From an uncultured Lachnospiraceae bacterium (GTDB taxonomy: Bacteria; Bacillota; Clostridia; Lachnospirales; Lachnospiraceae), in the NCBI GenBank assembly GCA_949948735.1, contig CATLGV010000007.1, positions 1-64,000 of the forward strand: DNA of 64,000 nt, given 5' to 3'. Positions 1 through 64,000 of the stretch are shown here, piece by piece. The position numbers were made by a program, and so were the translations under genes. A model generated the notes under the pieces. The model was not told where the DNA came from, did no database searches, and saw only the letters and a list, made by a program, of their open reading frames with translations. The first letter of the stretch is position 1; each line of letters begins with the position of its first letter.

Positions 1-110
1 CCCTCACGTAAGACCCTAAAACCAGACCCTCTCGAAGAACCCTAAAAAACTATGCTGTTTTTAATGCCAAACCCTATCGACAGACCCTAAAATAGATTGG
101 CAAACCCTAA
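1..110. repeat. CCCT repeat array with 13-bp periodicity
   Basis: CCCT starts at 1, 14, 27, 40, 72, 85 and 105, so the spacing is 13, 13, 13, 32, 13 and 20 bp. A longer imperfect unit of 21 bp ending in CCCTAAAA recurs at 1-21, 27-47 and 72-92. The array is non-coding, lies downstream of the DUF4352 gene and may continue past the left edge. It could be protein-binding iterons or a structured transcript end; the function is unknown. Confidence 0.7.
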
Positions 111-150
111 AGAACTTTGATTATCCTTTTATTCGTTATATCGCACTGCT

Positions 151-879
151 TTATTTTAAATTGAAATAAGCAATCTCATTAAACAAATCATAATCACTAT
201 ATTTTAATCTGCAGTCCTCCAGCGACAGATCCTTCGGTATCTCAAATAACAGATTGCCTGTGACATCCAAATTGGGATTAACCGTATCAATCGTTATAAA
301 TTTATCATCCGCTACTGCAATAATGGTTGGTACATATTCCGCATCATCAGGACCAATCAACTTGAAATAATTCAATAACAAATTCTGGCTTTTTTTAGAA
401 GTATTTCTAATCGTTATATTGATGACAGCGTACTTTCCACTATCCGGCTTATAAGAAAGGAGCCCATTTGCAGCAGAAACACTGTCTGTTTCACTAACTT
501 CGTTTACAACAAGTGTCAATTCATCGGAAATTTTCCCTTCCTTGCCTACTCCAATCTCTTCATTAACCACCGCATCCGCAGCACCTGTTTTATCGGCACT
601 GCTGCCGGAACGATCACCGGTCTTCGATGCTCCCTTTATAGCCGCAGCCGTAACAATTGACATAAACCCGACAAAAATTAATACCGTAATCAGGCATCCA
701 TGCCCTTTCTTCTTCGGCTGTTTCTGAAACGGCGCCCGCTGATTGCTTGGCATGGCCCCCTGTGTGCTCACGTTTTGCTGCACCTGTACGTTGATCTGCA
801 AGGGTCTCCCACAGCTAGGGCAGCTTTGAGCTAAATCGCTTACTTCCTTTCCACACTCCGGGCACTTAATTAATCCCAT
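151..879 (-). CDS. zinc-ribbon, single-TM, DUF4352-type protein
   Basis: 242 residues. The N-terminus has a zinc ribbon of two CxxC pairs (CPECG at 6-10 and CPSCG at 20-24). A low-complexity linker, one membrane segment at about 58-80 and a polar linker follow. The C-terminal 130 residues resemble the DUF4352 immunoglobulin-like domain (conserved YAVINITIRNTS strand). The start is supported by GGAGGAG upstream. By topology the zinc ribbon would be cytoplasmic and the DUF4352 domain extracytoplasmic. Such proteins are common in Firmicutes and often sit on mobile elements; the molecular role is unknown. A promoter lies about 37 bp upstream. Confidence 0.75.
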   Translation of the reverse strand: MGLIKCPECGKEVSDLAQSCPSCGRPLQINVQVQQNVSTQGAMPSNQRAPFQKQPKKKGHGCLITVLIFVGFMSIVTAAAIKGASKTGDRSGSSADKTGAADAVVNEEIGVGKEGKISDELTLVVNEVSETDSVSAANGLLSYKPDSGKYAVINITIRNTSKKSQNLLLNYFKLIGPDDAEYVPTIIAVADDKFITIDTVNPNLDVTGNLLFEIPKDLSLEDCRLKYSDYDLFNEIAYFNLK

Positions 880-915
880 AACTACACTCTCCTCCTCATT
901 TGTTAGAATATTGAC

Positions 916-944
916 ATTATACTACTTTTATATAGATTCTTCAA
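916..944 (-). promoter_or_regulatory. sigma-A-type promoter of the DUF4352 gene
   Basis: On the minus strand TTGAAG (939-944) and TATAAT (916-921) are separated by exactly 17 bp, 37 bp upstream of the DUF4352 start codon. Confidence 0.6.
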
Positions 945-1124
945 TATTTTTCCGTCCAAAACGACCGCCCCCTGCTGCCACCCCTTTTTCCTGTTCGTTT
1001 GACGAACTCCCCTTCTTTTCGTGAAATAAACGAGCCCTCTCCCCGCAACGATAAAGTTCAAAAATCTTCCTGCCGGTTCGTCTATCGAACCGATAATACG
1101 GCCAGCAAGATGTGATCCTGATGG

Positions 1125-1241
1125 CTACTGCCTATCCCCGTCCTTTTCCTTCAGCGCTTTTACAAAGCCATAAATCATTTTCAGGCTGCGAATATCCTTT
1201 ATCTGCTTCACCATCTTAATAATCTCTTTCCTGTACTTCAT
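1125..1241 (-). CDS. 38-residue small basic protein
   Basis: The start at 1241 was chosen because GGAGGAG lies 8 to 10 bp upstream; a longer reading frame opens at 1319 but has no comparable ribosome binding site. The peptide is lysine-rich and helical (MKYRKEIIKMVKQI..., ending KEKDGDRQ) with no membrane segment. From memory, short proteins of this look are frequent on clostridial phages and integrative elements, but I cannot name a family. It sits between the zinc-ribbon gene and the Panacea pair, all on the minus strand. Confidence 0.5.
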   Translation of the reverse strand: MKYRKEIIKMVKQIKDIRSLKMIYGFVKALKEKDGDRQ

Positions 1242-1630
1242 AAAAACCACTCCTCCGGCAGGAACCATCCCTTTATACGGAAATTCTACCACGCCGCGGA
1301 GCCTGAAATCTACACTCATATTCTCATATCTCGTTTTATCCGGAATTTTCGTCAGATACTGACAAAATTATAGCCGTCATTTTTTTACAGTTCCTTGCAG
1401 CTTTGCCAAAAGGAATGCCCGGATTCTCCCTTTGTATCTTTATATATTTACAATTTCGCCATATATTTGGGAATAAACTGTACTTTTGTCAAAATAGAAA
1501 GAAAAGCTGATAGTCAAAAAGGATAAAGAGAATCAGACAGCAACTATCGTTTCAATTGTCGGCATTATTCTTACAATCTTTTTTGGTCTCTTATCCGTAC
1601 TTCCTATTTTCGACTAAATATTGTGAAATT
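1242..1630. other. AT-rich spacer in the element
   Basis: About 390 bp without a convincing gene. It holds only a possible 36-codon hydrophobic reading frame on the plus strand (1507-1617) and ends at the terminator of the membrane-protein gene. Confidence 0.5.
1507..1617 (+). CDS. possible 36-residue membrane peptide or gene remnant
   Basis: The plus-strand frame reads a charged N-terminus (KKDKENQ) followed by about 24 hydrophobic residues and stops at TAA 1615. There is no ATG, GTG or TTG in frame after the upstream stop at 1495; only CTG at 1507 could start it. The look fits small type I toxin-like peptides, but it may equally be the decayed end of a lost gene. Low confidence. Confidence 0.2.
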   Translation: MIVKKDKENQTATIVSIVGIILTIFFGLLSVLPIFD

Positions 1631-1659
1631 AAAAAACGCTTGGAAACTCAAGCGTTTTT
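1631..1659 (-). terminator. Rho-independent terminator after the membrane-protein gene
   Basis: The perfect 8-bp stem AACGCTTG/CAAGCGTT (1635-1642 and 1649-1656) has a 6-nt loop. On the minus strand it is followed by a run of T. It lies 14 bp past the stop of the 282-residue membrane protein. Confidence 0.8.
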
Positions 1660-1672
1660 ATCATATGTTCTA

Positions 1673-2521
1673 TTAAAGGAAGCCTTTTATATCCAGAAGC
1701 CATACGCTGCAGTCTATTAATATTCCTATGACTCCGGCTATATTGAAGTAGAAAACATACGGAAGCCTCTTTCTAATCCGAGTAATTCCCCTGCATTTGC
1801 ACTTCTTCCCATCACAGGAACAATTTTCCGTCGAACATGCCGCATATATGTCTTTCCTGGTAATCTTTGATACAAAATACATCATCAGAAATATTGTATC
1901 AAACATAATCAGGCCACAAATAATCGCTGTAAGTATCACCATTTCATAGCACTCTGCGTCCCCTATGGAGGACATTACACTCCCCAGAAATGTCAGCCCA
2001 CCTGAAAACGTAATTACGATTGCCGCAAAAATGCTGAGCACTGCTATCAAATCCGTCTGAACGGAACTTACCTGCGCTGATGCCTCCTTGAGGTTGTTTT
2101 CAGCCATCTCTATACTTTTTGTCAGCGAACGCGATTTGGACTCTATGTCCTCTATTTTTTGTTCATTCTGGGCATAATAGCTCCAGCGCCCTATCTCAAG
2201 ATTGAGATGATCGCACAACTTATACAGCTGGTCATGCATATCCTTAAACTCGTTCTCGCCCTTTTCAAAATCCGCTTCGACATAAGCTCGAATGCTCTCT
2301 AAATTCGTTGATAAGTAGTCAAGAACATATCCCTCACCCTTTGATATGTCTACAATAAGAGGAAAAAAATCCGAATAGCTATGGCGGAAATCCCCCTTAT
2401 ATATCTCTAACAATACGAGCGCGCTCTTTCTTACTTCATCCTTGCCCAAAAGTGCCGATGATAATTCGTATATGCATTCCTTTAAAGACGCTTGGCGCCT
2501 GGCTCTCTCCATCGCAAGCAT
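1673..2521 (-). CDS. membrane protein with coiled coil and cysteine cluster, candidate toxin partner of the Panacea protein
   Basis: 282 residues, no family recognised. Residues 1-115 are soluble and helical, and about 117-155 is a likely coiled coil. Membrane segments lie at about 157-182, 193-218 and 253-278. Between the second and third is a cysteine cluster, C229, C234, C236, C241 and C243 (CxxxxCxCxxxxCxC), followed by a basic stretch. The start follows the Panacea stop by 4 bp, with AAGGAAG inside the end of the upstream gene, so translation is probably coupled. Panacea proteins are known antitoxins for many unrelated toxins, including membrane-active ones. I infer a toxin or effector role from position and topology only. 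Confidence 0.6.
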   Translation of the reverse strand: MLAMERARRQASLKECIYELSSALLGKDEVRKSALVLLEIYKGDFRHSYSDFFPLIVDISKGEGYVLDYLSTNLESIRAYVEADFEKGENEFKDMHDQLYKLCDHLNLEIGRWSYYAQNEQKIEDIESKSRSLTKSIEMAENNLKEASAQVSSVQTDLIAVLSIFAAIVITFSGGLTFLGSVMSSIGDAECYEMVILTAIICGLIMFDTIFLMMYFVSKITRKDIYAACSTENCSCDGKKCKCRGITRIRKRLPYVFYFNIAGVIGILIDCSVWLLDIKGFL

Positions 2522-2525
2522 GAAC

Positions 2526-2957
2526 TTAACTCACTTCCTTATCAATAATCAGCGAAAATGGAATAACATCCCTGTTTCCCTTCCCATTCTGATAAATAAT
2601 ATCCCAGGGTGATCCTTCAACGTGTGATCTGTCAACCAATTCACATGCTGGAATATCCATATATGATTCCAGTATTTGGTCTATCCGCTCTTTATCACAT
2701 GTCTCGACCTCAGCATTTACGCATCTGGATATCGGTCGGCCGGCATAGGGACAATATTCATAATAGACTATCGGAACGACCGGCCCAAGCTGCCACGCAC
2801 AAATATCATCCAAAAACAGTTTCCTCCCTGTCATTTTGTAAAAATCTACCCAAACGAAATACAGTACTTTTTGTAGTTTAAGATTGCTTATTGGCTTGCC
2901 TTGCTGTGTGCATACTGATATAATATACTTCGCCACTTCTAAAGCATCATACCACAT
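2526..2957 (-). CDS. Panacea-domain (DUF4065, SocA-like) protein, candidate PanA-type antitoxin
   Basis: 143 residues. The N-terminus carries the typical Panacea signature: a helix with VAKYII, then ISNLKLQKVLYF, and later AWQLGPVVPIVYYEY. The family includes the promiscuous PanA antitoxins, the proteolytic adaptor SocA and phage-encoded proteins. In PanA systems the domain directly neutralises the product of the neighbouring toxin gene. Here the gene is first in a two-gene operon with the cysteine-cluster membrane protein. GGGAGGTGA precedes the ATG, and a promoter with an extended -10 lies about 45 bp upstream. Confidence 0.85.
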   Translation of the reverse strand: MWYDALEVAKYIISVCTQQGKPISNLKLQKVLYFVWVDFYKMTGRKLFLDDICAWQLGPVVPIVYYEYCPYAGRPISRCVNAEVETCDKERIDQILESYMDIPACELVDRSHVEGSPWDIIYQNGKGNRDVIPFSLIIDKEVS

Positions 2958-3002
2958 AAAATCACCTCCCTACTACTCTACCACATTTCCCTTCTTATGT
3001 TT

Positions 3003-3031
3003 ATCTTAACATATTAGGTATCAAAATACAA
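3003..3031 (-). promoter_or_regulatory. promoter of the Panacea operon
   Basis: Minus-strand TTGTAT (3026-3031), 17 bp, TAAGAT (3003-3008) with an extended -10 TG. It lies in the 245-bp region between the divergent recombinase and Panacea genes. Confidence 0.5.
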
Positions 3032-3202
3032 TATTCGTGTGGATAACTATGTGTATATCCTGTGAATATCTTGTCTTCCGAAAAAATAGCATGAGATGTA
3101 TCGTCCGTCACTATTGACGCAGTAAACATTGAATGCTAGTGTAGGTATTACAAATATTTTTCGATTTCGTATATGTTTTAATAATAATTCAGGAGGTACC
3201 GC

Positions 3203-4753
3203 ATGGTAATAGGCATCTATCCCCGCAAATCCGTCTACCGCGACAATTCCGACTCTGTAGATGTACAAGTCAATATGTGCAAAGAATATGCCGGCATCAT
3301 ATTCCGGGACCAGACGCTGGAGTTTCGGGTGTACGACAGGGACGAGGGCTTCAGCGGGAAAAACACCAACCGTCCATCATTTCAGGCTCTGATGCAGGAT
3401 GTCCGGGACGGCCTGCTGGACGTCGTTATGGTCTACAAGCTTGACCGTATCAGCCGCAATGTGAAGGAGTTCTCCGCTATGTACGACACCTTCGAGGAAC
3501 ACGGCGTTTCCTTTGTGTCCGTTAAGGAGTCCTTTGACACCTCAACACCGATCGGACGTACTGTTATGTATATCCTTGCCGCATTTGCGCAGCTGGAGCG
3601 GGAGAACACCTCCGAACGCGTCGGCGACAATATGCTTGCGCTCGCCGAGTCTGGCAAATGGACCGGCGGCAATTGTCCGACCGGCATGACCTCTGTGAAG
3701 AAAAAAATAGGCGCCAAGGAGCATTCCTTCCTCATGGTCGATGAATGCGAAATCTGGCGCGTCAGGCTGCTCTACGAGCTTATCCTGAGCGGCTACAGCA
3801 TTACCAGGATTGAACGTCACTGCCGCGATAACGGCATCCGCAGTCAATCCGGCAAATATCTTGCGACGTCGCAAATCTATAATATACTGACCAATCCGGT
3901 ATACTGCCAGAACACGCCTGAGGCCTACGATTATTTTCTCGAGCACGGCTGCCGGCTCCCGGACCAAAAACTGTTTGACGGCGAGCACGGGCTGATCAGC
4001 TACGGAAAGCATAAGACTGGAAAAGAAAAATCTGTCAGTATGGGAAAGGAAAATTGGACAATCTCGGTCGGCATTCACAATCCTGTTGTTTCTGCCGAAG
4101 ATTGGATTAATGCGCAAAGCCGCCTGAAGGTCAACCAGCAGGTTCGCACCCGGAAATATGACGTCGGCATTTTGAAGGGAGTGCTCAAGTGCAATTGCGG
4201 TTCCAAGATTATCGCAAGAACCTATACCAAAAATAATACGCAGTTTTCTTACTATTACTGCGCTGCCATGGCGAGGAAAGGGCGGGCTTACTGTAACAGT
4301 GAATACGTGCCTGTCCGGGTCATTGATGATCTGTTTCTCAATGAGCTGCGCCGTATCCGGGTGAATCCTGACTTTATCCATCTGCAGGACGATGTAAATG
4401 AGACTTTCAACATATCCGGTATCCAGTCCGACCTGAAAATGATAAACATTTCCATTGATAACCTGATTCGTGCGTTGCAGGGCAGCACCGATTCCCCTGC
4501 CGCCAAATATATTATTGGTCAGATGGAAACGCTGGATAAGCAAAAGGCGGAGCTGGAAGCACAGCTTCGAAGGGCCGAATTGATAGAGCGGAACCGGACA
4601 AAGGCGGAGAATTCAAAGCAGCATATCTATGAGCAGATATGCTATCTGCTTGACAACTTTGATACGCTGTCCTACACCGGCAAAAACGAACTGATTCGGA
4701 AGGTCGTTAAGACATGCCGATTAGACGGAAAGACCCTGCATATCACATTCTGA
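3203..4753 (+). CDS. large serine recombinase (site-specific integrase)
   Basis: 516 residues. The N-terminal resolvase domain (about 1-145) has the catalytic serine in YPRKS (S10), arginines in YKLDRISRN (78-86) and the helix ERENTSERV. A recombinase domain follows, then a zinc ribbon with C330, C332, C353 and C364, a coiled-coil region at about 400-460 and a short C-terminal tail, which is the usual large serine recombinase layout. AGGAGG lies 7 bp before the ATG. It would cut attachment sites with a 2-bp crossover and integrate or excise the element. The gene ends 34 bp from the interrupted M23 gene, which fits an integrase beside its attachment site. It looks intact. Confidence 0.93.
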   Translation: MVIGIYPRKSVYRDNSDSVDVQVNMCKEYAGIIFRDQTLEFRVYDRDEGFSGKNTNRPSFQALMQDVRDGLLDVVMVYKLDRISRNVKEFSAMYDTFEEHGVSFVSVKESFDTSTPIGRTVMYILAAFAQLERENTSERVGDNMLALAESGKWTGGNCPTGMTSVKKKIGAKEHSFLMVDECEIWRVRLLYELILSGYSITRIERHCRDNGIRSQSGKYLATSQIYNILTNPVYCQNTPEAYDYFLEHGCRLPDQKLFDGEHGLISYGKHKTGKEKSVSMGKENWTISVGIHNPVVSAEDWINAQSRLKVNQQVRTRKYDVGILKGVLKCNCGSKIIARTYTKNNTQFSYYYCAAMARKGRAYCNSEYVPVRVIDDLFLNELRRIRVNPDFIHLQDDVNETFNISGIQSDLKMINISIDNLIRALQGSTDSPAAKYIIGQMETLDKQKAELEAQLRRAELIERNRTKAENSKQHIYEQICYLLDNFDTLSYTGKNELIRKVVKTCRLDGKTLHITF

Positions 4754-4820
4754 TGTGCAGGGACGTCTCCATAATTTTCATCTGTATTATCTTCTACTTA
4801 ATATCCCAATCGGCGTACCC
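4754..4820. other. probable attachment-site junction (element end / M23 gene)
   Basis: The minus-strand M23 frame follows the family up to the residues VGTPI, coded by 4808-4822, and then runs into six unrelated codons and a stop at 4787. The crossover therefore lies at or just left of about 4808-4817. The exact core dinucleotide needs the other junction, which is outside the window. Confidence 0.6.
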
Positions 4821-5389
4821 ACAAGCCCCATCATGTCATGTCCAAGATGCTGCCGCTTGTACCCAAAGCTCCGCGAGACGCCAAAATCGTCATAGTCCTG
4901 ATATGCAAAGCCCTTCGCAATCGGCGAAAACGCTTTTAAGCCGTACTTTTTCTGAAAATTGCCGTTTTCATCCTCCAGCTCATATTCCCCGAGCATCCCG
5001 CCAAGCACTGCCTCATATGCCTCATAATAATAGGAGAAATATTTGTATTTTTCCGCAAGGGCCTCCCGCGTTGTCTCCTTATTGGCAAGCTGTCTGGCGA
5101 TATCCTCAATATAGCCGACGGACTTCTTATCGAACTCCCCGCCTCCGCGTACTGCCGCATATGCAAGCAGTGTAATCCAGTCCAGATGCACTTCGCTTTC
5201 ATAGGTTTCCACATCCAAAAGGCAGGCTCTTTTCATCGCCTCGCTGGAAGCGTTAAAGTCCACCCATTTGATATAATCGCCCGTATTTTGTGTTACCGTG
5301 ACACTTTTTGTCCTGCTCTCATACAGACAGATTCCTCCTGCCAGCATCAGAACGCCCATAATCAGGCACAGCATAATCCTATTTTTCAA
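4787..5389 (-). pseudogene. M23-family peptidase gene interrupted by the element (5' half)
   Basis: About 200 residues remain: an N-terminal membrane segment, then a conserved helical domain of Lachnospiraceae M23 proteins (LDWITLLAYAAVRGG..., YYYEAYEAVLGGMLGEYE, KYGLKAFSPIAKG) and the start of the LytM fold (GYKRQHLGHDMMGLVGTPI). The frame then stops after GILSRR. The rest of the zinc-peptidase domain, including the HxH motif, is missing. The loss coincides with the recombinase-bearing element. The start is uncertain: a TTG at 5389 just before the membrane segment fits, and a longer frame opens at 5485. Excision of the element would restore the full gene. Confidence 0.75.
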
Positions 5390-5455
5390 GCAATCACCAC
5401 ATTGATTTACATGTTCTATGTAATATATGATCCTTGCCTTTAATTTATAAACAGA

Positions 5456-5482
5456 ACAGGCATTGGTTTGCCCAATGCCTGT
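5456..5482 (-). terminator. hairpin downstream of hpf, probable terminator
   Basis: Perfect 11-bp stem ACAGGCATTGG/CCAATGCCTGT with a 5-nt loop, lying 109 bp past the hpf stop. The T tract after it on the minus strand is weak, so it may also act as an RNA-stability hairpin. Confidence 0.5.
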
Positions 5483-5590
5483 CACGTTCTCTTTGGTATA
5501 TCATCCCTTGAATCAACCGCCTCGCTCCATTCGCCAAATATCCGCCCGGCTTACTGCCCGCGTGAATAAAGCAAAGGCCTGTCCGCCCTG

Positions 5591-6124
5591 TCAGCGCTCC
5601 GGCTCAATCAAGCCATACGTATTGCCCTTGCGCTTGTACACTACATTGACCTCATCTGTCTCCGCATTGCAGAACACATAGAAATCATGTCCCAAAAGCT
5701 CCATCTGAATGCATGCGTCCTCGGCGTACATCGGTTTGATGTCAAACTTCTTGGAACGCACGATCTTAATCTCCTCATCCTCCGTCTCGTAATGATTGTC
5801 AACAAAATCCGTCCTGAGGCTGGCTGCCCCCGCCTGCTGCTCTGCCCGGAATTTATTCCTGTATTTCTTGAGCTGCCGCTCTATTATCTCAGCGGCCAGA
5901 TCTATGGATACATACATATCGCTGCTGACCTGCTCCGAACGGATAATCGTCCCCTTAATCGGGATGGTGACCTCTACCTTCTGCCGCTCTTTCTCGACAC
6001 TCAGTGTCGCGTGCACCTCCGTTTCCGGTGTGAAGTATTTCTCAAGCTTGCCGATTTTCTCCTCAACTGCCGCCTTTAAGCCGGGGGTTATATCGATGTT
6101 TTTTCCGCTAATAATAAATTTCAT
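5591..6124 (-). CDS. hpf: ribosome hibernation promoting factor, long form
   Basis: 177 residues. The N-terminal S30AE/YfiA domain (about 1-100; MKFIISGKNIDITPGLK) binds the 30S decoding region. A linker and a C-terminal dimerisation domain (KIVRSKKFDIKPM...YVFCNAETDEVNVVYKRKGNTYGLIEP) then link two ribosomes into 100S dimers in stationary phase. The ATG at 6124 was preferred to the GTG at 6133, because AAGGGA lies 11 bp before the ATG but only 2 bp before the GTG. It is a single gene with its own promoter and a long AT-rich upstream region. Confidence 0.95.
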   Translation of the reverse strand: MKFIISGKNIDITPGLKAAVEEKIGKLEKYFTPETEVHATLSVEKERQKVEVTIPIKGTIIRSEQVSSDMYVSIDLAAEIIERQLKKYRNKFRAEQQAGAASLRTDFVDNHYETEDEEIKIVRSKKFDIKPMYAEDACIQMELLGHDFYVFCNAETDEVNVVYKRKGNTYGLIEPER

Positions 6125-6159
6125 TCTGTCCACATCCCTTCAAACTTAATTGTATTATA

Positions 6160-6187
6160 ATTATACCACGTTTGCTTGTTTTTTCAA
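6160..6187 (-). promoter_or_regulatory. sigma-A-type promoter of hpf
   Basis: Minus-strand TTGAAA (6182-6187) and TATAAT (6160-6165) with a 16-bp spacer, 35 bp upstream of the hpf start. Confidence 0.7.
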
Positions 6188-6520
6188 TATTTTTTGAAAT
6201 TTATAATAAAATTTTTTAAATACTTTCTTTGTTTTTCGGCGTTTTTAGACATTAATTTTGTAAAGCTTTTTTTCAAAAAATCTTGATTTTAACGCATTTT
6301 TATGATTTCTGTACAAAACCTTTGTTTGCCTGTTTCGCCCGCCTGTTCCACAAGAAAACATGTTCATTCCTGTGGATAATGTGGATAACTCGGTGTATAA
6401 GTTCATTTTTGGCCTTTTGAGCCTTTTTCAAATGTGGATATTTTTTTCAAACGGTAAAAAATGACCCCTATGTCATAATACCCTGTTCCTGCCATTTTGT
6501 GCAATCTGCCAAACGGCGGA
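6188..6520. other. AT-rich intergenic region with DnaA-box-like sequences
   Basis: 330 bp without a gene. The left part is a long A/T-rich stretch. At 6371-6379 and 6380-6388 two copies of TGTGGATAA (complement TTATCCACA, the DnaA-box consensus) abut exactly, and TGTGGATAT follows at 6433-6441. Oligo-T lies between and after them. Confidence 0.55.
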
Positions 6521-7495
6521 TCAATTCCCCGATTTTGCATATACGGCCTCAGACAGCGGCCGGAAGCAATAGCCCATTTCCTCCCATCTTGTCAGCAGCT
6601 CATCCAGGATTTCACCGTTTGTCTGCGATGTATTGTGCAGGAGGACAATTGCTCCCGGATGAATGCGCGAAGTAAGCTTATCGATTGCCTCCGCATGCCC
6701 CGGCTGATGCTCGGGGTCCCAATCCACGTAAGCAAGACTCCAAAAAACCGTGGTATATCCCAGCTCCTGCGCCATTCTGATATTCTCCGCATCGCTTTTT
6801 CCCTGCGGCGGACGATAATACGGCGAAAGCTTTGTGCCGGTAATTTCATAAAACAAATCTGCCACATCGTCCAGTTCTTTTTTAAACGCATCCCTGTCCG
6901 ATATTGCGGAGAGATCCGGATGATGATAAGTATGATTGCCTACCGCATGGCCCTCTTCTGCCATCCTCTTTACCAAGTCCGGCGCCGTTTCAAGAAAATG
7001 CCCCACCACAAAAAAGGCAGCCTCAGCGTTATGCTTTTCCAGCGCGTCCAGAATCGGCGCCGTGTTGCCGTTTTCATAACCACAGTCAAAGGTCAGATAA
7101 ATCACCTTCTCCGTATCTTCTCCCACATAATAAGCATCATACCATGCCAAATCCTCCGCGGACGCATTTCCTACAGGGCACGTGCCGGCCTCCCCAAAGG
7201 AAAGCCCCCATTCTTCCGAGGCAAAAGTCAGGGCCCAGCCCTCCGGCGGCTGCTTCTCCGAAGCAACGTGCGCCTCCAGCCGCGCACCGGCCCCTGCCGT
7301 CTCCAGATTTACGGTCTTCTTACCGATCGTCCCGGGCGCTCCGGCCTCCTGTAATGTTATCCCGCACATCCTGTCCGCCGCAGCCGATTCTCCTGTTCCT
7401 GTTTTGTCCTGTCCCGCGCTGCTATGCGCTGCGCCGCACCCGGCCAGCAAAAGCACCGCCGCCACAGCGCCTGCCATACGCCTTCCGTATCTCAT
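6521..7495 (-). CDS. PdaA-like polysaccharide deacetylase lipoprotein
   Basis: 324 residues. A lipoprotein signal peptide ends in LLLAGC, a linker follows, then a NodB-type carbohydrate esterase 4 domain. Motifs: TFDCGYENG (TFDNGYENG in B. subtilis PdaA), the metal-binding GNHTYHHPD, RPPQG and FWSLAYVDWD, and C-terminal HPGAIVLLHN. PdaA removes the acetyl group from muramic acid during muramic delta-lactam formation in spore cortex. The PdaA-specific GYENG and VDW motifs favour that subgroup over chitooligosaccharide deacetylases. The ATG at 7495 has GGAGG 5 bp upstream; an earlier ATG at 7507 lies on that binding site. The promoter region carries a tandem repeat operator. Confidence 0.85.
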   Translation of the reverse strand: MRYGRRMAGAVAAVLLLAGCGAAHSSAGQDKTGTGESAAADRMCGITLQEAGAPGTIGKKTVNLETAGAGARLEAHVASEKQPPEGWALTFASEEWGLSFGEAGTCPVGNASAEDLAWYDAYYVGEDTEKVIYLTFDCGYENGNTAPILDALEKHNAEAAFFVVGHFLETAPDLVKRMAEEGHAVGNHTYHHPDLSAISDRDAFKKELDDVADLFYEITGTKLSPYYRPPQGKSDAENIRMAQELGYTTVFWSLAYVDWDPEHQPGHAEAIDKLTSRIHPGAIVLLHNTSQTNGEILDELLTRWEEMGYCFRPLSEAVYAKSGN

Positions 7496-7580
7496 TATTT
7501 CCTCCATTTCTGCGCTGCTTTAATAATGCCCATGCTTTGCAGCGCGCAGATACAAACCCTTCTCCTGATGTACTGACGCT

Positions 7581-7586
7581 ATTATA
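7581..7586 (-). promoter_or_regulatory. -10 box of the pdaA-like gene
   Basis: A perfect TATAAT on the minus strand, 86 bp upstream of the start codon. The -35 position falls inside the 11-bp repeats and lacks a consensus hexamer, which suggests an activator-dependent promoter. Confidence 0.5.
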
Positions 7587-7592
7587 AGGCAG

Positions 7593-7636
7593 GCTTGTAT
7601 CGTATTTGTATCATTGTTGCATCATAGTTGCATCAT
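7593..7636 (-). repeat. four tandem 11-bp repeats, candidate operator
   Basis: Four adjacent 11-bp units read on the minus strand as ATGATGCAACT, ATGATGCAACA, ATGATACAAAT and ACGATACAAGC. The period is one helical turn and the array begins 6 bp upstream of the -10 box. Response regulators often bind such same-face direct repeats; the regulator is unknown. Confidence 0.65.
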
Positions 7637-7772
7637 TCATCACTGTTTCCATGATAAAAGGCTATGCTTTTTCGCCTCGCTTTTGTCTTAATGATACATG
7701 GATACATACGGTCACAGTTTCCCATCGGGCTGCTGTCAGGGGCAAACAGACCCTGACGTCATTCTATAAAGC

Positions 7773-7810
7773 AAAAAAGGGCACCAGACCTCACGGTCTG
7801 GCGCCTTTTA
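7773..7810 (-). terminator. Rho-independent terminator of the NlpC/P60 gene
   Basis: A long stem (about 15 bp with one bulge; arms 7775-7790 and 7795-7809, loop TCAC) flanked by T runs on both strands, 16 bp past the NlpC stop. Confidence 0.85.
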
Positions 7811-7825
7811 CGTTTGATTTATTCT

Positions 7826-9397
7826 TTAGAAAATTCTTCTTACGGCAAGAACTTTTCTATAGGATGCGTTGGAAACGATAATTCCCGTCTTGCTGTTGCT
7901 TGCATGTACGATCTGTCCGTTTCCTACATATAACCCCACATGTCCGGAATAGCATACGATATCGCCCGGCTGCGCGTTCTCAAGTCCGCCGACATCGTAG
8001 CCCTGCGTTCTGAGTGCAGATGAAGAATGCGGGAGGCTCACGCCGAAATTCGCGTATACGCTCATAACAAAGCCGGAACAATCCGTACCGTTTGTCAGGC
8101 TGCTTCCACCGTATACATACGAATTGCCTACAAACTGTGTCGCGTAATTGATTACTGCCTTACCCATCTCGCTGCCCTCAGAGGACGCTGCCGTGCTCTG
8201 TGCCGCCGCAATGACAGCCTGCGTATTCGCCGACTTCTCCTGCGGTGTCGCTACGGTTCTTGAAGCTGCCGCAGATGCCGCTGCTCTCGCCTCCTGACGC
8301 GCCTTTGCCTCCTTGGCAAGTCGCGCTTCCTCTTCCTCTCTTGACTCTGCATGTACAAAGTCTGTTCTGAGGTTTACGAAATCTCTGGAAACGTAACCGT
8401 CTCCCTCCTCAATCGCTATCTTAACCCAGCCGTCAAGCTCCTCTAAAACAACGAGCTCTTCCTCTATCGGAACCAGCCCAAGCACTGATGCCTCCGTGCT
8501 GGCTTCCTGTCTGACCTTTAATGTCGTTGTATTGACAATCGCATATGTAGTGCCGACCTCTTTTGCAAGGTTCTCGGCTTCTTCCCCTACTGCGCAATAC
8601 TCACCCTTTACATATCCTGTACAGTTCCCGGAGGTAATCTTGTACCAGCCGTCCTCCTCTTCAACAAGCTCTCCGACAGATTTGTCATACAGCTTGCCGA
8701 CGATTTCGCCTTCCTCACTCGGGATGCTTCTGACATTCACATAATTATTTACCTGTGCAATGACAAGTCCTGAGAAATCCTGCTCCTCTTCGGATGAAGC
8801 CTCCTCGGTCTCCGTCTCTGTCTCGGTTCCCTCTTCCGTTGCGTCCTCGGTCTCCTCCTCGGATACCGCCTCCGTCTCTTCCCCGGTTACTGCTTCATCA
8901 ACGTCGTCATATACCTCTGTCGCAGAGAACCCTGCGCTCAGCTTCAAGTCCTCCTCATCGTCCGCTTCGCTCTCAGTCGCTTCAGTCTGCGGTGTGGACG
9001 CCGCTTCCTCCGAAGACGGCTCATTTGCCTCCGCCTCCGGTTCCTCCGTCGGGACGTCCGCTGCCTCCAAAAACGGCTGAAGTACATTCGGCGCCGTCAT
9101 CAACGTGCCGGGAACCGACTGTGCTGCCGACCATACGCCTAACTCAGATATGGCAGCTCTCTCCGATGCCTCGACGATGTTCGGCCGCACACCGGAAATG
9201 CTCTCCAAATAAGCAATATTCTCAACAACCTCTGTCTGTAAATCCTGTATGGTACTTCCCTCGTCCAGCGCAACCGCTATGCCTGCTACCGGAACGGAGG
9301 AATTCTTTATTCTTGCCTCAATTGTCAACTGGTATCCGGATAATGCCAGTGTACCCGCAAGCGCACATGCCACAATCCTCATTCCATACTTGTTCAT
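7826..9397 (-). CDS. secreted SH3-NlpC/P60 cell-wall hydrolase
   Basis: 523 residues. An N-terminal signal sequence precedes an acidic Glu/Thr/Ser-rich linker (about 115-210) and two bacterial SH3 domains (VRSIPSEEGEIVGKLYD and VRQEASTEASVLGL). A Lys/Ala-rich linker leads to a C-terminal NlpC/P60 domain with the catalytic Cys in TDCSGFV and His in GHVGLYV and IVHASN. It would cleave peptide cross-bridges in peptidoglycan outside the cell. GGAGG 8 bp before the ATG at 9397 sets the start; the upstream ATG at 9412 has none. It has its own promoter and a WalR-like site in the leader. Confidence 0.92.
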   Translation of the reverse strand: MNKYGMRIVACALAGTLALSGYQLTIEARIKNSSVPVAGIAVALDEGSTIQDLQTEVVENIAYLESISGVRPNIVEASERAAISELGVWSAAQSVPGTLMTAPNVLQPFLEAADVPTEEPEAEANEPSSEEAASTPQTEATESEADDEEDLKLSAGFSATEVYDDVDEAVTGEETEAVSEEETEDATEEGTETETETEEASSEEEQDFSGLVIAQVNNYVNVRSIPSEEGEIVGKLYDKSVGELVEEEDGWYKITSGNCTGYVKGEYCAVGEEAENLAKEVGTTYAIVNTTTLKVRQEASTEASVLGLVPIEEELVVLEELDGWVKIAIEEGDGYVSRDFVNLRTDFVHAESREEEEARLAKEAKARQEARAAASAAASRTVATPQEKSANTQAVIAAAQSTAASSEGSEMGKAVINYATQFVGNSYVYGGSSLTNGTDCSGFVMSVYANFGVSLPHSSSALRTQGYDVGGLENAQPGDIVCYSGHVGLYVGNGQIVHASNSKTGIIVSNASYRKVLAVRRIF

Positions 9398-9460
9398 TTG
9401 ATAATCCTCCAAGCGGTGTAAAAGAAATTTGTCATTAATATTTCGTTTTGAGTATTAATT

Positions 9461-9477
9461 GTTACGATTTTGTTACA
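9461..9477 (-). promoter_or_regulatory. WalR-like site in the NlpC/P60 leader
   Basis: The minus strand reads TGTAAC, 5 bp, CGTAAC, one mismatch from the WalR/YycF two-half-site consensus. It lies just downstream of the -10 box. The WalRK system is known to control cell-wall hydrolases; the assignment here is an inference. Confidence 0.35.
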
Positions 9478-9487
9478 CCCTTGATTT

Positions 9488-9516
9488 AAATTATCATATT
9501 CTCCGTAAAATGTCAA
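9488..9516 (-). promoter_or_regulatory. promoter of the NlpC/P60 gene
   Basis: A perfect TTGACA (9511-9516), 17 bp, TAATTT (9488-9493) with an extended TG, about 90 bp before the start codon. Confidence 0.6.
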
Positions 9517-9662
9517 GTCATGTTTTATACCATTTCATACCATTTTCGAGCATTTTTACCCATTTAAGCATTTGTTACATTCCTTAACGCCCCACAATAT
9601 AGCGAAATCCCTGCAAACACATTTTTTGTATTAGTTACAACTTCTTAACAATTATGCCGCAG

Positions 9663-10565
9663 CTACAGAAGCTTCTGTGCGGCGTTCACAGCGTTTGCCC
9701 CGTCCGCAACCGCCGTAATAATCTGGCGCATCGGCTTTTTACGGATATCGCCCGCGGCAAAAATCCCCGCCGCGGAGGTCGCGCAGCTCTCATCTGCGAG
9801 AATATATCCGTGATCGTCCATTTCCACAAGGCCCTGAAAACGCTGTGTATTGGGATTGATGCCTACGGCAATAAATATTCCGTTGACCTCAAGCGTACTT
9901 TCTTCTTTTCTTTCCTTATTATAAAGAGAAATGCGCTCCACCATATCCTCACCGGATATTTCCGTTACCTCGCTGTTCCAGATAATTTCCACATTTTCAT
10001 GGGCGGACAGGCGGTCCTGAAGGCTGGCCGCCGCGCGCAGCGCATCCCGCCGGTGAATGAGATATACCTTGCGGCAGATACCGGCAAGAAATATCGCATC
10101 TTCCACTGCGACGTCGCCGCCGCCTACCACTGCAACCGTACGTTTTCGGAAAAATGCGCCGTCACAGGTAGCACAGTAGGAAACCCCCATCCCCGCGAGC
10201 CGCTGTTCGCCCTCTACGCCAAGCATCGCGTGTGCCGCCCCCGTCGCAAGAATCAGCGTCCTTGCTTCATAGCGGCCGGCATCCGTATGCACAACCTTCG
10301 TATCCCCCTCCAGCGTCACCCCGGATACGTCCGCCGTAATAAACGGTACGCCAAGCGCTTCCGCATGCTCACGGAATTTTTCGGCAATATCGCTCCCGCT
10401 GATTTTGGAGAAGCCAAGATAATTATCGACCTCATAGGTTGTCAGTACCTGCCCCCCGCTCACGGGGCTTCTGTCGATGACTGCAAGCGCCATGCCGGCC
10501 CTGACGCCGTATATTGCCGCGCCAAGTCCTGCAGGTCCCGCGCCTAAAATTAATAAATCATACAT
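9663..10565 (-). CDS. trxB: thioredoxin reductase
   Basis: 300 residues, normal for the low-molecular-weight family. The FAD Rossmann motif GAGPAGLGAA is at about 8-17, the redox-active CATC at 131-134 in the NAD(P)H domain, a second nucleotide-binding motif VVGGGDVAVE follows, and GIFAAGDIR is near the C-terminus. It passes electrons from NAD(P)H to thioredoxin or a similar disulfide carrier. The ATG at 10565 follows GGAGG by 8 bp. It is the last gene of the Xre-PurM, SDR, trxB operon, 17 bp after the reductase stop. Confidence 0.9.
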   Translation of the reverse strand: MYDLLILGAGPAGLGAAIYGVRAGMALAVIDRSPVSGGQVLTTYEVDNYLGFSKISGSDIAEKFREHAEALGVPFITADVSGVTLEGDTKVVHTDAGRYEARTLILATGAAHAMLGVEGEQRLAGMGVSYCATCDGAFFRKRTVAVVGGGDVAVEDAIFLAGICRKVYLIHRRDALRAAASLQDRLSAHENVEIIWNSEVTEISGEDMVERISLYNKERKEESTLEVNGIFIAVGINPNTQRFQGLVEMDDHGYILADESCATSAAGIFAAGDIRKKPMRQIITAVADGANAVNAAQKLL

Positions 10566-10582
10566 ATCTGTTTCCTCCTTGT

Positions 10583-11314
10583 CTATATCCATCCGCCATC
10601 CAGCGTTATTACCTGTCCCGTCAGATAATCGTTTCCCACACAGAGCGCTTTTACCAGCGCCGCCACCTCCTCCGGTTTCCCCACACGGTCCGCCGGGATC
10701 TCCCGTACCAGCGCCGCCAGCTCTTCTCCGGAAAGAAAGCTGTTCATACCGGTATCAATAATCCCACAGGCAATCGCGTTGACCTGAATATTGCTCGGCC
10801 CAAGCTCCTTGGCAAGCGCACGGGTAAACGCATTCATGCCGCCCTTGGAAGCGGAATAGGCGACCTCCATGGATGCGCCGACCGTTCCCCAGACTGAGGA
10901 TATATTAATAATCTTTCCCTTTTTGCGCCGTACCATTCCCGGAACAGCCTCCCTGCATGTCAGAAAACAGGACGTAAGGTTGGTCGCAATCACCTCGTTC
11001 CACTCAGAATATGACATATCCGTCATAAGTCCGATATGGGAAATGCCCGCATTATTGACAAGCACATCCAAATACGGGATCTGTGCAAACATATCGATTA
11101 CTTTATCCTCCTCACATATTGAAAAAGAAAAGCATTGGCAGCGGACGCCGTAATCCTCCTCCAGCCGCCCGGCGAGCCGTTCAAGCGCTTCCGTATTTTT
11201 ATGGCAGGCAAGATAGAGGTCATACCTTTCCCTGGCAAGCTCCAGCGCGATTGCACTGCCAATCCCGCCTGTTGCGCCGGTTATCAACGCTTTTTTTTTC
11301 ACTGTTTCTTCCAT
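10583..11314 (-). CDS. short-chain dehydrogenase/reductase, FabG/YmfI-like
   Basis: 243 residues. TGATGGIG binds NAD(P), NNAG follows, and the catalytic Ser/Tyr/Lys set is seen as INISSVWG and YSASKGG. The C-terminus GQVITLDGGWI is FabG-like. The segment GIIDTGMNSFLSGEE...EIPADRVGKPEEVA resembles clostridial relatives of YmfI, which reduces the 5-aminopentanone modification of EF-P, more than fatty-acid FabG; this is from memory and not certain. The ATG at 11314 has GGGGGA upstream. It lies 23 bp after the Xre-PurM gene and 17 bp before trxB. Confidence 0.8.
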   Translation of the reverse strand: MEETVKKKALITGATGGIGSAIALELARERYDLYLACHKNTEALERLAGRLEEDYGVRCQCFSFSICEEDKVIDMFAQIPYLDVLVNNAGISHIGLMTDMSYSEWNEVIATNLTSCFLTCREAVPGMVRRKKGKIINISSVWGTVGASMEVAYSASKGGMNAFTRALAKELGPSNIQVNAIACGIIDTGMNSFLSGEELAALVREIPADRVGKPEEVAALVKALCVGNDYLTGQVITLDGGWI

Positions 11315-11337
11315 ATATAAGTGTCCCCCAATTCCTG

Positions 11338-12588
11338 TCACATCCAGTCTATTCTGTTGATAAACTGAATCTTCCGGCTGCCGCGCCGGATCCTCCCGAT
11401 TTGATAGCAGTCGTAAAACTGTGATACATGCTTTATTACAAAATCTTTATCCTGTTCCCGCACAATCAGGTTAAAGCCTGCGCCGCAGTTAAAAGTCCGC
11501 AGCATTTCTTCATCCCGGACGGCTCCGCTGCTGCGGATATATTTAAAGATGCGAAGCACCCGCAGCAGGGAAAGATCTATCTCCGCGGACAACCCGTCTG
11601 GGATTACCCTGCACAGGTTCCCCTCAATACCGCCGCCGGTTATATGCGCCATGCCCTGCAGGACGCCGCGGTCAAGCAGTCCCTTTATCGCCCTGTAATA
11701 CGGCGTATGCGGCTTCATAACCTGCTCGATGAAGGTCAGGCCGTCCAGCTTTTCCAGCTTAATCTGCGGCTGCTTATCCATCAGCAGGCGAACAAGGGAA
11801 TATCCGTTTGTATGCAGTCCGTTAGACGCAATCGCAAGCACCGCGTCCCCCTCACGGACAGATGATCCATCGATAATCCGGTCGCGCTGTACAATGCCGG
11901 CAATGCTTGAGGTGAGCACGTAAACGCCCGGCGCCACTACGGCAGGCTGTATGGAGGTCTCGCCGCCCACAAGCGAGCACTCGTTTTCCCGGCATGCATC
12001 CGCGATCCCCCTGACCAGCGTTTTGATGGTGTCCTTCTCCGCATTCCCGCACACAATAGTATCCAGCACCGCAAGCGGCCTTGCGCCCATGACAACAATG
12101 TCATTTACAAGGTGGTTGATCATATCGTGACAGATCGATTCCGTATAACCGTATTCCATTGCCAGCTTCTGCTTGGAACCGGGTTCTTCTGATTTTAATA
12201 CCAGCACCGGATTCTTGATTTCCGGAAAATGAATGTCATACAGTGAGGCAAACGGCCCTACTCCGTTCATCACCCGTTTATCCTCCGTCTCCAGATGCCG
12301 CGCCATTTCTTTCTTAATCGCATCCGTATAGGCAATATCAACCCCCGCCTTACTGTAGGAAAGCCCCTCCGTTTCCCGTTTACTGCCCGCAAGAATTTCG
12401 TCCACCGTCACATCGAGCGCAAGCGCCAGATCACAAAGGACTTCAATGTTGGGATAGGCCGTACCGTTCTCCCACTTTGATACTGCCTGAAACGACAGAT
12501 TTAATTTGTCCGCCAGCTGCTGCTGCGTCATTCCCATTGCCCTGCGCTTTTCCATGATAAAATTTCCGACCTTGATACTGTTGAGCAT
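11338..12588 (-). CDS. fusion of an Xre-type HTH regulator and a PurM-like AIR synthase
   Basis: 416 residues in one uninterrupted frame. Residues 6-65 form an Xre helix-turn-helix (MTQQQLADKLNLSFQAVSKWENG). Residues about 75-416 align end to end with PurM (phosphoribosylformylglycinamidine cyclo-ligase): GVGPFASLYDI, VNDIVVMGA (161-169), GGETS (208-212), HTNGYSLVR (259-267), TGGG (317-320) and FNCG. The PurM nucleotide motif DGVGTK is replaced by SEEPGSK (133-139), keeping the lysine but losing the aspartate. It may be an active cyclo-ligase, an autoregulated enzyme or a PurM fold recruited as a ligand sensor. CGGAGG lies 7 bp before the ATG. It is first in an operon with the SDR and trxB. 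Confidence 0.88.
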   Translation of the reverse strand: MLNSIKVGNFIMEKRRAMGMTQQQLADKLNLSFQAVSKWENGTAYPNIEVLCDLALALDVTVDEILAGSKRETEGLSYSKAGVDIAYTDAIKKEMARHLETEDKRVMNGVGPFASLYDIHFPEIKNPVLVLKSEEPGSKQKLAMEYGYTESICHDMINHLVNDIVVMGARPLAVLDTIVCGNAEKDTIKTLVRGIADACRENECSLVGGETSIQPAVVAPGVYVLTSSIAGIVQRDRIIDGSSVREGDAVLAIASNGLHTNGYSLVRLLMDKQPQIKLEKLDGLTFIEQVMKPHTPYYRAIKGLLDRGVLQGMAHITGGGIEGNLCRVIPDGLSAEIDLSLLRVLRIFKYIRSSGAVRDEEMLRTFNCGAGFNLIVREQDKDFVIKHVSQFYDCYQIGRIRRGSRKIQFINRIDWM

Positions 12589-12625
12589 CCCGATACCTCC
12601 GTTTTCTTTGTAAGTTTTCCGGTCT

Positions 12626-12696
12626 CCGGCCGATTTGCCGGAGCTCTGATCTTATCATAAGCGCAGTATCCGCATATCGGCAATAACCGGCCGATT
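12626..12696 (-). promoter_or_regulatory. promoter/operator region of the Xre-PurM operon
   Basis: The 10-mer CCGGCCGATT occurs twice (12626-12635 and 12687-12696). The second copy lies in a dyad ATCGGC/GCCGAT (12676-12681 and 12690-12695). On the minus strand a weak promoter, TTGCCG, 18 bp, TATGAT, overlaps them, and a CTCCGGC/GCCGGAG hairpin follows in the leader. These are candidate autoregulatory operators. Confidence 0.4.
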
Positions 12697-12767
12697 GAAG
12701 TTTCAGATCGGATTCAACCATGTGTAGAATATTCCGGCAGCCCGGATTATATCCTGCACCGCAAGGG

Positions 12768-13223
12768 CTACAGTTCCATCCAGATACCCTCGTCATGGAT
12801 TTGTGCATTCTCTACCGCGCGGTAAAACCGCTGAGCTTCGTCGTTTGCCGCCATCAGCGCAATCAGCTTTTCCGCCCCCTGCTCCTTCAGCCGCAGGCGC
12901 GCCTCCCGCAAAAGCAGCTGCGCAATGCCTGCATGACGGTAGCTCTTAATGACGCAGATCCAGTCCAGATAAGCGTTCAATGTCCCGTCAAAACGGCTTG
13001 CTATCAGAGAGGTGTCGATTCGCCCTGCCACCTGTCCGTCCGCATACGCCAGCAGCGACAGGGCGTTGGCAAAGCGGCTGTCCTCAAAGGTATTGCGCAC
13101 TGCGTCGATATAGGCGTCGTCGATTTCCCATCCGTAGAAATCCTCTTCTGCACGCAGCGCTTTTTCATACCGTACTACATCTTCCATTCTGTCTTTTGTA
13201 AATTCTTTGATTTCGATTTTCAT
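12768..13223 (-). CDS. GNAT-family N-acetyltransferase
   Basis: 151 residues with the GNAT fold: an N-terminal strand-helix (MKIEIKEFTKDRMEDVVRYE), central LDWICVIKSYRHAGIAQLLL with the acetyl-CoA loop (consensus Q/R-x-x-G-x-A/G, here RHAGIA), and the late helix ANDEAQRFYRAVE. The substrate is unknown. The ATG at 13223 follows GGAG by 5 bp; a start at 13259 would lie within the GH3 gene spacing and lacks a binding site. It lies 41 bp downstream of the GH3 gene and is probably cotranscribed. Confidence 0.85.
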   Translation of the reverse strand: MKIEIKEFTKDRMEDVVRYEKALRAEEDFYGWEIDDAYIDAVRNTFEDSRFANALSLLAYADGQVAGRIDTSLIASRFDGTLNAYLDWICVIKSYRHAGIAQLLLREARLRLKEQGAEKLIALMAANDEAQRFYRAVENAQIHDEGIWMEL

Positions 13224-13264
13224 TTTGTCTCCATTCCGAAGCGTCACAAGCTTCCTCAAATACG

Positions 13265-15361
13265 CTATTGCTCCAACCAGAGAACCTCCTGCGGCCGCTC
13301 TCCGGTAAGCGCGGCGCTCCTCGCGTCGGGCTGGGAAAATCCGACAAAAAACCGGTATTGTCCCCCACCCGGGATCCGCTCTCCGTCCTCATTAACTACC
13401 GTAAGCGCCGAGCGCGGTATTTCCAGAAAGACCTCCTTTTCTTCCCCCGCCTTCAACGCTGTGCGTGTAAATGCACAGAGTGAAGGATGCGGCGTATCAA
13501 ACGCGGAAGCCTCCTTCTTTACATAAATCTGCAAAACATCCTCTGTAGCTGCGGCGCCCTCATTCTTTATTACCGCCGTTATCCCGCACGCGGCTTCCTG
13601 CGTCTCTCCGGCCGCACAGGCAGCCGCCCTTATAACACGGCACTTCCCGTAGGTCAGCCCATAGCCAAAGGGGTACTGCGCCTGCCGCTCCATGTAACGG
13701 TATGTCCTTCCCTTCATGCCGTAATCCGTAAAAGCCGGAAGCTCCTCCAGCGTTTCATAAAAGGTCACCGGAAGCTTGCCGGAGGGCGAGCATTCCCCAA
13801 AAAGCACCTCCGCTGCCGCTGCGCCGCCTTGTCCTCCCGGATACCACAGCTGCAGGATTGCAGAAAAATGCGCCGCCGCGTAGCTCAAATCCACGTCGCT
13901 CCCCGCCAGCATACAGAGCACCACCGGCGTATCCGTCTGTGCGAGCGTCTCCATCAACAGCCGCTGGGATTTTGGAAGCTGCAGATCCCGCTTGTCGCCG
14001 GATGCGTCGCTGTTGCCCTCGTCGCCTTCTTCTCCCTCCAGCGTCTCGTCCAAGCCCACGCACAGAATAACCACATCGCTGTTCTGCGCCACAATCCTTG
14101 CCTCCGTAAGCCGGTCCCGCTTCGTTTTTTCCCGAAACAGATCGCAGCCGGTCGAGGTCAATACCTGCACCTCGTCGCCAAGATACCGTATCAGTCCCTG
14201 CTGAATGGTCACATAATCCGATGCTGTTCCGTAATAGTTGCCAATCAATGCGGCGCGGCTGTCCGCATTCGGTCCGATGATTCCAAGCGTTTTTATTTTC
14301 TTCTTATCCAGAGGCAAAACACCATCATTCTTAAGCAGTACGAAGCTCTCTGCCGCCGCCTGCTTTGCCAGCGCCAGATGCTGTCTGCACTCCACCTTAT
14401 CATATGAAATCTTATCAAACTCGCTGCCGTCAAACAGGCCCAGCAGAAAGCGCGTCGTATATAGCCGCACCGCCGCCTCGGTGATCGCCTCCTCTGTAAC
14501 AAGCCCGTCCTCATACGCGCCCAGCAGATGCAGATAGGTGACGCCGCAGTTCAAATCACAACCTGCGTTCATCGCCATTGCCGCGGACTCACGAAAGGTT
14601 GCCGTCACCTTATGATGCTCGTGGAAATCGCGCAGCGCCCAGCAATCCGAAACAAAGTGCCCTTCAAAGCCCCATCTTCCGCGAAGTATATCCTGAATCA
14701 GGGTCCTGCTGCCGCAGCAGGGCTCGCCGTTTGTGCGGTTATACGCTCCCATCACAGCCTCCACGCCGGCTTCCTTTACCAGCGCCTCAAATGCCGGAAG
14801 ATAGGTCTCTTCCATATCTTTTCGGGAGGCCTCCGCGTCAAACTCATGGCGCAGCGCCTCAGGCCCCGAGTGCACTGCAAAATGCTTGGCGCATGCCGCA
14901 GCCTTCATGGTCTCCCCATCTCCCTGCAGGCCCTTTACATAGGCCACGCCCAAACGGCTTGTCAGGTAAGGATCTTCTCCATAGGTCTCGTGTCCCCGTC
15001 CCCATCGCGGATCACGGAAGATATTGATATTCGGTGCCCAAAAGGTAAGTCCCTTGTAGATGCCGCGGTCATCCAGAGCCGCATAAGCATTATATTTTGC
15101 CCGTCCCTCCGTCGCTACGGCATCCGCAATTTCCGATATCAGCTTCGTATCAAATGTCGCGGCCATTCCGATTGCCTGCGGAAATACGGTTGCCTGCCCC
15201 GCTCTGGCCACACCGTGCAGCGCCTCGTTCCACCAGTTATATGCCGGAATTCCCAGCCGCTTGATCGCCGGCGCCTGATAACTGAGCTGACCGGCCCGCT
15301 CCTCCAGCGTCATTTTCTCCACCAGCGCTCTCGCCTTCTCCCGTGCCGCTTTTCTGTCCAT
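13265..15361 (-). CDS. glycoside hydrolase family 3, beta-xylosidase/beta-glucosidase type
   Basis: 698 residues with no signal peptide, so cytoplasmic. Family 3 N-terminal TIM-like barrel: YNWWNEALHGV, FWAPNINIFRDPRWGRGHETYGEDP and the nucleophile region FVSDCWALRDF. A C-terminal alpha/beta sandwich has the likely acid/base in LDETLEGEEGDEG, and a fibronectin-III-like domain ends the protein. The NWWNEALHG and EGEEGD motifs are typical of the bacterial and plant xylosidase/arabinosidase branch, so xylo-oligosaccharides are plausible; the exact specificity cannot be read. The start at 15361 has AAGGAAG 9 bp upstream. It is preceded by the DpnI-like gene (56 bp) and followed by GNAT. Confidence 0.92.
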   Translation of the reverse strand: MDRKAAREKARALVEKMTLEERAGQLSYQAPAIKRLGIPAYNWWNEALHGVARAGQATVFPQAIGMAATFDTKLISEIADAVATEGRAKYNAYAALDDRGIYKGLTFWAPNINIFRDPRWGRGHETYGEDPYLTSRLGVAYVKGLQGDGETMKAAACAKHFAVHSGPEALRHEFDAEASRKDMEETYLPAFEALVKEAGVEAVMGAYNRTNGEPCCGSRTLIQDILRGRWGFEGHFVSDCWALRDFHEHHKVTATFRESAAMAMNAGCDLNCGVTYLHLLGAYEDGLVTEEAITEAAVRLYTTRFLLGLFDGSEFDKISYDKVECRQHLALAKQAAAESFVLLKNDGVLPLDKKKIKTLGIIGPNADSRAALIGNYYGTASDYVTIQQGLIRYLGDEVQVLTSTGCDLFREKTKRDRLTEARIVAQNSDVVILCVGLDETLEGEEGDEGNSDASGDKRDLQLPKSQRLLMETLAQTDTPVVLCMLAGSDVDLSYAAAHFSAILQLWYPGGQGGAAAAEVLFGECSPSGKLPVTFYETLEELPAFTDYGMKGRTYRYMERQAQYPFGYGLTYGKCRVIRAAACAAGETQEAACGITAVIKNEGAAATEDVLQIYVKKEASAFDTPHPSLCAFTRTALKAGEEKEVFLEIPRSALTVVNEDGERIPGGGQYRFFVGFSQPDARSAALTGERPQEVLWLEQ

Positions 15362-15417
15362 AGAAGTGTTCTTCCTTTCATTCGTTTTTCTAAAGTATAG
15401 CACAGTTACCGGATCCG

Positions 15418-16185
15418 TCAAAACCGTTTTTTATAATGCCCTCCGCCTAAAAACTCAATAAACCCCTTATCTCTCAGAAATTGCAATTGCTGCCGGATCT
15501 TTGCCTCCACATTATGATTATTTATATGCCTTTTCTGCAGGATTTCAGTATACGCATATACCTCCTGCAGGCAGAATTCATTGCTTCCTATACGATTGAC
15601 ACAGTTGAGCACGTCAAACAGCCATGAGCGCACATTCATATTCGCTGTTTCAAGCTTTTTTATTCTGGCATAATTCTCTACCACTTCTCTTTGGGACTTC
15701 ATTATTCCATTCTTTATAACGCTTATTTTTCCCTGCTGCGGGATTTCGGCATATAAAATATTACATCCCGTCCATCCTGCCCGCCGCGCTGTGGGCGCAA
15801 GCGGTTTTCTTTTTTCTATTATCTGCGGGACAAAGAAAAATTTGGGAACCAGAATCAGATCTGTTACCGTATAGTCAGCGGAATATTGCATGACAAACAG
15901 CTCAGGATTTGTGGCGCTTGTGATCCGTTCGATCATGGTCGCATACGCGCCGTCATTAATCTTCTTTCCCACACGGCCCTCTTTGCTTTTCAACTCAAAT
16001 ATCCCGCCGCAATGATCACATTTCATATCCGCAACTGGCTCGTTATTTTTCAGCTCAAATATATGCGGATTCCCGCAGCAAGGGCAGAACATATTGCCCC
16101 CGACCCAGCTTTCACTCATCACTCTTATTTTTTGCGCCTTACTCCTATACCCTTTCCCAAGTGCCGCATTCATTTGTAAATCCAT
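15418..16185 (-). CDS. DpnI-type methylation-dependent restriction endonuclease
   Basis: 255 residues, against 254 recalled for DpnI, and collinear with it over the full length. Matching blocks include a zinc site of two CxxC pairs (C34/C37 and C56/C59), catalytic PD-(D/E)xK-type D53, E64 and K66 (VADMKCDHCGGIFELKSK), NDGAYATM, RKPLAPTARRAGWTGCNI, and the C-terminal winged helix that reads methyl-GATC (IRQQLQFLRDKGFIEFLGGG). DpnI cleaves Gm6ATC. The ATG at 16185 was chosen because it matches the DpnI N-terminus exactly; a GTG at 16245 is possible. No dpnD-like gene or methylase is adjacent, and base composition is more AT-rich than the GH3 gene beside it, suggesting transfer. Confidence 0.92.
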   Translation of the reverse strand: MDLQMNAALGKGYRSKAQKIRVMSESWVGGNMFCPCCGNPHIFELKNNEPVADMKCDHCGGIFELKSKEGRVGKKINDGAYATMIERITSATNPELFVMQYSADYTVTDLILVPKFFFVPQIIEKRKPLAPTARRAGWTGCNILYAEIPQQGKISVIKNGIMKSQREVVENYARIKKLETANMNVRSWLFDVLNCVNRIGSNEFCLQEVYAYTEILQKRHINNHNVEAKIRQQLQFLRDKGFIEFLGGGHYKKRF

Positions 16186-16308
16186 CAAAAATCCCATCCA
16201 TTCCCGCTCTAATATCCGTTTTACCGCAGAAGCCTTATGCAGCACAATCGCTGCTCTCCGTGCTGATAATATCCTATTATATCATAAACCGCCCGCATTT
16301 TCATAATA

Positions 16309-16337
16309 TTGATTTTCAATATGATTTTTATTATAAT
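16309..16337 (+). promoter_or_regulatory. promoter of the two-component/ABC operon
   Basis: TTGATT (16309-16314), 17 bp, TATAAT (16332-16337), 69 bp before the response regulator start. Confidence 0.65.
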
Positions 16338-16406
16338 GAAAGCACTATTTCAATATATAAAAACTACCCGCACATTTGATTTTACAGCAGCAAGGAGACT
16401 ACACGC

Positions 16407-17120
16407 GTGTTTAAGATAGCAATTTGCGATGATGAAGCGGCGTTCATCGATGAATTAAAAAATCATCTGGAAAAATATGCTGCCGAAGCCGGCAGCGAAT
16501 TTGTCTTTTTTACTTATCGCGACGGCAGCGAATTATTGGAAAAATATAATGCGGAGTACGACCTGATCTTTATGGATATTAAAATGGATCAGATGGACGG
16601 TTTAAAAGCTGCGGAGGCGATTCGAAAAATAGACAGCGCTGTGGGGCTTATTTTCCTGACCTCCCTGAAGCAATATGTGTGGAAGGGCTATGAATACAAT
16701 GCAGTCAATTATCTTTTAAAGCCTGTAAGGTACGGTATCCTGAAAATGGAGCTCGACCGTTATTTCTCGCACTATCAGGGGAGGGACGAGCCTTATTTTG
16801 CTTTTTCCAACGATAACGGCAAGCACAAGGTGTATTATAGAAATCTGTGCTATGCCGAGACGGACAAACGCAACGTTATGCTGCACTTTGACGGTCAGAA
16901 GCAGATCATTTATAAAAATATGAAAGAAATCTCTGCTTTGCTTGCAGGATGGCCGCAGTTTGCCAGCCCGCATCAGAGCTTTATGGTCAATATGTCTTTT
17001 GTAAAGGGTGCGGAGGGCCTGTCGCTGACAATGATTACGGGGGAACGCATTCCAATCAGCCAGCCCAGGCGCAGGGCGTTTATGGCAAGTCTGACCGACT
17101 ACTGGGGTGATTTATTATGA
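16407..17120 (+). CDS. LytTR-family response regulator (AgrA/VirR type)
   Basis: 237 residues. Receiver domain 1-120 with acidic pair DDE (8-10), phospho-acceptor D57 in LIFMDIKMDQMDG and the conserved lysine in LTSLKQ. The LytTR DNA-binding domain spans about 135-237 (KVYYRNLCYAETDKRNVMLHFDG, SFMVNMSFVKG, ISQPRRRAF). It would be phosphorylated by the adjacent kinase and bind direct-repeat sites near promoters. Its stop overlaps the kinase start (ATGA), so the two are coupled. Confidence 0.93.
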   Translation: MFKIAICDDEAAFIDELKNHLEKYAAEAGSEFVFFTYRDGSELLEKYNAEYDLIFMDIKMDQMDGLKAAEAIRKIDSAVGLIFLTSLKQYVWKGYEYNAVNYLLKPVRYGILKMELDRYFSHYQGRDEPYFAFSNDNGKHKVYYRNLCYAETDKRNVMLHFDGQKQIIYKNMKEISALLAGWPQFASPHQSFMVNMSFVKGAEGLSLTMITGERIPISQPRRRAFMASLTDYWGDLL

Positions 17121-18424
17121 TTCGGCTTTTGGATATTCTGTCCTTTTTTCTGGAATGGGGCTATGTGCTTGTCCTGTTAAAAATGATACATACCTTTCTG
17201 CCCCTGCGCAAAAATATGCCCGCACGCCTGGCGGCGTTTCTCGTGTCCGGATTTTTGTTTCCCGTAATCATATATTCCAACGATTTTGCCGGCCTTTTTG
17301 GGGCTTTTTTGGGTATCTGCGCATATATCGCGGTGTTTCACTGCGGACAATGGCCGCAGAAGGTATCCGCCGTGCTGGTTTTTTATCCGGCGATTATCGC
17401 CGTGAATTATCTTATGCAGGATATCGGGGCAGGCTGCTTCTTTGCCGTAAGCGGCGCGCCCCCCTCGCAGACGCTTGGGTGGACCCGAAAGCAGCTCTTA
17501 CTGAGCGCGGCCTTCCACACCCTGTCGCTGCTGCTGAGGCTGCTGCTCTGGACAGGCGCCTGGCTGATTTTGCGGAAGTATCTGCAGCGGGCCGTTTCAA
17601 ATTTAACCGTCAAAATGTGGTTTCTCATCAATATTTTCATGCTGGCGCCCTGTGTCGCCGTTTTTACGATCATTTACTTTATGCCGGAAAATCCGCTCAT
17701 TGTTTATCCGATTTGTATTGCCTCCATATTTTCCAGCTTTTGCTGCCTGTATCTTGTCTGCTATATTTCAGATTCCATACGAACGGCATATCGCGCAAAG
17801 GAGCTGGAGATGCGGCAAGCCTACTATCGTGAACGGCAGGAGGCCGAGGAGCGGGTCCGCTGCGTCTATCACGATATGAAAAATCATCTGCTGGTGTTGG
17901 AGCGTCAGCTTCAATCGCCGGAAGCAACGGAAATGCTGGAAAAGCTGCGGCAGGAAACGTCCATATATGAGGATTATGTACACACGGGCAACAATATTCT
18001 TGACGTCATCCTGCGGGATAAGGCCAGGCTTGCCAGGGAAAACCACATTGATTTTTCCGTTGCGGCCGATTTGCACGGAATCGATTTCATGGAGCCGCTT
18101 GATGTCAGCACGATTTTCGGAAACGCTCTTGACAATGCCCTGGAGGCAAGCGGGCAGTTACCGTCGGGACAGCGCGCGGTCCTTGTAAAAGCCGGAAAAA
18201 TACGGGATTTCTTTTCTGTTCTGATCGAAAACAGCTGTACAGGGGACAGTAAGCCTTCCAGGGGGCGCACGACAAAGCAGGACGATTTTCTTCACGGTTT
18301 CGGCATCGTCAATATGCAAAGAGCCGTTGAAAAATATGGCGGCCAGCTGAATACCGGCTGTGAAAACGGAAAATTCACGCTCAAAATTCTGATTCCGATT
18401 CCACAATCATCAGCGCTTTCTTAG
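17117..18424 (+). CDS. GHKL sensor histidine kinase, AgrC-like
   Basis: 435 residues. The first 215 or so hold six or seven membrane segments with no large extracellular domain, as in kinases that sense peptides or membrane stress. The H-box is YHDMKNHLLVLE with H252. The GHKL ATPase domain has the N-box FGNALDNALEA (about 325-335) and the G-box GFGIVNMQRAVEKYGG near the C-terminus. This spinster-type kinase pairs with LytTR regulators. The start overlaps the regulator gene by 4 bp. The likely targets are the downstream ABC genes. Confidence 0.92.
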   Translation: MIRLLDILSFFLEWGYVLVLLKMIHTFLPLRKNMPARLAAFLVSGFLFPVIIYSNDFAGLFGAFLGICAYIAVFHCGQWPQKVSAVLVFYPAIIAVNYLMQDIGAGCFFAVSGAPPSQTLGWTRKQLLLSAAFHTLSLLLRLLLWTGAWLILRKYLQRAVSNLTVKMWFLINIFMLAPCVAVFTIIYFMPENPLIVYPICIASIFSSFCCLYLVCYISDSIRTAYRAKELEMRQAYYRERQEAEERVRCVYHDMKNHLLVLERQLQSPEATEMLEKLRQETSIYEDYVHTGNNILDVILRDKARLARENHIDFSVAADLHGIDFMEPLDVSTIFGNALDNALEASGQLPSGQRAVLVKAGKIRDFFSVLIENSCTGDSKPSRGRTTKQDDFLHGFGIVNMQRAVEKYGGQLNTGCENGKFTLKILIPIPQSSALS

Positions 18425-18457
18425 AATACGCACTGTGGATATTAGAATCTGCATTCT

Positions 18458-18530
18458 CCATTGTATATTTTTTCAGATAGGCTATGATGTGCGTATACGG
18501 CTTATAAACAAGAGCTGTATACGCTACTTT
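18458..18530 (+). terminator. promoter plus attenuator-like hairpin between kinase and ABC genes
   Basis: TTGTAT (18458 region), 16 bp, TATGAT suggests a second promoter. It is followed by an 11-bp inverted repeat, GCGTATACGGC (18491-18501) and GCTGTATACGC (18514-18524), and a run of six T. The hairpin may terminate kinase transcripts, act as an attenuator, or be the dyad bound by a regulator. Confidence 0.5.
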
Positions 18531-18554
18531 TTTACAATACAAGGAGAAATTGCT

Positions 18555-19244
18555 ATGACCATATTAACCACATCCCACTTAAAGAAATACTATGGCAGGG
18601 ACGAAAATCTTGTAAAAGCGTTGGACGATGTAAGCGTGACCATCGAAAGCGGACAATTTACCGCTATTGTCGGCACATCCGGCAGCGGAAAATCCACTCT
18701 GTTAAATATGCTTGGCGGACTGGATACGCCTACCTCAGGCAGCGTCCGGGTCGAAGGCCGGAGCCTGGAGGACATGACGGCGGAACAGCTTACTGTGTTC
18801 CGCCGTCAGCGAATCGGCTTTATCTTTCAAAATTACAACCTGATCCCCTATCTCACCGCATATGAAAATATTGTACTCCCCGTTCGTCTGGACCAAAAGA
18901 CGGAGGATAAAAGCTTTTTGCAGGAAATCACGCATTTTCTGGGGCTTGACGAAAAGCTGCAAAATTATCCGAGCCATCTTTCGGGCGGCCAGCAGCAGCG
19001 CGTGGCAATTGCCCGTGCGCTGATATCCAAGCCCGCTATTATTCTGGCAGACGAGCCGACAGGGAACCTGGACAGTCGTACAAGCGGGAAGGTGATTGAG
19101 CTTCTGAAAATGACAAGCCAAAAGTTTCACCAGACGATTGTAATGATCACCCACAATCCCGAAATTGCCCAAAAGGCGGATACGAGAATACGTATTGAAG
19201 ACGGTAAAATCCTCACAGAAGGAGGCCGGCAGAATGAACAATAA
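18555..19244 (+). CDS. ABC transporter ATP-binding protein, MacB/BceA type
   Basis: 229 residues. Walker [10 protein letters not shown] at 40-48, Q-loop FQNYNLIP, signature [15 protein letters not shown], Walker [12 protein letters not shown] and the H-loop ITHNPEI. It powers the FtsX-type permease encoded next. Such pairs act in antimicrobial-peptide resistance, peptide or lipoprotein movement, or mechanotransmission rather than simple import. The ATG at 18555 follows AAGGAG by 8 bp. Its end overlaps the permease start by 11 bp. Confidence 0.95.
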
Positions 19245-21642
19245 CAACGCAGCGTCACAAATAATTTCTCTTATGTCGGTCAAAAGCCTTCGGGCAAGCC
19301 GCATGCGCAACAGCTTTGTAGCTGCCACCATTATTCTGGCTTCCGCCCTGCTGATGACAATCCTTATGTTTGCGGCAGGCCAGGAACAGCAGCTTAAAAA
19401 AGAGCTTTCACACAGGCAGCAGGTCGTTTACTACAATCTGACCGCAGGACAAGTGGAAGCATTAAAAAGCGACACTCGTGTCGCATTTCAGATACAGATA
19501 AAAACCGGCGCGCTTTCCCAAATGGATGGATTTGATGTACTGCCCTGTTATGTGAACGCGCTGTCCGATGCGATTCAAGTCGGAGAACTCGAGGATGGCA
19601 GGCTGCCCGAGGCGGAGAATGAAATTGCCGTGCAGGCTGCGATGCTTGAAAAAATGGGGACAAAACCGCAAACAGGCAGCAGCGTGTGCTTCACCTTTTA
19701 TGACGGCAGCACTGAAACCTTTACTGTATCGGGTATTTTAAAGGGGAGCAGCATGTCCAAACAATTTCCGGTATTCCTTTCCCATGCTTACGCCGAGAAC
19801 GGGAGGCAGCTGAAGAATATACCCTACGAGGTATACGCGAAGCTTCATAACGCGGACCAGCTGTCTGCCGAAGCCTGCAGGGAGCAAATGCTCGCCATCG
19901 GCAGGGATGCGGAAATTGAGCGGAAGTATATCATCCCTTCAAAGGCCTTTCTTGAATCCCTGTCCGTGGATACGCAGTCCGTTATCTTTTGCGGACTGGT
20001 TGGCGCCGTTATTATGCTTGCCTGCGTTCTGGTCATCTACGGCGTATTTTACCTGTCCGTCGTCGGCAGGATTCATCAGTTCGGACAGCTGCGCACAATC
20101 GGAATGACCAGGAAGCAAATACGGAAATTTATTGCCCGCGAGGGCGGCATCCTGTATCTTTTATCTGCCCCCGCAGGCATTCTTATCGGCGGAATCGCAG
20201 GATACCTTATCATTCCCGACGGCTTTGATATACATCATACGCTTTTCATCGCCGGGCTCGTGCTTGTGATTGTCTATAGCATCACCATGCTTTCCATACG
20301 CAGGCCCGCGCGCCTTGCAGCGGCAGTTTCCCCGATGGAAGCGCTCCGTTACATGCCGCAGGACGGGATGAAAAGGACTGCGGGCAGAAAGCTGTGCCGG
20401 AAGCTGACGCCGCTTGGTATGGGGATAATGAACTTCTCCAAAAACCGGAAAAAAGCAGTTATTACTTTTGCGTCGCTGGCGTTGGGCGGTATCCTGTTTA
20501 TGGGAGCGGCAACCTACATGTCCTCGTTTCATAAAGCGGATTTTGCAAGACAGGGCTTCTTCGCGGACGCGGAATTTCACATTTCCTATTCGGCGTCTGC
20601 CATAGAGCTGAACGAAAACGGCTTAAGCGGCCTGCAGGCAGAAGCGCCGCTCCATGACGGAATGATACGGCAGATCTCCGGACTAGACGGCGTAAAAAGC
20701 GTTACACCGGTCAAGAACCTCGGCATACGCTTTGATTATCCCAAAAACGATCTATATGGCGACAACGACATGGTCTGCCTGCTCACCGAGCAGGAAACCG
20801 AAGCGCTCAGCGCATATCTGGAGGCAGGAAGCGCCGATTATGACAAGCTGATGAGCGGCCGCTATGTCCTTGTAGCCGACAACAATACTGCGCAGGAAAT
20901 TTACGGCTGGAAATTTGCCGTAGGCGACGCCATTACCCTTCATTATTATGACGGCAGTAAAATATCTGAAAAGGAGGTTCTTATACTGGGCCTTTTAAGC
21001 AGCCAATATGTCCTTGAGCGCAACGGTATTGAGGGATGGTTTTTCATGCCGGAACAAGCGGTTTCGGACTGGCTGTCCTATGATACCTTAAACACAGATC
21101 TGCTGGTATCCACGCAGCCGGAAAAGGAAGCTGCGGTAGGAGAGCTTCTGACGCAGCTGGTTTCTGAAAAGCCGGAGCTGCTTCTTGAAACGCTTGCCGA
21201 GCGCAGGGTGGCCTATAACCAAAACGCGAATCGGATATTCGGCGCAATCAGCGGTCTTGCCATCTTCATTATGGCGTTCAGTATCCTAAGCATGATGAAT
21301 ACGCTGATCACGAATATTATTACCCGCAAGCAGGAGCTTGCAATGCTTGAATCGATTGGCATGAGTAAGGGACAAATCCGAAAAATGCTTCTTGGAGAGA
21401 GCCTGCTCCTGGTATTTGCGGCCGTCGGCGTGACAATGACCATCGGAACCTTATGCGGCTGCGCGCTCACCCGTATGCTGCACAATATGGGCGCATTCTA
21501 TATGGCATTCCGTTTTCCGGCAGCCTTTGCCTTTGCCTATGCGGGCGTATTGACCGTTGTGCCGCTTGTCATCACGTTTGTATCAATGCGCAGCTTTTCA
21601 AAGGAAGCGCTGGTGGAACGCCTAAAAGGAACAGAGAATTGA
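19234..21642 (+). CDS. FtsX-domain ABC permease (MacB/BceB superfamily)
   Basis: 802 residues. One N-terminal membrane segment (about 30-50), a large extracytoplasmic domain (about 50-245), three membrane segments forming the first FtsX domain, a further segment at about 415-430, a second extracytoplasmic domain (about 435-665) and three C-terminal segments forming a second FtsX domain. This two-FtsX layout is typical of Firmicutes permeases that work with MacB-type ATPases. GGAGG lies 8 bp upstream of the ATG inside the ATPase gene. The stop overlaps the next start (TTGA). Confidence 0.92.
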   Translation: MNNNNAASQIISLMSVKSLRASRMRNSFVAATIILASALLMTILMFAAGQEQQLKKELSHRQQVVYYNLTAGQVEALKSDTRVAFQIQIKTGALSQMDGFDVLPCYVNALSDAIQVGELEDGRLPEAENEIAVQAAMLEKMGTKPQTGSSVCFTFYDGSTETFTVSGILKGSSMSKQFPVFLSHAYAENGRQLKNIPYEVYAKLHNADQLSAEACREQMLAIGRDAEIERKYIIPSKAFLESLSVDTQSVIFCGLVGAVIMLACVLVIYGVFYLSVVGRIHQFGQLRTIGMTRKQIRKFIAREGGILYLLSAPAGILIGGIAGYLIIPDGFDIHHTLFIAGLVLVIVYSITMLSIRRPARLAAAVSPMEALRYMPQDGMKRTAGRKLCRKLTPLGMGIMNFSKNRKKAVITFASLALGGILFMGAATYMSSFHKADFARQGFFADAEFHISYSASAIELNENGLSGLQAEAPLHDGMIRQISGLDGVKSVTPVKNLGIRFDYPKNDLYGDNDMVCLLTEQETEALSAYLEAGSADYDKLMSGRYVLVADNNTAQEIYGWKFAVGDAITLHYYDGSKISEKEVLILGLLSSQYVLERNGIEGWFFMPEQAVSDWLSYDTLNTDLLVSTQPEKEAAVGELLTQLVSEKPELLLETLAERRVAYNQNANRIFGAISGLAIFIMAFSILSMMNTLITNIITRKQELAMLESIGMSKGQIRKMLLGESLLLVFAAVGVTMTIGTLCGCALTRMLHNMGAFYMAFRFPAAFAFAYAGVLTVVPLVITFVSMRSFSKEALVERLKGTEN

Positions 21643-22052
21643 CAAAAACATATAAAATCACGATTGCGGATACCCCCGATATTGTTGTGCTCTCCCCCGA
21701 AATCGTAGCGCTCCTGATAAAAAAGGTGCGCTGCTCTGATACGAAGGAATTTGTGATCCCCGCAAAGGAGCTTCTTCCGCGGGATTACGCGCAATATCTT
21801 ATCCGCGTGCTGGCGGCAAATACGGAAGCCGCGCCGTCTGGTATCGGCATCCGCAAGGTCTATTCGCTGGCTGCCGGACAAATGAGAACCTTGAGCGTCA
21901 ACCGGCTGCATTGCTTTGATAATGTCGAGCTGTGCGGGCAGCGGGCTTCCACGTGTTTTCGTCTCAGCGTAAACGAAGCCTTCTATGAATTGGCAGAGCT
22001 GCCCTTACAGTATATGGATGTTATCTGCGTTCCCATGAACATGAGTATGTAA
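21639..22052 (+). CDS. 137-residue protein of unknown family, coupled to the permease
   Basis: TTG at 21639 overlaps the permease stop by 4 bp and has AAAGGA 8 bp upstream, so translation is coupled. The protein is soluble: no signal peptide or membrane segment, mixed alpha/beta, with 3 Cys (positions about 32, 101 and 109). Segments worth searching are TPDIVVLSPEIVALLIKKV, GIRKVYSLAAGQMRTLSV and RLSVNEAFYELAELP. I recognise no family. The conserved operon position suggests an accessory, immunity or regulatory role for the transporter or kinase, which is inference. Confidence 0.75.
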   Translation: MTKTYKITIADTPDIVVLSPEIVALLIKKVRCSDTKEFVIPAKELLPRDYAQYLIRVLAANTEAAPSGIGIRKVYSLAAGQMRTLSVNRLHCFDNVELCGQRASTCFRLSVNEAFYELAELPLQYMDVICVPMNMSM

Positions 22053-22154
22053 AAAACCGGGTACGCAGCCTGCATCCTTGCACAATAAAGCAGGGAAGAA
22101 TCCGCTTCCCCTGCTGGCCGGGCGCCGCTTGAGCAACAGATTTCCGCTGCACAC

Positions 22155-22190
22155 AAAAAGGCCTTGGAATGTAAACATTCCAGGGCCTTT
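22155..22190 (-). terminator. Rho-independent terminator of rplM-rpsI
   Basis: A 15-bp imperfect stem (22157-22171 and 22176-22190) with loop TAAA. On the minus strand it is followed by TTTTT, 28 bp past the rpsI stop. A second hairpin, GCAGGGAAG/CTTCCCCTGC (22090-22114), lies between it and the converging plus-strand operon. Confidence 0.85.
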
Positions 22191-22217
22191 CCATAAACCT
22201 TTGTCCGTAGATACTGC

Positions 22218-22622
22218 TTATCTCTTCGAGAACTGCGGCGCTCTTCTTGCTGCCTTCAAGCCGTACTTCTTTCTTTCCTTCATACGAGGGTCACGTGTTA
22301 AGAAGCCTTCCTTCTTGAGAACCGGTCTGTAGTCCGCGTCTGCCTGCAGCAGCGCTCTCGAGATACCGTGTCTGATAGCACCGGCCTGGCCTGTGTAACC
22401 GCCGCCGCACACATTTACAAGTACGTCGAACTTCTCCACCGTGTCTGTCGCTACCAGAGGCTGACGAACGATAACCTTTAATGTCTCTAATCCGAAGTAA
22501 TCGTCGATCCCTCTCTTATTGATTGTGATATTGCCTGTACCGGGCATTAAATATACTCTGGCGATAGATTTCTTTCTTCTGCCTGTGCCGTAATATCTTG
22601 AAGCATTTGCTGTCTTTGCCAT
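22218..22622 (-). CDS. rpsI: 30S ribosomal protein S9
   Basis: 134 residues. It begins [19 protein letters not shown] and ends in the conserved basic tail [17 protein letters not shown], which reaches the P-site tRNA in the 30S head. AAAGGAGG precedes the ATG. It is second in the rplM-rpsI operon, 30 bp after rplM, followed by a strong terminator. Confidence 0.97.
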
Positions 22623-22652
22623 TTTAATTTCCTCCTTTATTTGTCCCTTTGA

Positions 22653-23081
22653 TTAAAATGTCAATACCTCGGGCTTCTGAGCCGCATGCTTGTGCTCAGG
22701 TCCTGCGTAAACGAAAAGTTTCCTGTACATTTCACGCCCTAACGGTCCCTTGGGAAGCATTCCCTTAACAGCATGCTCAATAACCTCTTCCGGCTTCTTG
22801 TTTAACTTCTCTCTCAACGTCGCCTGCTTCATACCGCCGACATAGTCGGAATGATGATAATAGATCTTCTGATCCATCTTCTTACCGGTCACGGCAATCT
22901 TCTCCGCATTGATAACAATCACATAATCACCGGTATCGATATGCGGTGTGAAAATCGGCTTCTTCTTGCCTCTCAATACGCTCGCAACCTCTGCTGCCAA
23001 ACGTCCTAACGTCATGCCTGTAGCGTCTACTACATACCACTTTCTATCAATTGTAGCTGGGCTGGCCATAAATGTTTTCAT
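22653..23081 (-). CDS. rplM: 50S ribosomal protein L13
   Basis: 142 residues ([57 protein letters not shown]). It is an early 23S assembly protein. The start at 23081 is fixed by GGAGGGA 7 bp upstream; an in-frame ATG at 23138 is not supported. It is preceded by a 200-nt structured leader. Confidence 0.97.
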
Positions 23082-23283
23082 TACGTTCCCTCCATTATTA
23101 CCTTGTCCGCAGATGCCCGCATTCCTGGATGCCCGCATCTGTCCTGACTATTCTGTTTGTCTCGAAGCCGGTCATAATCCGCAGATGTCCGGCTGCATCA
23201 TAGGACCCTTCGAAACAGGTTCAATACTATATCTCAATGCTTCGTCGGGGCTTTGACTCCGCATTTGAAACTCCGTCACAATA
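23082..23283 (-). promoter_or_regulatory. 5' leader of rplM-rpsI, possible L13 leader
   Basis: 200 bp without a gene. GCAGATGC (23109-23116) and GCATCTGT (23135-23142) form a stem around an inner GCAT/ATGC pair, and a further GCAGATG copy lies upstream. Firmicutes often carry an autoregulatory L13 leader here; a match to that RNA family could not be tested. Confidence 0.4.
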
Positions 23284-23459
23284 ATGTATTTTACTATACG
23301 CACCCGCGTGTGTCAATACCTAAAACACCACACTTTTACTTCTTTTCCATCTTTTTCAAAATGTCCGGACTGTGGTTCGCAGTACCGTTCAAGGCCCTTC
23401 ACTCACAGGTCTTCCTATGATACGCCTTTCCTCCATGTCGGGAAAGGCCTGCGCACAGG

Positions 23460-23909
23460 TTATCCCGTCCTTCTCTGGTACATATATTCTTTTATGCTTT
23501 TGCTGAATATCAGCAATGCCGTTGACACAATACTGAAAAGCGTCACCAGCACAAGAACCACAACGGGGCCCACAGGAACCTGCGGAAGCTGCGATAACTG
23601 CGGAAGCGACATGAGCACCATCAAAATGGACAGTACCCCGCCCGCGATATACAGATAGCGCACCCATGAAAACCCGCAAATCAGGGCGATGTTCAGCAGA
23701 AGATGCACCACAAGCCGAACCAGATTAAATTCCCCTGAGATAAGCGGCGTTATAGCGCTAAAAAGGATATTCACGCCCGCAATCAGATAGACCAGCACCC
23801 TTCCCCGCTCATACATACGCCTCTGCCGCGCCTCAAACTCCGCCATTTCCGCGTCCTGTCCTGCGCCGGACGCAGGCTCCCCTTCATGTTCCCACCAATT
23901 GTTTTCCAT
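23460..23909 (-). CDS. four-TM membrane protein of unknown function
   Basis: 149 residues. A hydrophilic acidic N-terminus (1-37) with two Trp (NNWWEHEG) is followed by four membrane segments at about 38-58, 63-83, 86-105 and 110-135 and a basic tail. AAAGGAGG precedes the start. It lies 78 bp after truA and may be cotranscribed. I do not recognise a family. Confidence 0.7.
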   Translation of the reverse strand: MENNWWEHEGEPASGAGQDAEMAEFEARQRRMYERGRVLVYLIAGVNILFSAITPLISGEFNLVRLVVHLLLNIALICGFSWVRYLYIAGGVLSILMVLMSLPQLSQLPQVPVGPVVVLVLVTLFSIVSTALLIFSKSIKEYMYQRRTG

Positions 23910-23987
23910 GTGTCTCCTCCTTTCGAATCCGTTCCAGGCCCCAAACCGTTAAATCCTGCCCGGCACGAAAAACGCCATATGGGAAAT

Positions 23988-24737
23988 TTATGTCGTTTCC
24001 CGAATAAATTCGTATTTCACGAGTGTCAACCCGCACGCCGGCGCTGTCGGCCCCGCCTTTGCGCGGTCGCACGCGTTCAAAATATCCGCTACCTCCTCCG
24101 GCCGAATCCGCCCTCTTCCGGCCTCCATCAGCGTCCCCGCGATAATCCGCACCATATTGTACAGAAAGCCGTCCCCCGTAATGCGTATGACAATCAGCTC
24201 CTCCCGACAGCTTACCTGCAAATCGTAGACGGTGCGCACCGTCGTCTGTGCCGACGAATCCGCACTGCAAAAGCTCTTAAAGTCATGCCTGCCGACCAGA
24301 TACCCGGCCGCGGCCTGCATGCGCGGCACGTCCAGCGGCACATAGGTAAAATATGCATACAGCCGCTGCGTCGGCAGCGGAAACTCCCTGTTCAAAATCC
24401 GGTACTCATAGGTCTTTCTGCTGTCGCAGCGCCGCGGATGAAAATCCGGCGCGACCTCTGTGGCGCCCTGTATCCGTATATCTCTGGGCAGCCGCTGATT
24501 CAGCGCATAGGGCAGCCGCTCCGCCGGCATCCGCGATGCCGTGTCAAAAACTGCTATGCTTCCCAGCGAGTGCACGCCCGTGTCCGTTCTTGACGCCCCT
24601 ATTACCTTTATCTCTTCTTTTAAAAGAGCACTCAATGTGTCGTTGAGCACTTCTTCAATCGTGATTCCGTTTGGCTGCAGCTGCCAGCCACGATAGTTGG
24701 TGCCGTCGTAGGCCACCGTCAGCATTATTCTTTTCAC
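23988..24737 (-). CDS. truA: tRNA pseudouridine(38-40) synthase
   Basis: 249 residues. It begins KRIMLTVAYDGTNYRGWQ, carries the catalytic aspartate in ASRTDTGVHS, and has DFKSFC and FLYNMVRIIAGTL further on. It isomerises U38-U40 in the tRNA anticodon arm. A GTG start at 24737 was chosen because GGAGG lies 5 bp upstream, and the resulting N-terminus (MKRIMLTVAYDG) is that of the family. It lies downstream of ecfT, as in most Firmicutes. Confidence 0.95.
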   Translation of the reverse strand: MKRIMLTVAYDGTNYRGWQLQPNGITIEEVLNDTLSALLKEEIKVIGASRTDTGVHSLGSIAVFDTASRMPAERLPYALNQRLPRDIRIQGATEVAPDFHPRRCDSRKTYEYRILNREFPLPTQRLYAYFTYVPLDVPRMQAAAGYLVGRHDFKSFCSADSSAQTTVRTVYDLQVSCREELIVIRITGDGFLYNMVRIIAGTLMEAGRGRIRPEEVADILNACDRAKAGPTAPACGLTLVKYEFIRETT

Positions 24738-24861
24738 ATCTGCCTCCATCCCCAGCCTCCGTCAGCATCCCGCATCCCCCGGTAAATGCCCGTCAAAAGC
24801 AGCGCTCCGCTTCCGCATCCCGCTCATTGCCCACAAAGTCAACACGACGCATGTACACAGC

Positions 24862-25674
24862 TCAAAGAAATACCGCCAAAAGCCTTCCTGCCGCAATGCC
24901 TGCCGCCAGATATCCGATCACAAAGGCATACGCGATATAATCTCTGCGCGCATAATGCAGCGGCTTCATCTTGGTCCGGTTGTCGCCGCCCCGGTAGCAC
25001 CTCGCCTCCATCGCCATCGCCAAATCGTTTGCGCGCCGGAAAGCCGAAATAAACAGCGGCACCAGAAGCGGCACCAGGCTTTTTGCCTTTTTTATGACAT
25101 TCCCGCTCTCAAAATCCGCGCATCTTGCCATCTGCGCCTTCATAATCTTATCCGTCTCCTCCATCAAAATCGGAATAAACCGAAGGGCAATGGACATCAT
25201 CATCGCCACCTCATGCACCGGCACCCTTATCCTTCTTAGCGGCCGCAGCAGCCGTTCCATACCGTCGGTGAGCTGGTTGGGCGTTGTCGTCAGTGTCATT
25301 ACAGACGAACCGATAATCAAAAAGCACAGCCGGATTGCCAGAAACACCGCAAGGCGCACGCCCTCCCGCGTAATCGTCAGACGCCACAGCGAGACCAGCG
25401 GTTCTCCCGGCGTCAGAAACAGATTGAACAGCACCGTGATCAGCAGCAGGAATATAATCGCCTTCATTCCTTTTACCATAAATCGGAACGGCACTCTGGA
25501 CAGCCGTATCACAATGGCAAGAAATACCGCCGCAACCACATATCCGGCTATCCCGTCAAAAACAAAGAGCGAAATAATGAACAAAACCGTCGCCGCAAGC
25601 TTTACGCGTGGGTCAAGTCTATGTATCACCGAATCCGTCTGGTAATATTGTCCTAATGTAATATCCCTAAGCAT
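24862..25674 (-). CDS. ecfT: ECF transporter transmembrane protein EcfT
   Basis: 270 residues with about six membrane segments. Coupling-helix motifs are seen as MARCADFESG and AMAMEARCYRGGDNRTKMK (the ARG-type signatures that contact the two ATPases). EcfT joins EcfA1 and EcfA2 to exchangeable substrate-binding S components for vitamin or metal uptake. GGAAG precedes the ATG. It starts 14 bp after ecfA2. No S component lies nearby, which is normal for a group II module. Confidence 0.94.
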   Translation of the reverse strand: MLRDITLGQYYQTDSVIHRLDPRVKLAATVLFIISLFVFDGIAGYVVAAVFLAIVIRLSRVPFRFMVKGMKAIIFLLLITVLFNLFLTPGEPLVSLWRLTITREGVRLAVFLAIRLCFLIIGSSVMTLTTTPNQLTDGMERLLRPLRRIRVPVHEVAMMMSIALRFIPILMEETDKIMKAQMARCADFESGNVIKKAKSLVPLLVPLFISAFRRANDLAMAMEARCYRGGDNRTKMKPLHYARRDYIAYAFVIGYLAAGIAAGRLLAVFL

Positions 25675-25688
25675 ACTTCACTTCCTAT

Positions 25689-26552
25689 CTATCTTTTCCG
25701 GCCCTTTCCCCGCAGATAACGCAGCAGCGCCTCCTTCGCCTCGTCGATGGTGGTCACGTCGTCGCTGACGTCATATCCGTTATCCCGCAGTTCCTTCATA
25801 ATATATGTCACCTGCGGTGCCGCCAGCCCGATTTGTTCAAGCTCCGCATAGTGCCCAAACACCGCCCGCGGCACATCGTCAAACAGCACGCTGCCCTGAT
25901 TCATTACAATGATTCTATCCACATATTTTGCCACGTCATCCATACTGTGGGAAACCAAAATCACGGTAATCCCTGTTTCCTGTTTCAGCCGTGCAATCTG
26001 GCCCAGAATTTCATCCCGTCCTCTGGGATCCAGTCCCGCCGTAGGCTCATCCAGTATGAGCACCTCCGGCTTCATGGCAAGCACGCCCGCTATCGCGACG
26101 CGCCGCTTCTGTCCGCCGGAAAGGTCAAACGGCGATTGATAGAAGTAATCGTCCTCCAGTCCGACCAGCTTCAACGCCTCGTATGCCCGAAGCTGTACCT
26201 CTTTCTTATCGAGTCCCAGGTTCTTCGGGCCAAAGCATACGTCCGTAAATACATCCGTCTCAAAAAGCTGATGCTCCGGATATTGAAATACCAGCCCCAC
26301 TTTACTGCGAAGCTTCCTCTTGTCAAAATCTCCGGCATCAATATCCTCTCCGTTGAAATATATATTTCCGCTTGTCGCCCGCATCAATCCGTTTAAATGC
26401 TGTACCAGCGTTGACTTCCCCGAACCGGTATGACCGATCAGCCCGATAAACTGTCCGTCGGGTATGACCAGACTGACATCCTTCAGCGCATGCACCGCCA
26501 TCGCCGTGTCGGCTCCGTATACATGATTTACCTTGTCCAAAATAATCGGCAT
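25689..26552 (-). CDS. ecfA2: ECF transporter ATPase EcfA2
   Basis: 287 residues. Walker A GHTGSGKST, Q-loop FQYPEHQLFE, signature DLSGGQKRRVAIAGVLA, Walker B LILDEPTAGLDP and the H-loop VSHSMDD. The EHQLFE Q-loop variant is typical of the second ECF ATPase. AAAGGG lies upstream. It is in line with ecfA1 (46-bp gap) and ecfT. Confidence 0.95.
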   Translation of the reverse strand: MPIILDKVNHVYGADTAMAVHALKDVSLVIPDGQFIGLIGHTGSGKSTLVQHLNGLMRATSGNIYFNGEDIDAGDFDKRKLRSKVGLVFQYPEHQLFETDVFTDVCFGPKNLGLDKKEVQLRAYEALKLVGLEDDYFYQSPFDLSGGQKRRVAIAGVLAMKPEVLILDEPTAGLDPRGRDEILGQIARLKQETGITVILVSHSMDDVAKYVDRIIVMNQGSVLFDDVPRAVFGHYAELEQIGLAAPQVTYIMKELRDNGYDVSDDVTTIDEAKEALLRYLRGKGRKR

Positions 26553-26598
26553 CCGTATCGCGCCCTTTCCAAATTCAAACTGTTTCCCATAGAAGCGC

Positions 26599-27474
26599 TC
26601 AACAATTCGTTTCCTGGCGCTCTCTTACACACCGGTCAAATGCCTCCCGGAACTCTTCCTTCGTCAAAATCCCCTCCGGCAGCGCAACGCCCTCCTGGCG
26701 GAGCTCATGCGCCAGAAGCGTCACCTGCGGTACATCCAGACGCAGCTCCTTTAACCGCTCCACCTGCGAAAAGACCTCCCTTGGCGTCCCCTGCAGCATC
26801 ACCTGCCCTTTGTCCATCACGTAAACCCTGTCGGAATAGATAACCTCTTCCATATAGTGCGTAATCAGAATAATCGTTATTTTTTCAACGTCGTTCAGCG
26901 CACGGACCGCCCGAATGACCTCTTTCCTTCCTTTGGGGTCGAGCATTGCCGTAGGCTCATCCAGCACAATGCACTTTGGATGCATCGCAATCACGCCCGC
27001 AATCGAAACACGCTGCTTCTGCCCGCCGGAAAGCTTATTGGGTGAAAATTTGCGGAACGAATACATTCCCACCGCCTTTAAGCTTTCCTCGACCCTCTCC
27101 CAGATCTCATCGGTCGGAATACCGATATTTTCCGGGCCAAAGCCCACATCCTCCTCAACCACCTGTCCGATAATCTGGTTATCGGGATTCTGAAATACCA
27201 TGCCTGCGGTCTGGCGAATCTCCCAAAGATGCGCGTCCTCCTTCGTATCCTTACCGTCCACCCATACCGTGCCCTCCGTAGGATACAGAATCGCGTTTAA
27301 ATGCTTCGCAAGGGTGGATTTTCCCGAACCGTTATGGCCCAGAATCGAGACGAAATCCCCCTGCTTTATATCCAGGCTGACATCATCGACGGCCTTTGTA
27401 ATCCCCTCGACATTCCCTTCTTCATCGCGTCTTATATATTCAAAGATTAAATCCTTAACCTTGATGATTCCCAT
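26599..27474 (-). CDS. ecfA1: ECF transporter ATPase EcfA1
   Basis: 291 residues from ATG 27474 (GGTGG 5 bp upstream); a GTG at 27483 is an alternative. Walker A GHNGSGKST, Q-loop FQNPDNQIIG, signature KLSGGQKQRVSIAGVIA, Walker B IVLDEPTAMLDP and ITHYMEEV. The DNQ Q-loop is typical of EcfA1. It forms a heterodimer with EcfA2 to drive EcfT. It starts 14 bp after the J-domain gene. Confidence 0.95.
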   Translation of the reverse strand: MGIIKVKDLIFEYIRRDEEGNVEGITKAVDDVSLDIKQGDFVSILGHNGSGKSTLAKHLNAILYPTEGTVWVDGKDTKEDAHLWEIRQTAGMVFQNPDNQIIGQVVEEDVGFGPENIGIPTDEIWERVEESLKAVGMYSFRKFSPNKLSGGQKQRVSIAGVIAMHPKCIVLDEPTAMLDPKGRKEVIRAVRALNDVEKITIILITHYMEEVIYSDRVYVMDKGQVMLQGTPREVFSQVERLKELRLDVPQVTLLAHELRQEGVALPEGILTKEEFREAFDRCVRERQETNC

Positions 27475-27488
27475 ATCTGCCACCCGCT

Positions 27489-28124
27489 CTAATTGTCGTC
27501 TTCCTGTATCTTCTGCTGCATAAACGCCTGATACAGTTTTCTGCGCTGCAGCGCCTCCTTGTGCTCTCTGTCATAGCTTATCTGACGCTTTATCGTCTCC
27601 GCAAGCCATATCGCCCTGATCTTCTCAAGAATTTCTTCTTCCCTGCTCCCCGCAGGCCCCGTCGAACGCTCCGCATAGGCCTCCCCGTAAAGCTTAGCCT
27701 GCTGCTGCCTTCTCTTACCGCTCTTATAGTCGCTCTCCCACTGCTGAACCTTTTTAAGCTCCTTCTCCTTGGACTTCTGCCGCTGATACTGCGCGCGGAT
27801 TTTATCATCCGTGGCAAAGATCTTTGCCGGGCGCTGCGGCGGTACGCTGCTCTGATAAAACGGCGCCGGATTGACCCTGTACATGCCCTGCGGATTGGCG
27901 CGCTGCTCCTGCTGCCTGTCTGTATAAGGGTTATTCATCAGGTATTCATAGGCCTTTTGTATCTTCAGATAATATTCTCCCGTGTCCGCATCCGGGTTCG
28001 AATCCGGATGATAGAGCTTTGCCTTGTAATGATACGCCTTTTTAATCTGTTCCTCTGTGGCATCCTCCCGGATTCCCAGATAAAAGCACGCCTCTTTTCT
28101 TGACATTCTTCCATTCTCATCCAT
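27489..28124 (-). CDS. J-domain protein
   Basis: 211 residues. An N-terminal J domain (about 8-65) has the HPD motif in LYHPDSNPDADTGEYYLKIQKAYEYLM, so it should stimulate an Hsp70 (DnaK) ATPase. The remainder is Gln-, Lys- and Arg-rich and helical with likely coiled coil (about 110-205) and lacks the zinc and client domains of DnaJ. It is not the chaperone DnaJ itself. It lies between the alpha-operon terminator and ecfA1; GGAGG is 13 bp upstream of the ATG, so the start could be at the internal ATG seven codons on. Confidence 0.85.
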   Translation of the reverse strand: MDENGRMSRKEACFYLGIREDATEEQIKKAYHYKAKLYHPDSNPDADTGEYYLKIQKAYEYLMNNPYTDRQQEQRANPQGMYRVNPAPFYQSSVPPQRPAKIFATDDKIRAQYQRQKSKEKELKKVQQWESDYKSGKRRQQQAKLYGEAYAERSTGPAGSREEEILEKIRAIWLAETIKRQISYDREHKEALQRRKLYQAFMQQKIQEDDN

Positions 28125-28247
28125 TATATTCCGTCTACCTCCATAGAAACAAGCTTCTCATCCCAGTATACCCTCCGGATGCTTCTATAAACGGTATTTT
28201 CCTCTGTCATATATGCAGCTGCCCTTTATAACCGTATATTTGCAAAA

Positions 28248-28269
28248 ACGCTCCCAAAAAAGGGAGCGT
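28248..28269 (-). terminator. Rho-independent terminator after rplQ
   Basis: Perfect 8-bp stem ACGCTCCC/GGGAGCGT with a six-base loop, followed on the minus strand by TTTT. It marks the end of the S10-spc-alpha transcription unit. Confidence 0.88.
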
Positions 28270-28298
28270 ATCTGCGTACAAGACTATACGATTTATCA

Positions 28299-28841
28299 TT
28301 ATACCAGTTCAAGAACCACCTGCATAGCGCCGTCACCTTTACGCTGGCCGATTTTGATGATTCTTGTATAACCACCGTTACGTCCCACATACTTGGGCGC
28401 AATCTCGTCAAACAGCTTTGCTACAAGGTCGATTTCCTTTGTATTTCTCTTCTTGCCGGCGTTCTTCTCGGGAACCTCCGTCACTGTATATAATACCCTG
28501 AGCATCTGTCTTCTCGCGTGAAGTCTGGAAGGCATATCCTTCTTGATTTCCTTCTCCACTTCGTCGTAAACGGTAACCTTCTTGCCGTCCTTCTCTTCCT
28601 TTACGCGCTTACCGTCCTTATCCTTTCTGGGAACCTTCGCCGTAACCTTAACCATCTCGAAGTTATCCTTCTCCTTTACGGCTAACGCAATAAGGCCTTC
28701 CACGATTTTCTGAACTTCCTTTGCTCTGGCTTCCGTCGTGATAATCCTGCCGTTCTTGCTTGCGATCAGAGAAGTCACCTGACCTCTGAGCAATGCCTTT
28801 CTCTGGTTTGATGTTCTGCCGAGTTTTCTGTAACCTGCCAT
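28299..28841 (-). CDS. rplQ: 50S ribosomal protein L17
   Basis: 180 residues, longer than the 115 to 130 common in other bacteria because of a charged insert at about 60-100 ([16 protein letters not shown]). Long L17 is usual in clostridia. The N-terminus [20 protein letters not shown] and the C-terminus [24 protein letters not shown] are typical. The start at 28841 follows AAAGGAG. It is the last gene of the ribosomal cluster. Confidence 0.96.
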
Positions 28842-28976
28842 AATTGGCTCCTTTCCTTTCGAGGACACATCACCTGCACATTTTATCCATGCAGGCTACC
28901 CTCATTCGTGGAACAAATGACAACGCCCTTTGGACTTACTTATCAAATGTCTGTTAATAATTCCATGCCATGAGCA

Positions 28977-29008
28977 CAGATGCGAACGCTTTGGTATTAC
29001 CGCATCTG
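28977..29008 (-). other. hairpin in the rpoA-rplQ spacer
   Basis: Perfect 8-bp stem CAGATGCG/CGCATCTG with a 16-nt loop, within a 193-bp spacer that holds no gene. It has no T tract, so a processing or regulatory role is more likely than termination. Confidence 0.4.
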
Positions 29009-29034
29009 CTTATATTAAGCTTACGCCGTCCGCA

Positions 29035-30000
29035 TCATTCATCCATCGGATTCAGCTGTAACCCTAATTCCTTTAATTTTGCCAATACCTCGTCCAGAGA
29101 CTTGCGGCCCAGATTCCGAACCTTCATCATATCTTCGGAAGTCTTGTTGGTCAGCTCCTCCACGGTATTGATTCCCGCTCTCTTCAAGCAGTTGTAAGAA
29201 CGAACGGATAACTCCAGCTCATCGATGCTCATCTCAAGCACCTTTTCCTTCTCGTCGTCCTCCTTCTCAATCATAACCTCTGCATTCTTAGCATTCTCGG
29301 AAAGATTGATAAACAGCTTCAGATGCTCGCTTAATACCTTCGCCGCAAGGCTTACCGCCTCGTCCGGCGCAAGCGTCGCATCCGTATATACGTCCAGCGT
29401 CAGCTTATCGTAATCCGTAATCTGGCCCACACGGGTATTTTCTACAGTGACATTCACTCTCTCTACAGGCGTATAGATGGAATCCACCGCGATGACGCCA
29501 ATCGGCAAGTCCTCGCTCTTGTTCTTCTCCGCGCTGATATATCCTCTGCCTTTTGTAATCATAATCTCCATGTACAGCTTACTGTCCTTACCGCCGTTTA
29601 AGGTGGCAATGATCTGGTCGGGATTCATAATCTCAATATCCTGATCAACCTGTATATCGGATGCCCGAACGACGCCCTCACCCTCAAAATCTATGACAGC
29701 CTTCTTGACTTCATCCGTTTCACATGTATTTTTAATCGCTAAGCTCTTGAGGTTCATAATGATTTCGGTAACATCCTCCTTTACGCCGGAGATGGAACTG
29801 AACTCATGTAATACGCCGTCAATCTTTACCTGACTTACGGCTGCACCGGGCAGGGAAGCAAGCATAATCCTTCTAAGAGAATTACCCAATGTAATTCCGT
29901 AACCTCTTTCCAAAGGCTCTACTACGAATTTACCATACCTTTTGTCTTCAGAGATTTCAGCCACTTCAATATTGGGACTGTCAAAATCAAATGCCAACAC
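29035..30000 (-). CDS. rpoA: RNA polymerase subunit alpha
   Basis: 321 residues. The N-terminal assembly domain ([38 protein letters not shown]) is joined by an acidic Lys/Glu linker to the C-terminal domain (about 245-315; [38 protein letters not shown]), which contacts UP elements and activators. The start is GTG at 30000 with AAAGGAGG 9 bp upstream. Confidence 0.98.
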
Positions 30001-30084
30001 TGCAAATACCCTCCTTTATGAATGCGATAAAATTACAACAATAGAAAGCACGCAGCGGCGCACTTCCTACTGTCATTTTATTAA

Positions 30085-30678
30085 TTATTTAGAATATAAC
30101 TCGACGATAAGCATCTCATTCACAGGAACATCGATCACTTCTCTTGCCGGAAGCTCCTTAATCGTTCCTTTAAAGCTCTCCTGTTCAACATCCATCCATT
30201 CGGGAACCAGTCTGCCGTTCGTAACCTCAGCGATATCCTTGTATCTCTGCATACCCTTTGCCTTCTCGCTGATCTCAATCACATCACCGACGCTGATTAA
30301 GTAGGAAGGTACATTTATGCACTTGCCGTTTACCAGCACATGCTTATGACCGACAACCTGTCTGGCCTCTCTTCTTGTTCTGGCAAAGCCCATTCTGAAA
30401 ATGACATTATCCAGTCTTCTCTCCAGAAGAACCATCAGGTTCTCACCGGTCATTCCCTTCATTCTGTCCGCCTTCTCGTAGTAATTGCGGAACGGCTTCT
30501 CCAGAACGCCGTAAATAAACTTTGCTTTCTGCTTCTCTCTAAGCTGCAGACCATATTCGCTCATCTTCTTGCCCGCTCTGAGAGACTTTCTTTTTGACTT
30601 TTTATCATATCCTAAAAATACAGGATCCAAATCAAGAGATCTGCATCTTTTAAGTACAGGAACTCTGTTTACTGCCAT
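30085..30678 (-). CDS. rpsD: 30S ribosomal protein S4
   Basis: 197 residues, the zinc-free (C-minus) form: the N-terminus reads MAVNRVPVLKRCRSLDLDP with no CxxC pairs. An S4 RNA-binding domain follows (RRLDNVIFRMGFARTRREARQVV). It nucleates assembly of the 30S body and in some bacteria represses the alpha operon. It lies between rpsK and rpoA. Confidence 0.97.
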   Translation of the reverse strand: MAVNRVPVLKRCRSLDLDPVFLGYDKKSKRKSLRAGKKMSEYGLQLREKQKAKFIYGVLEKPFRNYYEKADRMKGMTGENLMVLLERRLDNVIFRMGFARTRREARQVVGHKHVLVNGKCINVPSYLISVGDVIEISEKAKGMQRYKDIAEVTNGRLVPEWMDVEQESFKGTIKELPAREVIDVPVNEMLIVELYSK

Positions 30679-30697
30679 GTTCTTATCCTCCTATTTA

Positions 30698-31093
30698 TTA
30701 GACTCTACGACGCTTGGGCGGGCGGCATCCATTATGCGGAACAGGAGTTACATCCTTAATACTGGTTACCTCCAGACCACATGCCTGGAGCGCACGAATC
30801 GCAGCCTCCCTGCCGGAACCGGGTCCCTTCACCATAACATCTACAGACTTTAAGCCATGCTGCAGCGCTGCCTTTGTCGCTGTTTCTGCTGCCATCTGCG
30901 CAGCATACGGAGTAGATTTCTTTGAACCTCTAAAGCCCAGACCACCGGCACTTGCCCATGAAAGAGCGTTTCCTTCCGTATCCGTCAACGTAACAATCGT
31001 ATTGTTAAAGGAAGACTGGATATGTGCCTGTCCGCGTTCAACGTTTTTCTTTACACGCTTTTTTGTCACTTTTTTTGCAACTTTTTTAGCCAT
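30698..31093 (-). CDS. rpsK: 30S ribosomal protein S11
   Basis: 131 residues. A basic N-terminus ([20 protein letters not shown]) precedes the S11 core [16 protein letters not shown] and the conserved tail [17 protein letters not shown]. It is a 30S platform protein near the mRNA exit. It lies 19 bp upstream of rpsD in the alpha operon. Confidence 0.98.
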
Positions 31094-31162
31094 TTTAAAC
31101 TAACCTACTTTCTCGATTAAACTTATTGTTTGCGACTCAAATATGAAATCCGGGATCTCATC

Positions 31163-31251
31163 GAACCTCACAAGTCTTATTTCTTTTTGTTTGCAACTGT
31201 TCGCAAAGCGAACCTCACAGATCCTATTTCTTCTTATTTGCAACTGTTCGC
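31163..31251 (-). repeat. 47-bp tandem duplication of the rpsM 3' end
   Basis: Two 42-bp segments, 31163-31204 and 31210-31251, match at 37 of 42 positions with a period of 47 bp. The second contains the last rpsM codons and stop. The first is an extra copy downstream that would still read RTVANKKK and a stop codon. Confidence 0.85.
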
Positions 31252-31592
31252 TTGGGACCTTTTCTTGTTCTTGCATTGGTCTTTGTCTTCTGTCCGCGAA
31301 CCGGAAGTCCCTTCCTGTGGCGGATACCACGGTAGCATCCGATTTCCTGCAATCTCTTGATGTTCAGGGCAATTTCACGTCTGAGGTCACCCTCAACCAT
31401 GTACTCTTCGTCAATAATCGCGCTAATCTTTCTGACGTCATCATCCGTCAGGTCCCTGACACGAATATCCGGATTCACTCCTGCCTTCTCAAGGATTTTG
31501 TTTGAGCTTACTCTGCCAATTCCGTAGATATAAGTCAAACCAATCTCTACACGTTTTTCTCTTGGTAAGTCAACACCAGCAATACGAGCCAT
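31224..31592 (-). CDS. rpsM: 30S ribosomal protein S13
   Basis: 122 residues ([43 protein letters not shown]). It forms the A-site finger bridge in the 30S head. The start at 31592 has GGAGG 7 bp upstream; an upstream ATG at 31640 has none. Its last codons and stop are duplicated just downstream. It is preceded by an unusually long spacer after rpmJ. Confidence 0.98.
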
Positions 31593-32006
31593 GTTAAAAT
31601 TCCTCCATTTTGCTTTATGACAAAATTTACCATCCGGCAAACCGTCATAATATTAATAGTAAACTAATTGATTGGGGTACACTGTACCCGACCGGATATT
31701 CATCCGGCCTATCCGATACTAATCGGCGGCAGAGCGTCTTATTCTCCTGCCGTTTCCTGCGCGAAATGTTTCTCGGTATCAAGAAGTAAACACATAACAG
31801 ACCAAAACCGTCATATATTTATAAACACATATTGCGGTCCTGCCGCTGCAATCCATACGCCCTGGCCGCCTGATTATACAGCCGGGTACGAACACCTGCA
31901 CAAAGACCTCCGCCCATGTCCGGTATCCGAAGCCGATGAATCGCTATGTGCCTCAGCCGCGAGTCAATACAGAGCGTTGAAACCGGGAATAATACCCAAT
32001 AGGGAA
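31593..32006 (-). other. 413-bp spacer between rpmJ and rpsM
   Basis: No credible gene on either strand. It contains a CCGGAT/ATCCGG-type hairpin around 31691-31710 and an AT-rich stretch (about 31795-31835) with TATAAA-like sequence on the minus strand that could be a secondary promoter for the alpha operon. The spacing is much larger than elsewhere in the cluster. Confidence 0.5.
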
Positions 32007-32120
32007 TTATCCCTGTCTCTGCTTGTGTTTCGGATTCTCACAGATTATTCTGATCCTTCCTTTTCTCTTGATAATCTTGCACTTTTCGCAAATAGGTTTT
32101 ACTGATGATCTAACTTTCAC
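32007..32120 (-). CDS. rpmJ: 50S ribosomal protein L36
   Basis: 37 residues: [20 protein letters not shown], then [17 protein letters not shown]. It is the zinc-binding form (C11, C14, C27, H32). The start is GTG at 32120 with AAAGGAGG 8 bp upstream. Found in its usual place between infA and rpsM. Confidence 0.97.
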
Positions 32121-32217
32121 GTCAAACCCTCCTTTCAAAAAGACCGTCTTACATTATAACATGCAATTTCAGCGATTGCAAGTCTTAAAACAAATAATTT
32201 CATCAATTAATCGTTCT

Positions 32218-32436
32218 CTATTTATCTCTCCAGATAATCCTTCCCTTGGACAGATCATACGGAGAAAGCTCCAGCGTCACCTTATCGCCCGGAAGAATAC
32301 GAATAAAGTTCTGTCTCAGCTTCCCGCTGATGTGCGCAAGCACCCGGTGTCCGTTCTCCAGCTCTACCTGAAACATTGTATTCGGAAGCTTTTCCACTAC
32401 CGTTCCTTCGATTTCAATTACATCAGACTTCGACAT
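32218..32436 (-). CDS. infA: translation initiation factor IF-1
   Basis: 72 residues, a single S1/OB fold ([42 protein letters not shown]). It blocks the 30S A site during initiation. The ATG shares one base with the stop of the upstream KOW gene (TAATG), so the two are coupled. Confidence 0.98.
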
Positions 32437-32678
32437 TATTTTACCTCCTGAATGTCCTTACAGATTCGTTTAATTTGTTCGTCCGTTATAGACGCCAGCT
32501 TCATTTTATAATCCTGCTTTTTGATCACCTGTATATGTTTTTTGTTCTTGCGCTTCGGATTATTCAACGTCCTGATACGCCCGTCAACAAGCCATACAAA
32601 CTCATTCTCTTCCTTTATAATAAGATATACGGTATCCTTATCATGCCCTGCGATAGAATATGCCAAATATCCTGTCAT
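32436..32678 (-). CDS. KOW-domain RNA-binding protein (L14e-like)
   Basis: 80 residues from ATG 32678 (GAGG 6 bp upstream); starts at GTG 32723 or nearby TTG/GTG codons with a better GGAGG are possible. The KOW-like barrel begins [20 protein letters not shown], followed by [21 protein letters not shown]. This small protein, related to archaeal/eukaryotic L14e and L6e, sits between map and infA across clostridia. It is thought to bind ribosomal RNA, but the role is not established. Confidence 0.85.
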
Positions 32679-32719
32679 AGCTGTCCTCTGTTCCACCAAA
32701 TATTGTCCTCCGGTTCCAC

Positions 32720-33475
32720 TCACGGCAGAAGGGTAAGGATTTCCGGCTCACCGTCCGTGATCAATATCGTATTTTCATAATGTGCGGAAACAGATCCGTC
32801 CTCCGTGACCACCGTCCAGTCATCCTCAAGCCATTCCACATCCGCACGCCCCATATTAATCATCGGCTCTATCGCAAGCGTCATCCCCGCCTGCAGCTTG
32901 ACGCCTCTGCGCCGCTGTCTGAAATTGGGTATCTGCGGATCCTCGTGAAGCGATGTGCCAATCCCGTGTCCAACCAGATCCTCTACAATCCCGTACCCAA
33001 ACCGGGAGATATAATCGTCAATCGCATTGGAAATATCGTGCAGATGATTCCCTTTCCTCGCGTACTTTATCCCCTCAAAAAAGGAATTCTTCGTTTCCTC
33101 AATCAGCTTCTGCGCTTCCGGGCTGATTCGCCCGACGCCGTACGTCCTGGCCGCATCCGAATGGTATCCCTTATAAATCAGTCCGCAGTCAAGGCTGACA
33201 ATATCGCCCTCCTGCAGGATCCTGTCCGCTTTGGGAATCCCATGCACCACCTCATCATTCACGGACACGCATATCGAAGCGGGAAATCCATTATAATTCA
33301 GGAAATTGGGGATGCACCCATATCCCCGAATCAGCTTCTCCCCCAGCTGGTCAATGTAGAGCGTCGATATCCCCGGCTCTATCACCTTGCCAAGCTCCTC
33401 GTGCACCCTGGCAAGGAGCCGGCAGGATTCGCGCATCAAATCAATCTCTCTTTGCGATTTAATTGTAACAGCCAT
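32720..33475 (-). CDS. map: methionine aminopeptidase, type I
   Basis: 251 residues. The metal ligands of the pita-bread fold are visible: SLDCGLIYKGYHSDAART (two Asp), GHGIGTSLHEDP (His), IEPM (Glu) and YENTILIT (Glu). It removes the initiator methionine from new proteins. The start at 33475 follows GGAGGGG; an upstream start at 33502 is unsupported. Standard position after adk. Confidence 0.97.
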   Translation of the reverse strand: MAVTIKSQREIDLMRESCRLLARVHEELGKVIEPGISTLYIDQLGEKLIRGYGCIPNFLNYNGFPASICVSVNDEVVHGIPKADRILQEGDIVSLDCGLIYKGYHSDAARTYGVGRISPEAQKLIEETKNSFFEGIKYARKGNHLHDISNAIDDYISRFGYGIVEDLVGHGIGTSLHEDPQIPNFRQRRRGVKLQAGMTLAIEPMINMGRADVEWLEDDWTVVTEDGSVSAHYENTILITDGEPEILTLLP

Positions 33476-33513
33476 TTTTGTCCCCTCCAAACGGCATCCC
33501 AAGCCCCTGCGGA

Positions 33514-34155
33514 TTACTGCAGAATATCAACAATCGCAGAAAATACGTCCTTCATGTCTACGGTACCGTCCACCGATTTGAGGACACCCTTTGCCGAATA
33601 AAAATCTATCAGCGGCTGCGTCTGGTCATGGTATACCTTCAGACGGTTCTTTACCGTCTCCGGCTTATCGTCGTCTCTCAGAATCAGCTCCGCGCTGCAC
33701 TTGTCGCAGACGCCCTCTGTCCTGGGCGGAATATGGACGATATGGTAGGTTGCGCCGCAGCTTACGCAGGCACGTCTGCCGGACATTCTGTTGACAATAT
33801 TCTCATCCGGAACATCCACGTTAATCGCATAGTCAATCTTATCGCCAAGCTCTGTCAGCGCCTTGTCAAGCACCTCTGCCTGCGGAATCGTTCTCGGAAA
33901 ACCATCCAGCACATAGCCGTTTTTGCAATCCTCCTGCGCGACCCTGTCCAAAAGGATCTTCACGGTCAGCTCATCCGGAACCAGCAGCCCCTGATCCATA
34001 TACTTCTTGGCCTCCATACCAAGCTCCGTGCCATTCTTGATATTTGCCCTGAAAATATCGCCGGTTGAAATATGGGGAATGCCGAACTTCTCCGCGATCA
34101 TCTTTGCCTGTGTACCTTTTCCGGCTCCCGGTGCGCCTAACATAATAATCTTCAT
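33514..34155 (-). CDS. adk: adenylate kinase, zinc-LID form
   Basis: 213 residues. P-loop [31 protein letters not shown], and a long LID domain with zinc ligands CVSCG and CDKCS, as in Gram-positive enzymes. It interconverts ATP + AMP and 2 ADP. The ATG at 34155 follows AAGGAGG. Confidence 0.98.
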
Positions 34156-34336
34156 GCTCTTTCCTCCTTGCATTACATATTTTATGGTTACAATACTTTC
34201 AATTCAAAATATACTCCCAATACTCTCAATTCAAAATACTGTCCTGCGAAACGCTGCTTCCCTGCCGGCCGGTAATACGAAAGACAACGGATGGAAGCAA
34301 AGCGCATGCCTTGCTTCCATCTCATCTATTGTCTGA
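34156..34336 (-). other. secY-adk spacer with direct repeat and hairpin
   Basis: 180 bp without a gene. A 21-bp sequence is present twice with one mismatch (34191-34211 and 34218-34238, period 27). A perfect 11-bp stem, GATGGAAGCAA/TTGCTTCCATC (34290-34300 and 34311-34321), lies just after the secY stop. There is no strong T tract, so it may be a processing site or a weak terminator between secY and adk. Confidence 0.65.
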
Positions 34337-35650
34337 CTAGTCATTCAAAAAGCCCTTATAATTGCGTACCAGCATTTTGGATTCAATCTGCTTCATGGTC
34401 TCAAGAATAACGCTTACAATAATGATTAAGCTTGTTCCGCCAAAGGAAACGGAAGCATTAAATACACCGTTAAAGAAGAACGGTACTACCGCAATGATGA
34501 CAAGGCCGACCGCACCGATAAAAATAATGGCGTTCAATACCTTGTTCAGGTAGTCGCTGGTGGGCTTACCGGGACGAATCCCCGGAATAAAGCCGCCCTG
34601 CTTCTTCATATTATTCGCAATCTCCAACGGGTTAAAGGTCAACGACGTATAAAAATACGCGAAAAATACGGTTAATACGATATAAACCAAAAGGCCAATC
34701 GAATAAATCAGCTGATTCGGATTACACCAGTTGTCCTGATTCAGACCGTTCAAAATCTGACGCCAGACTCCTGTCCCGTTATATCGGAGCAGTGTCGAAA
34801 CAATAATCGGCAGCTGCATCAGGGAGGAGGCAAAGATAATCGGAATAACTCCCGCCGTATTCACCTTCAGCGGCAGATGGGTCATCTGCCCGCCTACCAT
34901 TTTATTTCCCTGGATTTTTTTTGCATACTGAACGGGAATCTTGCGGACGCCGCTGTTTAACACAACAACGAAAACGATCATCGCCAGCACGATAACAATA
35001 ATCACACATGCCGCCACCACTGCAAGCGGAATGGATTTTCCCTTGACAAACTGGTCGTAAAGCTTTCCAAAATCATCCGGCAGACGGGAAATAATGTTGA
35101 TCACAAGTACAATGGAAATACCGTTGCCGACACCCTTCTCCGTGATGCGCTCGCCAATCCACATCAGGAACGCACTGCCCGCTGTCAGCGCAGCCACAAC
35201 TGTTACGACGTTTAAAACATTGTATGCCCTCAGCAGTCCCTGATTGCCAAATCCAATCGCCATCGCCGTGCTCTCAATCAGGGCAAGCGCAATGGTGACA
35301 TAGCGCGTAATGGAGGCAATCTTTTTACGTCCGTCCTCTCCATCCTTCTGCATTTCCTCCAGCTTCGGAATCGCGATTGTCAAAAGCTGCATGATAATGG
35401 ATGAAGTAATATACGGTGTGATATTTAACGCAAATACGGACATACGCTCAAAGGAGCCGCCCGTAAACGCGTCAAAGAAGTTGAACGCACCGCCTGTCTG
35501 CGCCTGAAACCATCTCGAAAACTCCTCGCTGTTCACGCCCGGAACGGGAAGCTGACAGCCAAAACGGATAATAATCAGCATGAAGAACGTGAATATAAGT
35601 CCTGATCTGATTTCCTTAATTTTAAACGCATTTTTTAAGGTTGTAATCAT
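34337..35650 (-). CDS. secY: Sec translocase channel subunit SecY
   Basis: 437 residues with ten membrane segments (for example 17-37, 70-90, 112-135, 145-170 and 210-235). Conserved blocks are GCQLPVPGVN, NITPYITSSIIMQLL, NGISIVLVINI and GGFIPGIRPGKPT. It forms the protein-conducting channel with SecE and SecG. Start and rplO stop share a base (TAATG). Confidence 0.98.
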   Translation of the reverse strand: MITTLKNAFKIKEIRSGLIFTFFMLIIIRFGCQLPVPGVNSEEFSRWFQAQTGGAFNFFDAFTGGSFERMSVFALNITPYITSSIIMQLLTIAIPKLEEMQKDGEDGRKKIASITRYVTIALALIESTAMAIGFGNQGLLRAYNVLNVVTVVAALTAGSAFLMWIGERITEKGVGNGISIVLVINIISRLPDDFGKLYDQFVKGKSIPLAVVAACVIIVIVLAMIVFVVVLNSGVRKIPVQYAKKIQGNKMVGGQMTHLPLKVNTAGVIPIIFASSLMQLPIIVSTLLRYNGTGVWRQILNGLNQDNWCNPNQLIYSIGLLVYIVLTVFFAYFYTSLTFNPLEIANNMKKQGGFIPGIRPGKPTSDYLNKVLNAIIFIGAVGLVIIAVVPFFFNGVFNASVSFGGTSLIIIVSVILETMKQIESKMLVRNYKGFLND

Positions 35651-36102
35651 TAAATCACCTCTGCTGTTCCACCAAGTGACTCAATCTTCTCCTTTGCGGA
35701 TGCGCTGAATGCGTTTGCCTGAACATTGAGCTTCTTGGTTAATTCTCCTCTACCCAAAATCTTAACTCCGTCTCTAGGGTTTTTAACGATTCCAGCTTCA
35801 ATTAAAGACTCTACTGAAATAGTAGCTCCATCCTCGAATTTTTCTAATGCTTCAAGATTAACAATAACGATTTCCTTCGTGTTTCTGTTTGTGAAACCTC
35901 TCTTGGGAATACGTCTGTACAAAGGCATCTGACCGCCCTCAAAGCCTATTCTCGGTGCTCCGGAACGTGCCTTCTGTCCCTTATGCCCCTTACCGGCAGT
36001 CTTGCCGTTTCCTGAACCATGTCCACGGCCTCTTCTAAAATTACCGCTTTGTTTTGAGCCTTCGGCAGGCTTTAAATTCGATAATTCCAATGAGTTGCTC
36101 AT
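35650..36102 (-). CDS. rplO: 50S ribosomal protein L15
   Basis: 150 residues. The glycine- and arginine-rich N-terminus [18 protein letters not shown] and [18 protein letters not shown] are diagnostic; the C-terminal ALEKFEDG...[11 protein letters not shown] domain is complete. AAGGAGG lies 9 bp before the ATG. It couples to secY. Confidence 0.98.
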
Positions 36103-36116
36103 CTCCTGACACCTCC

Positions 36117-36302
36117 TTATTCTGCTTCTTCCACTTTTACCAAGTGATTTACCTTACGAATCATGCCTCTGGTTGCATCATTATCCGGAAGCTCAACTGT
36201 CTTATGCAGCTTTGTCAAGCCCATTGCTTCCACCGTCGCCTTGTTCTTAGGAACCGCACCGATTGTTGATCTCACCAAAGTAACCTTTAATGTCTTTGCC
36301 AT
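36117..36302 (-). CDS. rpmD: 50S ribosomal protein L30
   Basis: 61 residues ([34 protein letters not shown]-type end). The start at 36302 follows AAAGGAG; the longer frame from 36365 runs into rpsE. Normal position between rpsE and rplO. Confidence 0.96.
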
Positions 36303-36333
36303 CTTAACTTGCTCCTTTCCCAGACCTGCGCCT

Positions 36334-36843
36334 TTACGCCATAACCTCTTCAACAGACTTGCCACGGTTTGCCGCTACCTCTTCCGGTGTCTTTAACTGT
36401 GAAAGACCCGCGATTGTGGAAAGTACAACGTTCTGCTTATTATTGGAGCCCAAAGACTTTGTTCTGATGTTCTTAATCCCTGCAAGCTCACAAACAATAC
36501 GTGCAGGACCGCCCGCGATGATACCGGTACCTTCGGGAGCCTTCTTCAGCAAAACGCTGGAAGAGCCGTATTTGCCTGTGATGTCATGTGTAATGGAATT
36601 GCTCTCATCCATCGCAACCTTTACAAGTTTTTTCATTGCGTCTTCCTTGCCCTTACGAATAGCTTCCGGGATTTCTATGGCCTTTCCAAGGCCCGCGCCT
36701 ACATGGCCATTACCGTCGCCCACTACTACCAAAGCGGTAAAACGCATGTTACGTCCACCTTTAACAGTCTTGGTTACACGCTTAATTGCAACAACCTTAT
36801 CTGTTAATTCAAGCTGACTAGCATCAATGATTGTACGTTTCAT
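36334..36843 (-). CDS. rpsE: 30S ribosomal protein S5
   Basis: 169 residues with the double-stranded RNA-binding-like N-terminal domain ([23 protein letters not shown]) and the conserved [15 protein letters not shown] and [16 protein letters not shown]. It lies at the mRNA entry site and affects fidelity. GGAAGGGAG lies upstream of the ATG. Confidence 0.98.
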
Positions 36844-36859
36844 GTGATTTTCTCCCTTC

Positions 36860-37228
36860 CTAGAATACTAAGCCAGCTTCTCTTGCTGCCTCAGCCAAAG
36901 CTTCGATTTTTCCATGGTATAAAAAGCCGCCTCTGTCGAAAACCACTTCTGTAATACCCTTATCCATCGCTCTCTTCGCAATGACTTTTCCTAAATGCGC
37001 CGCTGCCGCAACATCATTTGTCTTATCCAGCTCAGCCTTTACCTCTTTCTCTACGGTAGACGCTGCCACTAATGTATTTCCGACTGTATCATCAATAATT
37101 TGAGCATACATATGATTATTGCTTCTGAATACTGCTAAACGCGGTCTTGCAGCAGTACCGCTGAAACGGTTACGTATTCTCATGTGTTTCTTTTTACGAA
37201 CTTCTGTTCTTGATTTCTTACTAACCAT
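36860..37228 (-). CDS. rplR: 50S ribosomal protein L18
   Basis: 122 residues ([58 protein letters not shown]). It binds 5S rRNA with L5. It lies 16 bp upstream of rpsE in the spc operon. Confidence 0.98.
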
Positions 37229-37246
37229 TTTTTACGCCCTCCTTAT

Positions 37247-37789
37247 TTACTTCTTACCAGTCTTACCGACTTTACGTCTGATCGTCTCATCAGCGTACTT
37301 GATACCCTTGCCCTTATACGGCTCCGGCCTTCTCTTATCCCTGATCTCAGCCGCAAACTGGCCTACCTTTTCTTTATCGATACCCTTAACAAGGATGATG
37401 TTCGTACCTTCAACAACGGTCTCGATTCCTTCCGGATCCATCATCTCAACCGGGTGAGAATATCCTAAAGACAATGTCAATTTTTTTCCGGATTTTGCTG
37501 CTCTGTAACCTACGCCGTTTACCTCGAGCTTCTTCTCATAGCCTGTCGTTACACCGACAACCATATTATTTACCAATGTTCTTGTAAGACCATGCAGAGA
37601 CTTCATCTTCTTCAGGTCGTTCGGTCTGGAAACCGTTATCTCTGCGCCCTCAACCTTAATCTCCATCTCTGAGGGCAACACTCTCTCAAGCGTCCCCTTA
37701 GGACCTTTTACAGTCACTTTATTATTTTCTGCAACCTCTACGGTAACTCCCGCAGGAATCGCGATTGGCATTCTTCCTATACGTGACAT
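37247..37789 (-). CDS. rplF: 50S ribosomal protein L6
   Basis: 180 residues made of two L6 repeats ([33 protein letters not shown]) with the C-terminal [13 protein letters not shown] motif at the GTPase-associated centre. The start at 37789 follows GGAGG; a start at 37810 is unsupported. Confidence 0.98.
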
Positions 37790-37941
37790 GCCCGTACCTC
37801 CTATAATCATTTATTATTTCAATTCTGCTTCCGCTCGAAAACCGAATGCATTGCATTCGCCGCAGCTGCGCTGCTCCTTGTTTTCTCGCTGTCTGTCGCA
37901 TAAAATCAAATACTTCGCTGCGCTCGTGCCTGATTTTATTG
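37790..37941 (-). other. rpsH-rplF spacer with hairpin
   Basis: 152 bp without a gene in an otherwise tightly packed operon. A 9-bp stem, ATAAAATCA (37900-37908) and TGATTTTAT (37931-37939), encloses a GC-rich loop immediately after the rpsH stop. It could be a processing or regulatory hairpin. Confidence 0.5.
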
Positions 37942-38343
37942 CTACCAGACAAATGCCAACACTTCGCCGCCAACCTGAAGCTTTCTCGCCTCTTTGTCGG
38001 TGATAACGCCCTGATTGGTAGAGATAATCGCAATACCAAGTCCGCCAAGAACCTTCGGCAGTTCATCCTTGCCTGCATAAATACGCAGACCCGGCTTGGA
38101 AATCCTCTTCAGGCCTGTAATAATTCTCTCGTTCTTATCTGCACCATATTTTAATGTAATGTGAATCGTCTTAAACGCGCCGTCCTCTAAAACGTCAAAG
38201 CTCTTAATATATCCCTCATCCAACAAAATCTGCGCAATCGCAAGCTTCATCTTTGACGCAGGAATATCTACTGTATCATGCTTTGCAGTATTGGCATTAC
38301 GGATTCTTGTAAGCATATCTGCAATCGGATCACTCATTGTCAT
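37942..38343 (-). CDS. rpsH: 30S ribosomal protein S8
   Basis: 133 residues ([64 protein letters not shown]). It is a core 16S binder and, in E. coli, the spc-operon repressor. AAGGAGG lies before the ATG. Confidence 0.98.
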
Positions 38344-38370
38344 TTCAGTTTCCTCCTTAATTCGGTTTTT

Positions 38371-38556
38371 TTACCAGCTTGCTTTCTTTACACCGGGAAT
38401 CTGACCCTTGTATGCCAACTCGCGGAAGCATATTCTGCAAACTCCGTATTTTCTCAAGTAAGCATGCGGACGGCCACAAATTCTGCAACGATTGTATTCC
38501 CGTGTCGAAAACTTAGGATTGCGCTGCTGTTTGATTTTCATTGCTGTTTTAGCCAT
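38371..38556 (-). CDS. rpsZ: 30S ribosomal protein S14, type Z
   Basis: 61 residues, the short zinc-binding form: CRICG and CRICF pairs and the C-terminal [16 protein letters not shown] precedes the start. Usual place between rplE and rpsH. Confidence 0.97.
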
Positions 38557-38574
38557 GAGAATTTACCTCCTTCA

Positions 38575-39114
38575 TTATCTGGCGAAGGGCATGTTGAACT
38601 GTGTCAGCAGCTCACGTGCTTCTTCATCTGTCTTAGCCGTTGTTACGAAAATGACATCCATACCTCTTACCTTGTCGACCTTGTCATACTCGATTTCAGG
38701 GAAAATAATCTGTTCCCTGATACCCAGCGCATAGTTGCCTCTGCCGTCGAACGCGTTCGGATTTACACCTCTGAAGTCACGTACACGGGGAAGCGCAAGG
38801 TTTACAAGCCGGTCCAGAAACTCATACATTCTCTCACCGCGAAGCGTTACCTTACATCCGATTGCCATACCCTCACGAATTTTGAAGTTTGCGACAGCCT
38901 TCTTCGCCTTTGTCGTAACTGCCTTCTGTCCGGTAATCGTCTCAAGATCCCTGACAGCGGACTCTAATGCCTTGGCGTTGTCTTTCGCTTCACCTACGCC
39001 CATGTTGATAACAATCTTATCAAGCTTGGGAACTTCCATGATATTCTTATATCCAAACTTCTTGATCATAGCGTCTACGATCTCGTTTTTATATATATCT
39101 TTCAGTCTACTCAC
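38575..39114 (-). CDS. rplE: 50S ribosomal protein L5
   Basis: 179 residues ([49 protein letters not shown]-type block, [18 protein letters not shown]). It binds 5S rRNA and contacts P-site tRNA. It lies 23 bp after rplX. Confidence 0.98.
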
Positions 39115-39137
39115 CAGTCTAGACCTCCTTCCTAGAA

Positions 39138-39443
39138 TTAATCAATCACTTCACCAGTTGTCTTTGCGAAACGTACCTTCTTATCCCCATCCATCTTAAA
39201 GCCCACGCGGGTCGCTTTACCCTTATGGAGATACATTACGTTCGAAACATCAATCGGAGCCTCTTTCTGGATAATGCCGCCGTTCTGGTTTGCCGCGGAG
39301 GGCTTTGCATGCTTTGTAACAATATTCACGCCTTCAACCAAAACCTTGGACTTCTTCGTATCAACAGACAAAACCTTGCCTTCCTTGTCTTTATCCTTGC
39401 CGGCGATAACCTTTACCGTATCGCCCTTCTTAATCTTTAACAT
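39138..39443 (-). CDS. rplX: 50S ribosomal protein L24
   Basis: 101 residues with a KOW motif ([23 protein letters not shown]). The start was set at ATG 39443, 8 bp after GGAGG; the GTG at 39452 overlaps that binding site. An assembly-initiator protein near the exit tunnel. Confidence 0.97.
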
Positions 39444-39456
39444 CCTTGGCACCTCC

Positions 39457-39825
39457 TTATAATACTTCGGGAGCTAAGGAAACAATCTTCATAAACTGTT
39501 TCTCACGAAGCTCTCTTGCTACTGGCCCAAAAATACGTGTCCCTCTCGGAGTTTTGTCATCCTTGATGATAACAGCAGCATTTTCATCAAATTTAATATA
39601 AGAACCGTCCTTGCGACGGGCGCCCTTTACGGTACGTACAACCACAGCTTTTACTACATCGCCTTTTTTTACAACGCCGCCTGGTGTTGCATCTTTAACG
39701 CTGGCAACAATCACATCGCCAATATTGGCATATCTTCTTGTAGAACCGCCCATAACCCTGATGCAAAGTAACTCTTTCGCACCGGTATTATCAGCGACTT
39801 TGAGTCTGCTTTCCTGTTGTATCAT
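39457..39825 (-). CDS. rplN: 50S ribosomal protein L14
   Basis: 122 residues ([51 protein letters not shown]). It lies at the subunit interface, where it forms inter-subunit bridges. It is 13 bp upstream of rplX. Confidence 0.98.
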
Positions 39826-39865
39826 GCTTATTCTCCTTCCAAACCACAGATGCTGTGATTTAACT

Positions 39866-40126
39866 TTATTTTACTCTTTCGACAATTTCTACAAGTCTCC
39901 ATCTCTTATCCTTCGATAAAGGTCTTGTTTCCATTACTTTTACTGTATCGCCAATGTTGCACTCATTATTCTCGTCATGCGCCTTCAGCTTATAGGTTCT
40001 CTTAACGATCTTCCCGTAAAGAGGATGCTTTACATGATCTTCAACAGCAACTACGATAGTTTTCTGCATTTTGTTGCTAACAACCTTGCCTGTACGTGTT
40101 TTTCTCAGATTTCTTTCCACGACCAC
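39866..40126 (-). CDS. rpsQ: 30S ribosomal protein S17
   Basis: 86 residues, an OB-fold protein ([58 protein letters not shown]). It binds 16S helix 11. It lies 7 bp after rpmC. Confidence 0.97.
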
Positions 40127-40133
40127 TTTCCTC

Positions 40134-40343
40134 CTACTCTACGTTTTTAAGATTTGCAGTTATAACAGTCTGAATCCTGGCGATGTTCTTTCTGACCTCT
40201 TTAATTCTTGCTGTGTTCTCTAACTGATTCGTTGCGTTCTGAAATCTCAAATTGAAAAGTTCTTTCTTTGCAGCTACTAATTCCTGTGATAATTCTGCAG
40301 CTGATTTGGTCTTTAAATCTTCTACATACTTATTAGTTTTCAT
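40134..40343 (-). CDS. rpmC: 50S ribosomal protein L29
   Basis: 69 residues, a helical hairpin ([52 protein letters not shown]). It docks chaperones at the tunnel exit. Its start overlaps the end of rplP by 11 bp. Confidence 0.97.
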
Positions 40344-40770
40344 TTACTGCACCGCCTTCCAAATCTGCTTTAGAAACGATCTTACATTTACAAGGAAGCT
40401 TGTGTGTTGCAAGACGTAACGCTTCTTTTGCGACATCCTCAGCGACTCCGCTGATCTCAAACATTACACGACCGGGCTTTACTACCGCTACCCAATACTC
40501 CAATGTTCCCTTACCGGAACCCATACGAGTCTCTGCAGGCTTTGCCGTAACCGGCTTATCCGGGAAAATCTTGATCCAGACTTTACCGCCACGCTTGATG
40601 TGACGTGTCATTGCAATACGGGCTGCCTCTATCTGATTCGACTTAATCCAGCAAGGCTCCAGCGCTATAATACCATATTCACCGTAGGTGATGGTATTGC
40701 CTCTCTGAGCCTTACCTCTCATTGTACCGCGAAACTGTTTACGACGCTTTACTCTCTTTGGCATTAACAT
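40333..40770 (-). CDS. rplP: 50S ribosomal protein L16
   Basis: 145 residues ([49 protein letters not shown]-type loop seen as [16 protein letters not shown]). It contacts the A-site tRNA elbow. The start shares a base with the rpsC stop (TAATG). Confidence 0.98.
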
Positions 40771-41426
40771 TATTTATCGCTCCCTTCCTTGTTTCCTTTA
40801 GTAGGAAGTACTTCGCCCTTGTAGACCCAAACCTTCACGCCAATCTTGCCGTAGGTGGTGTCTGCTTCTGCGAAACCATAATCAATATCTGCTCTCAATG
40901 TCTGAAGAGGGATTGTTCCCTCGCTGTAGAACTCCGTACGAGCCATATCCGCACCGCCAAGACGTCCCGAAACAGCCGTCTTCACGCCAAGCGCACCGGA
41001 CTTCATGGTTCTGCCCATGCAGGACTTCATCGCACGTCTGAAGGATACACGGTTCTCAAGCTGCTGCGCGATGTTTTCCGCTACGAGCTGCGCATCCCGG
41101 TCAGGTCTCTTGATTTCCTTAATATCAACAAGAACGTTCTTCCCTGTTAATTTCTGAAGCTCTTTCTTTGTTACTTCGATTTCCGCACCGCCCTTACCGA
41201 TGACAACACCGGGCTTTGCCGTAAAGACAACTACCTTTACCCGGTCAGCCGCTCTCTCGATTTCGATTTTGGAAATACCGGCATTAAACAGCTTTTTCTT
41301 TAAAAACTTTCTGATATTGTAATCTTCTACCAAGTAATCAGCAAACTCAGCATCCGCATACCATTTTGAATCCCAATCTTTAATAACACCGACTCTCAGT
41401 CCATGAGGATTAACCTTCTGTCCCAT
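40770..41426 (-). CDS. rpsC: 30S ribosomal protein S3
   Basis: 218 residues: [20 protein letters not shown], a KH domain with [15 protein letters not shown], and the C-terminal domain ending in [13 protein letters not shown]. It has mRNA helicase activity at the entry tunnel with S4 and S5. The start at 41426 follows AGGAGG; the frame opening at 41456 overlaps rplV. Confidence 0.98.
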
Positions 41427-41436
41427 CTTCTTCCTC

Positions 41437-41832
41437 CTATCTCTCATCCAGCACAATTGTAATGTGGCTCATTCTCTTCTCGATTCTATAAGCTCTGCCC
41501 TGTGCTCTGGGTCTTACTCTCTTCATTGTAGGTCCCTTATTTGCATAACACTCTGCAATGTACAGGTTCTCCGCGTTCATACCGTTGTTGTTCTCGGCAT
41601 TCGCAATCGCGGACTGCAGAAGCTTCTTGATGATGCTGGAAGCATACCGGGGGCTGTACTCCAGAATACCCAACGCGGACTGCACATCCTTCCCTCTGAT
41701 GGCATCTAAGACAAAGCAAGCCTTCTGAACGGACACTCTGGCATAAGAGAGCTTTGCTGACGGTCTGGTTTCTCTATTTTCTGCGTTTCTTTTTCTTTTA
41801 TAACTTGTTCTGCTATATTTTTCCTTCGCCAT
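41437..41832 (-). CDS. rplV: 50S ribosomal protein L22
   Basis: 131 residues, slightly long, with a basic N-terminus ([20 protein letters not shown]) before the core [20 protein letters not shown]; the hairpin reaching the exit tunnel is seen as [20 protein letters not shown]. The start at 41832 follows AAAGGAGG. Confidence 0.97.
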
Positions 41833-41854
41833 GGTTGAACCTCCTTTCAACTAA

Positions 41855-42136
41855 TTATCTTACCTTTGATTTCTTTTCGTCCTTACCATGTCCTCTGTAA
41901 GTTCTGGTTGCAACGAATTCACCAAGCTTATGTCCAACCATATCCTCTGTTACATATACGGGAACATGCTTCCTGCCGTCATGCACTGCAAATGTATGGC
42001 CTACAAATGCAGGGAAAATGGTCGAACGACGGGACCATGTTTTGATTACTGTTTTATTTCCTGACGCATTCATTGCATCCACCTTCTTTAACAGGCTTGC
42101 ATCTGCGAAAGGGCCCTTCTTTAATGATCTAGCCAT
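41855..42136 (-). CDS. rpsS: 30S ribosomal protein S19
   Basis: 93 residues ([60 protein letters not shown]). It is a 30S head protein paired with S13. The start at 42136 follows AAGGAGG. Confidence 0.98.
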
Positions 42137-42179
42137 TGGGTAATTCCTCCTTATCTTCAACGATTATTTCATAGCCGAG

Positions 42180-43019
42180 CTATTTCATAGCTTTCCCATC
42201 TCTTCTTCTCACGATAAGCTTGTCAGAAGCCTTGCGCCTTCTGGTCTTCAGGCCAAGTGCAGGCTTACCCCAGGGTGTAGACGGGCCGGGACGTCCGATG
42301 CCGGTCTTGCCCTCGCCGCCGCCGTGCGGATGGTCATTCGGGTTCATAACAGAACCGCGGACAGTCGGCCGGATACCCATATGACGTTTCCGTCCTGCTT
42401 TACCGATTTTGATAAGGTTGTGATCCCCGTTTCCTACAACGCCGATAGACGCTCTGCATACGATGGGAACCATTCTCATTTCGCCGGAAGGAAGTCTGAG
42501 CGTCGCGTACTTGCCTTCCTTTGCCATCAGCTGCGCGCTGTTTCCCGCGGAACGTACAAGCTGTCCGCCCTTGCCCGGATACAGTTCAACATTGTGCACG
42601 TTGGTACCAACCGGAATCTCGGAAAGCGGCAGGCAGTTTCCTACTCTGACCTCTGCATTGGGTCCGTTCATAATCTTCATCCCGTCTGTCAGGCCTTCCG
42701 GAGCGAGGATATATGCCTTCTCGCCGTCCTCATAGCAAATCAGCGCGATATTTGCGGATCTGTTCGGATCATACTCGATGCCGATAACCTTTGCCGCAAT
42801 ATCATCCTTCTTTCTCTTGAAATCAATAATTCTGTATTTCTGTCTGTTGCCGCCGCCGTGATGACGAACGGTAATCTTTCCCTGATTGTTACGTCCGGAA
42901 TGCTTCTTCTTGGATACGCAGAGCGACTTTTCCGGAGTCGTCTTTGTAATCTCAGAGAAATCAGATCCGGTCATATTTCTTCTGGAAGGTGTATATGGGT
43001 TATATGTCTTAATTCCCAT
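42180..43019 (-). CDS. rplB: 50S ribosomal protein L2
   Basis: 279 residues, complete. N-terminal [19 protein letters not shown], an OB fold, an SH3-like domain and the C-terminal peptidyl-transferase region [27 protein letters not shown] lies before the ATG. It lies 43 bp upstream of rpsS. Confidence 0.98.
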
Positions 43020-43081
43020 GGTTATTTCTCCTTTTCTTCTTATTTATTATCACACTTGTCTGTGTATAGTTCCCGGTCGGC

Positions 43082-43381
43082 TTACAGGCCGGAGAAAATC
43101 TCAATATCCTTGCTGTCCTCGGTCAGCTGTACGACTGCCTTCTTTGTCTTGGCCGTCTTGCCGACTACCATGCCGCGTCTTCTCTTCTTACCGTCCATAT
43201 TGATGGTGTTGACCCGCTTTACCTTGGCCCCCTCAAACATCTTTTCAACGGCTTCCTTAATCTGAGACTTGTTCGCCTCTGTATGCACTAAAAATGTATA
43301 CTTCTTCTCGCCCATGCCGGCCATACTCTTTTCCGTAACCACCGGTTTGAGGATTACGTCATAATACTTGATATCTGCCAT
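43082..43381 (-). CDS. rplW: 50S ribosomal protein L23
   Basis: 99 residues ([53 protein letters not shown]). It forms the docking site for trigger factor and SRP at the tunnel exit. The start shares a base with the rplD stop. Confidence 0.98.
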
Positions 43382-44001
43382 TATGCATACACCTCCTCAA
43401 TCGTCTTAACGGCATCCTTTGTCAGGATTACAGTGCCGCCCTTCATTACATCATAGACATTTATTGTGTTGGTCAACGCTGTCTGTACGTTGGGAAGGTT
43501 CCTTGCGGACTTGATTACGTTCTCATCCTTCTCTCCCAGAACAACATAAGCCTTTGCCACATTTAAATTGTCCATAACCGTCTTGAAGTTCTTTGTCTTG
43601 ATCTCGTTAAACTTTAACTCGTCAATCACGATCAGCTTATTTGCCTGAACTCTGCTTGTAAGCGCGGACTTCAACGCCGCTCTCTTTTCCTTTTTATTTA
43701 ACTTGAAAGAATAATCTCTCGGTACCGGCGCGAATACAACGCCGCCGCCGGTCCACTGCGGTGCTCTCGTTGAGCCCTGTCTCGCATGACCGGTCCCCTT
43801 CTGCCTCCAGGGCTTTCTTCCACCGCCGGATACTTCTGAACGGGTCTTCGCCTTCTGAGTACCCTGACGCTTATTTGCAAGCTGCTGAACGACTGCCATG
43901 TGTACGAGGTGTTCGTTTACCTCTACACCAAAGACAGCGTCGCTTAAGTCGATACTCTCAACTTCCTTGCCTTCCATATTATAAACAGATACTTTTGCCA
44001 T
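43381..44001 (-). CDS. rplD: 50S ribosomal protein L4
   Basis: 206 residues. The tunnel-reaching loop [20 protein letters not shown] followed by [20 protein letters not shown] is complete. L4 is the autogenous repressor of the S10 operon in E. coli. It lies between rplC and rplW. Confidence 0.98.
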
Positions 44002-44082
44002 CTGTATGGTCCTCCTTTCGCGTGAAACATGTTTTACGCTTTATTTGCAAGCTGCTTTTTCATATCAATGCCAGGCCTCTGT

Positions 44083-44766
44083 TTAAGCCTCTGCTCTGGT
44101 GGTCTCTTTGATTGTTACCAACGCCTTCTTAGGTCCCGGAACGGAGCCCTTGATCAAAAGCAGGTTCTTCTCCGCGTCCACTCTGACAATCTCAAGGTTC
44201 TGAACGGTTACCTTCTCACACCCCATATGTCCCGGCATTCCCTTGCCCTTGAACACGCGGCTCGGCGAAGAGCATGCACCGTTGGAACCCTGATGACGAT
44301 GGAACTTGGAGCCGTGCGCCATCGGACCTCTGTGCTGTCCATGTCTCTTGATCGCGCCCTGGAAGCCTTTTCCCTTGGAAACCGCGGAAGCGTCCACCTT
44401 ATCGCCAACCGCAAAGATATCCGCCTTAATCTCACTGCCAAGCGCGTACTCTTCCGCATTCTCAAGCTTGAACTCTCTCAGAAATCTCTTGGAAGAAACG
44501 CCGGCTTTGTCAAAGTGGCCTTTGAGCGATTTGTTCACGCCGTGTCTGTGGATAATCTCTTTATTTCCCGCCTTGTCTTTATTGACAATCCTGTCCTTCT
44601 TGTCCACAAAGCCTACCTGTACGGCCTTATATCCGTCATTCTCTTCTGTCTTAACCTGTGTCACCACGCAAGGCCCCGCCTGAAGCACGGTTACCGGTAT
44701 CAGGGAGCCGTCCTCATTGAAGATCTGCGTCATTCCGACCTTGGTAGCTAAAATAGCCTTCTTCAT
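44083..44766 (-). CDS. rplC: 50S ribosomal protein L3
   Basis: 227 residues ([60 protein letters not shown]). It is an early 23S assembly protein near the peptidyl-transferase centre. GGAGGTAA precedes the ATG. It lies 71 bp after rpsJ. Confidence 0.98.
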
Positions 44767-44837
44767 TTTCTTACCTCCATTTGTTCTACAGCGGAACGGA
44801 ATGTCTTTTACCTTATTCCGTTCATACTAGTAGGGGT

Positions 44838-45155
44838 TTATTTGTTTTTCATTTTGATATCGATATAAACACCCGCCGGCATCTCCAGTCTCTGCAGCGC
44901 GTCTACAGTCTTCTGTGTCGGTGTGATGATATCAATCAGTCTCTTGTGGGTTCTCTGCTCGAACTGCTCTCTGGAGTCCTTATACTTGTGAACCGCTCTA
45001 AGAATTGTTACGACCTCTTTCTTGGTAGGAAGAGGAACCGGTCCGCTCACCTGTGAACCGTTCTTTTTAACTGTTTCGATGATTTTTTTGGCAGATGCAT
45101 CAACCAGCTGATGATCGTAAGCTTTTAATGTAATTCTCATTACCTGACTTGCCAT
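44838..45155 (-). CDS. rpsJ: 30S ribosomal protein S10 (NusE)
   Basis: 105 residues ([56 protein letters not shown]). It is both a 30S head protein and the NusE antitermination factor. The start at 45155 has GGAGG 11 bp upstream; the internal ATG of MRITLK is an alternative. It is the first gene of the S10 operon. Confidence 0.97.
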
Positions 45156-45425
45156 AAAAAAAGTCGCCTCCTTTTCGCACTTTTTATTCATAAGTACGAC
45201 AAGCGGTGACTGTACACTCCTCCGTGTGTGTCATGCTGTCCTCATAACGCAAATGCGCACATTTGCTATGCCGCACGCCCCACACGCCGTTCTACCTGCT
45301 GCTGCCGGTAGCGTTCTTACTCTGTACAGTGACTTGTCGCCAGTTTCATAACTTGACATTCGCTCCACGGAAAACCTGCCGTTAAACGGCAGCAACCTCT
45401 CGCTTCATCGCTATCATGCCACAGC
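45156..45425 (-). promoter_or_regulatory. structured 5' leader of the S10 operon
   Basis: About 270 nt of untranslated leader. Seen: CTGCCG/CGGCAG hairpin (45376-45392), a GCAAATG/CATTTGC hairpin (45249-45266), and a long-range pairing of 45323-45339 with 45197-45216 (CGACAAG/CTTGTCG plus the palindrome TGTACA) that closes about 105 nt. S10 leaders are L4-regulated in some bacteria; whether this one is cannot be judged here. Confidence 0.55.
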
Positions 45426-45432
45426 AATTGAT

Positions 45433-45461
45433 AGTATACAGGAAGTTTTGCGAAGATGCAA
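45433..45461 (-). promoter_or_regulatory. promoter of the S10-spc-alpha cluster
   Basis: Minus-strand TTGCAT (45456-45461), 17 bp, TATACT (45433-45438). It lies between the TPR gene and the S10 leader, the only large non-coding gap upstream of rpsJ. Confidence 0.6.
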
Positions 45462-45502
45462 GTATTTTTTGAAAAAATTTCACAAAATTTTTCGGCAGAT
45501 TT

Positions 45503-46588
45503 TTATCGTTTCAAGATCTTCGCCAGCAGTGCTTTTATCCTTCCCAGAAGCGACCTGCTGCGCTTATAATAAAGAAGATACTCGTTCCGGTATTTTTGCG
45601 GAACAATATTCTGCCCGTTCTCAAAAGCAAGATAATATTTGGATGCCAGCCCGGGCTGCCCCGTCATATGACAGCAATGCGCAAGGTCAAAAAACGCTTC
45701 GGCCAGACGCTGATCTACCGTCCCCTCGCTCAGCAGGGCCTGAAGTCTGTTCTGGCAGTAGGGAAGCGCCTCCTCAAAACGGTTCATCCCCGTCAGCGCC
45801 TGAATCATTAATCCGGTGCCGTAATTCGAATACGCATCCACCGCGAGTCCGTTCCCTGCGGCCTCAGCCGCCTTCTCATACGCCCCGAGCTTGATGTGGA
45901 CAAGCGCCAGATCAAAATAACGGTTTGCCAGACTGTCATGGTTCTCGGAATCCGCCGGAAGCGAAAGCGCAATCAGCCTGTCAAGGCACAATAAAGCCTC
46001 CTCAAACAGGCGGGGGCAGACATCAATCGCCTCCTCCAAATCCGTCCAGTATGCCCAATACGTCTCATAACGGTCCGGCGCCATTTCCACCGCGCGGTGA
46101 AAATAATCAACCGATTTCTGAATCGCTTCCGCATCCTCCGAATCCGCATACATCAGCACATATTCCGCAGCCCTCGAAAGTACCTTCGCGGTACCGCCGG
46201 TACGCTCGATAAAACGCTCCAGCGCGGCAATCCCCTCCTGCTTATGGCCCGCGGAGGATAAAAAGTTCCAAAGCTCATAGGAATATTCTTCTATGTCGTC
46301 AAGTTCAACCGCCTTATTGTAATATGCCAGCGTTTTTGATTCATTGGCAAGCTCTCTGGAATGCGTCTGCGCTCTGAGCGCCAAATCACTGCCAAACAGC
46401 AGCTCGGCCGTCAAAAAATAAAGCCTCGCAAGAAGCCGGGCGTCTATCTCTGCCTCTTTCGCAGCATATTGTTGCAAAAGCGTCTCCGCCTCTTCGATTA
46501 ACGGGCCGTAATCTTTCCTCTCCGCCGCCTCTTTGCGCGCCTGCAAATCAGATAAGCTTTGAGTCAGTTGTTCTTTTTCTTCATTCAT
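45503..46588 (-). CDS. tetratricopeptide-repeat protein
   Basis: 361 residues, all-helical, soluble, no signal peptide. TPR-like units are visible across about 80-345, for example AYYNKAVELDDIEEYSYELW, VDYFHRAVEMAPDRYETYWA, DLALVHIKLGAYEKAAEAAG and EAFFDLAHCCHMTGQPGLAS, ending in a basic tail. It probably acts as a protein-binding scaffold; the partner is unknown. The ATG at 46588 was preferred because AAGGAG is only 1 bp from the ATG at 46600. It is transcribed toward the S10 promoter. Confidence 0.85.
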   Translation of the reverse strand: MNEEKEQLTQSLSDLQARKEAAERKDYGPLIEEAETLLQQYAAKEAEIDARLLARLYFLTAELLFGSDLALRAQTHSRELANESKTLAYYNKAVELDDIEEYSYELWNFLSSAGHKQEGIAALERFIERTGGTAKVLSRAAEYVLMYADSEDAEAIQKSVDYFHRAVEMAPDRYETYWAYWTDLEEAIDVCPRLFEEALLCLDRLIALSLPADSENHDSLANRYFDLALVHIKLGAYEKAAEAAGNGLAVDAYSNYGTGLMIQALTGMNRFEEALPYCQNRLQALLSEGTVDQRLAEAFFDLAHCCHMTGQPGLASKYYLAFENGQNIVPQKYRNEYLLYYKRSRSLLGRIKALLAKILKR

Positions 46589-46713
46589 CTTTATAACCAT
46601 ACTCCTTCCATAGTCTGCAACTCCAAATAATATTTTCTCAAGCTTAAATATGAAACAGTTCTATCATATAATATTTGCATCCTTTTTACAAGACGGTTTG
46701 ATGCCGGGAAGCA

Positions 46714-46742
46714 TTGTGAACCCGTCAGATCTATGCTATAAT
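46714..46742 (+). promoter_or_regulatory. promoter of the methyltransferase gene
   Basis: TTGTGA (46714-46719), 17 bp, TATAAT (46737-46742) with an extended TGC directly before the -10 box. It lies 71 bp before the start codon. Confidence 0.75.
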
Positions 46743-46812
46743 GTCAGCGATACAGGGAAACCGGCGGCAGTGAAGGCGCCGGATATGCCAGAAGAAGAAA
46801 GGGAACAAACGC

Positions 46813-47691
46813 ATGTGGATTGCAGAGAACTGGAACGACTATGAAGTCCTTGACACCTCGTCGGGCGAGAAGCTTGAGCGATGGGCTGATTACATCTTAA
46901 TACGCCCCGACCCGCAGGTCATCTGGAGCACGCCCAAACAGCTTCCCCAGTGGCACAGGCCCAACGGGCATTATCACCGCAGCGCAAGGGGCGGCGGCGA
47001 GTGGGAATTCTTCCGGCTGCCCGACGAATGGGACATTCACTACGGCGGCTTAACCTTCCATCTCAAGCCCTTCAGCTTTAAGCATACGGGGCTTTTTCCC
47101 GAACAGGCGGTCAACTGGGATTGGTTTTCTTCTATTATAAAGGATGCTCTAAAGCGGGAGCCGCACCGGCAGATCAAGGTGCTCAACCTCTTTGCCTATA
47201 CCGGCGGCGCGACGCTTTCCGCTGCGGCCGCCGGCGCCCACGTGACCCATGTGGACGCCTCTAAGGGCATGGTCGGATGGGCAAAAGAAAACGCGGCCTC
47301 CTCTGGGCTTGCAGACGCACCGGTCCGCTGGCTTGTGGACGACTGCGTCAAATTCGTGGAGCGCGAAATCCGGCGTGGCAATCGTTACGACGCGATTATC
47401 ATGGATCCGCCCTCCTACGGCAGAGGCCCCAAGGGCGAGATCTGGAAAATCGAGGACTCCGTTTTCCCGTTTATCGAGCTTTCCACACAGCTCTTGTCCG
47501 AAAACGCCCTGTTCTTTCTGATCAACTCCTACACGACCGGCCTGCAGCCCGCCGTTCTGCGCTATATGCTGGAAACCGCCGTCCGCTCCCGTTTCGGCGG
47601 CCGGGTGGAAGCTGAGGAAATCGGCCTTCCTGTCTCCTCCAACGGGCTTGTTCTTCCCTGCGGCGCTTCCGGCCGATGGACAATGGCGTAA
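46813..47691 (+). CDS. class I SAM-dependent methyltransferase, RlmI/RlmK-like
   Basis: 292 residues. An N-terminal beta-rich region with GLFPEQAVNWDWF leads to the Rossmann fold: SAM motif VLNLFAYTGGATLSAAAAGA, acidic residue in THVDASKGMVGWAKENA, LVDDCVKFV and the DPPSYGRGPKGE motif, then LLSENALFFLINSYTTGL. The FPEQ, DPPSYG and NSYT features match the rRNA m5C/m2G methyltransferase group that includes RlmI and RlmK; the target base cannot be told. It is a single gene with a good promoter and a shared terminator. Confidence 0.85.
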   Translation: MWIAENWNDYEVLDTSSGEKLERWADYILIRPDPQVIWSTPKQLPQWHRPNGHYHRSARGGGEWEFFRLPDEWDIHYGGLTFHLKPFSFKHTGLFPEQAVNWDWFSSIIKDALKREPHRQIKVLNLFAYTGGATLSAAAAGAHVTHVDASKGMVGWAKENAASSGLADAPVRWLVDDCVKFVEREIRRGNRYDAIIMDPPSYGRGPKGEIWKIEDSVFPFIELSTQLLSENALFFLINSYTTGLQPAVLRYMLETAVRSRFGGRVEAEEIGLPVSSNGLVLPCGASGRWTMA

Positions 47692-47694
47692 AAA

Positions 47695-47717
47695 CGGGAC
47701 AGCTAAATGCTGTCCCG
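47695..47717. terminator. bidirectional terminator between converging genes
   Basis: Perfect 9-bp stem CGGGACAGC/GCTGTCCCG with a 5-nt loop. T-rich sequence follows on both strands, best on the minus strand (TTTTT). It serves the methyltransferase and the Y/Q-rich protein. Confidence 0.85.
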
Positions 47718-47744
47718 CTCTCCGGTCCTTCTTTTCCAATACGT

Positions 47745-48215
47745 TTAATAATAATAGTACATCATTTCTCTTGAAAGCGCCGCAATGCCGCCTGCTGCCG
47801 CAATGACAGCCGAAATCGTAATGATGGAGATTACTATTCCGATAAGTGCCCAAACCAGCATCGCCTTGAAGTAATTGGACTTGCTCTTCTTCGCCGTTGA
47901 GCCAAACGCCCACACAAACATCATAATGATGTTTACACACGGCACACAGAGTATCAGCATGGTAATCATCCACTCGCCAAAGCTGACCGGCTCCTCCAAA
48001 CCGCTGTCCGCCTGATAAGGCTGTTGATAGGGCTGCTGGTATGGCTGATAAGGCTGTTGATATGTAGACTGCTGGTATGTAGACTGTTGATATACAGGCT
48101 GCTGGTATACCGGCTGCCCGTTTCCCTGAGCGCCCTGCCCGGCAGAATTCATCGGCTCCCCCTGGGACTCCTGATTATTCTGACCGCCCTGATTATACAG
48201 ATTGTTGTTATCCAT
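47745..48215 (-). CDS. Tyr/Gln-rich repeat protein with two membrane segments
   Basis: 156 residues. The N-terminal half is disordered, Asn/Gln/Gly-rich, with about eight YQQP/YQQS-type repeats (about 36-68). Two membrane segments follow at about 80-100 and 115-140, with conserved-looking FGEWMITMLILCVPCVNIIM and VWAFGSTAKKSKSNYFKA; the end is YYYY. Similar low-complexity-headed membrane proteins are common in Lachnospiraceae and have no assigned function. The start is at the ATG preceding DNNNLYNQGG, with AAAGGAG 12 bp upstream. Confidence 0.75.
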   Translation of the reverse strand: MDNNNLYNQGGQNNQESQGEPMNSAGQGAQGNGQPVYQQPVYQQSTYQQSTYQQPYQPYQQPYQQPYQADSGLEEPVSFGEWMITMLILCVPCVNIIMMFVWAFGSTAKKSKSNYFKAMLVWALIGIVISIITISAVIAAAGGIAALSREMMYYYY

Positions 48216-48438
48216 TTTGTATCCATGCTCCTTTCTCAGCATGCGAACCTGTGCCCCGGGCACAAATCTCCGGCTCAAACCGAAAACCGCTAATCTCTTA
48301 TCCTTCGCATGTATTTCCGGGGGCATCCCTTAAATTCCCCTCGACGACCATCATATCATAATTACCCCGTTTCTTGCAAGCAGATTCTTTTCCCTCAAGG
48401 AAGCCCTTTAGAAAAACGCTGAATAAATCACTGCTTCC

Positions 48439-49050
48439 TTAGTCGTTGCCGGTGCTTTCTATGCCGTATCTGGCGCACAGGTCGGCCAGTCCGCCCGGAA
48501 AGCCCTTGCCGATTGCGTTGAATTTCCATTCGCCGTCCTTCCTGTACAATTCGCCCACAAGCATAGACGCCTCAATCGAAAAGTCCTCTCCCAAATCATA
48601 GCGTATCAGCTCCTTGCTTGTCGCGTCATTAACAATCCGGATAAACGCGTTGCTTACCCGTATAAAAGCATTCGATACCTGTCCGAAATTCTGCCGGCGC
48701 TCCTTCGCACCGTAAATCGTAACGGTAAATACAATCTTCTCAATATGCTCCGGCAGCCTGGTCAAATCAATCTGAATCTGCTCATCGTCCCCGTCGCCCT
48801 CTCCGGTCAGATTGTCGCCCAGATGCTCCACCGCACCGCTGGGATGCTTCAGATTCCCATAGAAAACAAATTCATCCTCTGTCGGGCACTTGCCGTCCGC
48901 TCCCAGCATAAAAGCCGCGACGTCCAGATCAAAATTCGTCTCATAATCAAGTGCGTTCACATTCCAGCCCAGCCCTACGACAATGCTGGTCAGCTCCGGA
49001 TTCCCTTTTGTCAGCTCAAAGTCCTGTCCCTTGGTCAAATTAACTGCCAT
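48439..49050 (-). CDS. TerD-family calcium-binding stress protein
   Basis: 203 residues. TerD signatures are [53 protein letters not shown], the acidic [10 protein letters not shown] calcium loop, and [20 protein letters not shown]. Members occur in tellurite-resistance and phage-defence-related clusters. Here it stands alone, with no terA/B/C nearby. The heptapeptide VSNAFIR is present twice in tandem (125-131 and 132-138), an insertion not typical of the family. A dyad lies upstream. Confidence 0.93.
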
Positions 49051-49096
49051 CGTTTTCCTCCATTTTCATGCGCAGCGCGCAATCGCGTGTGATATG

Positions 49097-49142
49097 ATAC
49101 CCTTAGTTGACAAATGTATACACCTTTATCTATTAAGGGTAT
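49097..49142 (-). promoter_or_regulatory. dyad upstream of the terD-like gene
   Basis: Perfect 9-bp inverted arms ATACCCTTA (49097-49105) and TAAGGGTAT (49134-49142) separated by 28 bp with an internal GTATAC palindrome. They lie 47 to 92 bp upstream of the start codon, a likely operator. Confidence 0.45.
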
Positions 49143-49181
49143 ACGTGTTTACTCAAATCTTATCATAGAACGGCGCGATTT

Positions 49182-49637
49182 TCAACGCCGTATCCACCGC
49201 AACAATCTCACCACGAGATTGTTTCTGTAATATACAAGCGGCGGGCTTCCCGGGAACTCATGCAGCATACGGTAAATATAAATCAGAACCGTCACCGCAC
49301 AGACCGCGCCCAGACACCACAGCAGGCGTTTTCCGTTCCTTCCTTTTATATAGTGCTCAAAGATAAAATACGCAAAAAAGAGAATCCAGAACGGCGCAGC
49401 CGGATTCAGGTTCATGCCCCGCCGGAAGCTTCCCGTCAGAATATGATATATTGCCCTGGTCATACCGCACCCCGCGCAGGGAAATCCCACCGCAATCAAA
49501 AACGGGCAGAATGCATGAAACAGACTCCGTACCACCACATTATAAGCCGCAAATAAAATGATCCCTATGTAATAATTCTTAATATCCGCCACAATACGGC
49601 TCCACACCATCCTGCAGCGGCCTGCAAGCTTCTCCAT
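49182..49637 (-). CDS. DUF2752 membrane protein
   Basis: 151 residues with three or four membrane segments (about 18-38, 68-90 and 103-123). The DUF2752 signature CPFLIAVGFPCAGCGMTRAIYHILTG spans the first part. The family function is unknown; the CxxC-containing loop (PCAGCGMTR) is strictly conserved. The ATG at 49637 has GGAGG 4 bp upstream. It is preceded by a terminator, so it is transcribed on its own. Confidence 0.88.
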   Translation of the reverse strand: MEKLAGRCRMVWSRIVADIKNYYIGIILFAAYNVVVRSLFHAFCPFLIAVGFPCAGCGMTRAIYHILTGSFRRGMNLNPAAPFWILFFAYFIFEHYIKGRNGKRLLWCLGAVCAVTVLIYIYRMLHEFPGSPPLVYYRNNLVVRLLRWIRR

Positions 49638-49693
49638 CGTTCCTCCGCGTCTCTTAAGCAAAAGTCGGGCGCCCGCGCAGCTTCCCATAAAAT

Positions 49694-49744
49694 GAAAAAG
49701 CGCCTGACAATACCAGATACTCTTAATCTAATATCGTCAGACGC
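49694..49744 (-). terminator. terminator after the DUF4397 gene
   Basis: Long hairpin with outer arms GCGCCTGAC (49700-49708) and GTCAGACGC (49736-49744), extended inward by AT and GU pairs, followed on the minus strand by TTTTT. It ends the DUF4097-ABC-DUF4397 group. Confidence 0.8.
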
Positions 49745-49792
49745 AGAAGTCAAGGAGGAATTACCCTTATCCGCGCCAAAACCCGTTTTTCG

Positions 49793-50497
49793 TCATGTCT
49801 CCTCCACAATCATTACCCGAAGCCCATCGGCGGCGTCCCGCTTCCAGTTGAACAGATAAATCGTATAGCGTTTGTCATTGCGCAGGTTCAGGTAAGATGC
49901 AAACAGTACCGTATTCCCTATGCCGGGAAACCGTGCGGCTACGCTCTGCACAACACTGTATGTATAATATCCGCCCCAGACCGGTTTGAACGCCGACACA
50001 GAGCGATACCGCAGCCCGTTAAAGGTCACAAACTGACTGCCGATGATAACGCTGAGCGTTCCGCTGTTATAAGAAAGATTGACCGCCCTGATGCACGCCA
50101 TATCCGCGCTCTTCTCACATCCGCCGTCCGTAATCACTTCAATGTCAATTCCTGTTTCCGCGTTGAGAACGGCAATCGTCACATCTTCGTCCTTCCCGAT
50201 TTGAAAGGGCTTTTGCAGATATATATAACCGTTTTCTCCCATCAGCGTAATCATATGCGCTCCCGCGGCAATCTTCTCATAGCCGGAAAGCTCCCCAAAG
50301 CCCAGCTCTGAGGAAAAAAGACATTCGCCGATAAAAACAACAAACGCGTTGTACCCCGACGCCGCATTCAGCACCCTTATCCTTCCGGGCTGCATATCCT
50401 CTTCGCCACACAGCCTGCACGCTTCATTTGGACGGGGATACGTCGAGACCATAATCTCCAGAATATCCGGATCCTTAATACTGTTATTTGAATTCAT
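49793..50497 (-). CDS. DUF4397-type protein
   Basis: 234 residues, no signal peptide. An N-terminal segment with CRLCGEED is followed by a DUF4397-like beta domain (GRIRVLNAASGYNAFVVFIG, FGELSGYEKIAAGAHMITLM). A second half has similar strands (ACIRAVNLSYNSGTLSVIIG, YRSVSAFKPVWGGYYTYSV), which suggests two copies of the fold. Function unknown; the fold is found in cell-surface and spore-related proteins. It lies 93 bp after the ABC exporter and before a terminator. Confidence 0.7.
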   Translation of the reverse strand: MNSNNSIKDPDILEIMVSTYPRPNEACRLCGEEDMQPGRIRVLNAASGYNAFVVFIGECLFSSELGFGELSGYEKIAAGAHMITLMGENGYIYLQKPFQIGKDEDVTIAVLNAETGIDIEVITDGGCEKSADMACIRAVNLSYNSGTLSVIIGSQFVTFNGLRYRSVSAFKPVWGGYYTYSVVQSVAARFPGIGNTVLFASYLNLRNDKRYTIYLFNWKRDAADGLRVMIVEET

Positions 50498-50590
50498 GCA
50501 AAGCGCCCCCCGCTGTCAACACTATATTTATATCGTATTCATTTCTACGCGTTTTATGCATGGCTTCCGGCAGTCCGGATTCTGCCCGTT

Positions 50591-52270
50591 TTATGCGCCT
50601 GCGCCGCCATTACATACGGCCAGTCCCCCGTTTTTTACTTCGTATATCATGCTGCAGTGTTGCATCACCCTCGGATCGTGGGTTACGACAATGCAGATTC
50701 TGTCCGCCGCAATCTGATTCAGCGTATCCAGAAAAATGTCAATCGATTCCGCGTCCAGATTCGCCGTAGGCTCGTCAAACAGGAGAATTTGTGCCTTCTG
50801 ATATAATGCGCGGGCAATCCCGATTCGCTGCTCCTGCCCGCTGGAAAGCTCTTTTTGCCCGTTCCCGACCATCGTAGCATACTGCGCTTCCAGGCTCTCC
50901 ACATAGCGGCCGATATTGGCCATATCCGCGCACGCCTCCAGACGCCCTTTGTCCGGCTTTGCGGCCATGCAGATATTGGCCGCAATCGTATCGCAGAAGA
51001 CCTGATTCGCCGCCGGCACCAGCCCCACATAAGGGCGCACGTTCTTTGCTGTGGCGCCGTCGGAAAAGACAACGCTGATTTCGCCCTGCTGCGGCAGATA
51101 CAGTCCGGAAATCACCTTGAGCAGCGTGCTCTTCCCGCCGCCGCTCTCGCCGACGATTCCGACTATCTGCTTCCGGCAAAACGCCGCGTCCACCCCTTCC
51201 AGTATCCGGGCATCCTTATAGCGGAAGGAAACGCCGCTAAGGCGCAGCCCGGCCACCTCCTTTCGGGGCGCATCCCCCCATTGGGGCTCTTCTGCCAACG
51301 TATAAATACGCTCCAGTCTTCCCGCAGATACAATCGCCTGATTCACATTGGAGATAATGCCGCCGATTGCGGTAAAGGGCCATGTAATATAATTTGTCAC
51401 CTGCACCACGGCCATCATGCTGCCCACTGCCAAATCGCCCCGCATGACAAAATATGCGCCGCCGCCCATGGCTATCAGAAACATTGCCGTCCCCATAACG
51501 TTATTCAGGAAGAGGGAGCCGCCCTCCGCAGCCCCCAGGCCGCGGGCGCTTTTTACCTTTGCATCCAGCAGCCCCGAGATTTTGCGCTCCAGCTTCTTCT
51601 CCATGCCGCCGATTTTGAACAATGCGATCTTTTCCAGCATATCCTGAAAATAGACGCGGACGTTTTCTTCATTCTCCTTATCCTTCCGGCTGACCTTCTG
51701 CACAAGCGGCGAAAAAACCGCAATGCAGAAAATCAAAAGCGGAATGCAGACCAGCAGGAGCGCCGCCAGCTGCCAGTTCAGAAGAAAAAGATACACGACA
51801 GCCAGCACCGCCGTCAGGGCATTTCCCACGGTATTGCGCACCAGGTCGGGAAAGCACCCGCTCACCTTTTCCACATCCTCCGTCAGATTTGTCATATATT
51901 CCCCTACATGATGCCCCTGCATTTCGATCAGGCTGCTGTGATACAGCCGCCCGGAAAGCTCCAGCCGCATTTTTCGCGCAATCCTGGCACAGGATAACCT
52001 GTATGAGACCGTCGTCACCATGCTCAGCGCGCCCTCCAACCCTAAGATGACAACGGCCGCAATGATATTTTGCTTCAGCGGCATCGCGGAAGCCCCGGCC
52101 GCAATATCCACAAATCCCTTTAGCACCATAGCCAGCCCTATACTTATCACCGCTGTCAGGATGCCCGATAACGCCATTACGACTAAATAGCGTCTGTTTT
52201 TTTTCGTCTGCTTATAGATCCATCCCAGACCATACGGATCCGAAGCCTTCTTGGCCCGCTTTTTTTGCAT
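50591..52270 (-). CDS. ABC exporter, fused permease and ATPase
   Basis: 559 residues. Six membrane segments (about 25-295) form a type IV exporter domain. The ATPase has Walker A GESGGGKST, the signature LSSGQEQRIGIARAL (LSSGQ instead of LSGGQ), Walker B ILLFDEPTANLD and VVTHDPRV. The substrate is unknown; the family covers lipids, peptides and drugs. The start is uncertain: ATG 52270 is 12 bp from AAAGGGG, while ATG 52282 abuts it. It follows the DUF4097 gene by 93 bp. Confidence 0.92.
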   Translation of the reverse strand: MQKKRAKKASDPYGLGWIYKQTKKNRRYLVVMALSGILTAVISIGLAMVLKGFVDIAAGASAMPLKQNIIAAVVILGLEGALSMVTTVSYRLSCARIARKMRLELSGRLYHSSLIEMQGHHVGEYMTNLTEDVEKVSGCFPDLVRNTVGNALTAVLAVVYLFLLNWQLAALLLVCIPLLIFCIAVFSPLVQKVSRKDKENEENVRVYFQDMLEKIALFKIGGMEKKLERKISGLLDAKVKSARGLGAAEGGSLFLNNVMGTAMFLIAMGGGAYFVMRGDLAVGSMMAVVQVTNYITWPFTAIGGIISNVNQAIVSAGRLERIYTLAEEPQWGDAPRKEVAGLRLSGVSFRYKDARILEGVDAAFCRKQIVGIVGESGGGKSTLLKVISGLYLPQQGEISVVFSDGATAKNVRPYVGLVPAANQVFCDTIAANICMAAKPDKGRLEACADMANIGRYVESLEAQYATMVGNGQKELSSGQEQRIGIARALYQKAQILLFDEPTANLDAESIDIFLDTLNQIAADRICIVVTHDPRVMQHCSMIYEVKNGGLAVCNGGAGA

Positions 52271-52363
52271 ATTGATAACCATGCCCCTTTCATAGCCTGC
52301 GGGCTCGGGCTGCAAAGCACAATCAGCCCCTCCGCTCCAGCCTGCGCCCTTTCCAAAGTCAGC

Positions 52364-53080
52364 TCACCTGCGTGTCTCCAATACGATTTTGCCGACGCCG
52401 CAGTCCAATACCGCTTTGCCCGGTGCGCCTTGTCCCTGACGGCGCTTTTGGGAGCCAAAGCTTTTAATTCTGGCGTCGTTCACTCTGATGCTGCCCAGCG
52501 CACAGGAAATATCATAGTCAAAATCGCTTTCCTTGTTTTCCAGATACAGCCCGCATACGCCGACGCCGCAATCCACCTTGATATCGCCTTCAATACGCCC
52601 CTTATAAATACACTCGCCCGCGCCGCAGTCCAGCTCCAGGCTGCCCGCCTTAACATCCCGCAGCTTCGCCTTTCCGGCCCCGACTTCTATGGAGAGTCTG
52701 CCGGCAATCAAAACCCGCTCCACCTTCCATTGGCCCGCGCCGACCTCCACGTCCATGCTGCTGCAGGAAATCGGCGGCTCCTCCATCCGCATATGGCCCG
52801 CCGCAACATTCAGCTCTATCCGGCCAAATGCATGATTCATGGGAATATAGAGCGTAATATGCGTCCTGTCCACATTCGCCCCTATATTCCACCTTCCGTG
52901 CACCTCATAAGAAACCACCAGCCTGTTCCCCCGCAGCTCGCACACATACTCTCCGTCCAGCAGATTCTCCGCTTCCACCCGTATCGCATCATCGGATGCT
53001 GTTTTAAAAACCACCTGCGCGCATGCCGCCGTAATCTCCATATCCGTTACCTGATTCGCCGCAAAACTGTTTTCCATCAT
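52364..53080 (-). CDS. DUF4097-type beta-helix protein
   Basis: 238 residues with no signal peptide. Repeated strand motifs ending in Gly-Ala/Val-Gly (DVEVGAGQWKVE, SIEVGAGKAKLR, ELDCGAGECIYK, KVDCGVGVCGLY, VLDCGVGKIVLE) form the stacked beta fold of DUF4097 proteins. Such proteins often accompany PspC-like regulators or ABC genes and are thought to act at the membrane; the function is not known. GGAGG lies 5 bp before the ATG at 53080. It is first in the group with the ABC exporter. Confidence 0.82.
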   Translation of the reverse strand: MMENSFAANQVTDMEITAACAQVVFKTASDDAIRVEAENLLDGEYVCELRGNRLVVSYEVHGRWNIGANVDRTHITLYIPMNHAFGRIELNVAAGHMRMEEPPISCSSMDVEVGAGQWKVERVLIAGRLSIEVGAGKAKLRDVKAGSLELDCGAGECIYKGRIEGDIKVDCGVGVCGLYLENKESDFDYDISCALGSIRVNDARIKSFGSQKRRQGQGAPGKAVLDCGVGKIVLETRR

Positions 53081-53178
53081 ATTGACCTCCATTCCAAAGC
53101 CGCTAAATACGCTTGTTTCTTTTTCTTCGTTAAATTAATGGTTTGCGCTGTCGCCATTTCCTATATAATAAAAAAACA

Positions 53179-53213
53179 AACCGCTGATGTAAATAGCGCT
53201 GCATCAAGCGGTT
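53179..53213 (-). terminator. terminator after the GH31 gene
   Basis: Stem AACCGCTTGATG/CATCAGCGGTT with one bulge, followed on the minus strand by TGTTTTTTT. A possible promoter for the DUF4097 operon (TTTACA 53188-53193, 17 bp, TATTAT 53165-53170) overlaps its end. Confidence 0.75.
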
Positions 53214-53255
53214 CGTTTTGCGTATCAAGCGGTTAAATCTCCCCCTTCATGTGTA

Positions 53256-53273
53256 ACATGAGGAACCTCATGT
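53256..53273. promoter_or_regulatory. 18-bp perfect palindrome between GH31 and the DUF4097 operon
   Basis: ACATGAGG AA CCTCATGT, with a third arm GCATGAGG at 53277-53284 and a CATGTG on the other side. It could be an operator or alternative RNA hairpins in the GH31 3' end. Confidence 0.5.
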
Positions 53274-53293
53274 GCAGCATGAGGTATGATTCC

Positions 53294-55282
53294 TTATTCC
53301 GCAAACATCTCGTATTCTGCCCCTTCGTACCCTGTCATTTTTATAGTGCGCTCGTCGACTGCATCCACCGACTGCGCCGCATCGGCAACCGGAATACACC
53401 TGCCCTTCCGGATAAAAAGCGGCACCTCGTTGAGCGCAACCGCCACATAATGGACGCCCTTTTCAAGGATTTCCTCATAAAGGCTTCCATCTGGCATAAA
53501 CTTCACAAGCTTCATCTCCTCCGGCAGATAAACCATCCTGCCGTCCGCGTTCTGCGTGTACACCGGCGCAATCATCAGCTCGTTGCCAAGCATCAGCTGA
53601 TCCTCCGTCTGTACGGCGATTCTGTCCCCGGGATACACAAAGCCAAGCGGACGGAAAAGCATTTCGTCACGGACAGCGGCCTTCATATATTCACTGTACA
53701 GATATGGCAGCAGCCTGTAGCGGACACCGATCACGTGGCTGAAATCCTCCATGTGTTCAAACTGATAGCATTCCTGCTGGCGGGTGCCCAGCGCCGCATG
53801 GTTGCGCATCAACGGCGTAAACACGCCAAATGCCAGCCAGCGCAGCAGCAGATCCCGCGTCGTATTCGCGCCAAACCCGCCAAGATCCGCGCCGGTATAG
53901 AGGAAGCCGCACATATTCAGCGACGGCATCATTTTCAGATTCAGAAGAAGGTGCGACCACCATGATTTGTTGTCGCCTGTCCATATGCCGCCATAGCGGT
54001 GCATACCGATATAAGACGAACGCGAAAACATCAGTATGCGCTTTCCCGGCGCAATCTGCTCAAATGCCTCGGCCGCAGCTCTTGTCATATTATAGCCGAA
54101 AAGATTATGTACCAGATCATGCCGCACCCTGCGCCCGTTCACATTATGATAAAACCGCTTGTAATCCGCCTCGTTATTCTGCAGATTGCCCAGACGCTCC
54201 CGCACCTTGCCCGGAAGCGCGTTCGCCGTATTCATAAGGTCCTCCTCATACAGCCCGGACGCATCTCCTGCCTCGAGAAAACGGGCATACTCGGAAACCG
54301 CCTCATTCACGCTTTCCACTCCCTCGGGCGTATAGAACATCGCCGGCTCGTTCATATCATTCCAGAAGCCGTCAATCCCCTGCGAAATAAGCCGTTCATA
54401 TTTGCCGCCAAACCATTCTCTCGCCTCCGTATTCAGCACATCCGGAAAGTGCGTCCACCCCGGCCACACCGCCGCCACAAAGTCGGAGCCGTCTTCCCTT
54501 TTACAGAAATACCCCTTTTCCACGCCTTCCTCGTAAACGTCGTAGCCGGGCTCTATCTTTACGCCGGCATCAATAATCGGTATCAGGTGAATCTGCTGCG
54601 CGCGCATCTCCTCCACAAAGCCGGCAAAATCCGGGAAACGCTCCGAATTGACCGTGAAATCCTTATAATCCTGCATATAGTCAATATCCAGGTATACCAT
54701 GTCAAGCGGGATATGATTCCTGCGGTATCCGTCCACGACCGCCCTTATATCGTCCGCCGTCCTGTACCCCCATCTGCTCTGCCCGTAACCGAACGCGTAC
54801 CTGGGCGGAATATAGCTCTTTCCGATAATCCTCCTGAACTGCTTTACCACGTCATAAGCGTCGTCCCCGGTAATAACATACAGATACAGATCCGCATACC
54901 CGCAGCTTACCGTAAGCATATCCTGCCTTGTATAACCAATATCAAAGCAAATGGCGGCGGGATAATCAAAAAACAGGCCCACATGCGTTTCTCCCGAAAT
55001 AACGATAAAATTGTGCGCCCCGTAAAGAGATACCTTATCCTCCACATGCTCCGGATCATCCGTACAATCACTGACGTACAGGTATCCGCGCTTATTGATG
55101 CCCCGGTTGGCCTCTCCCAGACCGTATACGACGTCTAAAGTCCCCATCCTGCAGCGCAGGCAGAAGCCCTCCTGCGTAGACACTTCGCCTATTCCCACAC
55201 CGGAATCCGGCGACAGGGCGGTCATATGCTCTGTAACCGCCTCCGTCTCAAACGGCGTCCCGAATACATATTTTTTTACCAT
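53294..55282 (-). CDS. glycoside hydrolase family 31 alpha-glucosidase
   Basis: 662 residues, no signal peptide, almost the length I recall (663) for the Ruminococcus obeum alpha-glucosidase Ro-alphaG1, which it resembles. GH31 markers are PPRYAFGYGQSRWGYR, YLDIDYM, the nucleophile in DGFWNDMNEP (D309), and WTGDNKSWWSHL containing the likely acid/base. It would release glucose from alpha-1,6 or alpha-1,4 gluco-oligosaccharides in the cytoplasm. AAAGGAGGG lies upstream of the ATG. It starts 12 bp after the M15-like gene and ends at a strong terminator. Confidence 0.94.
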   Translation of the reverse strand: MVKKYVFGTPFETEAVTEHMTALSPDSGVGIGEVSTQEGFCLRCRMGTLDVVYGLGEANRGINKRGYLYVSDCTDDPEHVEDKVSLYGAHNFIVISGETHVGLFFDYPAAICFDIGYTRQDMLTVSCGYADLYLYVITGDDAYDVVKQFRRIIGKSYIPPRYAFGYGQSRWGYRTADDIRAVVDGYRRNHIPLDMVYLDIDYMQDYKDFTVNSERFPDFAGFVEEMRAQQIHLIPIIDAGVKIEPGYDVYEEGVEKGYFCKREDGSDFVAAVWPGWTHFPDVLNTEAREWFGGKYERLISQGIDGFWNDMNEPAMFYTPEGVESVNEAVSEYARFLEAGDASGLYEEDLMNTANALPGKVRERLGNLQNNEADYKRFYHNVNGRRVRHDLVHNLFGYNMTRAAAEAFEQIAPGKRILMFSRSSYIGMHRYGGIWTGDNKSWWSHLLLNLKMMPSLNMCGFLYTGADLGGFGANTTRDLLLRWLAFGVFTPLMRNHAALGTRQQECYQFEHMEDFSHVIGVRYRLLPYLYSEYMKAAVRDEMLFRPLGFVYPGDRIAVQTEDQLMLGNELMIAPVYTQNADGRMVYLPEEMKLVKFMPDGSLYEEILEKGVHYVAVALNEVPLFIRKGRCIPVADAAQSVDAVDERTIKMTGYEGAEYEMFAE

Positions 55283-55294
55283 AAAATCCCTCCT

Positions 55295-56248
55295 TTACGA
55301 TTGTTTCTTTTCAAAATGCTGGTAGTCCTTCACGCTCTTCCAGTCGCCTCCCCAGTAAAAGCCATGCGCGGTAAACAGCTTATAGCACAAATCCTCATGG
55401 TCAATCTTATAGGGAAACGCCTGCTCCCTGTCGGCATAAGCCGCCCCTTCTTCGGGATCACACCGGACGCTGCCGTCCGAGGCCGTTCTTATATAGGGAT
55501 TATACAAAGGATTAATATCGATCGCAAGTCCGTAGCTATGGTTGGAAAGCCGGCCTGTACCGGGTACGTTCCGGTAATTGAACGCGGAGGTATTATTGGC
55601 CGCCATCGACAAATCATCGTCCCCTCCGTATGCATCGACCAGCACCATCCGCTCTATCGGATACGACGCCAGATAGAGCGTCTGCATAATGTCCACAATA
55701 TCCGCACTGATCCCTTCGTTTACAATCAGCTCACCGATATGCGTCTCCCCGTCAAAGCCTCTGTACAGCACGCGGACATAGCGCAGCTCCTCCAGGGAAA
55801 TATCCTCGTTTTCCCGATATGAGCAGCCGTCAATCCGCGCAAAAACCGCATCGGAGATCTCCTCGTCATAAAAAAGCGCCGCTATTTCCTCCTCCGAAAG
55901 CCCGCTCACGTCCACAATGCTTTCGGCCGGCATTTCGCGAATCCGCGCAATATCGCCGCCTTCATCCGCGGGGACATCCGTCTGCGCCGGTTCCTCCTCC
56001 TTTTCCGCAGGGATATCCGTCTGCGCCAAAGTCTGCAATTCGTCGCCGCCCTCGTCCGCAGGCGCATCCGTCCGCGCCGGTTCCTCCTCCTCTCCGGCCA
56101 GCGCCGTCTCCGACGGGATTGGCGTCTCCTGCCGCAAATCCTCCTCTATGTAAGCGGACTCCTGCGCGTCTGTCAGGACGCCGCAGCCGGCGGTTCCCAC
56201 CGCCAGCAGCAGCGCCGTGTATATTGCGTAAATTTGTTTTTCTTTCAT
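55295..56248 (-). CDS. M15-family peptidase lipoprotein (D-Ala-D-Ala carboxypeptidase-like)
   Basis: 317 residues. A lipoprotein signal ends in VGTAGC, then an acidic linker with three imperfect repeats of the form EEPAQTDVPADEGGD (about 52-105). The C-terminal half holds the M15 zinc site: NHSYGLAIDINP (His and Asp) and DYQHFEK (His). M15 peptidases trim peptidoglycan stem peptides or endolysin-like bonds at the cell surface. AGGATTAGG lies before the ATG. It is between dfx (21 bp) and GH31 (12 bp), so probably cotranscribed, although the functions are unrelated. Confidence 0.85.
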   Translation of the reverse strand: MKEKQIYAIYTALLLAVGTAGCGVLTDAQESAYIEEDLRQETPIPSETALAGEEEEPARTDAPADEGGDELQTLAQTDIPAEKEEEPAQTDVPADEGGDIARIREMPAESIVDVSGLSEEEIAALFYDEEISDAVFARIDGCSYRENEDISLEELRYVRVLYRGFDGETHIGELIVNEGISADIVDIMQTLYLASYPIERMVLVDAYGGDDDLSMAANNTSAFNYRNVPGTGRLSNHSYGLAIDINPLYNPYIRTASDGSVRCDPEEGAAYADREQAFPYKIDHEDLCYKLFTAHGFYWGGDWKSVKDYQHFEKKQS

Positions 56249-56269
56249 TTGAATCCTAATCCTCTGGAA

Positions 56270-56644
56270 TCACGCCTTCCACAATCCATGCAGATTGCAG
56301 TAAGCATATACTGCCTCAACCGAATCCCCGTCGCAGAGGGCAAAACGCACCTGCGGCCTGGCGCCTGCGCGCAGCAGCTTACACTGGCTCCCCTGCTTTG
56401 TCTGCAGGGATACCCACTCAATCGAGTGCTCCTCCTGCATAGGATGCTCCACGGAGCCCACGTTGACCGTCACAAGATTTCCTTCCACCTCGTATACCGG
56501 AATATGCTTCTCCACAGCAGCCTCCGTCGTCCCCGGAACCAGCTCCTTCATCTCCTCGCCGCAGCACAGCGTCGGTACGCCGCCATTTTTAATCATGGTG
56601 ATAATATTGCCGCAATGCTCGCAAATATAAAATTTCTGTTCCAT
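56270..56644 (-). CDS. dfx: desulfoferrodoxin (superoxide reductase)
   Basis: 124 residues. The N-terminal rubredoxin-like Fe(Cys)4 site is C8, C11, C27 and C28. The C-terminal superoxide reductase domain has the catalytic iron ligands in KHIPV, EHPMQEEHS and CNLHGLW (Cys plus His). It reduces superoxide without making oxygen, as expected in an anaerobe. It is first in a group with the M15 and GH31 genes. Confidence 0.96.
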   Translation of the reverse strand: MEQKFYICEHCGNIITMIKNGGVPTLCCGEEMKELVPGTTEAAVEKHIPVYEVEGNLVTVNVGSVEHPMQEEHSIEWVSLQTKQGSQCKLLRAGARPQVRFALCDGDSVEAVYAYCNLHGLWKA

Positions 56645-56944
56645 CTCCTGCTCATGCTCCTTTCCCTGCCGTTCCCTTCAGGCCTGAATGCGCCTGCATT
56701 AAGCCGGCATTTACATAGTTGAGTATACCCGTTTATCAGGCGTTTATGCCCTTATCCGCTCAGAAAGAACATCGTATCAGCATTGTAGCATATCTTTGGG
56801 GCAGATACCATACCTCAATTGAGGGTATGGGGGATTCCGCAAAATTTAATAGTATTCTATAATTTTTTATGATAGGATAATGTTATAATATCTTTTATCT
56901 CACGTTTCCCAAAACAACAAAATTTGAGGAAGGCATGGTATTTT
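56645..56944. promoter_or_regulatory. divergent promoter region with MerR-like palindrome
   Basis: 300 bp between divergent dfx and DUF3160 genes. A near-perfect dyad, CCATACCTCAA/TTGAGGGTATGG (56808-56830), resembles MerR-family operators. Downstream, TGTTATAAT (56881-56889) is an extended -10 for the plus strand. Confidence 0.5.
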
Positions 56945-59215
56945 ATGAAGAAAAAATCAGGAAAATGGACAGCGTTGACGCTGACATTCTGTATGCTTAC
57001 AGGCATGCTCGGCGGATGCGCATCACAAAAGTCCCCGGAAGGCGCCGCGGCGGAAACACAGGAGCTCGAGACAGCCTCCGTCGAAGAAACCCAGGCGCAG
57101 CAGACAACCCCCGCCGCGGAGGCAGAAAGCTCACCCGCGGCCGATTTACCCGTACCAACCATACAGACCGGTTCCCAGCCCTACGCGGGGCAGCGGCCCG
57201 TTCTGGTGACGGGTACCATAAAGGACAGCGACATCCGCGTTACCGCAAACGTCGCGCCGTACAAGCTCAGTCCCAATCTCAGCAATATCGAAAACCTGTG
57301 GCAGTTCTATTTTTCGGACGATATGCTTGACCAGCTGTATCAGAACGGCTTCGCTGTCGGTTCGGACGCAGGGCAGGAATTTTTCGGGATTTACGAGGAC
57401 AACCGCTACAACATGATACCGAACTTTATCACCGTCGATTCGCTGATGCACACCTATCATCTGTATTTCAGCTATCTGTTGAAAAATATCGAGCGGGACT
57501 ATCTCTGCGCGGGCCTTGCGCAGCTTAGCAGAAAAATGCTTGAAAACAGTCTTGAGCAGTACCGCCAGCTGCAGGGCAGCGAATGGGAAAGCGCCGCCAG
57601 ACGCAACGCCGCCTTCTTCACGGTGGGCGCAAAGCTGCTCGACGACAGCATCCCTGTCGAAGAAGACCTTGCGGATACCGTCGCCTATGAGCTTGACAGC
57701 ATCCGCGGCGCGCAGGGCATTTCCGAATCCCGCATCACCGGCAGCGAGGAGGATTACTCCCAGTACAAGCCGCGCGGCTATTACGAAGGCGATGCGCAGC
57801 TGGAGTCGTATTTCCGCGCAATGATGTGGTACGGCAGAATCCATTTCGCACAGGAGAAGGAAGAGCTGGATCGCAGCGCGCTCCTGATAACAAAGGCATT
57901 GTGCGATGACGCCGAAGCTTACGCCTTATGGGAGGGAATCTATGCCGTCACCTCCTTCTTTGCGGGCGCCAGCGACGACCTTGGCGTGAGCGAGTACGCG
58001 CCGCTGATTCAGGAGATATACGGCGAAGACCTCACCACCGCCGGATTAATCGGAAACGCCGACGCTTTTAACCAGTTTCACGCGGCAACGGCAGCGCTCC
58101 ATGCGCCCCAAATCAATTCCATCCCCATTCAGGACGGCGAATCCAATGTCATCCTGGGCTTCCGGCTTATGGGGCAGCGCTTTACCGTCGACGCCGCGAT
58201 TATGCAGCGGCTGATTTACAGCAATGTACGGGAAAACAGCGCAGGCCAGCGGCGGATGCTGCCGGATGTGCTCGACGTTGCGGCCGCCCTTGGCAGCGAT
58301 ACGGCGCTGCATATTCTGGAAGAAAACGGCGCCACGGATTATGCCGGTTACACTGAAAATATGAATCAGCTCCGGGAAGCGCTCACGGCAGAAAACGAGA
58401 CGCTCTGGTCCGCAAGCCTGTACGCGAGCTGGCTCCATACGCTCCGTCCCCTGCTGACGCCAAAGGGCGGGGGCTATCCCATGTTCATGCAGAATGAAGA
58501 GTGGCTCAAGAAGGATCTCGAATGCTTTGCCGGGAGCTTTACGGAGCTCAAGCATGATACCGTTCTCTATGCGAAGCAGGTCATCGCGGAGATGGGCGGC
58601 GGCTATGAGGAGGAGCCTGATTACAGGGGCTATGTCCAGCCCGAACCGCTTGTATACGCCAGATTTGTCAACCTGACCGATATGACGGCACAAGGGCTCA
58701 GGGCTTATGGCATGCTCCGCCCCGCCGATGAAGAGAACCTTTCGCGGCTCTCCCAAATCGCCGGACAGCTTCTGACCATTTCCGAGAAGGAGCTGCAGGA
58801 CAAGGTGCTGACAGATGAAGAGTATGAATTTATCGAAGGCTACGGCGGCAGCATCGAGCATTTCTGGTACGAAGCCGTAAAGGACGAAAGCGACGACGAA
58901 GTCATATCCTCGCAGGCCTTTCCGGCTGCGATTATCGTGGACATCGCAACCGACCCGAACGGACAGGTGCTCGAGGCGGCAACGCTCAATCCCGCCAGAA
59001 TCTACGTCGTGGTAAAGGTTGACGGAAAGCTCAAAATCGCAACCGGAAGCGTCTATTCCTTCTATCAGTTCCCCTGGCCGCTGGACGACCGGATGACGGA
59101 TAAGCAGTGGCGGGTGATGATGGGCGTATCCCTCGACGACGAGGGGAACTACCGCTGGGACAGACCCGTTTCGCAGCCGGACTGGACCGCCAGCTATCGT
59201 TTTCAATATGAATAG
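56945..59215 (+). CDS. DUF3160 lipoprotein
   Basis: 756 residues. The signal peptide ends in the lipobox LGGC, then a Thr/Ala/Glu-rich linker (about 30-70) leads to one large mostly helical domain that matches DUF3160 (FVVD-type start seen as MIPNFITVDSLMHTYHLYF; YKPRGYYEGDAQLESYFRAM; FRLMGQRFTVDA; GGYPMFMQNEEWLKKDLECF; LKHDTVLYAKQ). The family function is unknown. The ATG at 56945 was chosen over TTG 56924 because it gives a proper lipoprotein signal. Its end overlaps the CapA-family gene by 8 bp, so the two are coupled and likely act together at the cell surface. Confidence 0.85.
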   Translation: MKKKSGKWTALTLTFCMLTGMLGGCASQKSPEGAAAETQELETASVEETQAQQTTPAAEAESSPAADLPVPTIQTGSQPYAGQRPVLVTGTIKDSDIRVTANVAPYKLSPNLSNIENLWQFYFSDDMLDQLYQNGFAVGSDAGQEFFGIYEDNRYNMIPNFITVDSLMHTYHLYFSYLLKNIERDYLCAGLAQLSRKMLENSLEQYRQLQGSEWESAARRNAAFFTVGAKLLDDSIPVEEDLADTVAYELDSIRGAQGISESRITGSEEDYSQYKPRGYYEGDAQLESYFRAMMWYGRIHFAQEKEELDRSALLITKALCDDAEAYALWEGIYAVTSFFAGASDDLGVSEYAPLIQEIYGEDLTTAGLIGNADAFNQFHAATAALHAPQINSIPIQDGESNVILGFRLMGQRFTVDAAIMQRLIYSNVRENSAGQRRMLPDVLDVAAALGSDTALHILEENGATDYAGYTENMNQLREALTAENETLWSASLYASWLHTLRPLLTPKGGGYPMFMQNEEWLKKDLECFAGSFTELKHDTVLYAKQVIAEMGGGYEEEPDYRGYVQPEPLVYARFVNLTDMTAQGLRAYGMLRPADEENLSRLSQIAGQLLTISEKELQDKVLTDEEYEFIEGYGGSIEHFWYEAVKDESDDEVISSQAFPAAIIVDIATDPNGQVLEAATLNPARIYVVVKVDGKLKIATGSVYSFYQFPWPLDDRMTDKQWRVMMGVSLDDEGNYRWDRPVSQPDWTASYRFQYE

Positions 59216-60662
59216 GCGCCGGATTATAAAAAACGTATGGCTTTGCGTGATGACGCTGGCAGGTGTCGGCGCCGTTCTGTACCTGATCTGGCGCGGCGGC
59301 GGCTTCCTGCCGCGCTGGGTCGATTGGGCCGGCAAGACCTTCTCCGCACAGGCCGGCGCTTATGAAATACAGCTGTCGCATAAAAGCGTCACCGTGTCGC
59401 ACAGGGACGTGCCCGTCTGGCACTCCCCGAAGGAGATTCTGGTTCAGGACGCGCTTTCTGTTGACATCGACAACGACGACGCGGAGGAGCTGATACTGCT
59501 CTGCTGGAAAAGAGGGCGCTACGGCAGGCTGCGTCCCTTCTGGGTGGAAAAGGACGAAAGGAGCTGGTCGCAGCATATTTTTGTCTACGAATATACCAAA
59601 GAGGGACTTCGCCCCCAGTGGATGTCCTCGTATATTGGTCTGGACGTCGCGCATATCGCCGCCGCGCAAAGACGCGCGGCGCCCTTTTACCGGCTCCTGC
59701 TGACGACGCCGGACGGTGCGCTGACAAGCTGGTTCTGGGATTCGTGGGGCTTTACCCGGGAAGATGCAAACGTCACCTTTGCGGTATTTGGCGATAACCT
59801 GATTCACGAGCCCATCTACCGCTACGGACTGCGCAATGACGAGGCGTTTTCTTTTTTGTTTGAAAATATCAAGGGGATTCTGCGCGAGACCGACATTGCG
59901 GTCATCAATCAGGAGACCCCGCTGACGGACAAGCCTTCCCTGTACAGCGGTTATCCGCGGTTTGCAACGCCCGTAAATATCGGACAGGCCATTGTGGACG
60001 CAGGCTTTGACGTTGTAACCTGCGCGACCAATCACGCGCTGGATATGGGAGAAGACGGTCTTTCGTTTACAGGGGATTTCTTTGATGCCCACGGGCTGCT
60101 CTGTCTTGGCATCGGGACAAAGGAAGCCCGGCGCGAACGTCCCTATGCGCTGTTGACTCGAAACGGCATCCGCTTTGCACTCCTTAACTATACCTACGGC
60201 ACAAACGGCCTGACGCTGCCCGCCGATTCCTTATATACGGTGAACCTGCTCGACGATAAGGACCAGGTCCGCGCCGATCTGGCGCAGGCGCAGGCGGAAG
60301 CTGATTTTGTGATTCTCTTTGTCCACTGGGGCACGGAATACGCCGCAGAACCGGACGCTTTTCAGCGGGAGTGGGCGCAGGTTTTTCTGGAAGGCAAAGC
60401 GGATGTGGTCGTCGGCACGCATCCGCATACAATACAGCCTTATGAGGTCCTCACAGATGATGCGGGACACGAGATGCTGATTTATTATTCCATCGGAAAC
60501 TTTATCAGCGCGCAGAACGAGCGGTCCTGCACAAAGGGCGGCATGGCAGGCTTCACCGTCTCCCTCACCCCGGACGGGTACAGGGTCACGGACTATACGC
60601 TGCTGCCGCTTACAATTATCGGGCAGGGCCGCGGTAAATTTACCACTGTCCTGCCCGACTGA
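59208..60662 (+). CDS. CapA-family metallophosphatase-like protein with N-terminal membrane anchor
   Basis: 484 residues. One membrane segment (about 8-28), a beta-rich region (about 40-185) containing an FG-GAP-like motif DIDNDDAEELILL, and a C-terminal CapA/PgsA domain. The CapA motifs are FAVFGDNLIHEP, INQETPL, CATNHALDMGEDGL, FVHWGTEY and VVGTHPHTIQPYEVL, which form the metal-binding site of the calcineurin-like fold. Relatives take part in poly-gamma-glutamate capsule synthesis, but the other cap/pgs genes are absent, so the substrate is open. The start lies inside the DUF3160 gene. Confidence 0.9.
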   Translation: MNRRRIIKNVWLCVMTLAGVGAVLYLIWRGGGFLPRWVDWAGKTFSAQAGAYEIQLSHKSVTVSHRDVPVWHSPKEILVQDALSVDIDNDDAEELILLCWKRGRYGRLRPFWVEKDERSWSQHIFVYEYTKEGLRPQWMSSYIGLDVAHIAAAQRRAAPFYRLLLTTPDGALTSWFWDSWGFTREDANVTFAVFGDNLIHEPIYRYGLRNDEAFSFLFENIKGILRETDIAVINQETPLTDKPSLYSGYPRFATPVNIGQAIVDAGFDVVTCATNHALDMGEDGLSFTGDFFDAHGLLCLGIGTKEARRERPYALLTRNGIRFALLNYTYGTNGLTLPADSLYTVNLLDDKDQVRADLAQAQAEADFVILFVHWGTEYAAEPDAFQREWAQVFLEGKADVVVGTHPHTIQPYEVLTDDAGHEMLIYYSIGNFISAQNERSCTKGGMAGFTVSLTPDGYRVTDYTLLPLTIIGQGRGKFTTVLPD

Positions 60663-60727
60663 TGTTTTTTATAACCTGCAAGTTTGGGCTGCAAAGCACA
60701 AACCTGTAAGATTGAAAATTTTAATTT

Positions 60728-63073
60728 TCAACCTTTATCAAGGCGCATCGTGAGCGATATTCTCTTCTTGGGCAGATCCACATCCAGCACCTTCACATCT
60801 ACGATGTCGCCGACGCTGACCGCCTCCAGGGGATGCTTGATGAATTTATCCGTAATCTGCGAGATATGCACCAGCCCATCCTGATGCACCCCAATATCCA
60901 CAAACACGCCAAAGTCAATGACATTGCGCACGGTTCCCTTCAATATCATGCCGGGCTTCAAATCCTTCATATCCAGCACATCGCTGCGCAGAATCGGCGC
61001 CGGCATATCCTGACGCGGGTCGCGCGCCGGCTTCTCCAGCTCCTTCAAAATGTCCGTCAGCGTAATCTCGCCGATTCCCAGCTCCTGGGCCATTTTCTTT
61101 TTATCCGTCACGCGCTTCTCCAGACCGCCCGCGGGCGCGTTCTGTGCCGGCTTTGCAGCGGCAGGCTTTTCCTGCTCCGGCGCCACAAGCGCGCCGCCCA
61201 TTGCCGCCGCAAGCGCTTTGCCCATCGCGGTATTGGTGTTTCTGACAACGACACTGCGCTTATCGTTTTTCTTATTTTTGTCCGGCTTGGCCGCCTGTGT
61301 CTTCCCACTGCCCGCGGCTGCCTTTTTCTGTATTTCCTTCAAATCCTCCATCGAAAGCTTTAGCTTCTCGAGCAGCTTCATCGCCGCCTCGTACGACTCG
61401 GGATGCACGCTCGTCGCGTCCAGCGGATTGTCCCCGTCCAGAATCCGCATAAAGCCCGCGCACTGCTCATACGCCTTGGGCCCCAGCTTGGCCACGCGCA
61501 GAAGCTGTTTCCGGTTGGTGAATCTGCCGTTGGCCTCGCGGTAATCCACGATATTCTTCGCAATCGTCTTGTTGATGCCGGAAATGTACTCCAGCAGAGA
61601 CGCCGACGCGGTATTCAGATCCACACCCACCTTATTCACGGAATCCTCGACTACGCCGTTTAGCGCGTCGCTGAGCTTCTTCTGGTTCATATCATGCTGG
61701 TACTGTCCGACGCCGATGGATTTCGGGTCGATTTTAACCAGCTCCGCCAGCGGATCCTGAAGACGCCTTGCAATGGACGCCGCGCTTCTCTGCCCCACGT
61801 CAAAATTCGGGAACTCCTCCGTGGCAAGCTTGCTCGCGGAGTATACGGAAGCCCCCGCCTCATTGACAATCACATACTGGACCGGCGTGTCCAGCTCTTT
61901 AATCAGCTCCACGATCACCTGCTCCGATTCCCGCGACGCCGTGCCGTTGCCGACAGAGATCAGGCTGACATGGTATTTGGCAATCAGCTTCTTTAATTCC
62001 CGCTTGGCCTCCTCGACCTTGTTCTGGGGCGCCGTCGGATAAATCACCTTGGTATCCAGCACCTTGCCCGTGGCGTCCACGACCGCAAGCTTACAGCCTG
62101 TCCGAAACGCCGGATCCCAGCCCAGCACCACCTTGCCCGCAATCGGCGGCTGCATCAGCAGCTGCTCCAGATTCTTTCCGAATACGGTTATCGCGCCGTC
62201 CTCGGCCTTCTCCGTCAGCTCATTTCGGATATCCCGTTCAATCGCGGGCGCAATCAGGCGCTGATAGCTGTCCGCAATCGTCTCCTTCAGCGCAGGCGTT
62301 GTATTTTCATTGTCCCTTGTGATGAGTTTCGTCTCCAAAAACCGGATAATGCGCTCCTCAGGCGCCGCAATCTTCACCACGAGCATCTTTTCCTTTTCAC
62401 CGCGGTTGATGGCAAGAACCCGGTGTCCCGCAACCTTGCCAACCGGCTCCTCAAAATCATAATACATCTCGTAAACGCTCTCGGCCTTCTCGTCCTTGGC
62501 CTGGCTGATAATCTTCCCCTCCGCAAAGGTGGCCTCGCGGATATATGCCCTGTAATCCGCATTGTCCGAAATCAGCTCGGCAATAATATCCATCGCGCCC
62601 TGAATGGCTTCCCTGACGTTTTTGACTTCCTTCTCCTCGTCGACATAGCCCTGCGCCTCCTCGATTAAGGACTTTTCTGTCTCCTGTGCAAGAATAATCT
62701 GCGCAAGTCCCTCAAGTCCGCGCTCCTTTGCAACGCTTGCGCGCGTCTTGCGCTTAGGGCGGTACGGACGATACAGATCCTCTACAACGACCATGGTCTC
62801 CGCCGCAAGGATTTTCGTCTTCAGCTCCTCCGTAAGCATCCCCTGTTCCTCAATGCTGCCAAGCACCTGTTCCTTTTTCTCCTCGAGATTGCGCAGATAC
62901 GCCAGCCGCTCGTTCAGATTGCGAAGCACCTCGTCGTTGAGCGAGCCTGTGACCTCCTTGCGGTAGCGCGAAATAAAAGGGATTGTATTTCCCTCATCAA
63001 TCAGCTTCACCGCAGCCTCTACCTGCCACTTTTCTACGTTCAGTTCTTCCTTAAGCTTCTGTATGATATCCAT
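60728..63073 (-). CDS. tex: Tex-family S1 RNA-binding transcription accessory protein
   Basis: 781 residues. The N-terminal Tex helices (KWQVEAAVKLIDEGNTIPFI), YqgF-like nuclease fold (VVLGWDPAFRTGCKLAVVDA), helix-hairpin-helix region and C-terminal S1 domain (LKPGMILKGTVRNVIDFGVF) are complete. Bacterial Tex is usually 710 to 730 residues; the extra length is an Ala/Lys-rich insert at about 595-665 (KTQAAKPDKNKKNDK, AAAMGGALVAPEQEKPAAAK) between the HhH and S1 parts. It binds nucleic acids and affects transcript stability. It has its own promoter. Confidence 0.95.
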   Translation of the reverse strand: MDIIQKLKEELNVEKWQVEAAVKLIDEGNTIPFISRYRKEVTGSLNDEVLRNLNERLAYLRNLEEKKEQVLGSIEEQGMLTEELKTKILAAETMVVVEDLYRPYRPKRKTRASVAKERGLEGLAQIILAQETEKSLIEEAQGYVDEEKEVKNVREAIQGAMDIIAELISDNADYRAYIREATFAEGKIISQAKDEKAESVYEMYYDFEEPVGKVAGHRVLAINRGEKEKMLVVKIAAPEERIIRFLETKLITRDNENTTPALKETIADSYQRLIAPAIERDIRNELTEKAEDGAITVFGKNLEQLLMQPPIAGKVVLGWDPAFRTGCKLAVVDATGKVLDTKVIYPTAPQNKVEEAKRELKKLIAKYHVSLISVGNGTASRESEQVIVELIKELDTPVQYVIVNEAGASVYSASKLATEEFPNFDVGQRSAASIARRLQDPLAELVKIDPKSIGVGQYQHDMNQKKLSDALNGVVEDSVNKVGVDLNTASASLLEYISGINKTIAKNIVDYREANGRFTNRKQLLRVAKLGPKAYEQCAGFMRILDGDNPLDATSVHPESYEAAMKLLEKLKLSMEDLKEIQKKAAAGSGKTQAAKPDKNKKNDKRSVVVRNTNTAMGKALAAAMGGALVAPEQEKPAAAKPAQNAPAGGLEKRVTDKKKMAQELGIGEITLTDILKELEKPARDPRQDMPAPILRSDVLDMKDLKPGMILKGTVRNVIDFGVFVDIGVHQDGLVHISQITDKFIKHPLEAVSVGDIVDVKVLDVDLPKKRISLTMRLDKG

Positions 63074-63113
63074 AACCTGTTGCTTCCCTCTTTCAAAATA
63101 TACTAATACTTAC

Positions 63114-63142
63114 ATTATATGCCAAAAGCCATACCGTTTCAA
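63114..63142 (-). promoter_or_regulatory. promoter of tex
   Basis: Minus-strand TTGAAA (63137-63142), 17 bp, TATAAT (63114-63119), 41 bp before the tex start. Confidence 0.8.
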
Positions 63143-63154
63143 GCAAAAGAAGCA

Positions 63155-63183
63155 TTGTTTTCTCCGCACAAAGGTGGTACAAT
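63155..63183 (+). promoter_or_regulatory. promoter of the DUF975-like gene
   Basis: TTGTTT (63155-63160), 17 bp, TACAAT (63178-63183), divergent from and 13 bp away from the tex promoter. Confidence 0.65.
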
Positions 63184-63211
63184 TGTTGTATTTACAGAAA
63201 GGATGTTATCT

Positions 63212-63976
63212 ATGGAAAATTATAAAAGCAATGCCGAGCTAAGGCGCCTTGCACGCATACAGATGAGCGGCAGGCTCGGCACGCTGATCGGCGCCATGCT
63301 CATCGAATATGCCATCACGTATCTGGCAGTCTTTCTTGTTTCACGGATTATTCCGCCCATCTCCCCGGCGGGTACGATTCTGAACTACATCGTCACGTTC
63401 ATCATACAGCTGCTTGCCTTCGTCCTGCAGGTCGGCACCTGCCTGCTGCATCTGCATGCGGCCTGCGATATGCCCTGCAGCATCGCGGACTTGTTCTACG
63501 GTTTTCAGAACAGCCCCGACAAGGCAATCAAAATCGGCGCCGTCCTGGCCGTTATAAACGCAGTCTGCATGCTGCCCTGCGACTTCATGCAGCGGGATTT
63601 ATCGCTGATTTTGAACATTGAGATCACCACTATCTCTCAGCTGGAAGCCGTATACCGTTCACTTGCTTCGTTCTACATGGTGATGCTGCTGTGCATGATT
63701 GTCTACTTTGTCGTGACGCTTGCGTTTTTTCCGGTGTTCTACATGATTCTGGATTTCCCGAACTATACTGCCGGGACCATTCTCAAGGAGAGCATCCTGC
63801 TTATGAAGGGCAGCAAGCTGCGCTATGTGTCCCTGCAGCTTGGCTTCCTGCCGCTTCTGCTGCTGTCCATTCCGACCTGCGGCATCGCGCTGCTTTGGAT
63901 TATCCCTTATATGGAAATGGCCTCCGCCAATTTTTATCTCGACCTTGTATCGACACACAAAAACGCGCCATTATGA
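63212..63976 (+). CDS. DUF975-like six-TM membrane protein
   Basis: 254 residues with about six membrane segments (25-45, 62-85, 110-130, 150-175, 190-205 and 215-240). The N-terminus ELRRLARIQMSGRLGTLIGA and the late motif KESILLMKGSKLRYVSLQLGFL fit the DUF975 group of Firmicutes integral membrane proteins, whose function is unknown. The ATG at 63212 has AAAGGA 8 bp upstream; earlier in-frame ATGs lie upstream of the promoter. The terminator stem overlaps the stop codon. Confidence 0.8.
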   Translation: MENYKSNAELRRLARIQMSGRLGTLIGAMLIEYAITYLAVFLVSRIIPPISPAGTILNYIVTFIIQLLAFVLQVGTCLLHLHAACDMPCSIADLFYGFQNSPDKAIKIGAVLAVINAVCMLPCDFMQRDLSLILNIEITTISQLEAVYRSLASFYMVMLLCMIVYFVVTLAFFPVFYMILDFPNYTAGTILKESILLMKGSKLRYVSLQLGFLPLLLLSIPTCGIALLWIIPYMEMASANFYLDLVSTHKNAPL

Positions 63977-63988
63977 CGGCGCGTTTTT
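63963..63988 (+). terminator. terminator of the DUF975-like gene
   Basis: Stem ACGCGCC/GGCGCGT (63963-63969 and 63978-63984) followed by TTTTT. The loop contains the TGA stop codon of the gene. Confidence 0.85.
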
Positions 63989-64000
63989 CCATTTCAGATA

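Follow-up and report, generated by a model that had tools for sequence, protein, structure and literature searches.

A helix-turn-helix joined to an AIR synthetase fold: a candidate autoregulating one-component regulator in the Lachnospiraceae

A gene in which an Xre-type helix-turn-helix (HTH) is joined to PurM, an enzyme fold of purine biosynthesis, lies in a stretch of DNA from an uncultured Lachnospiraceae bacterium (64,000 nucleotides in all, here called the window). Proteins of this make-up are carried by gut Clostridia. Comparison of this gene and its promoter with those of many relatives indicates that the product is probably an autoregulating one-component transcription regulator, its sensor re-used from a purine-biosynthesis enzyme. 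An earlier note on this DNA had described the fusion, had placed an SDR and a thioredoxin reductase behind it, and had supposed that it regulates its own operon. Family models bear out the two domains and both downstream genes (Table 1), and there is now strong comparative evidence, drawn from sequence, for a regulator on a purine-enzyme fold that would control its own promoter.

Table 1. Features of the fusion gene, its promoter and the two genes behind it (positions in the window)
Feature	Positions	Strand	Basis or remark
HTH-PurM fusion gene	11338..12588	(-)	416 aa, stop codon included
Xre/Cro-C1 HTH, aa 11-65, helix SFQAVSKWENG	12394..12558	(-)	PF01381, E 5.3e-16
PurM (AIR synthetase-like) domain, aa 77-401	11386..12360	(-)	TIGR00878
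Lineage signature KSEEPGSKQ, aa 132-140, replacing canonical GTDGVGTKL	12169..12195	(-)	alignments
Codon of I213 (E144 in L003)	11950..11952	(-)	Glu in 60 canonical and 9 standalone/phage proteins
Codon of G323 (E257 in L003)	11620..11622	(-)	Glu/Asp in 60/60 canonical and 8/9 standalone/phage; Gly in 83/84 fusions
SDR, EF-P 5-aminopentanone reductase (YmfI) family, downstream gene	10583..11314	(-)	NF047420, 265.3 against cutoff 238 bits; start by eye
Thioredoxin-disulfide reductase, last gene in run	9663..10565	(-)	TIGR01292, 353.8 against cutoff 343.45 bits; start by eye
Upstream site A, TCTACACATGGTTGA, consensus TCAACC-N3-GGTTGA	12714..12728	(-)	conserved across loci
Site B, GGTTATTG, 25 bp from site A, overlaps -35	12681..12688	(-)	conserved
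Sigma-70-like promoter TTGCCG-N18-TATGAT	12654..12683	(-)	position conserved
Ribosome-binding site ACGGAGG	12596..12602	(-)	role by eye

Both halves of the protein fall within known families. The PurM domain passes the curated equivalog cutoff of TIGR00878 (269.6 against 236.35 bits), and the nearest NCBIfam models for the HTH are those of RstR/DicA-type repressors. Sequence matches in the PDB comprise PurM, the PurM superfamily and HTH proteins, while the fold comparison, in which the HTH was not run as a separate model, returned PurM and its superfamily alone. As family models name HTH-PurM proteins purM, pathway reconstruction could be misled by them.

In alignments, EEPGSK of the fusion is the counterpart of the canonical DGVGTK. 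This change had been recognized earlier and stands, but it is no private alteration of one protein. When 60 canonical PurM sequences, 12 fusions, 4 standalone relatives and 15 proteins of a second fusion family (type 2) were aligned, K132, E134, E135, P136, S138 and Q140 of the fusion differed from canonical PurM and were common to 14-16 of the 16 fused and standalone proteins. N158, H159, S212, Q214, T260 and H294 proved lineage-specific in the same manner, and a 26-sequence alignment concurs with the signature. Because the signature residues are held in common by fused and standalone members, SEEPGSK is, on these alignments, a fixed mark of a separate PurM lineage and not decay; the change specific to the fusions is I213, discussed below.

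A tree, built by a quick method with 21 of the fusions and SH-aLRT support, for which the tool's own mark is 95, places the 21 fusions in one clade (99), joins them to the standalone and phage proteins (94) and brings in type 2 next (89). The EEPGSK lineage and type 2 stand apart from canonical PurM, although the last two values fall short of 95 and the great length of the type-2 branch leaves its placement uncertain. Among 299 genomes of the family, 11 besides G000 contain an EEPGSK-type match exceeding the canonical level; the HTH is at least partly kept in eight of these, lost in G168, and the gene is standalone in G213 and G319.

What sets the fusions apart from their standalone relatives was sought by a residue screen, which kept columns conserved in at least 95% of the 60 canonical sequences whose residue class persists in at least 80% of 9 standalone or phage proteins and in fewer than 20% of 84 fusions. 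Just two columns emerged, E144 and E257 in the numbering of the genome's own canonical PurM (L003). The first holds isoleucine in 83 fusions and valine in one, against glutamate in 69 of 69 non-fused proteins, counts of sequences that represent a single event, the glutamate loss and the fusion sharing one branch of the tree. Outside the count were the broken fusions L103, L105 and L108, which read GGETSIQP like the other fusions, and the standalone L110, which has a long insert and reads GGETSEQP. Closest to the fused clade stands the phage protein L198, in which the second glutamate is already gone and the first is kept. At K25, lysine is found in 5 of the 9 standalone proteins and 2 of the 84 fusions.

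The loss of glutamate suggests an enzyme domain that may have given up catalysis while still binding a metabolite. Among the canonical invariants (L003 numbering) the window protein has D65 replaced by E, E144 by I, D155 by V and E257 by G, and keeps most other polar ones. All 84 fusions retain K139, D155, N162, D163, D176, E210, H259, N261, H315, N324, R327 and N367 (numbered as in the fusion). By residue offset, N261 and H315 would be the equivalents of N186 and H239 of Pyrococcus abyssi PurM, which are mutated in structure entries according to the entry titles. With so many polar invariants kept and the equivalog cutoff passed, catalytic activity may persist.

These features are the footing of the best-surviving alternative, which we nevertheless consider unlikely: that the fusion is bifunctional, a working second AIR synthetase repressing its own gene in the manner of BirA, the HTH setting the level and the PurM domain making AIR. 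Further encouragement comes from the standalone members of the lineage, which occur in seven genomes (G213, G319, G417, G390, G771, G812 and G934) and on three viral contigs; two of the viral proteins were tested, and both fall in the phage family 'phosphoribosylaminoimidazole synthetase'. Cyanophage purM has been discussed as an auxiliary metabolic gene. Canonical PurM is also present in G213 and G319. The other genomes include four (G417, G771, G812 and G934; 91-96% complete) that carry purD, and in these no other PurM was found by TIGR00878 or by a query with the long-type PurM, the other AIRS proteins identified there being PurL-, SelD- or HypE/ThiL-like (G417:C40 by eye); G390, 73% complete and with no purD seen, was left out of this count. 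The G771 run reads purE, purB-like (292 bits, cutoff 326), purF, purN, purC and purD, with purM absent between purF and purN (pur gene names in L282-L291 were assigned by eye, except for purD and nine model-tested proteins). Since a standalone gene is the sole PurM found in four purD-bearing genomes, the lineage is probably, on this genomic evidence, a working AIR synthetase.

Against a second synthetase stand the loss in the fusions of a glutamate that all 69 non-fused sequences possess and the presence of another PurM in 68 of 69 fusion genomes (21, those with broken copies included, plus 48), most of the genomes compared being draft MAGs. The other copy is canonical in 53 and of a long type in 15, with none found in one (G1157). 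The long type (about 390 aa) was recovered in 4 of 5 fusion genomes that at first seemed to have no other PurM; its 15 instances comprise 11 found by TIGR00878 and 4 by the long-type query, one of them partial at a contig end. The window's own genome, 84% complete, has a separate canonical PurM that retains DGVGTK and is encoded in a purE-purM-purD run (purD by model, neighbours by eye), which disposes of the idea, raised in the earlier note, that the fusion might be the only PurM present. The fusion is an extra PurM. With a canonical purM in the same genome it is not needed as a pathway enzyme, and it may still contribute.

The reading of the fusion as an autoregulating switch draws chiefly on its promoter. 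Of 81 fusion genes, 74 have a conserved element upstream: TCAACC-N3-GGTTGA, then GGTTATTG after 25-26 bp, then TATnAT or a similar box after a further 20-24 bp. The pattern, composed like the others used here after the sequences were viewed, matched 3 of 1588 random windows. The 81 loci are the window and the best 80 of 327 relatives. Spacing within the element is 25 bp in 69 of the positive loci and 26 bp in 5, and at this stringency the pattern was not matched in L147, L176, L178, L184, L191, L193 and L195. The stretch 12626-12696, earlier singled out as DNA to be tested for binding, does take in the core of the promoter; site A, the other half of the conserved element, falls just beyond it.

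In the genomes scanned, the element at up to 2 mismatches is nearly confined to these promoters. When 19 genomes were scanned with a fixed pattern at up to 2 mismatches, the fusion promoter was a match in 18, and in the nineteenth (G723) the spacing is 26. Of three other matches, one is a perfect copy ahead of what remains of a truncated fusion, one is a true site read on its opposite strand, and one lies at a further place. A search for the exact palindrome alone gave matches in 9 of the 19 genomes, in each of them at the fusion, with one additional match elsewhere. With 3 mismatches allowed there were 44 further matches against 20 for a reversed-pattern control, so some weak sites elsewhere may be real. 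The element was found before 0 of 10 standalone or phage EEPGSK PurM genes, and it is absent from the genome's own canonical purM and from five other HTH genes of the same genome (L004-L008).

The element also appears before HTH genes with other C-terminal parts. Among 11 of the 3-mismatch places that were looked at, one (L239, G719:C90) has an HTH gene behind it, and this encodes an HTH-methyltransferase (PF03848, PF13649) with the same helix, SFQAVSKWENG. A further case is the type-2 family, so that the search for more HTH-AIRS fusions has yielded a second, diverged group beside the close relatives. The window's genome has a type-2 protein of its own, 29% identical, whose gene adjoins aspartokinase, AraC-like and ABC transporter genes (aspartokinase and HTH by Pfam; AraC and ABC by clustering with Pfam-named relatives). 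In the window's genus, type 1 is found in 3 and type 2 in 16 of 38 genomes, and 15 of the 16 type-2 copies were analysed. Those with the helix SYQAVSKWE have the type-1 form of the element (4 of 4; control 7 of 4000), and those with S[YF]QAVSRWEQG have TTGAGT-N14-CAAT-N5/6-TTGATTG instead (11 of 11; control 5 of 4000), a covariation of helix and operator that amounts to one split. A stricter version of the latter pattern, requiring a -10 box, was discarded after it matched 1 of the 11. An ABC half-transporter gene lies behind the fusion in each of the five type-2 loci mapped over longer flanks (L111-L115; Pfam assignment from L111 and L113).

The element thus appears to go with the HTH, whatever domain stands behind it. 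That it accompanies related HTHs carrying three different C-terminal parts is the strongest argument for its being read by the HTH itself. Another regulator might bind the upstream element while HTH-PurM acts elsewhere; the pairing of element and protein rests on sequence, the position would suit an activator too, and the weaker matches elsewhere exceed the control level. We regard this as quite improbable, because matches at up to 2 mismatches are almost confined to fusion promoters in the genomes scanned, relatives that have no HTH have no element, and the second fusion family and the HTH-methyltransferase carry it in quite different neighbourhoods.

There is little to suggest that the fusion is an accident. 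An intact HTH-PurM reading frame is present in 79 of the 80 nearest relatives, the eightieth (L184) having a damaged HTH, and both domains are under purifying selection (dN 0.04-0.08, dS 0.70-1.19 between the window and its two nearest relatives; dN/dS below 0.1 for each), so the fusion is not an artefact of frame. Breakage in close relatives, which had been foreseen as an objection, does occur in a few copies (L105 has lost its HTH, that of L184 is damaged, and L103, L105 and L108 have internal deletions), but the intact majority, the low dN/dS and the conserved promoter make a decaying or accidental fusion with no regulatory role hardly credible. An origin on mobile elements was also considered and set aside: tblastn gave 365 plasmid and 217 phage records, the best places all below 60% identity, and none of the 15 matches listed for each covered HTH and PurM together.

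A likely course of events for the autoregulating switch can be outlined. An alternative AIR synthetase, the EEPGSK PurM, would have gained an HTH together with its operator, and the fused clade, which has lost a key acid, would have become a self-controlled switch. An HTH dimer is predicted to bind site A (near -74) and site B (over -35), and the overlap of site B with the -35 slightly favours repression over activation of the promoter. The PurM domain would bind ATP and/or a purine intermediate, with FGAM as first candidate, in the former active site and short of normal turnover, and the ligand state would alter DNA binding. The protein would in this way control its own gene and any genes transcribed with it.

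In the window those genes should be the YmfI-like SDR and the thioredoxin reductase, provided that the transcript is shared, as the tight spacing suggests. All three genes lie on one strand with gaps of about 20 bp, given ATG starts at 11314 and 10565 that were chosen by eye; the mechanical reading frames begin further upstream and overlap. As a general design, though, the operon proposed earlier does not hold up: the SDR directly follows the fusion in 3 of 81 loci (the window, L116 in G031 and L117 in G019), all of the window's genus, so the link to EF-P and redox is lineage-specific. No other downstream gene recurs widely across the 81 loci, and conserved operon partners were rejected, each class of neighbour being confined to a small part of the loci. 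With neighbours so varied, the genes controlled besides the fusion itself would vary by lineage. Genes resembling rplM/rpsI (by eye) lie a few kb from the fusion in 14 loci, and in 6 the gene immediately upstream belongs to the nitroreductase family (by Pfam for one of them).

A broader account may be offered tentatively, and as a whole we would slightly sooner doubt than accept it. HTH-PurM would represent a new regulator family in which an AIR synthetase traded catalysis for the sensing of FGAM or ATP. One autoregulating branch would capture downstream genes, here for EF-P modification and thioredoxin reductase, and a more eroded branch would sit before ABC transporters. HTH and operator would travel as a movable module, and the parent lineage, carried also by phages, would replace canonical PurM in some Firmicutes. 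If true, another purine-pathway enzyme besides Firmicutes PurR has been turned into a DNA-binding switch, and its signal could be an intermediate deep within purine synthesis. Standalone proteins as the likely ancestor, type 1 as the switch and type 2 as a further derivative can all be compared, with one residue change to mark the step.

The layout with HTH first and enzyme second has parallels close at hand. The window's own genome encodes an HTH fused to an orotate-phosphoribosyltransferase-like (PyrE-like) domain (L004; TIGR00336, 104.8 bits, under the cutoff of 106.8), so Xre domains may be joined to enzymes of nucleotide synthesis more widely there. Both L004 and the HTH-methyltransferase L239 differ from HTH-PurM in their enzyme folds, and the element is absent from the former and weak in the latter. 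Compared with PurM/AIR synthetase proper (TIGR00878; 1cli, 5vk4), the fusion has EEPGSK, one or more lost glutamates and an N-terminal HTH, and is an extra copy. It resembles the Xre autoregulators of RstR/DicA type in its Cro/C1 HTH and in the inverted half-sites at its own promoter, and differs from them in its AIR synthetase domain, for which no published counterpart was found in the open-access library searched. The earlier note knew of no characterised protein of this design, and no paper on an HTH-PurM protein was found in that library, passages of PMC10912719 included.

The closest likeness in principle is to PurR of Bacillus, which one published account describes as a DNA-binding domain joined to a non-catalytic purine-metabolism enzyme domain that senses PRPP and ppGpp (PMC8789054). 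In HTH-PurM, too, a DNA-binding domain is joined to a purine-enzyme domain that is predicted to act as a sensor. The phosphoribosyltransferase effector domain of the Bacillus PurR type is not found in the fusion, whose domain is PurM and whose DNA-binding part is an Xre HTH. Moreover, whereas PurR binds at pur genes, the strong sites predicted for HTH-PurM lie at its own promoter.

PurM proteins of the lineage in which EEPGSK replaces the canonical DGVGTK signature also occur without the HTH. Four genomes with purD (G417, G771, G812 and G934; loci L109, L285, L286 and L287) have such a standalone protein as the sole PurM found, and here it is probably an alternative AIR synthetase. Standalone genes are also phage-borne, lying on viral contigs of 83, 195 and 104 kb (L196, L197 and L198), and on L197 a gene of the NAD synthetase family adjoins the PurM gene. 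In some fusion-bearing Clostridia, the canonical PurM is replaced by a long-type PurM of about 390 aa (L294, L295 and L296).

The diverged second family of HTH-PurM fusions (type 2) is represented in the window's own genome, G000, by L002, with further members at L111-L115. The active site of these proteins is eroded, and their genes share the promoter element of the type 1 fusions, to which that of the window belongs; ABC half-transporter genes lie downstream of the fusion in L111-L115. Fusion copies with internal deletions, or with the HTH lost or damaged, are found at L103, L105, L108 and L184. At L221 a truncated fusion gene persists as a remnant, with a perfect copy of the promoter element upstream and, nearby, genes that by eye resemble an AbiE-type pair.

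The neighbors of the fusion are varied (see table). Clustering places neighbors of the same kinds as the L100 pair at L105, and a gene of the Ham1 family (non-canonical purine NTP pyrophosphatase) lies beside or near the fusion in 4 of the 81 loci (L144, L124, L134 and L141), with Pfam naming the family at L144.

Coordinates of the genes
Feature	Location	Strand or basis
Polysaccharide deacetylase, around fusion	window 6521-7507	-
SH3/NlpC-P60 hydrolase, around fusion	window 7826-9412	-
GH3 glycosidase, around fusion	window 13265-15421	-
DpnI (Dam-replacing family) restriction endonuclease	window 15418-16245	-
Ham1-family gene	L144 7045-7662	Pfam
Phosphorylase-superfamily and streptomycin adenylyltransferase-family genes, adjoining fusion	L100 7358-9005	
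Type 2 HTH-PurM	L002, G000:C17:39656-40858	-
Fusion remnant	L221 1501-1710 (G717:C97)	
HTH-orotate phosphoribosyltransferase-like	L004 1492-2289 (G000:C2:39306 region)	
HTH-methyltransferase	L239 1501-2448 (G719:C90)	

Other enzymes are likewise joined to an HTH. The window's own genome encodes, as one fused gene (L004), an orotate-phosphoribosyltransferase-like domain behind an Xre HTH; the enzyme part matches PF00156 and scores 104.8 against TIGR00336, below the cutoff of 106.8, and the promoter element was sought at this gene and is absent. An HTH-methyltransferase fusion gene (L239) is preceded by a weak copy of the element, and its recognition helix is identical to that of the window's HTH-PurM fusion.
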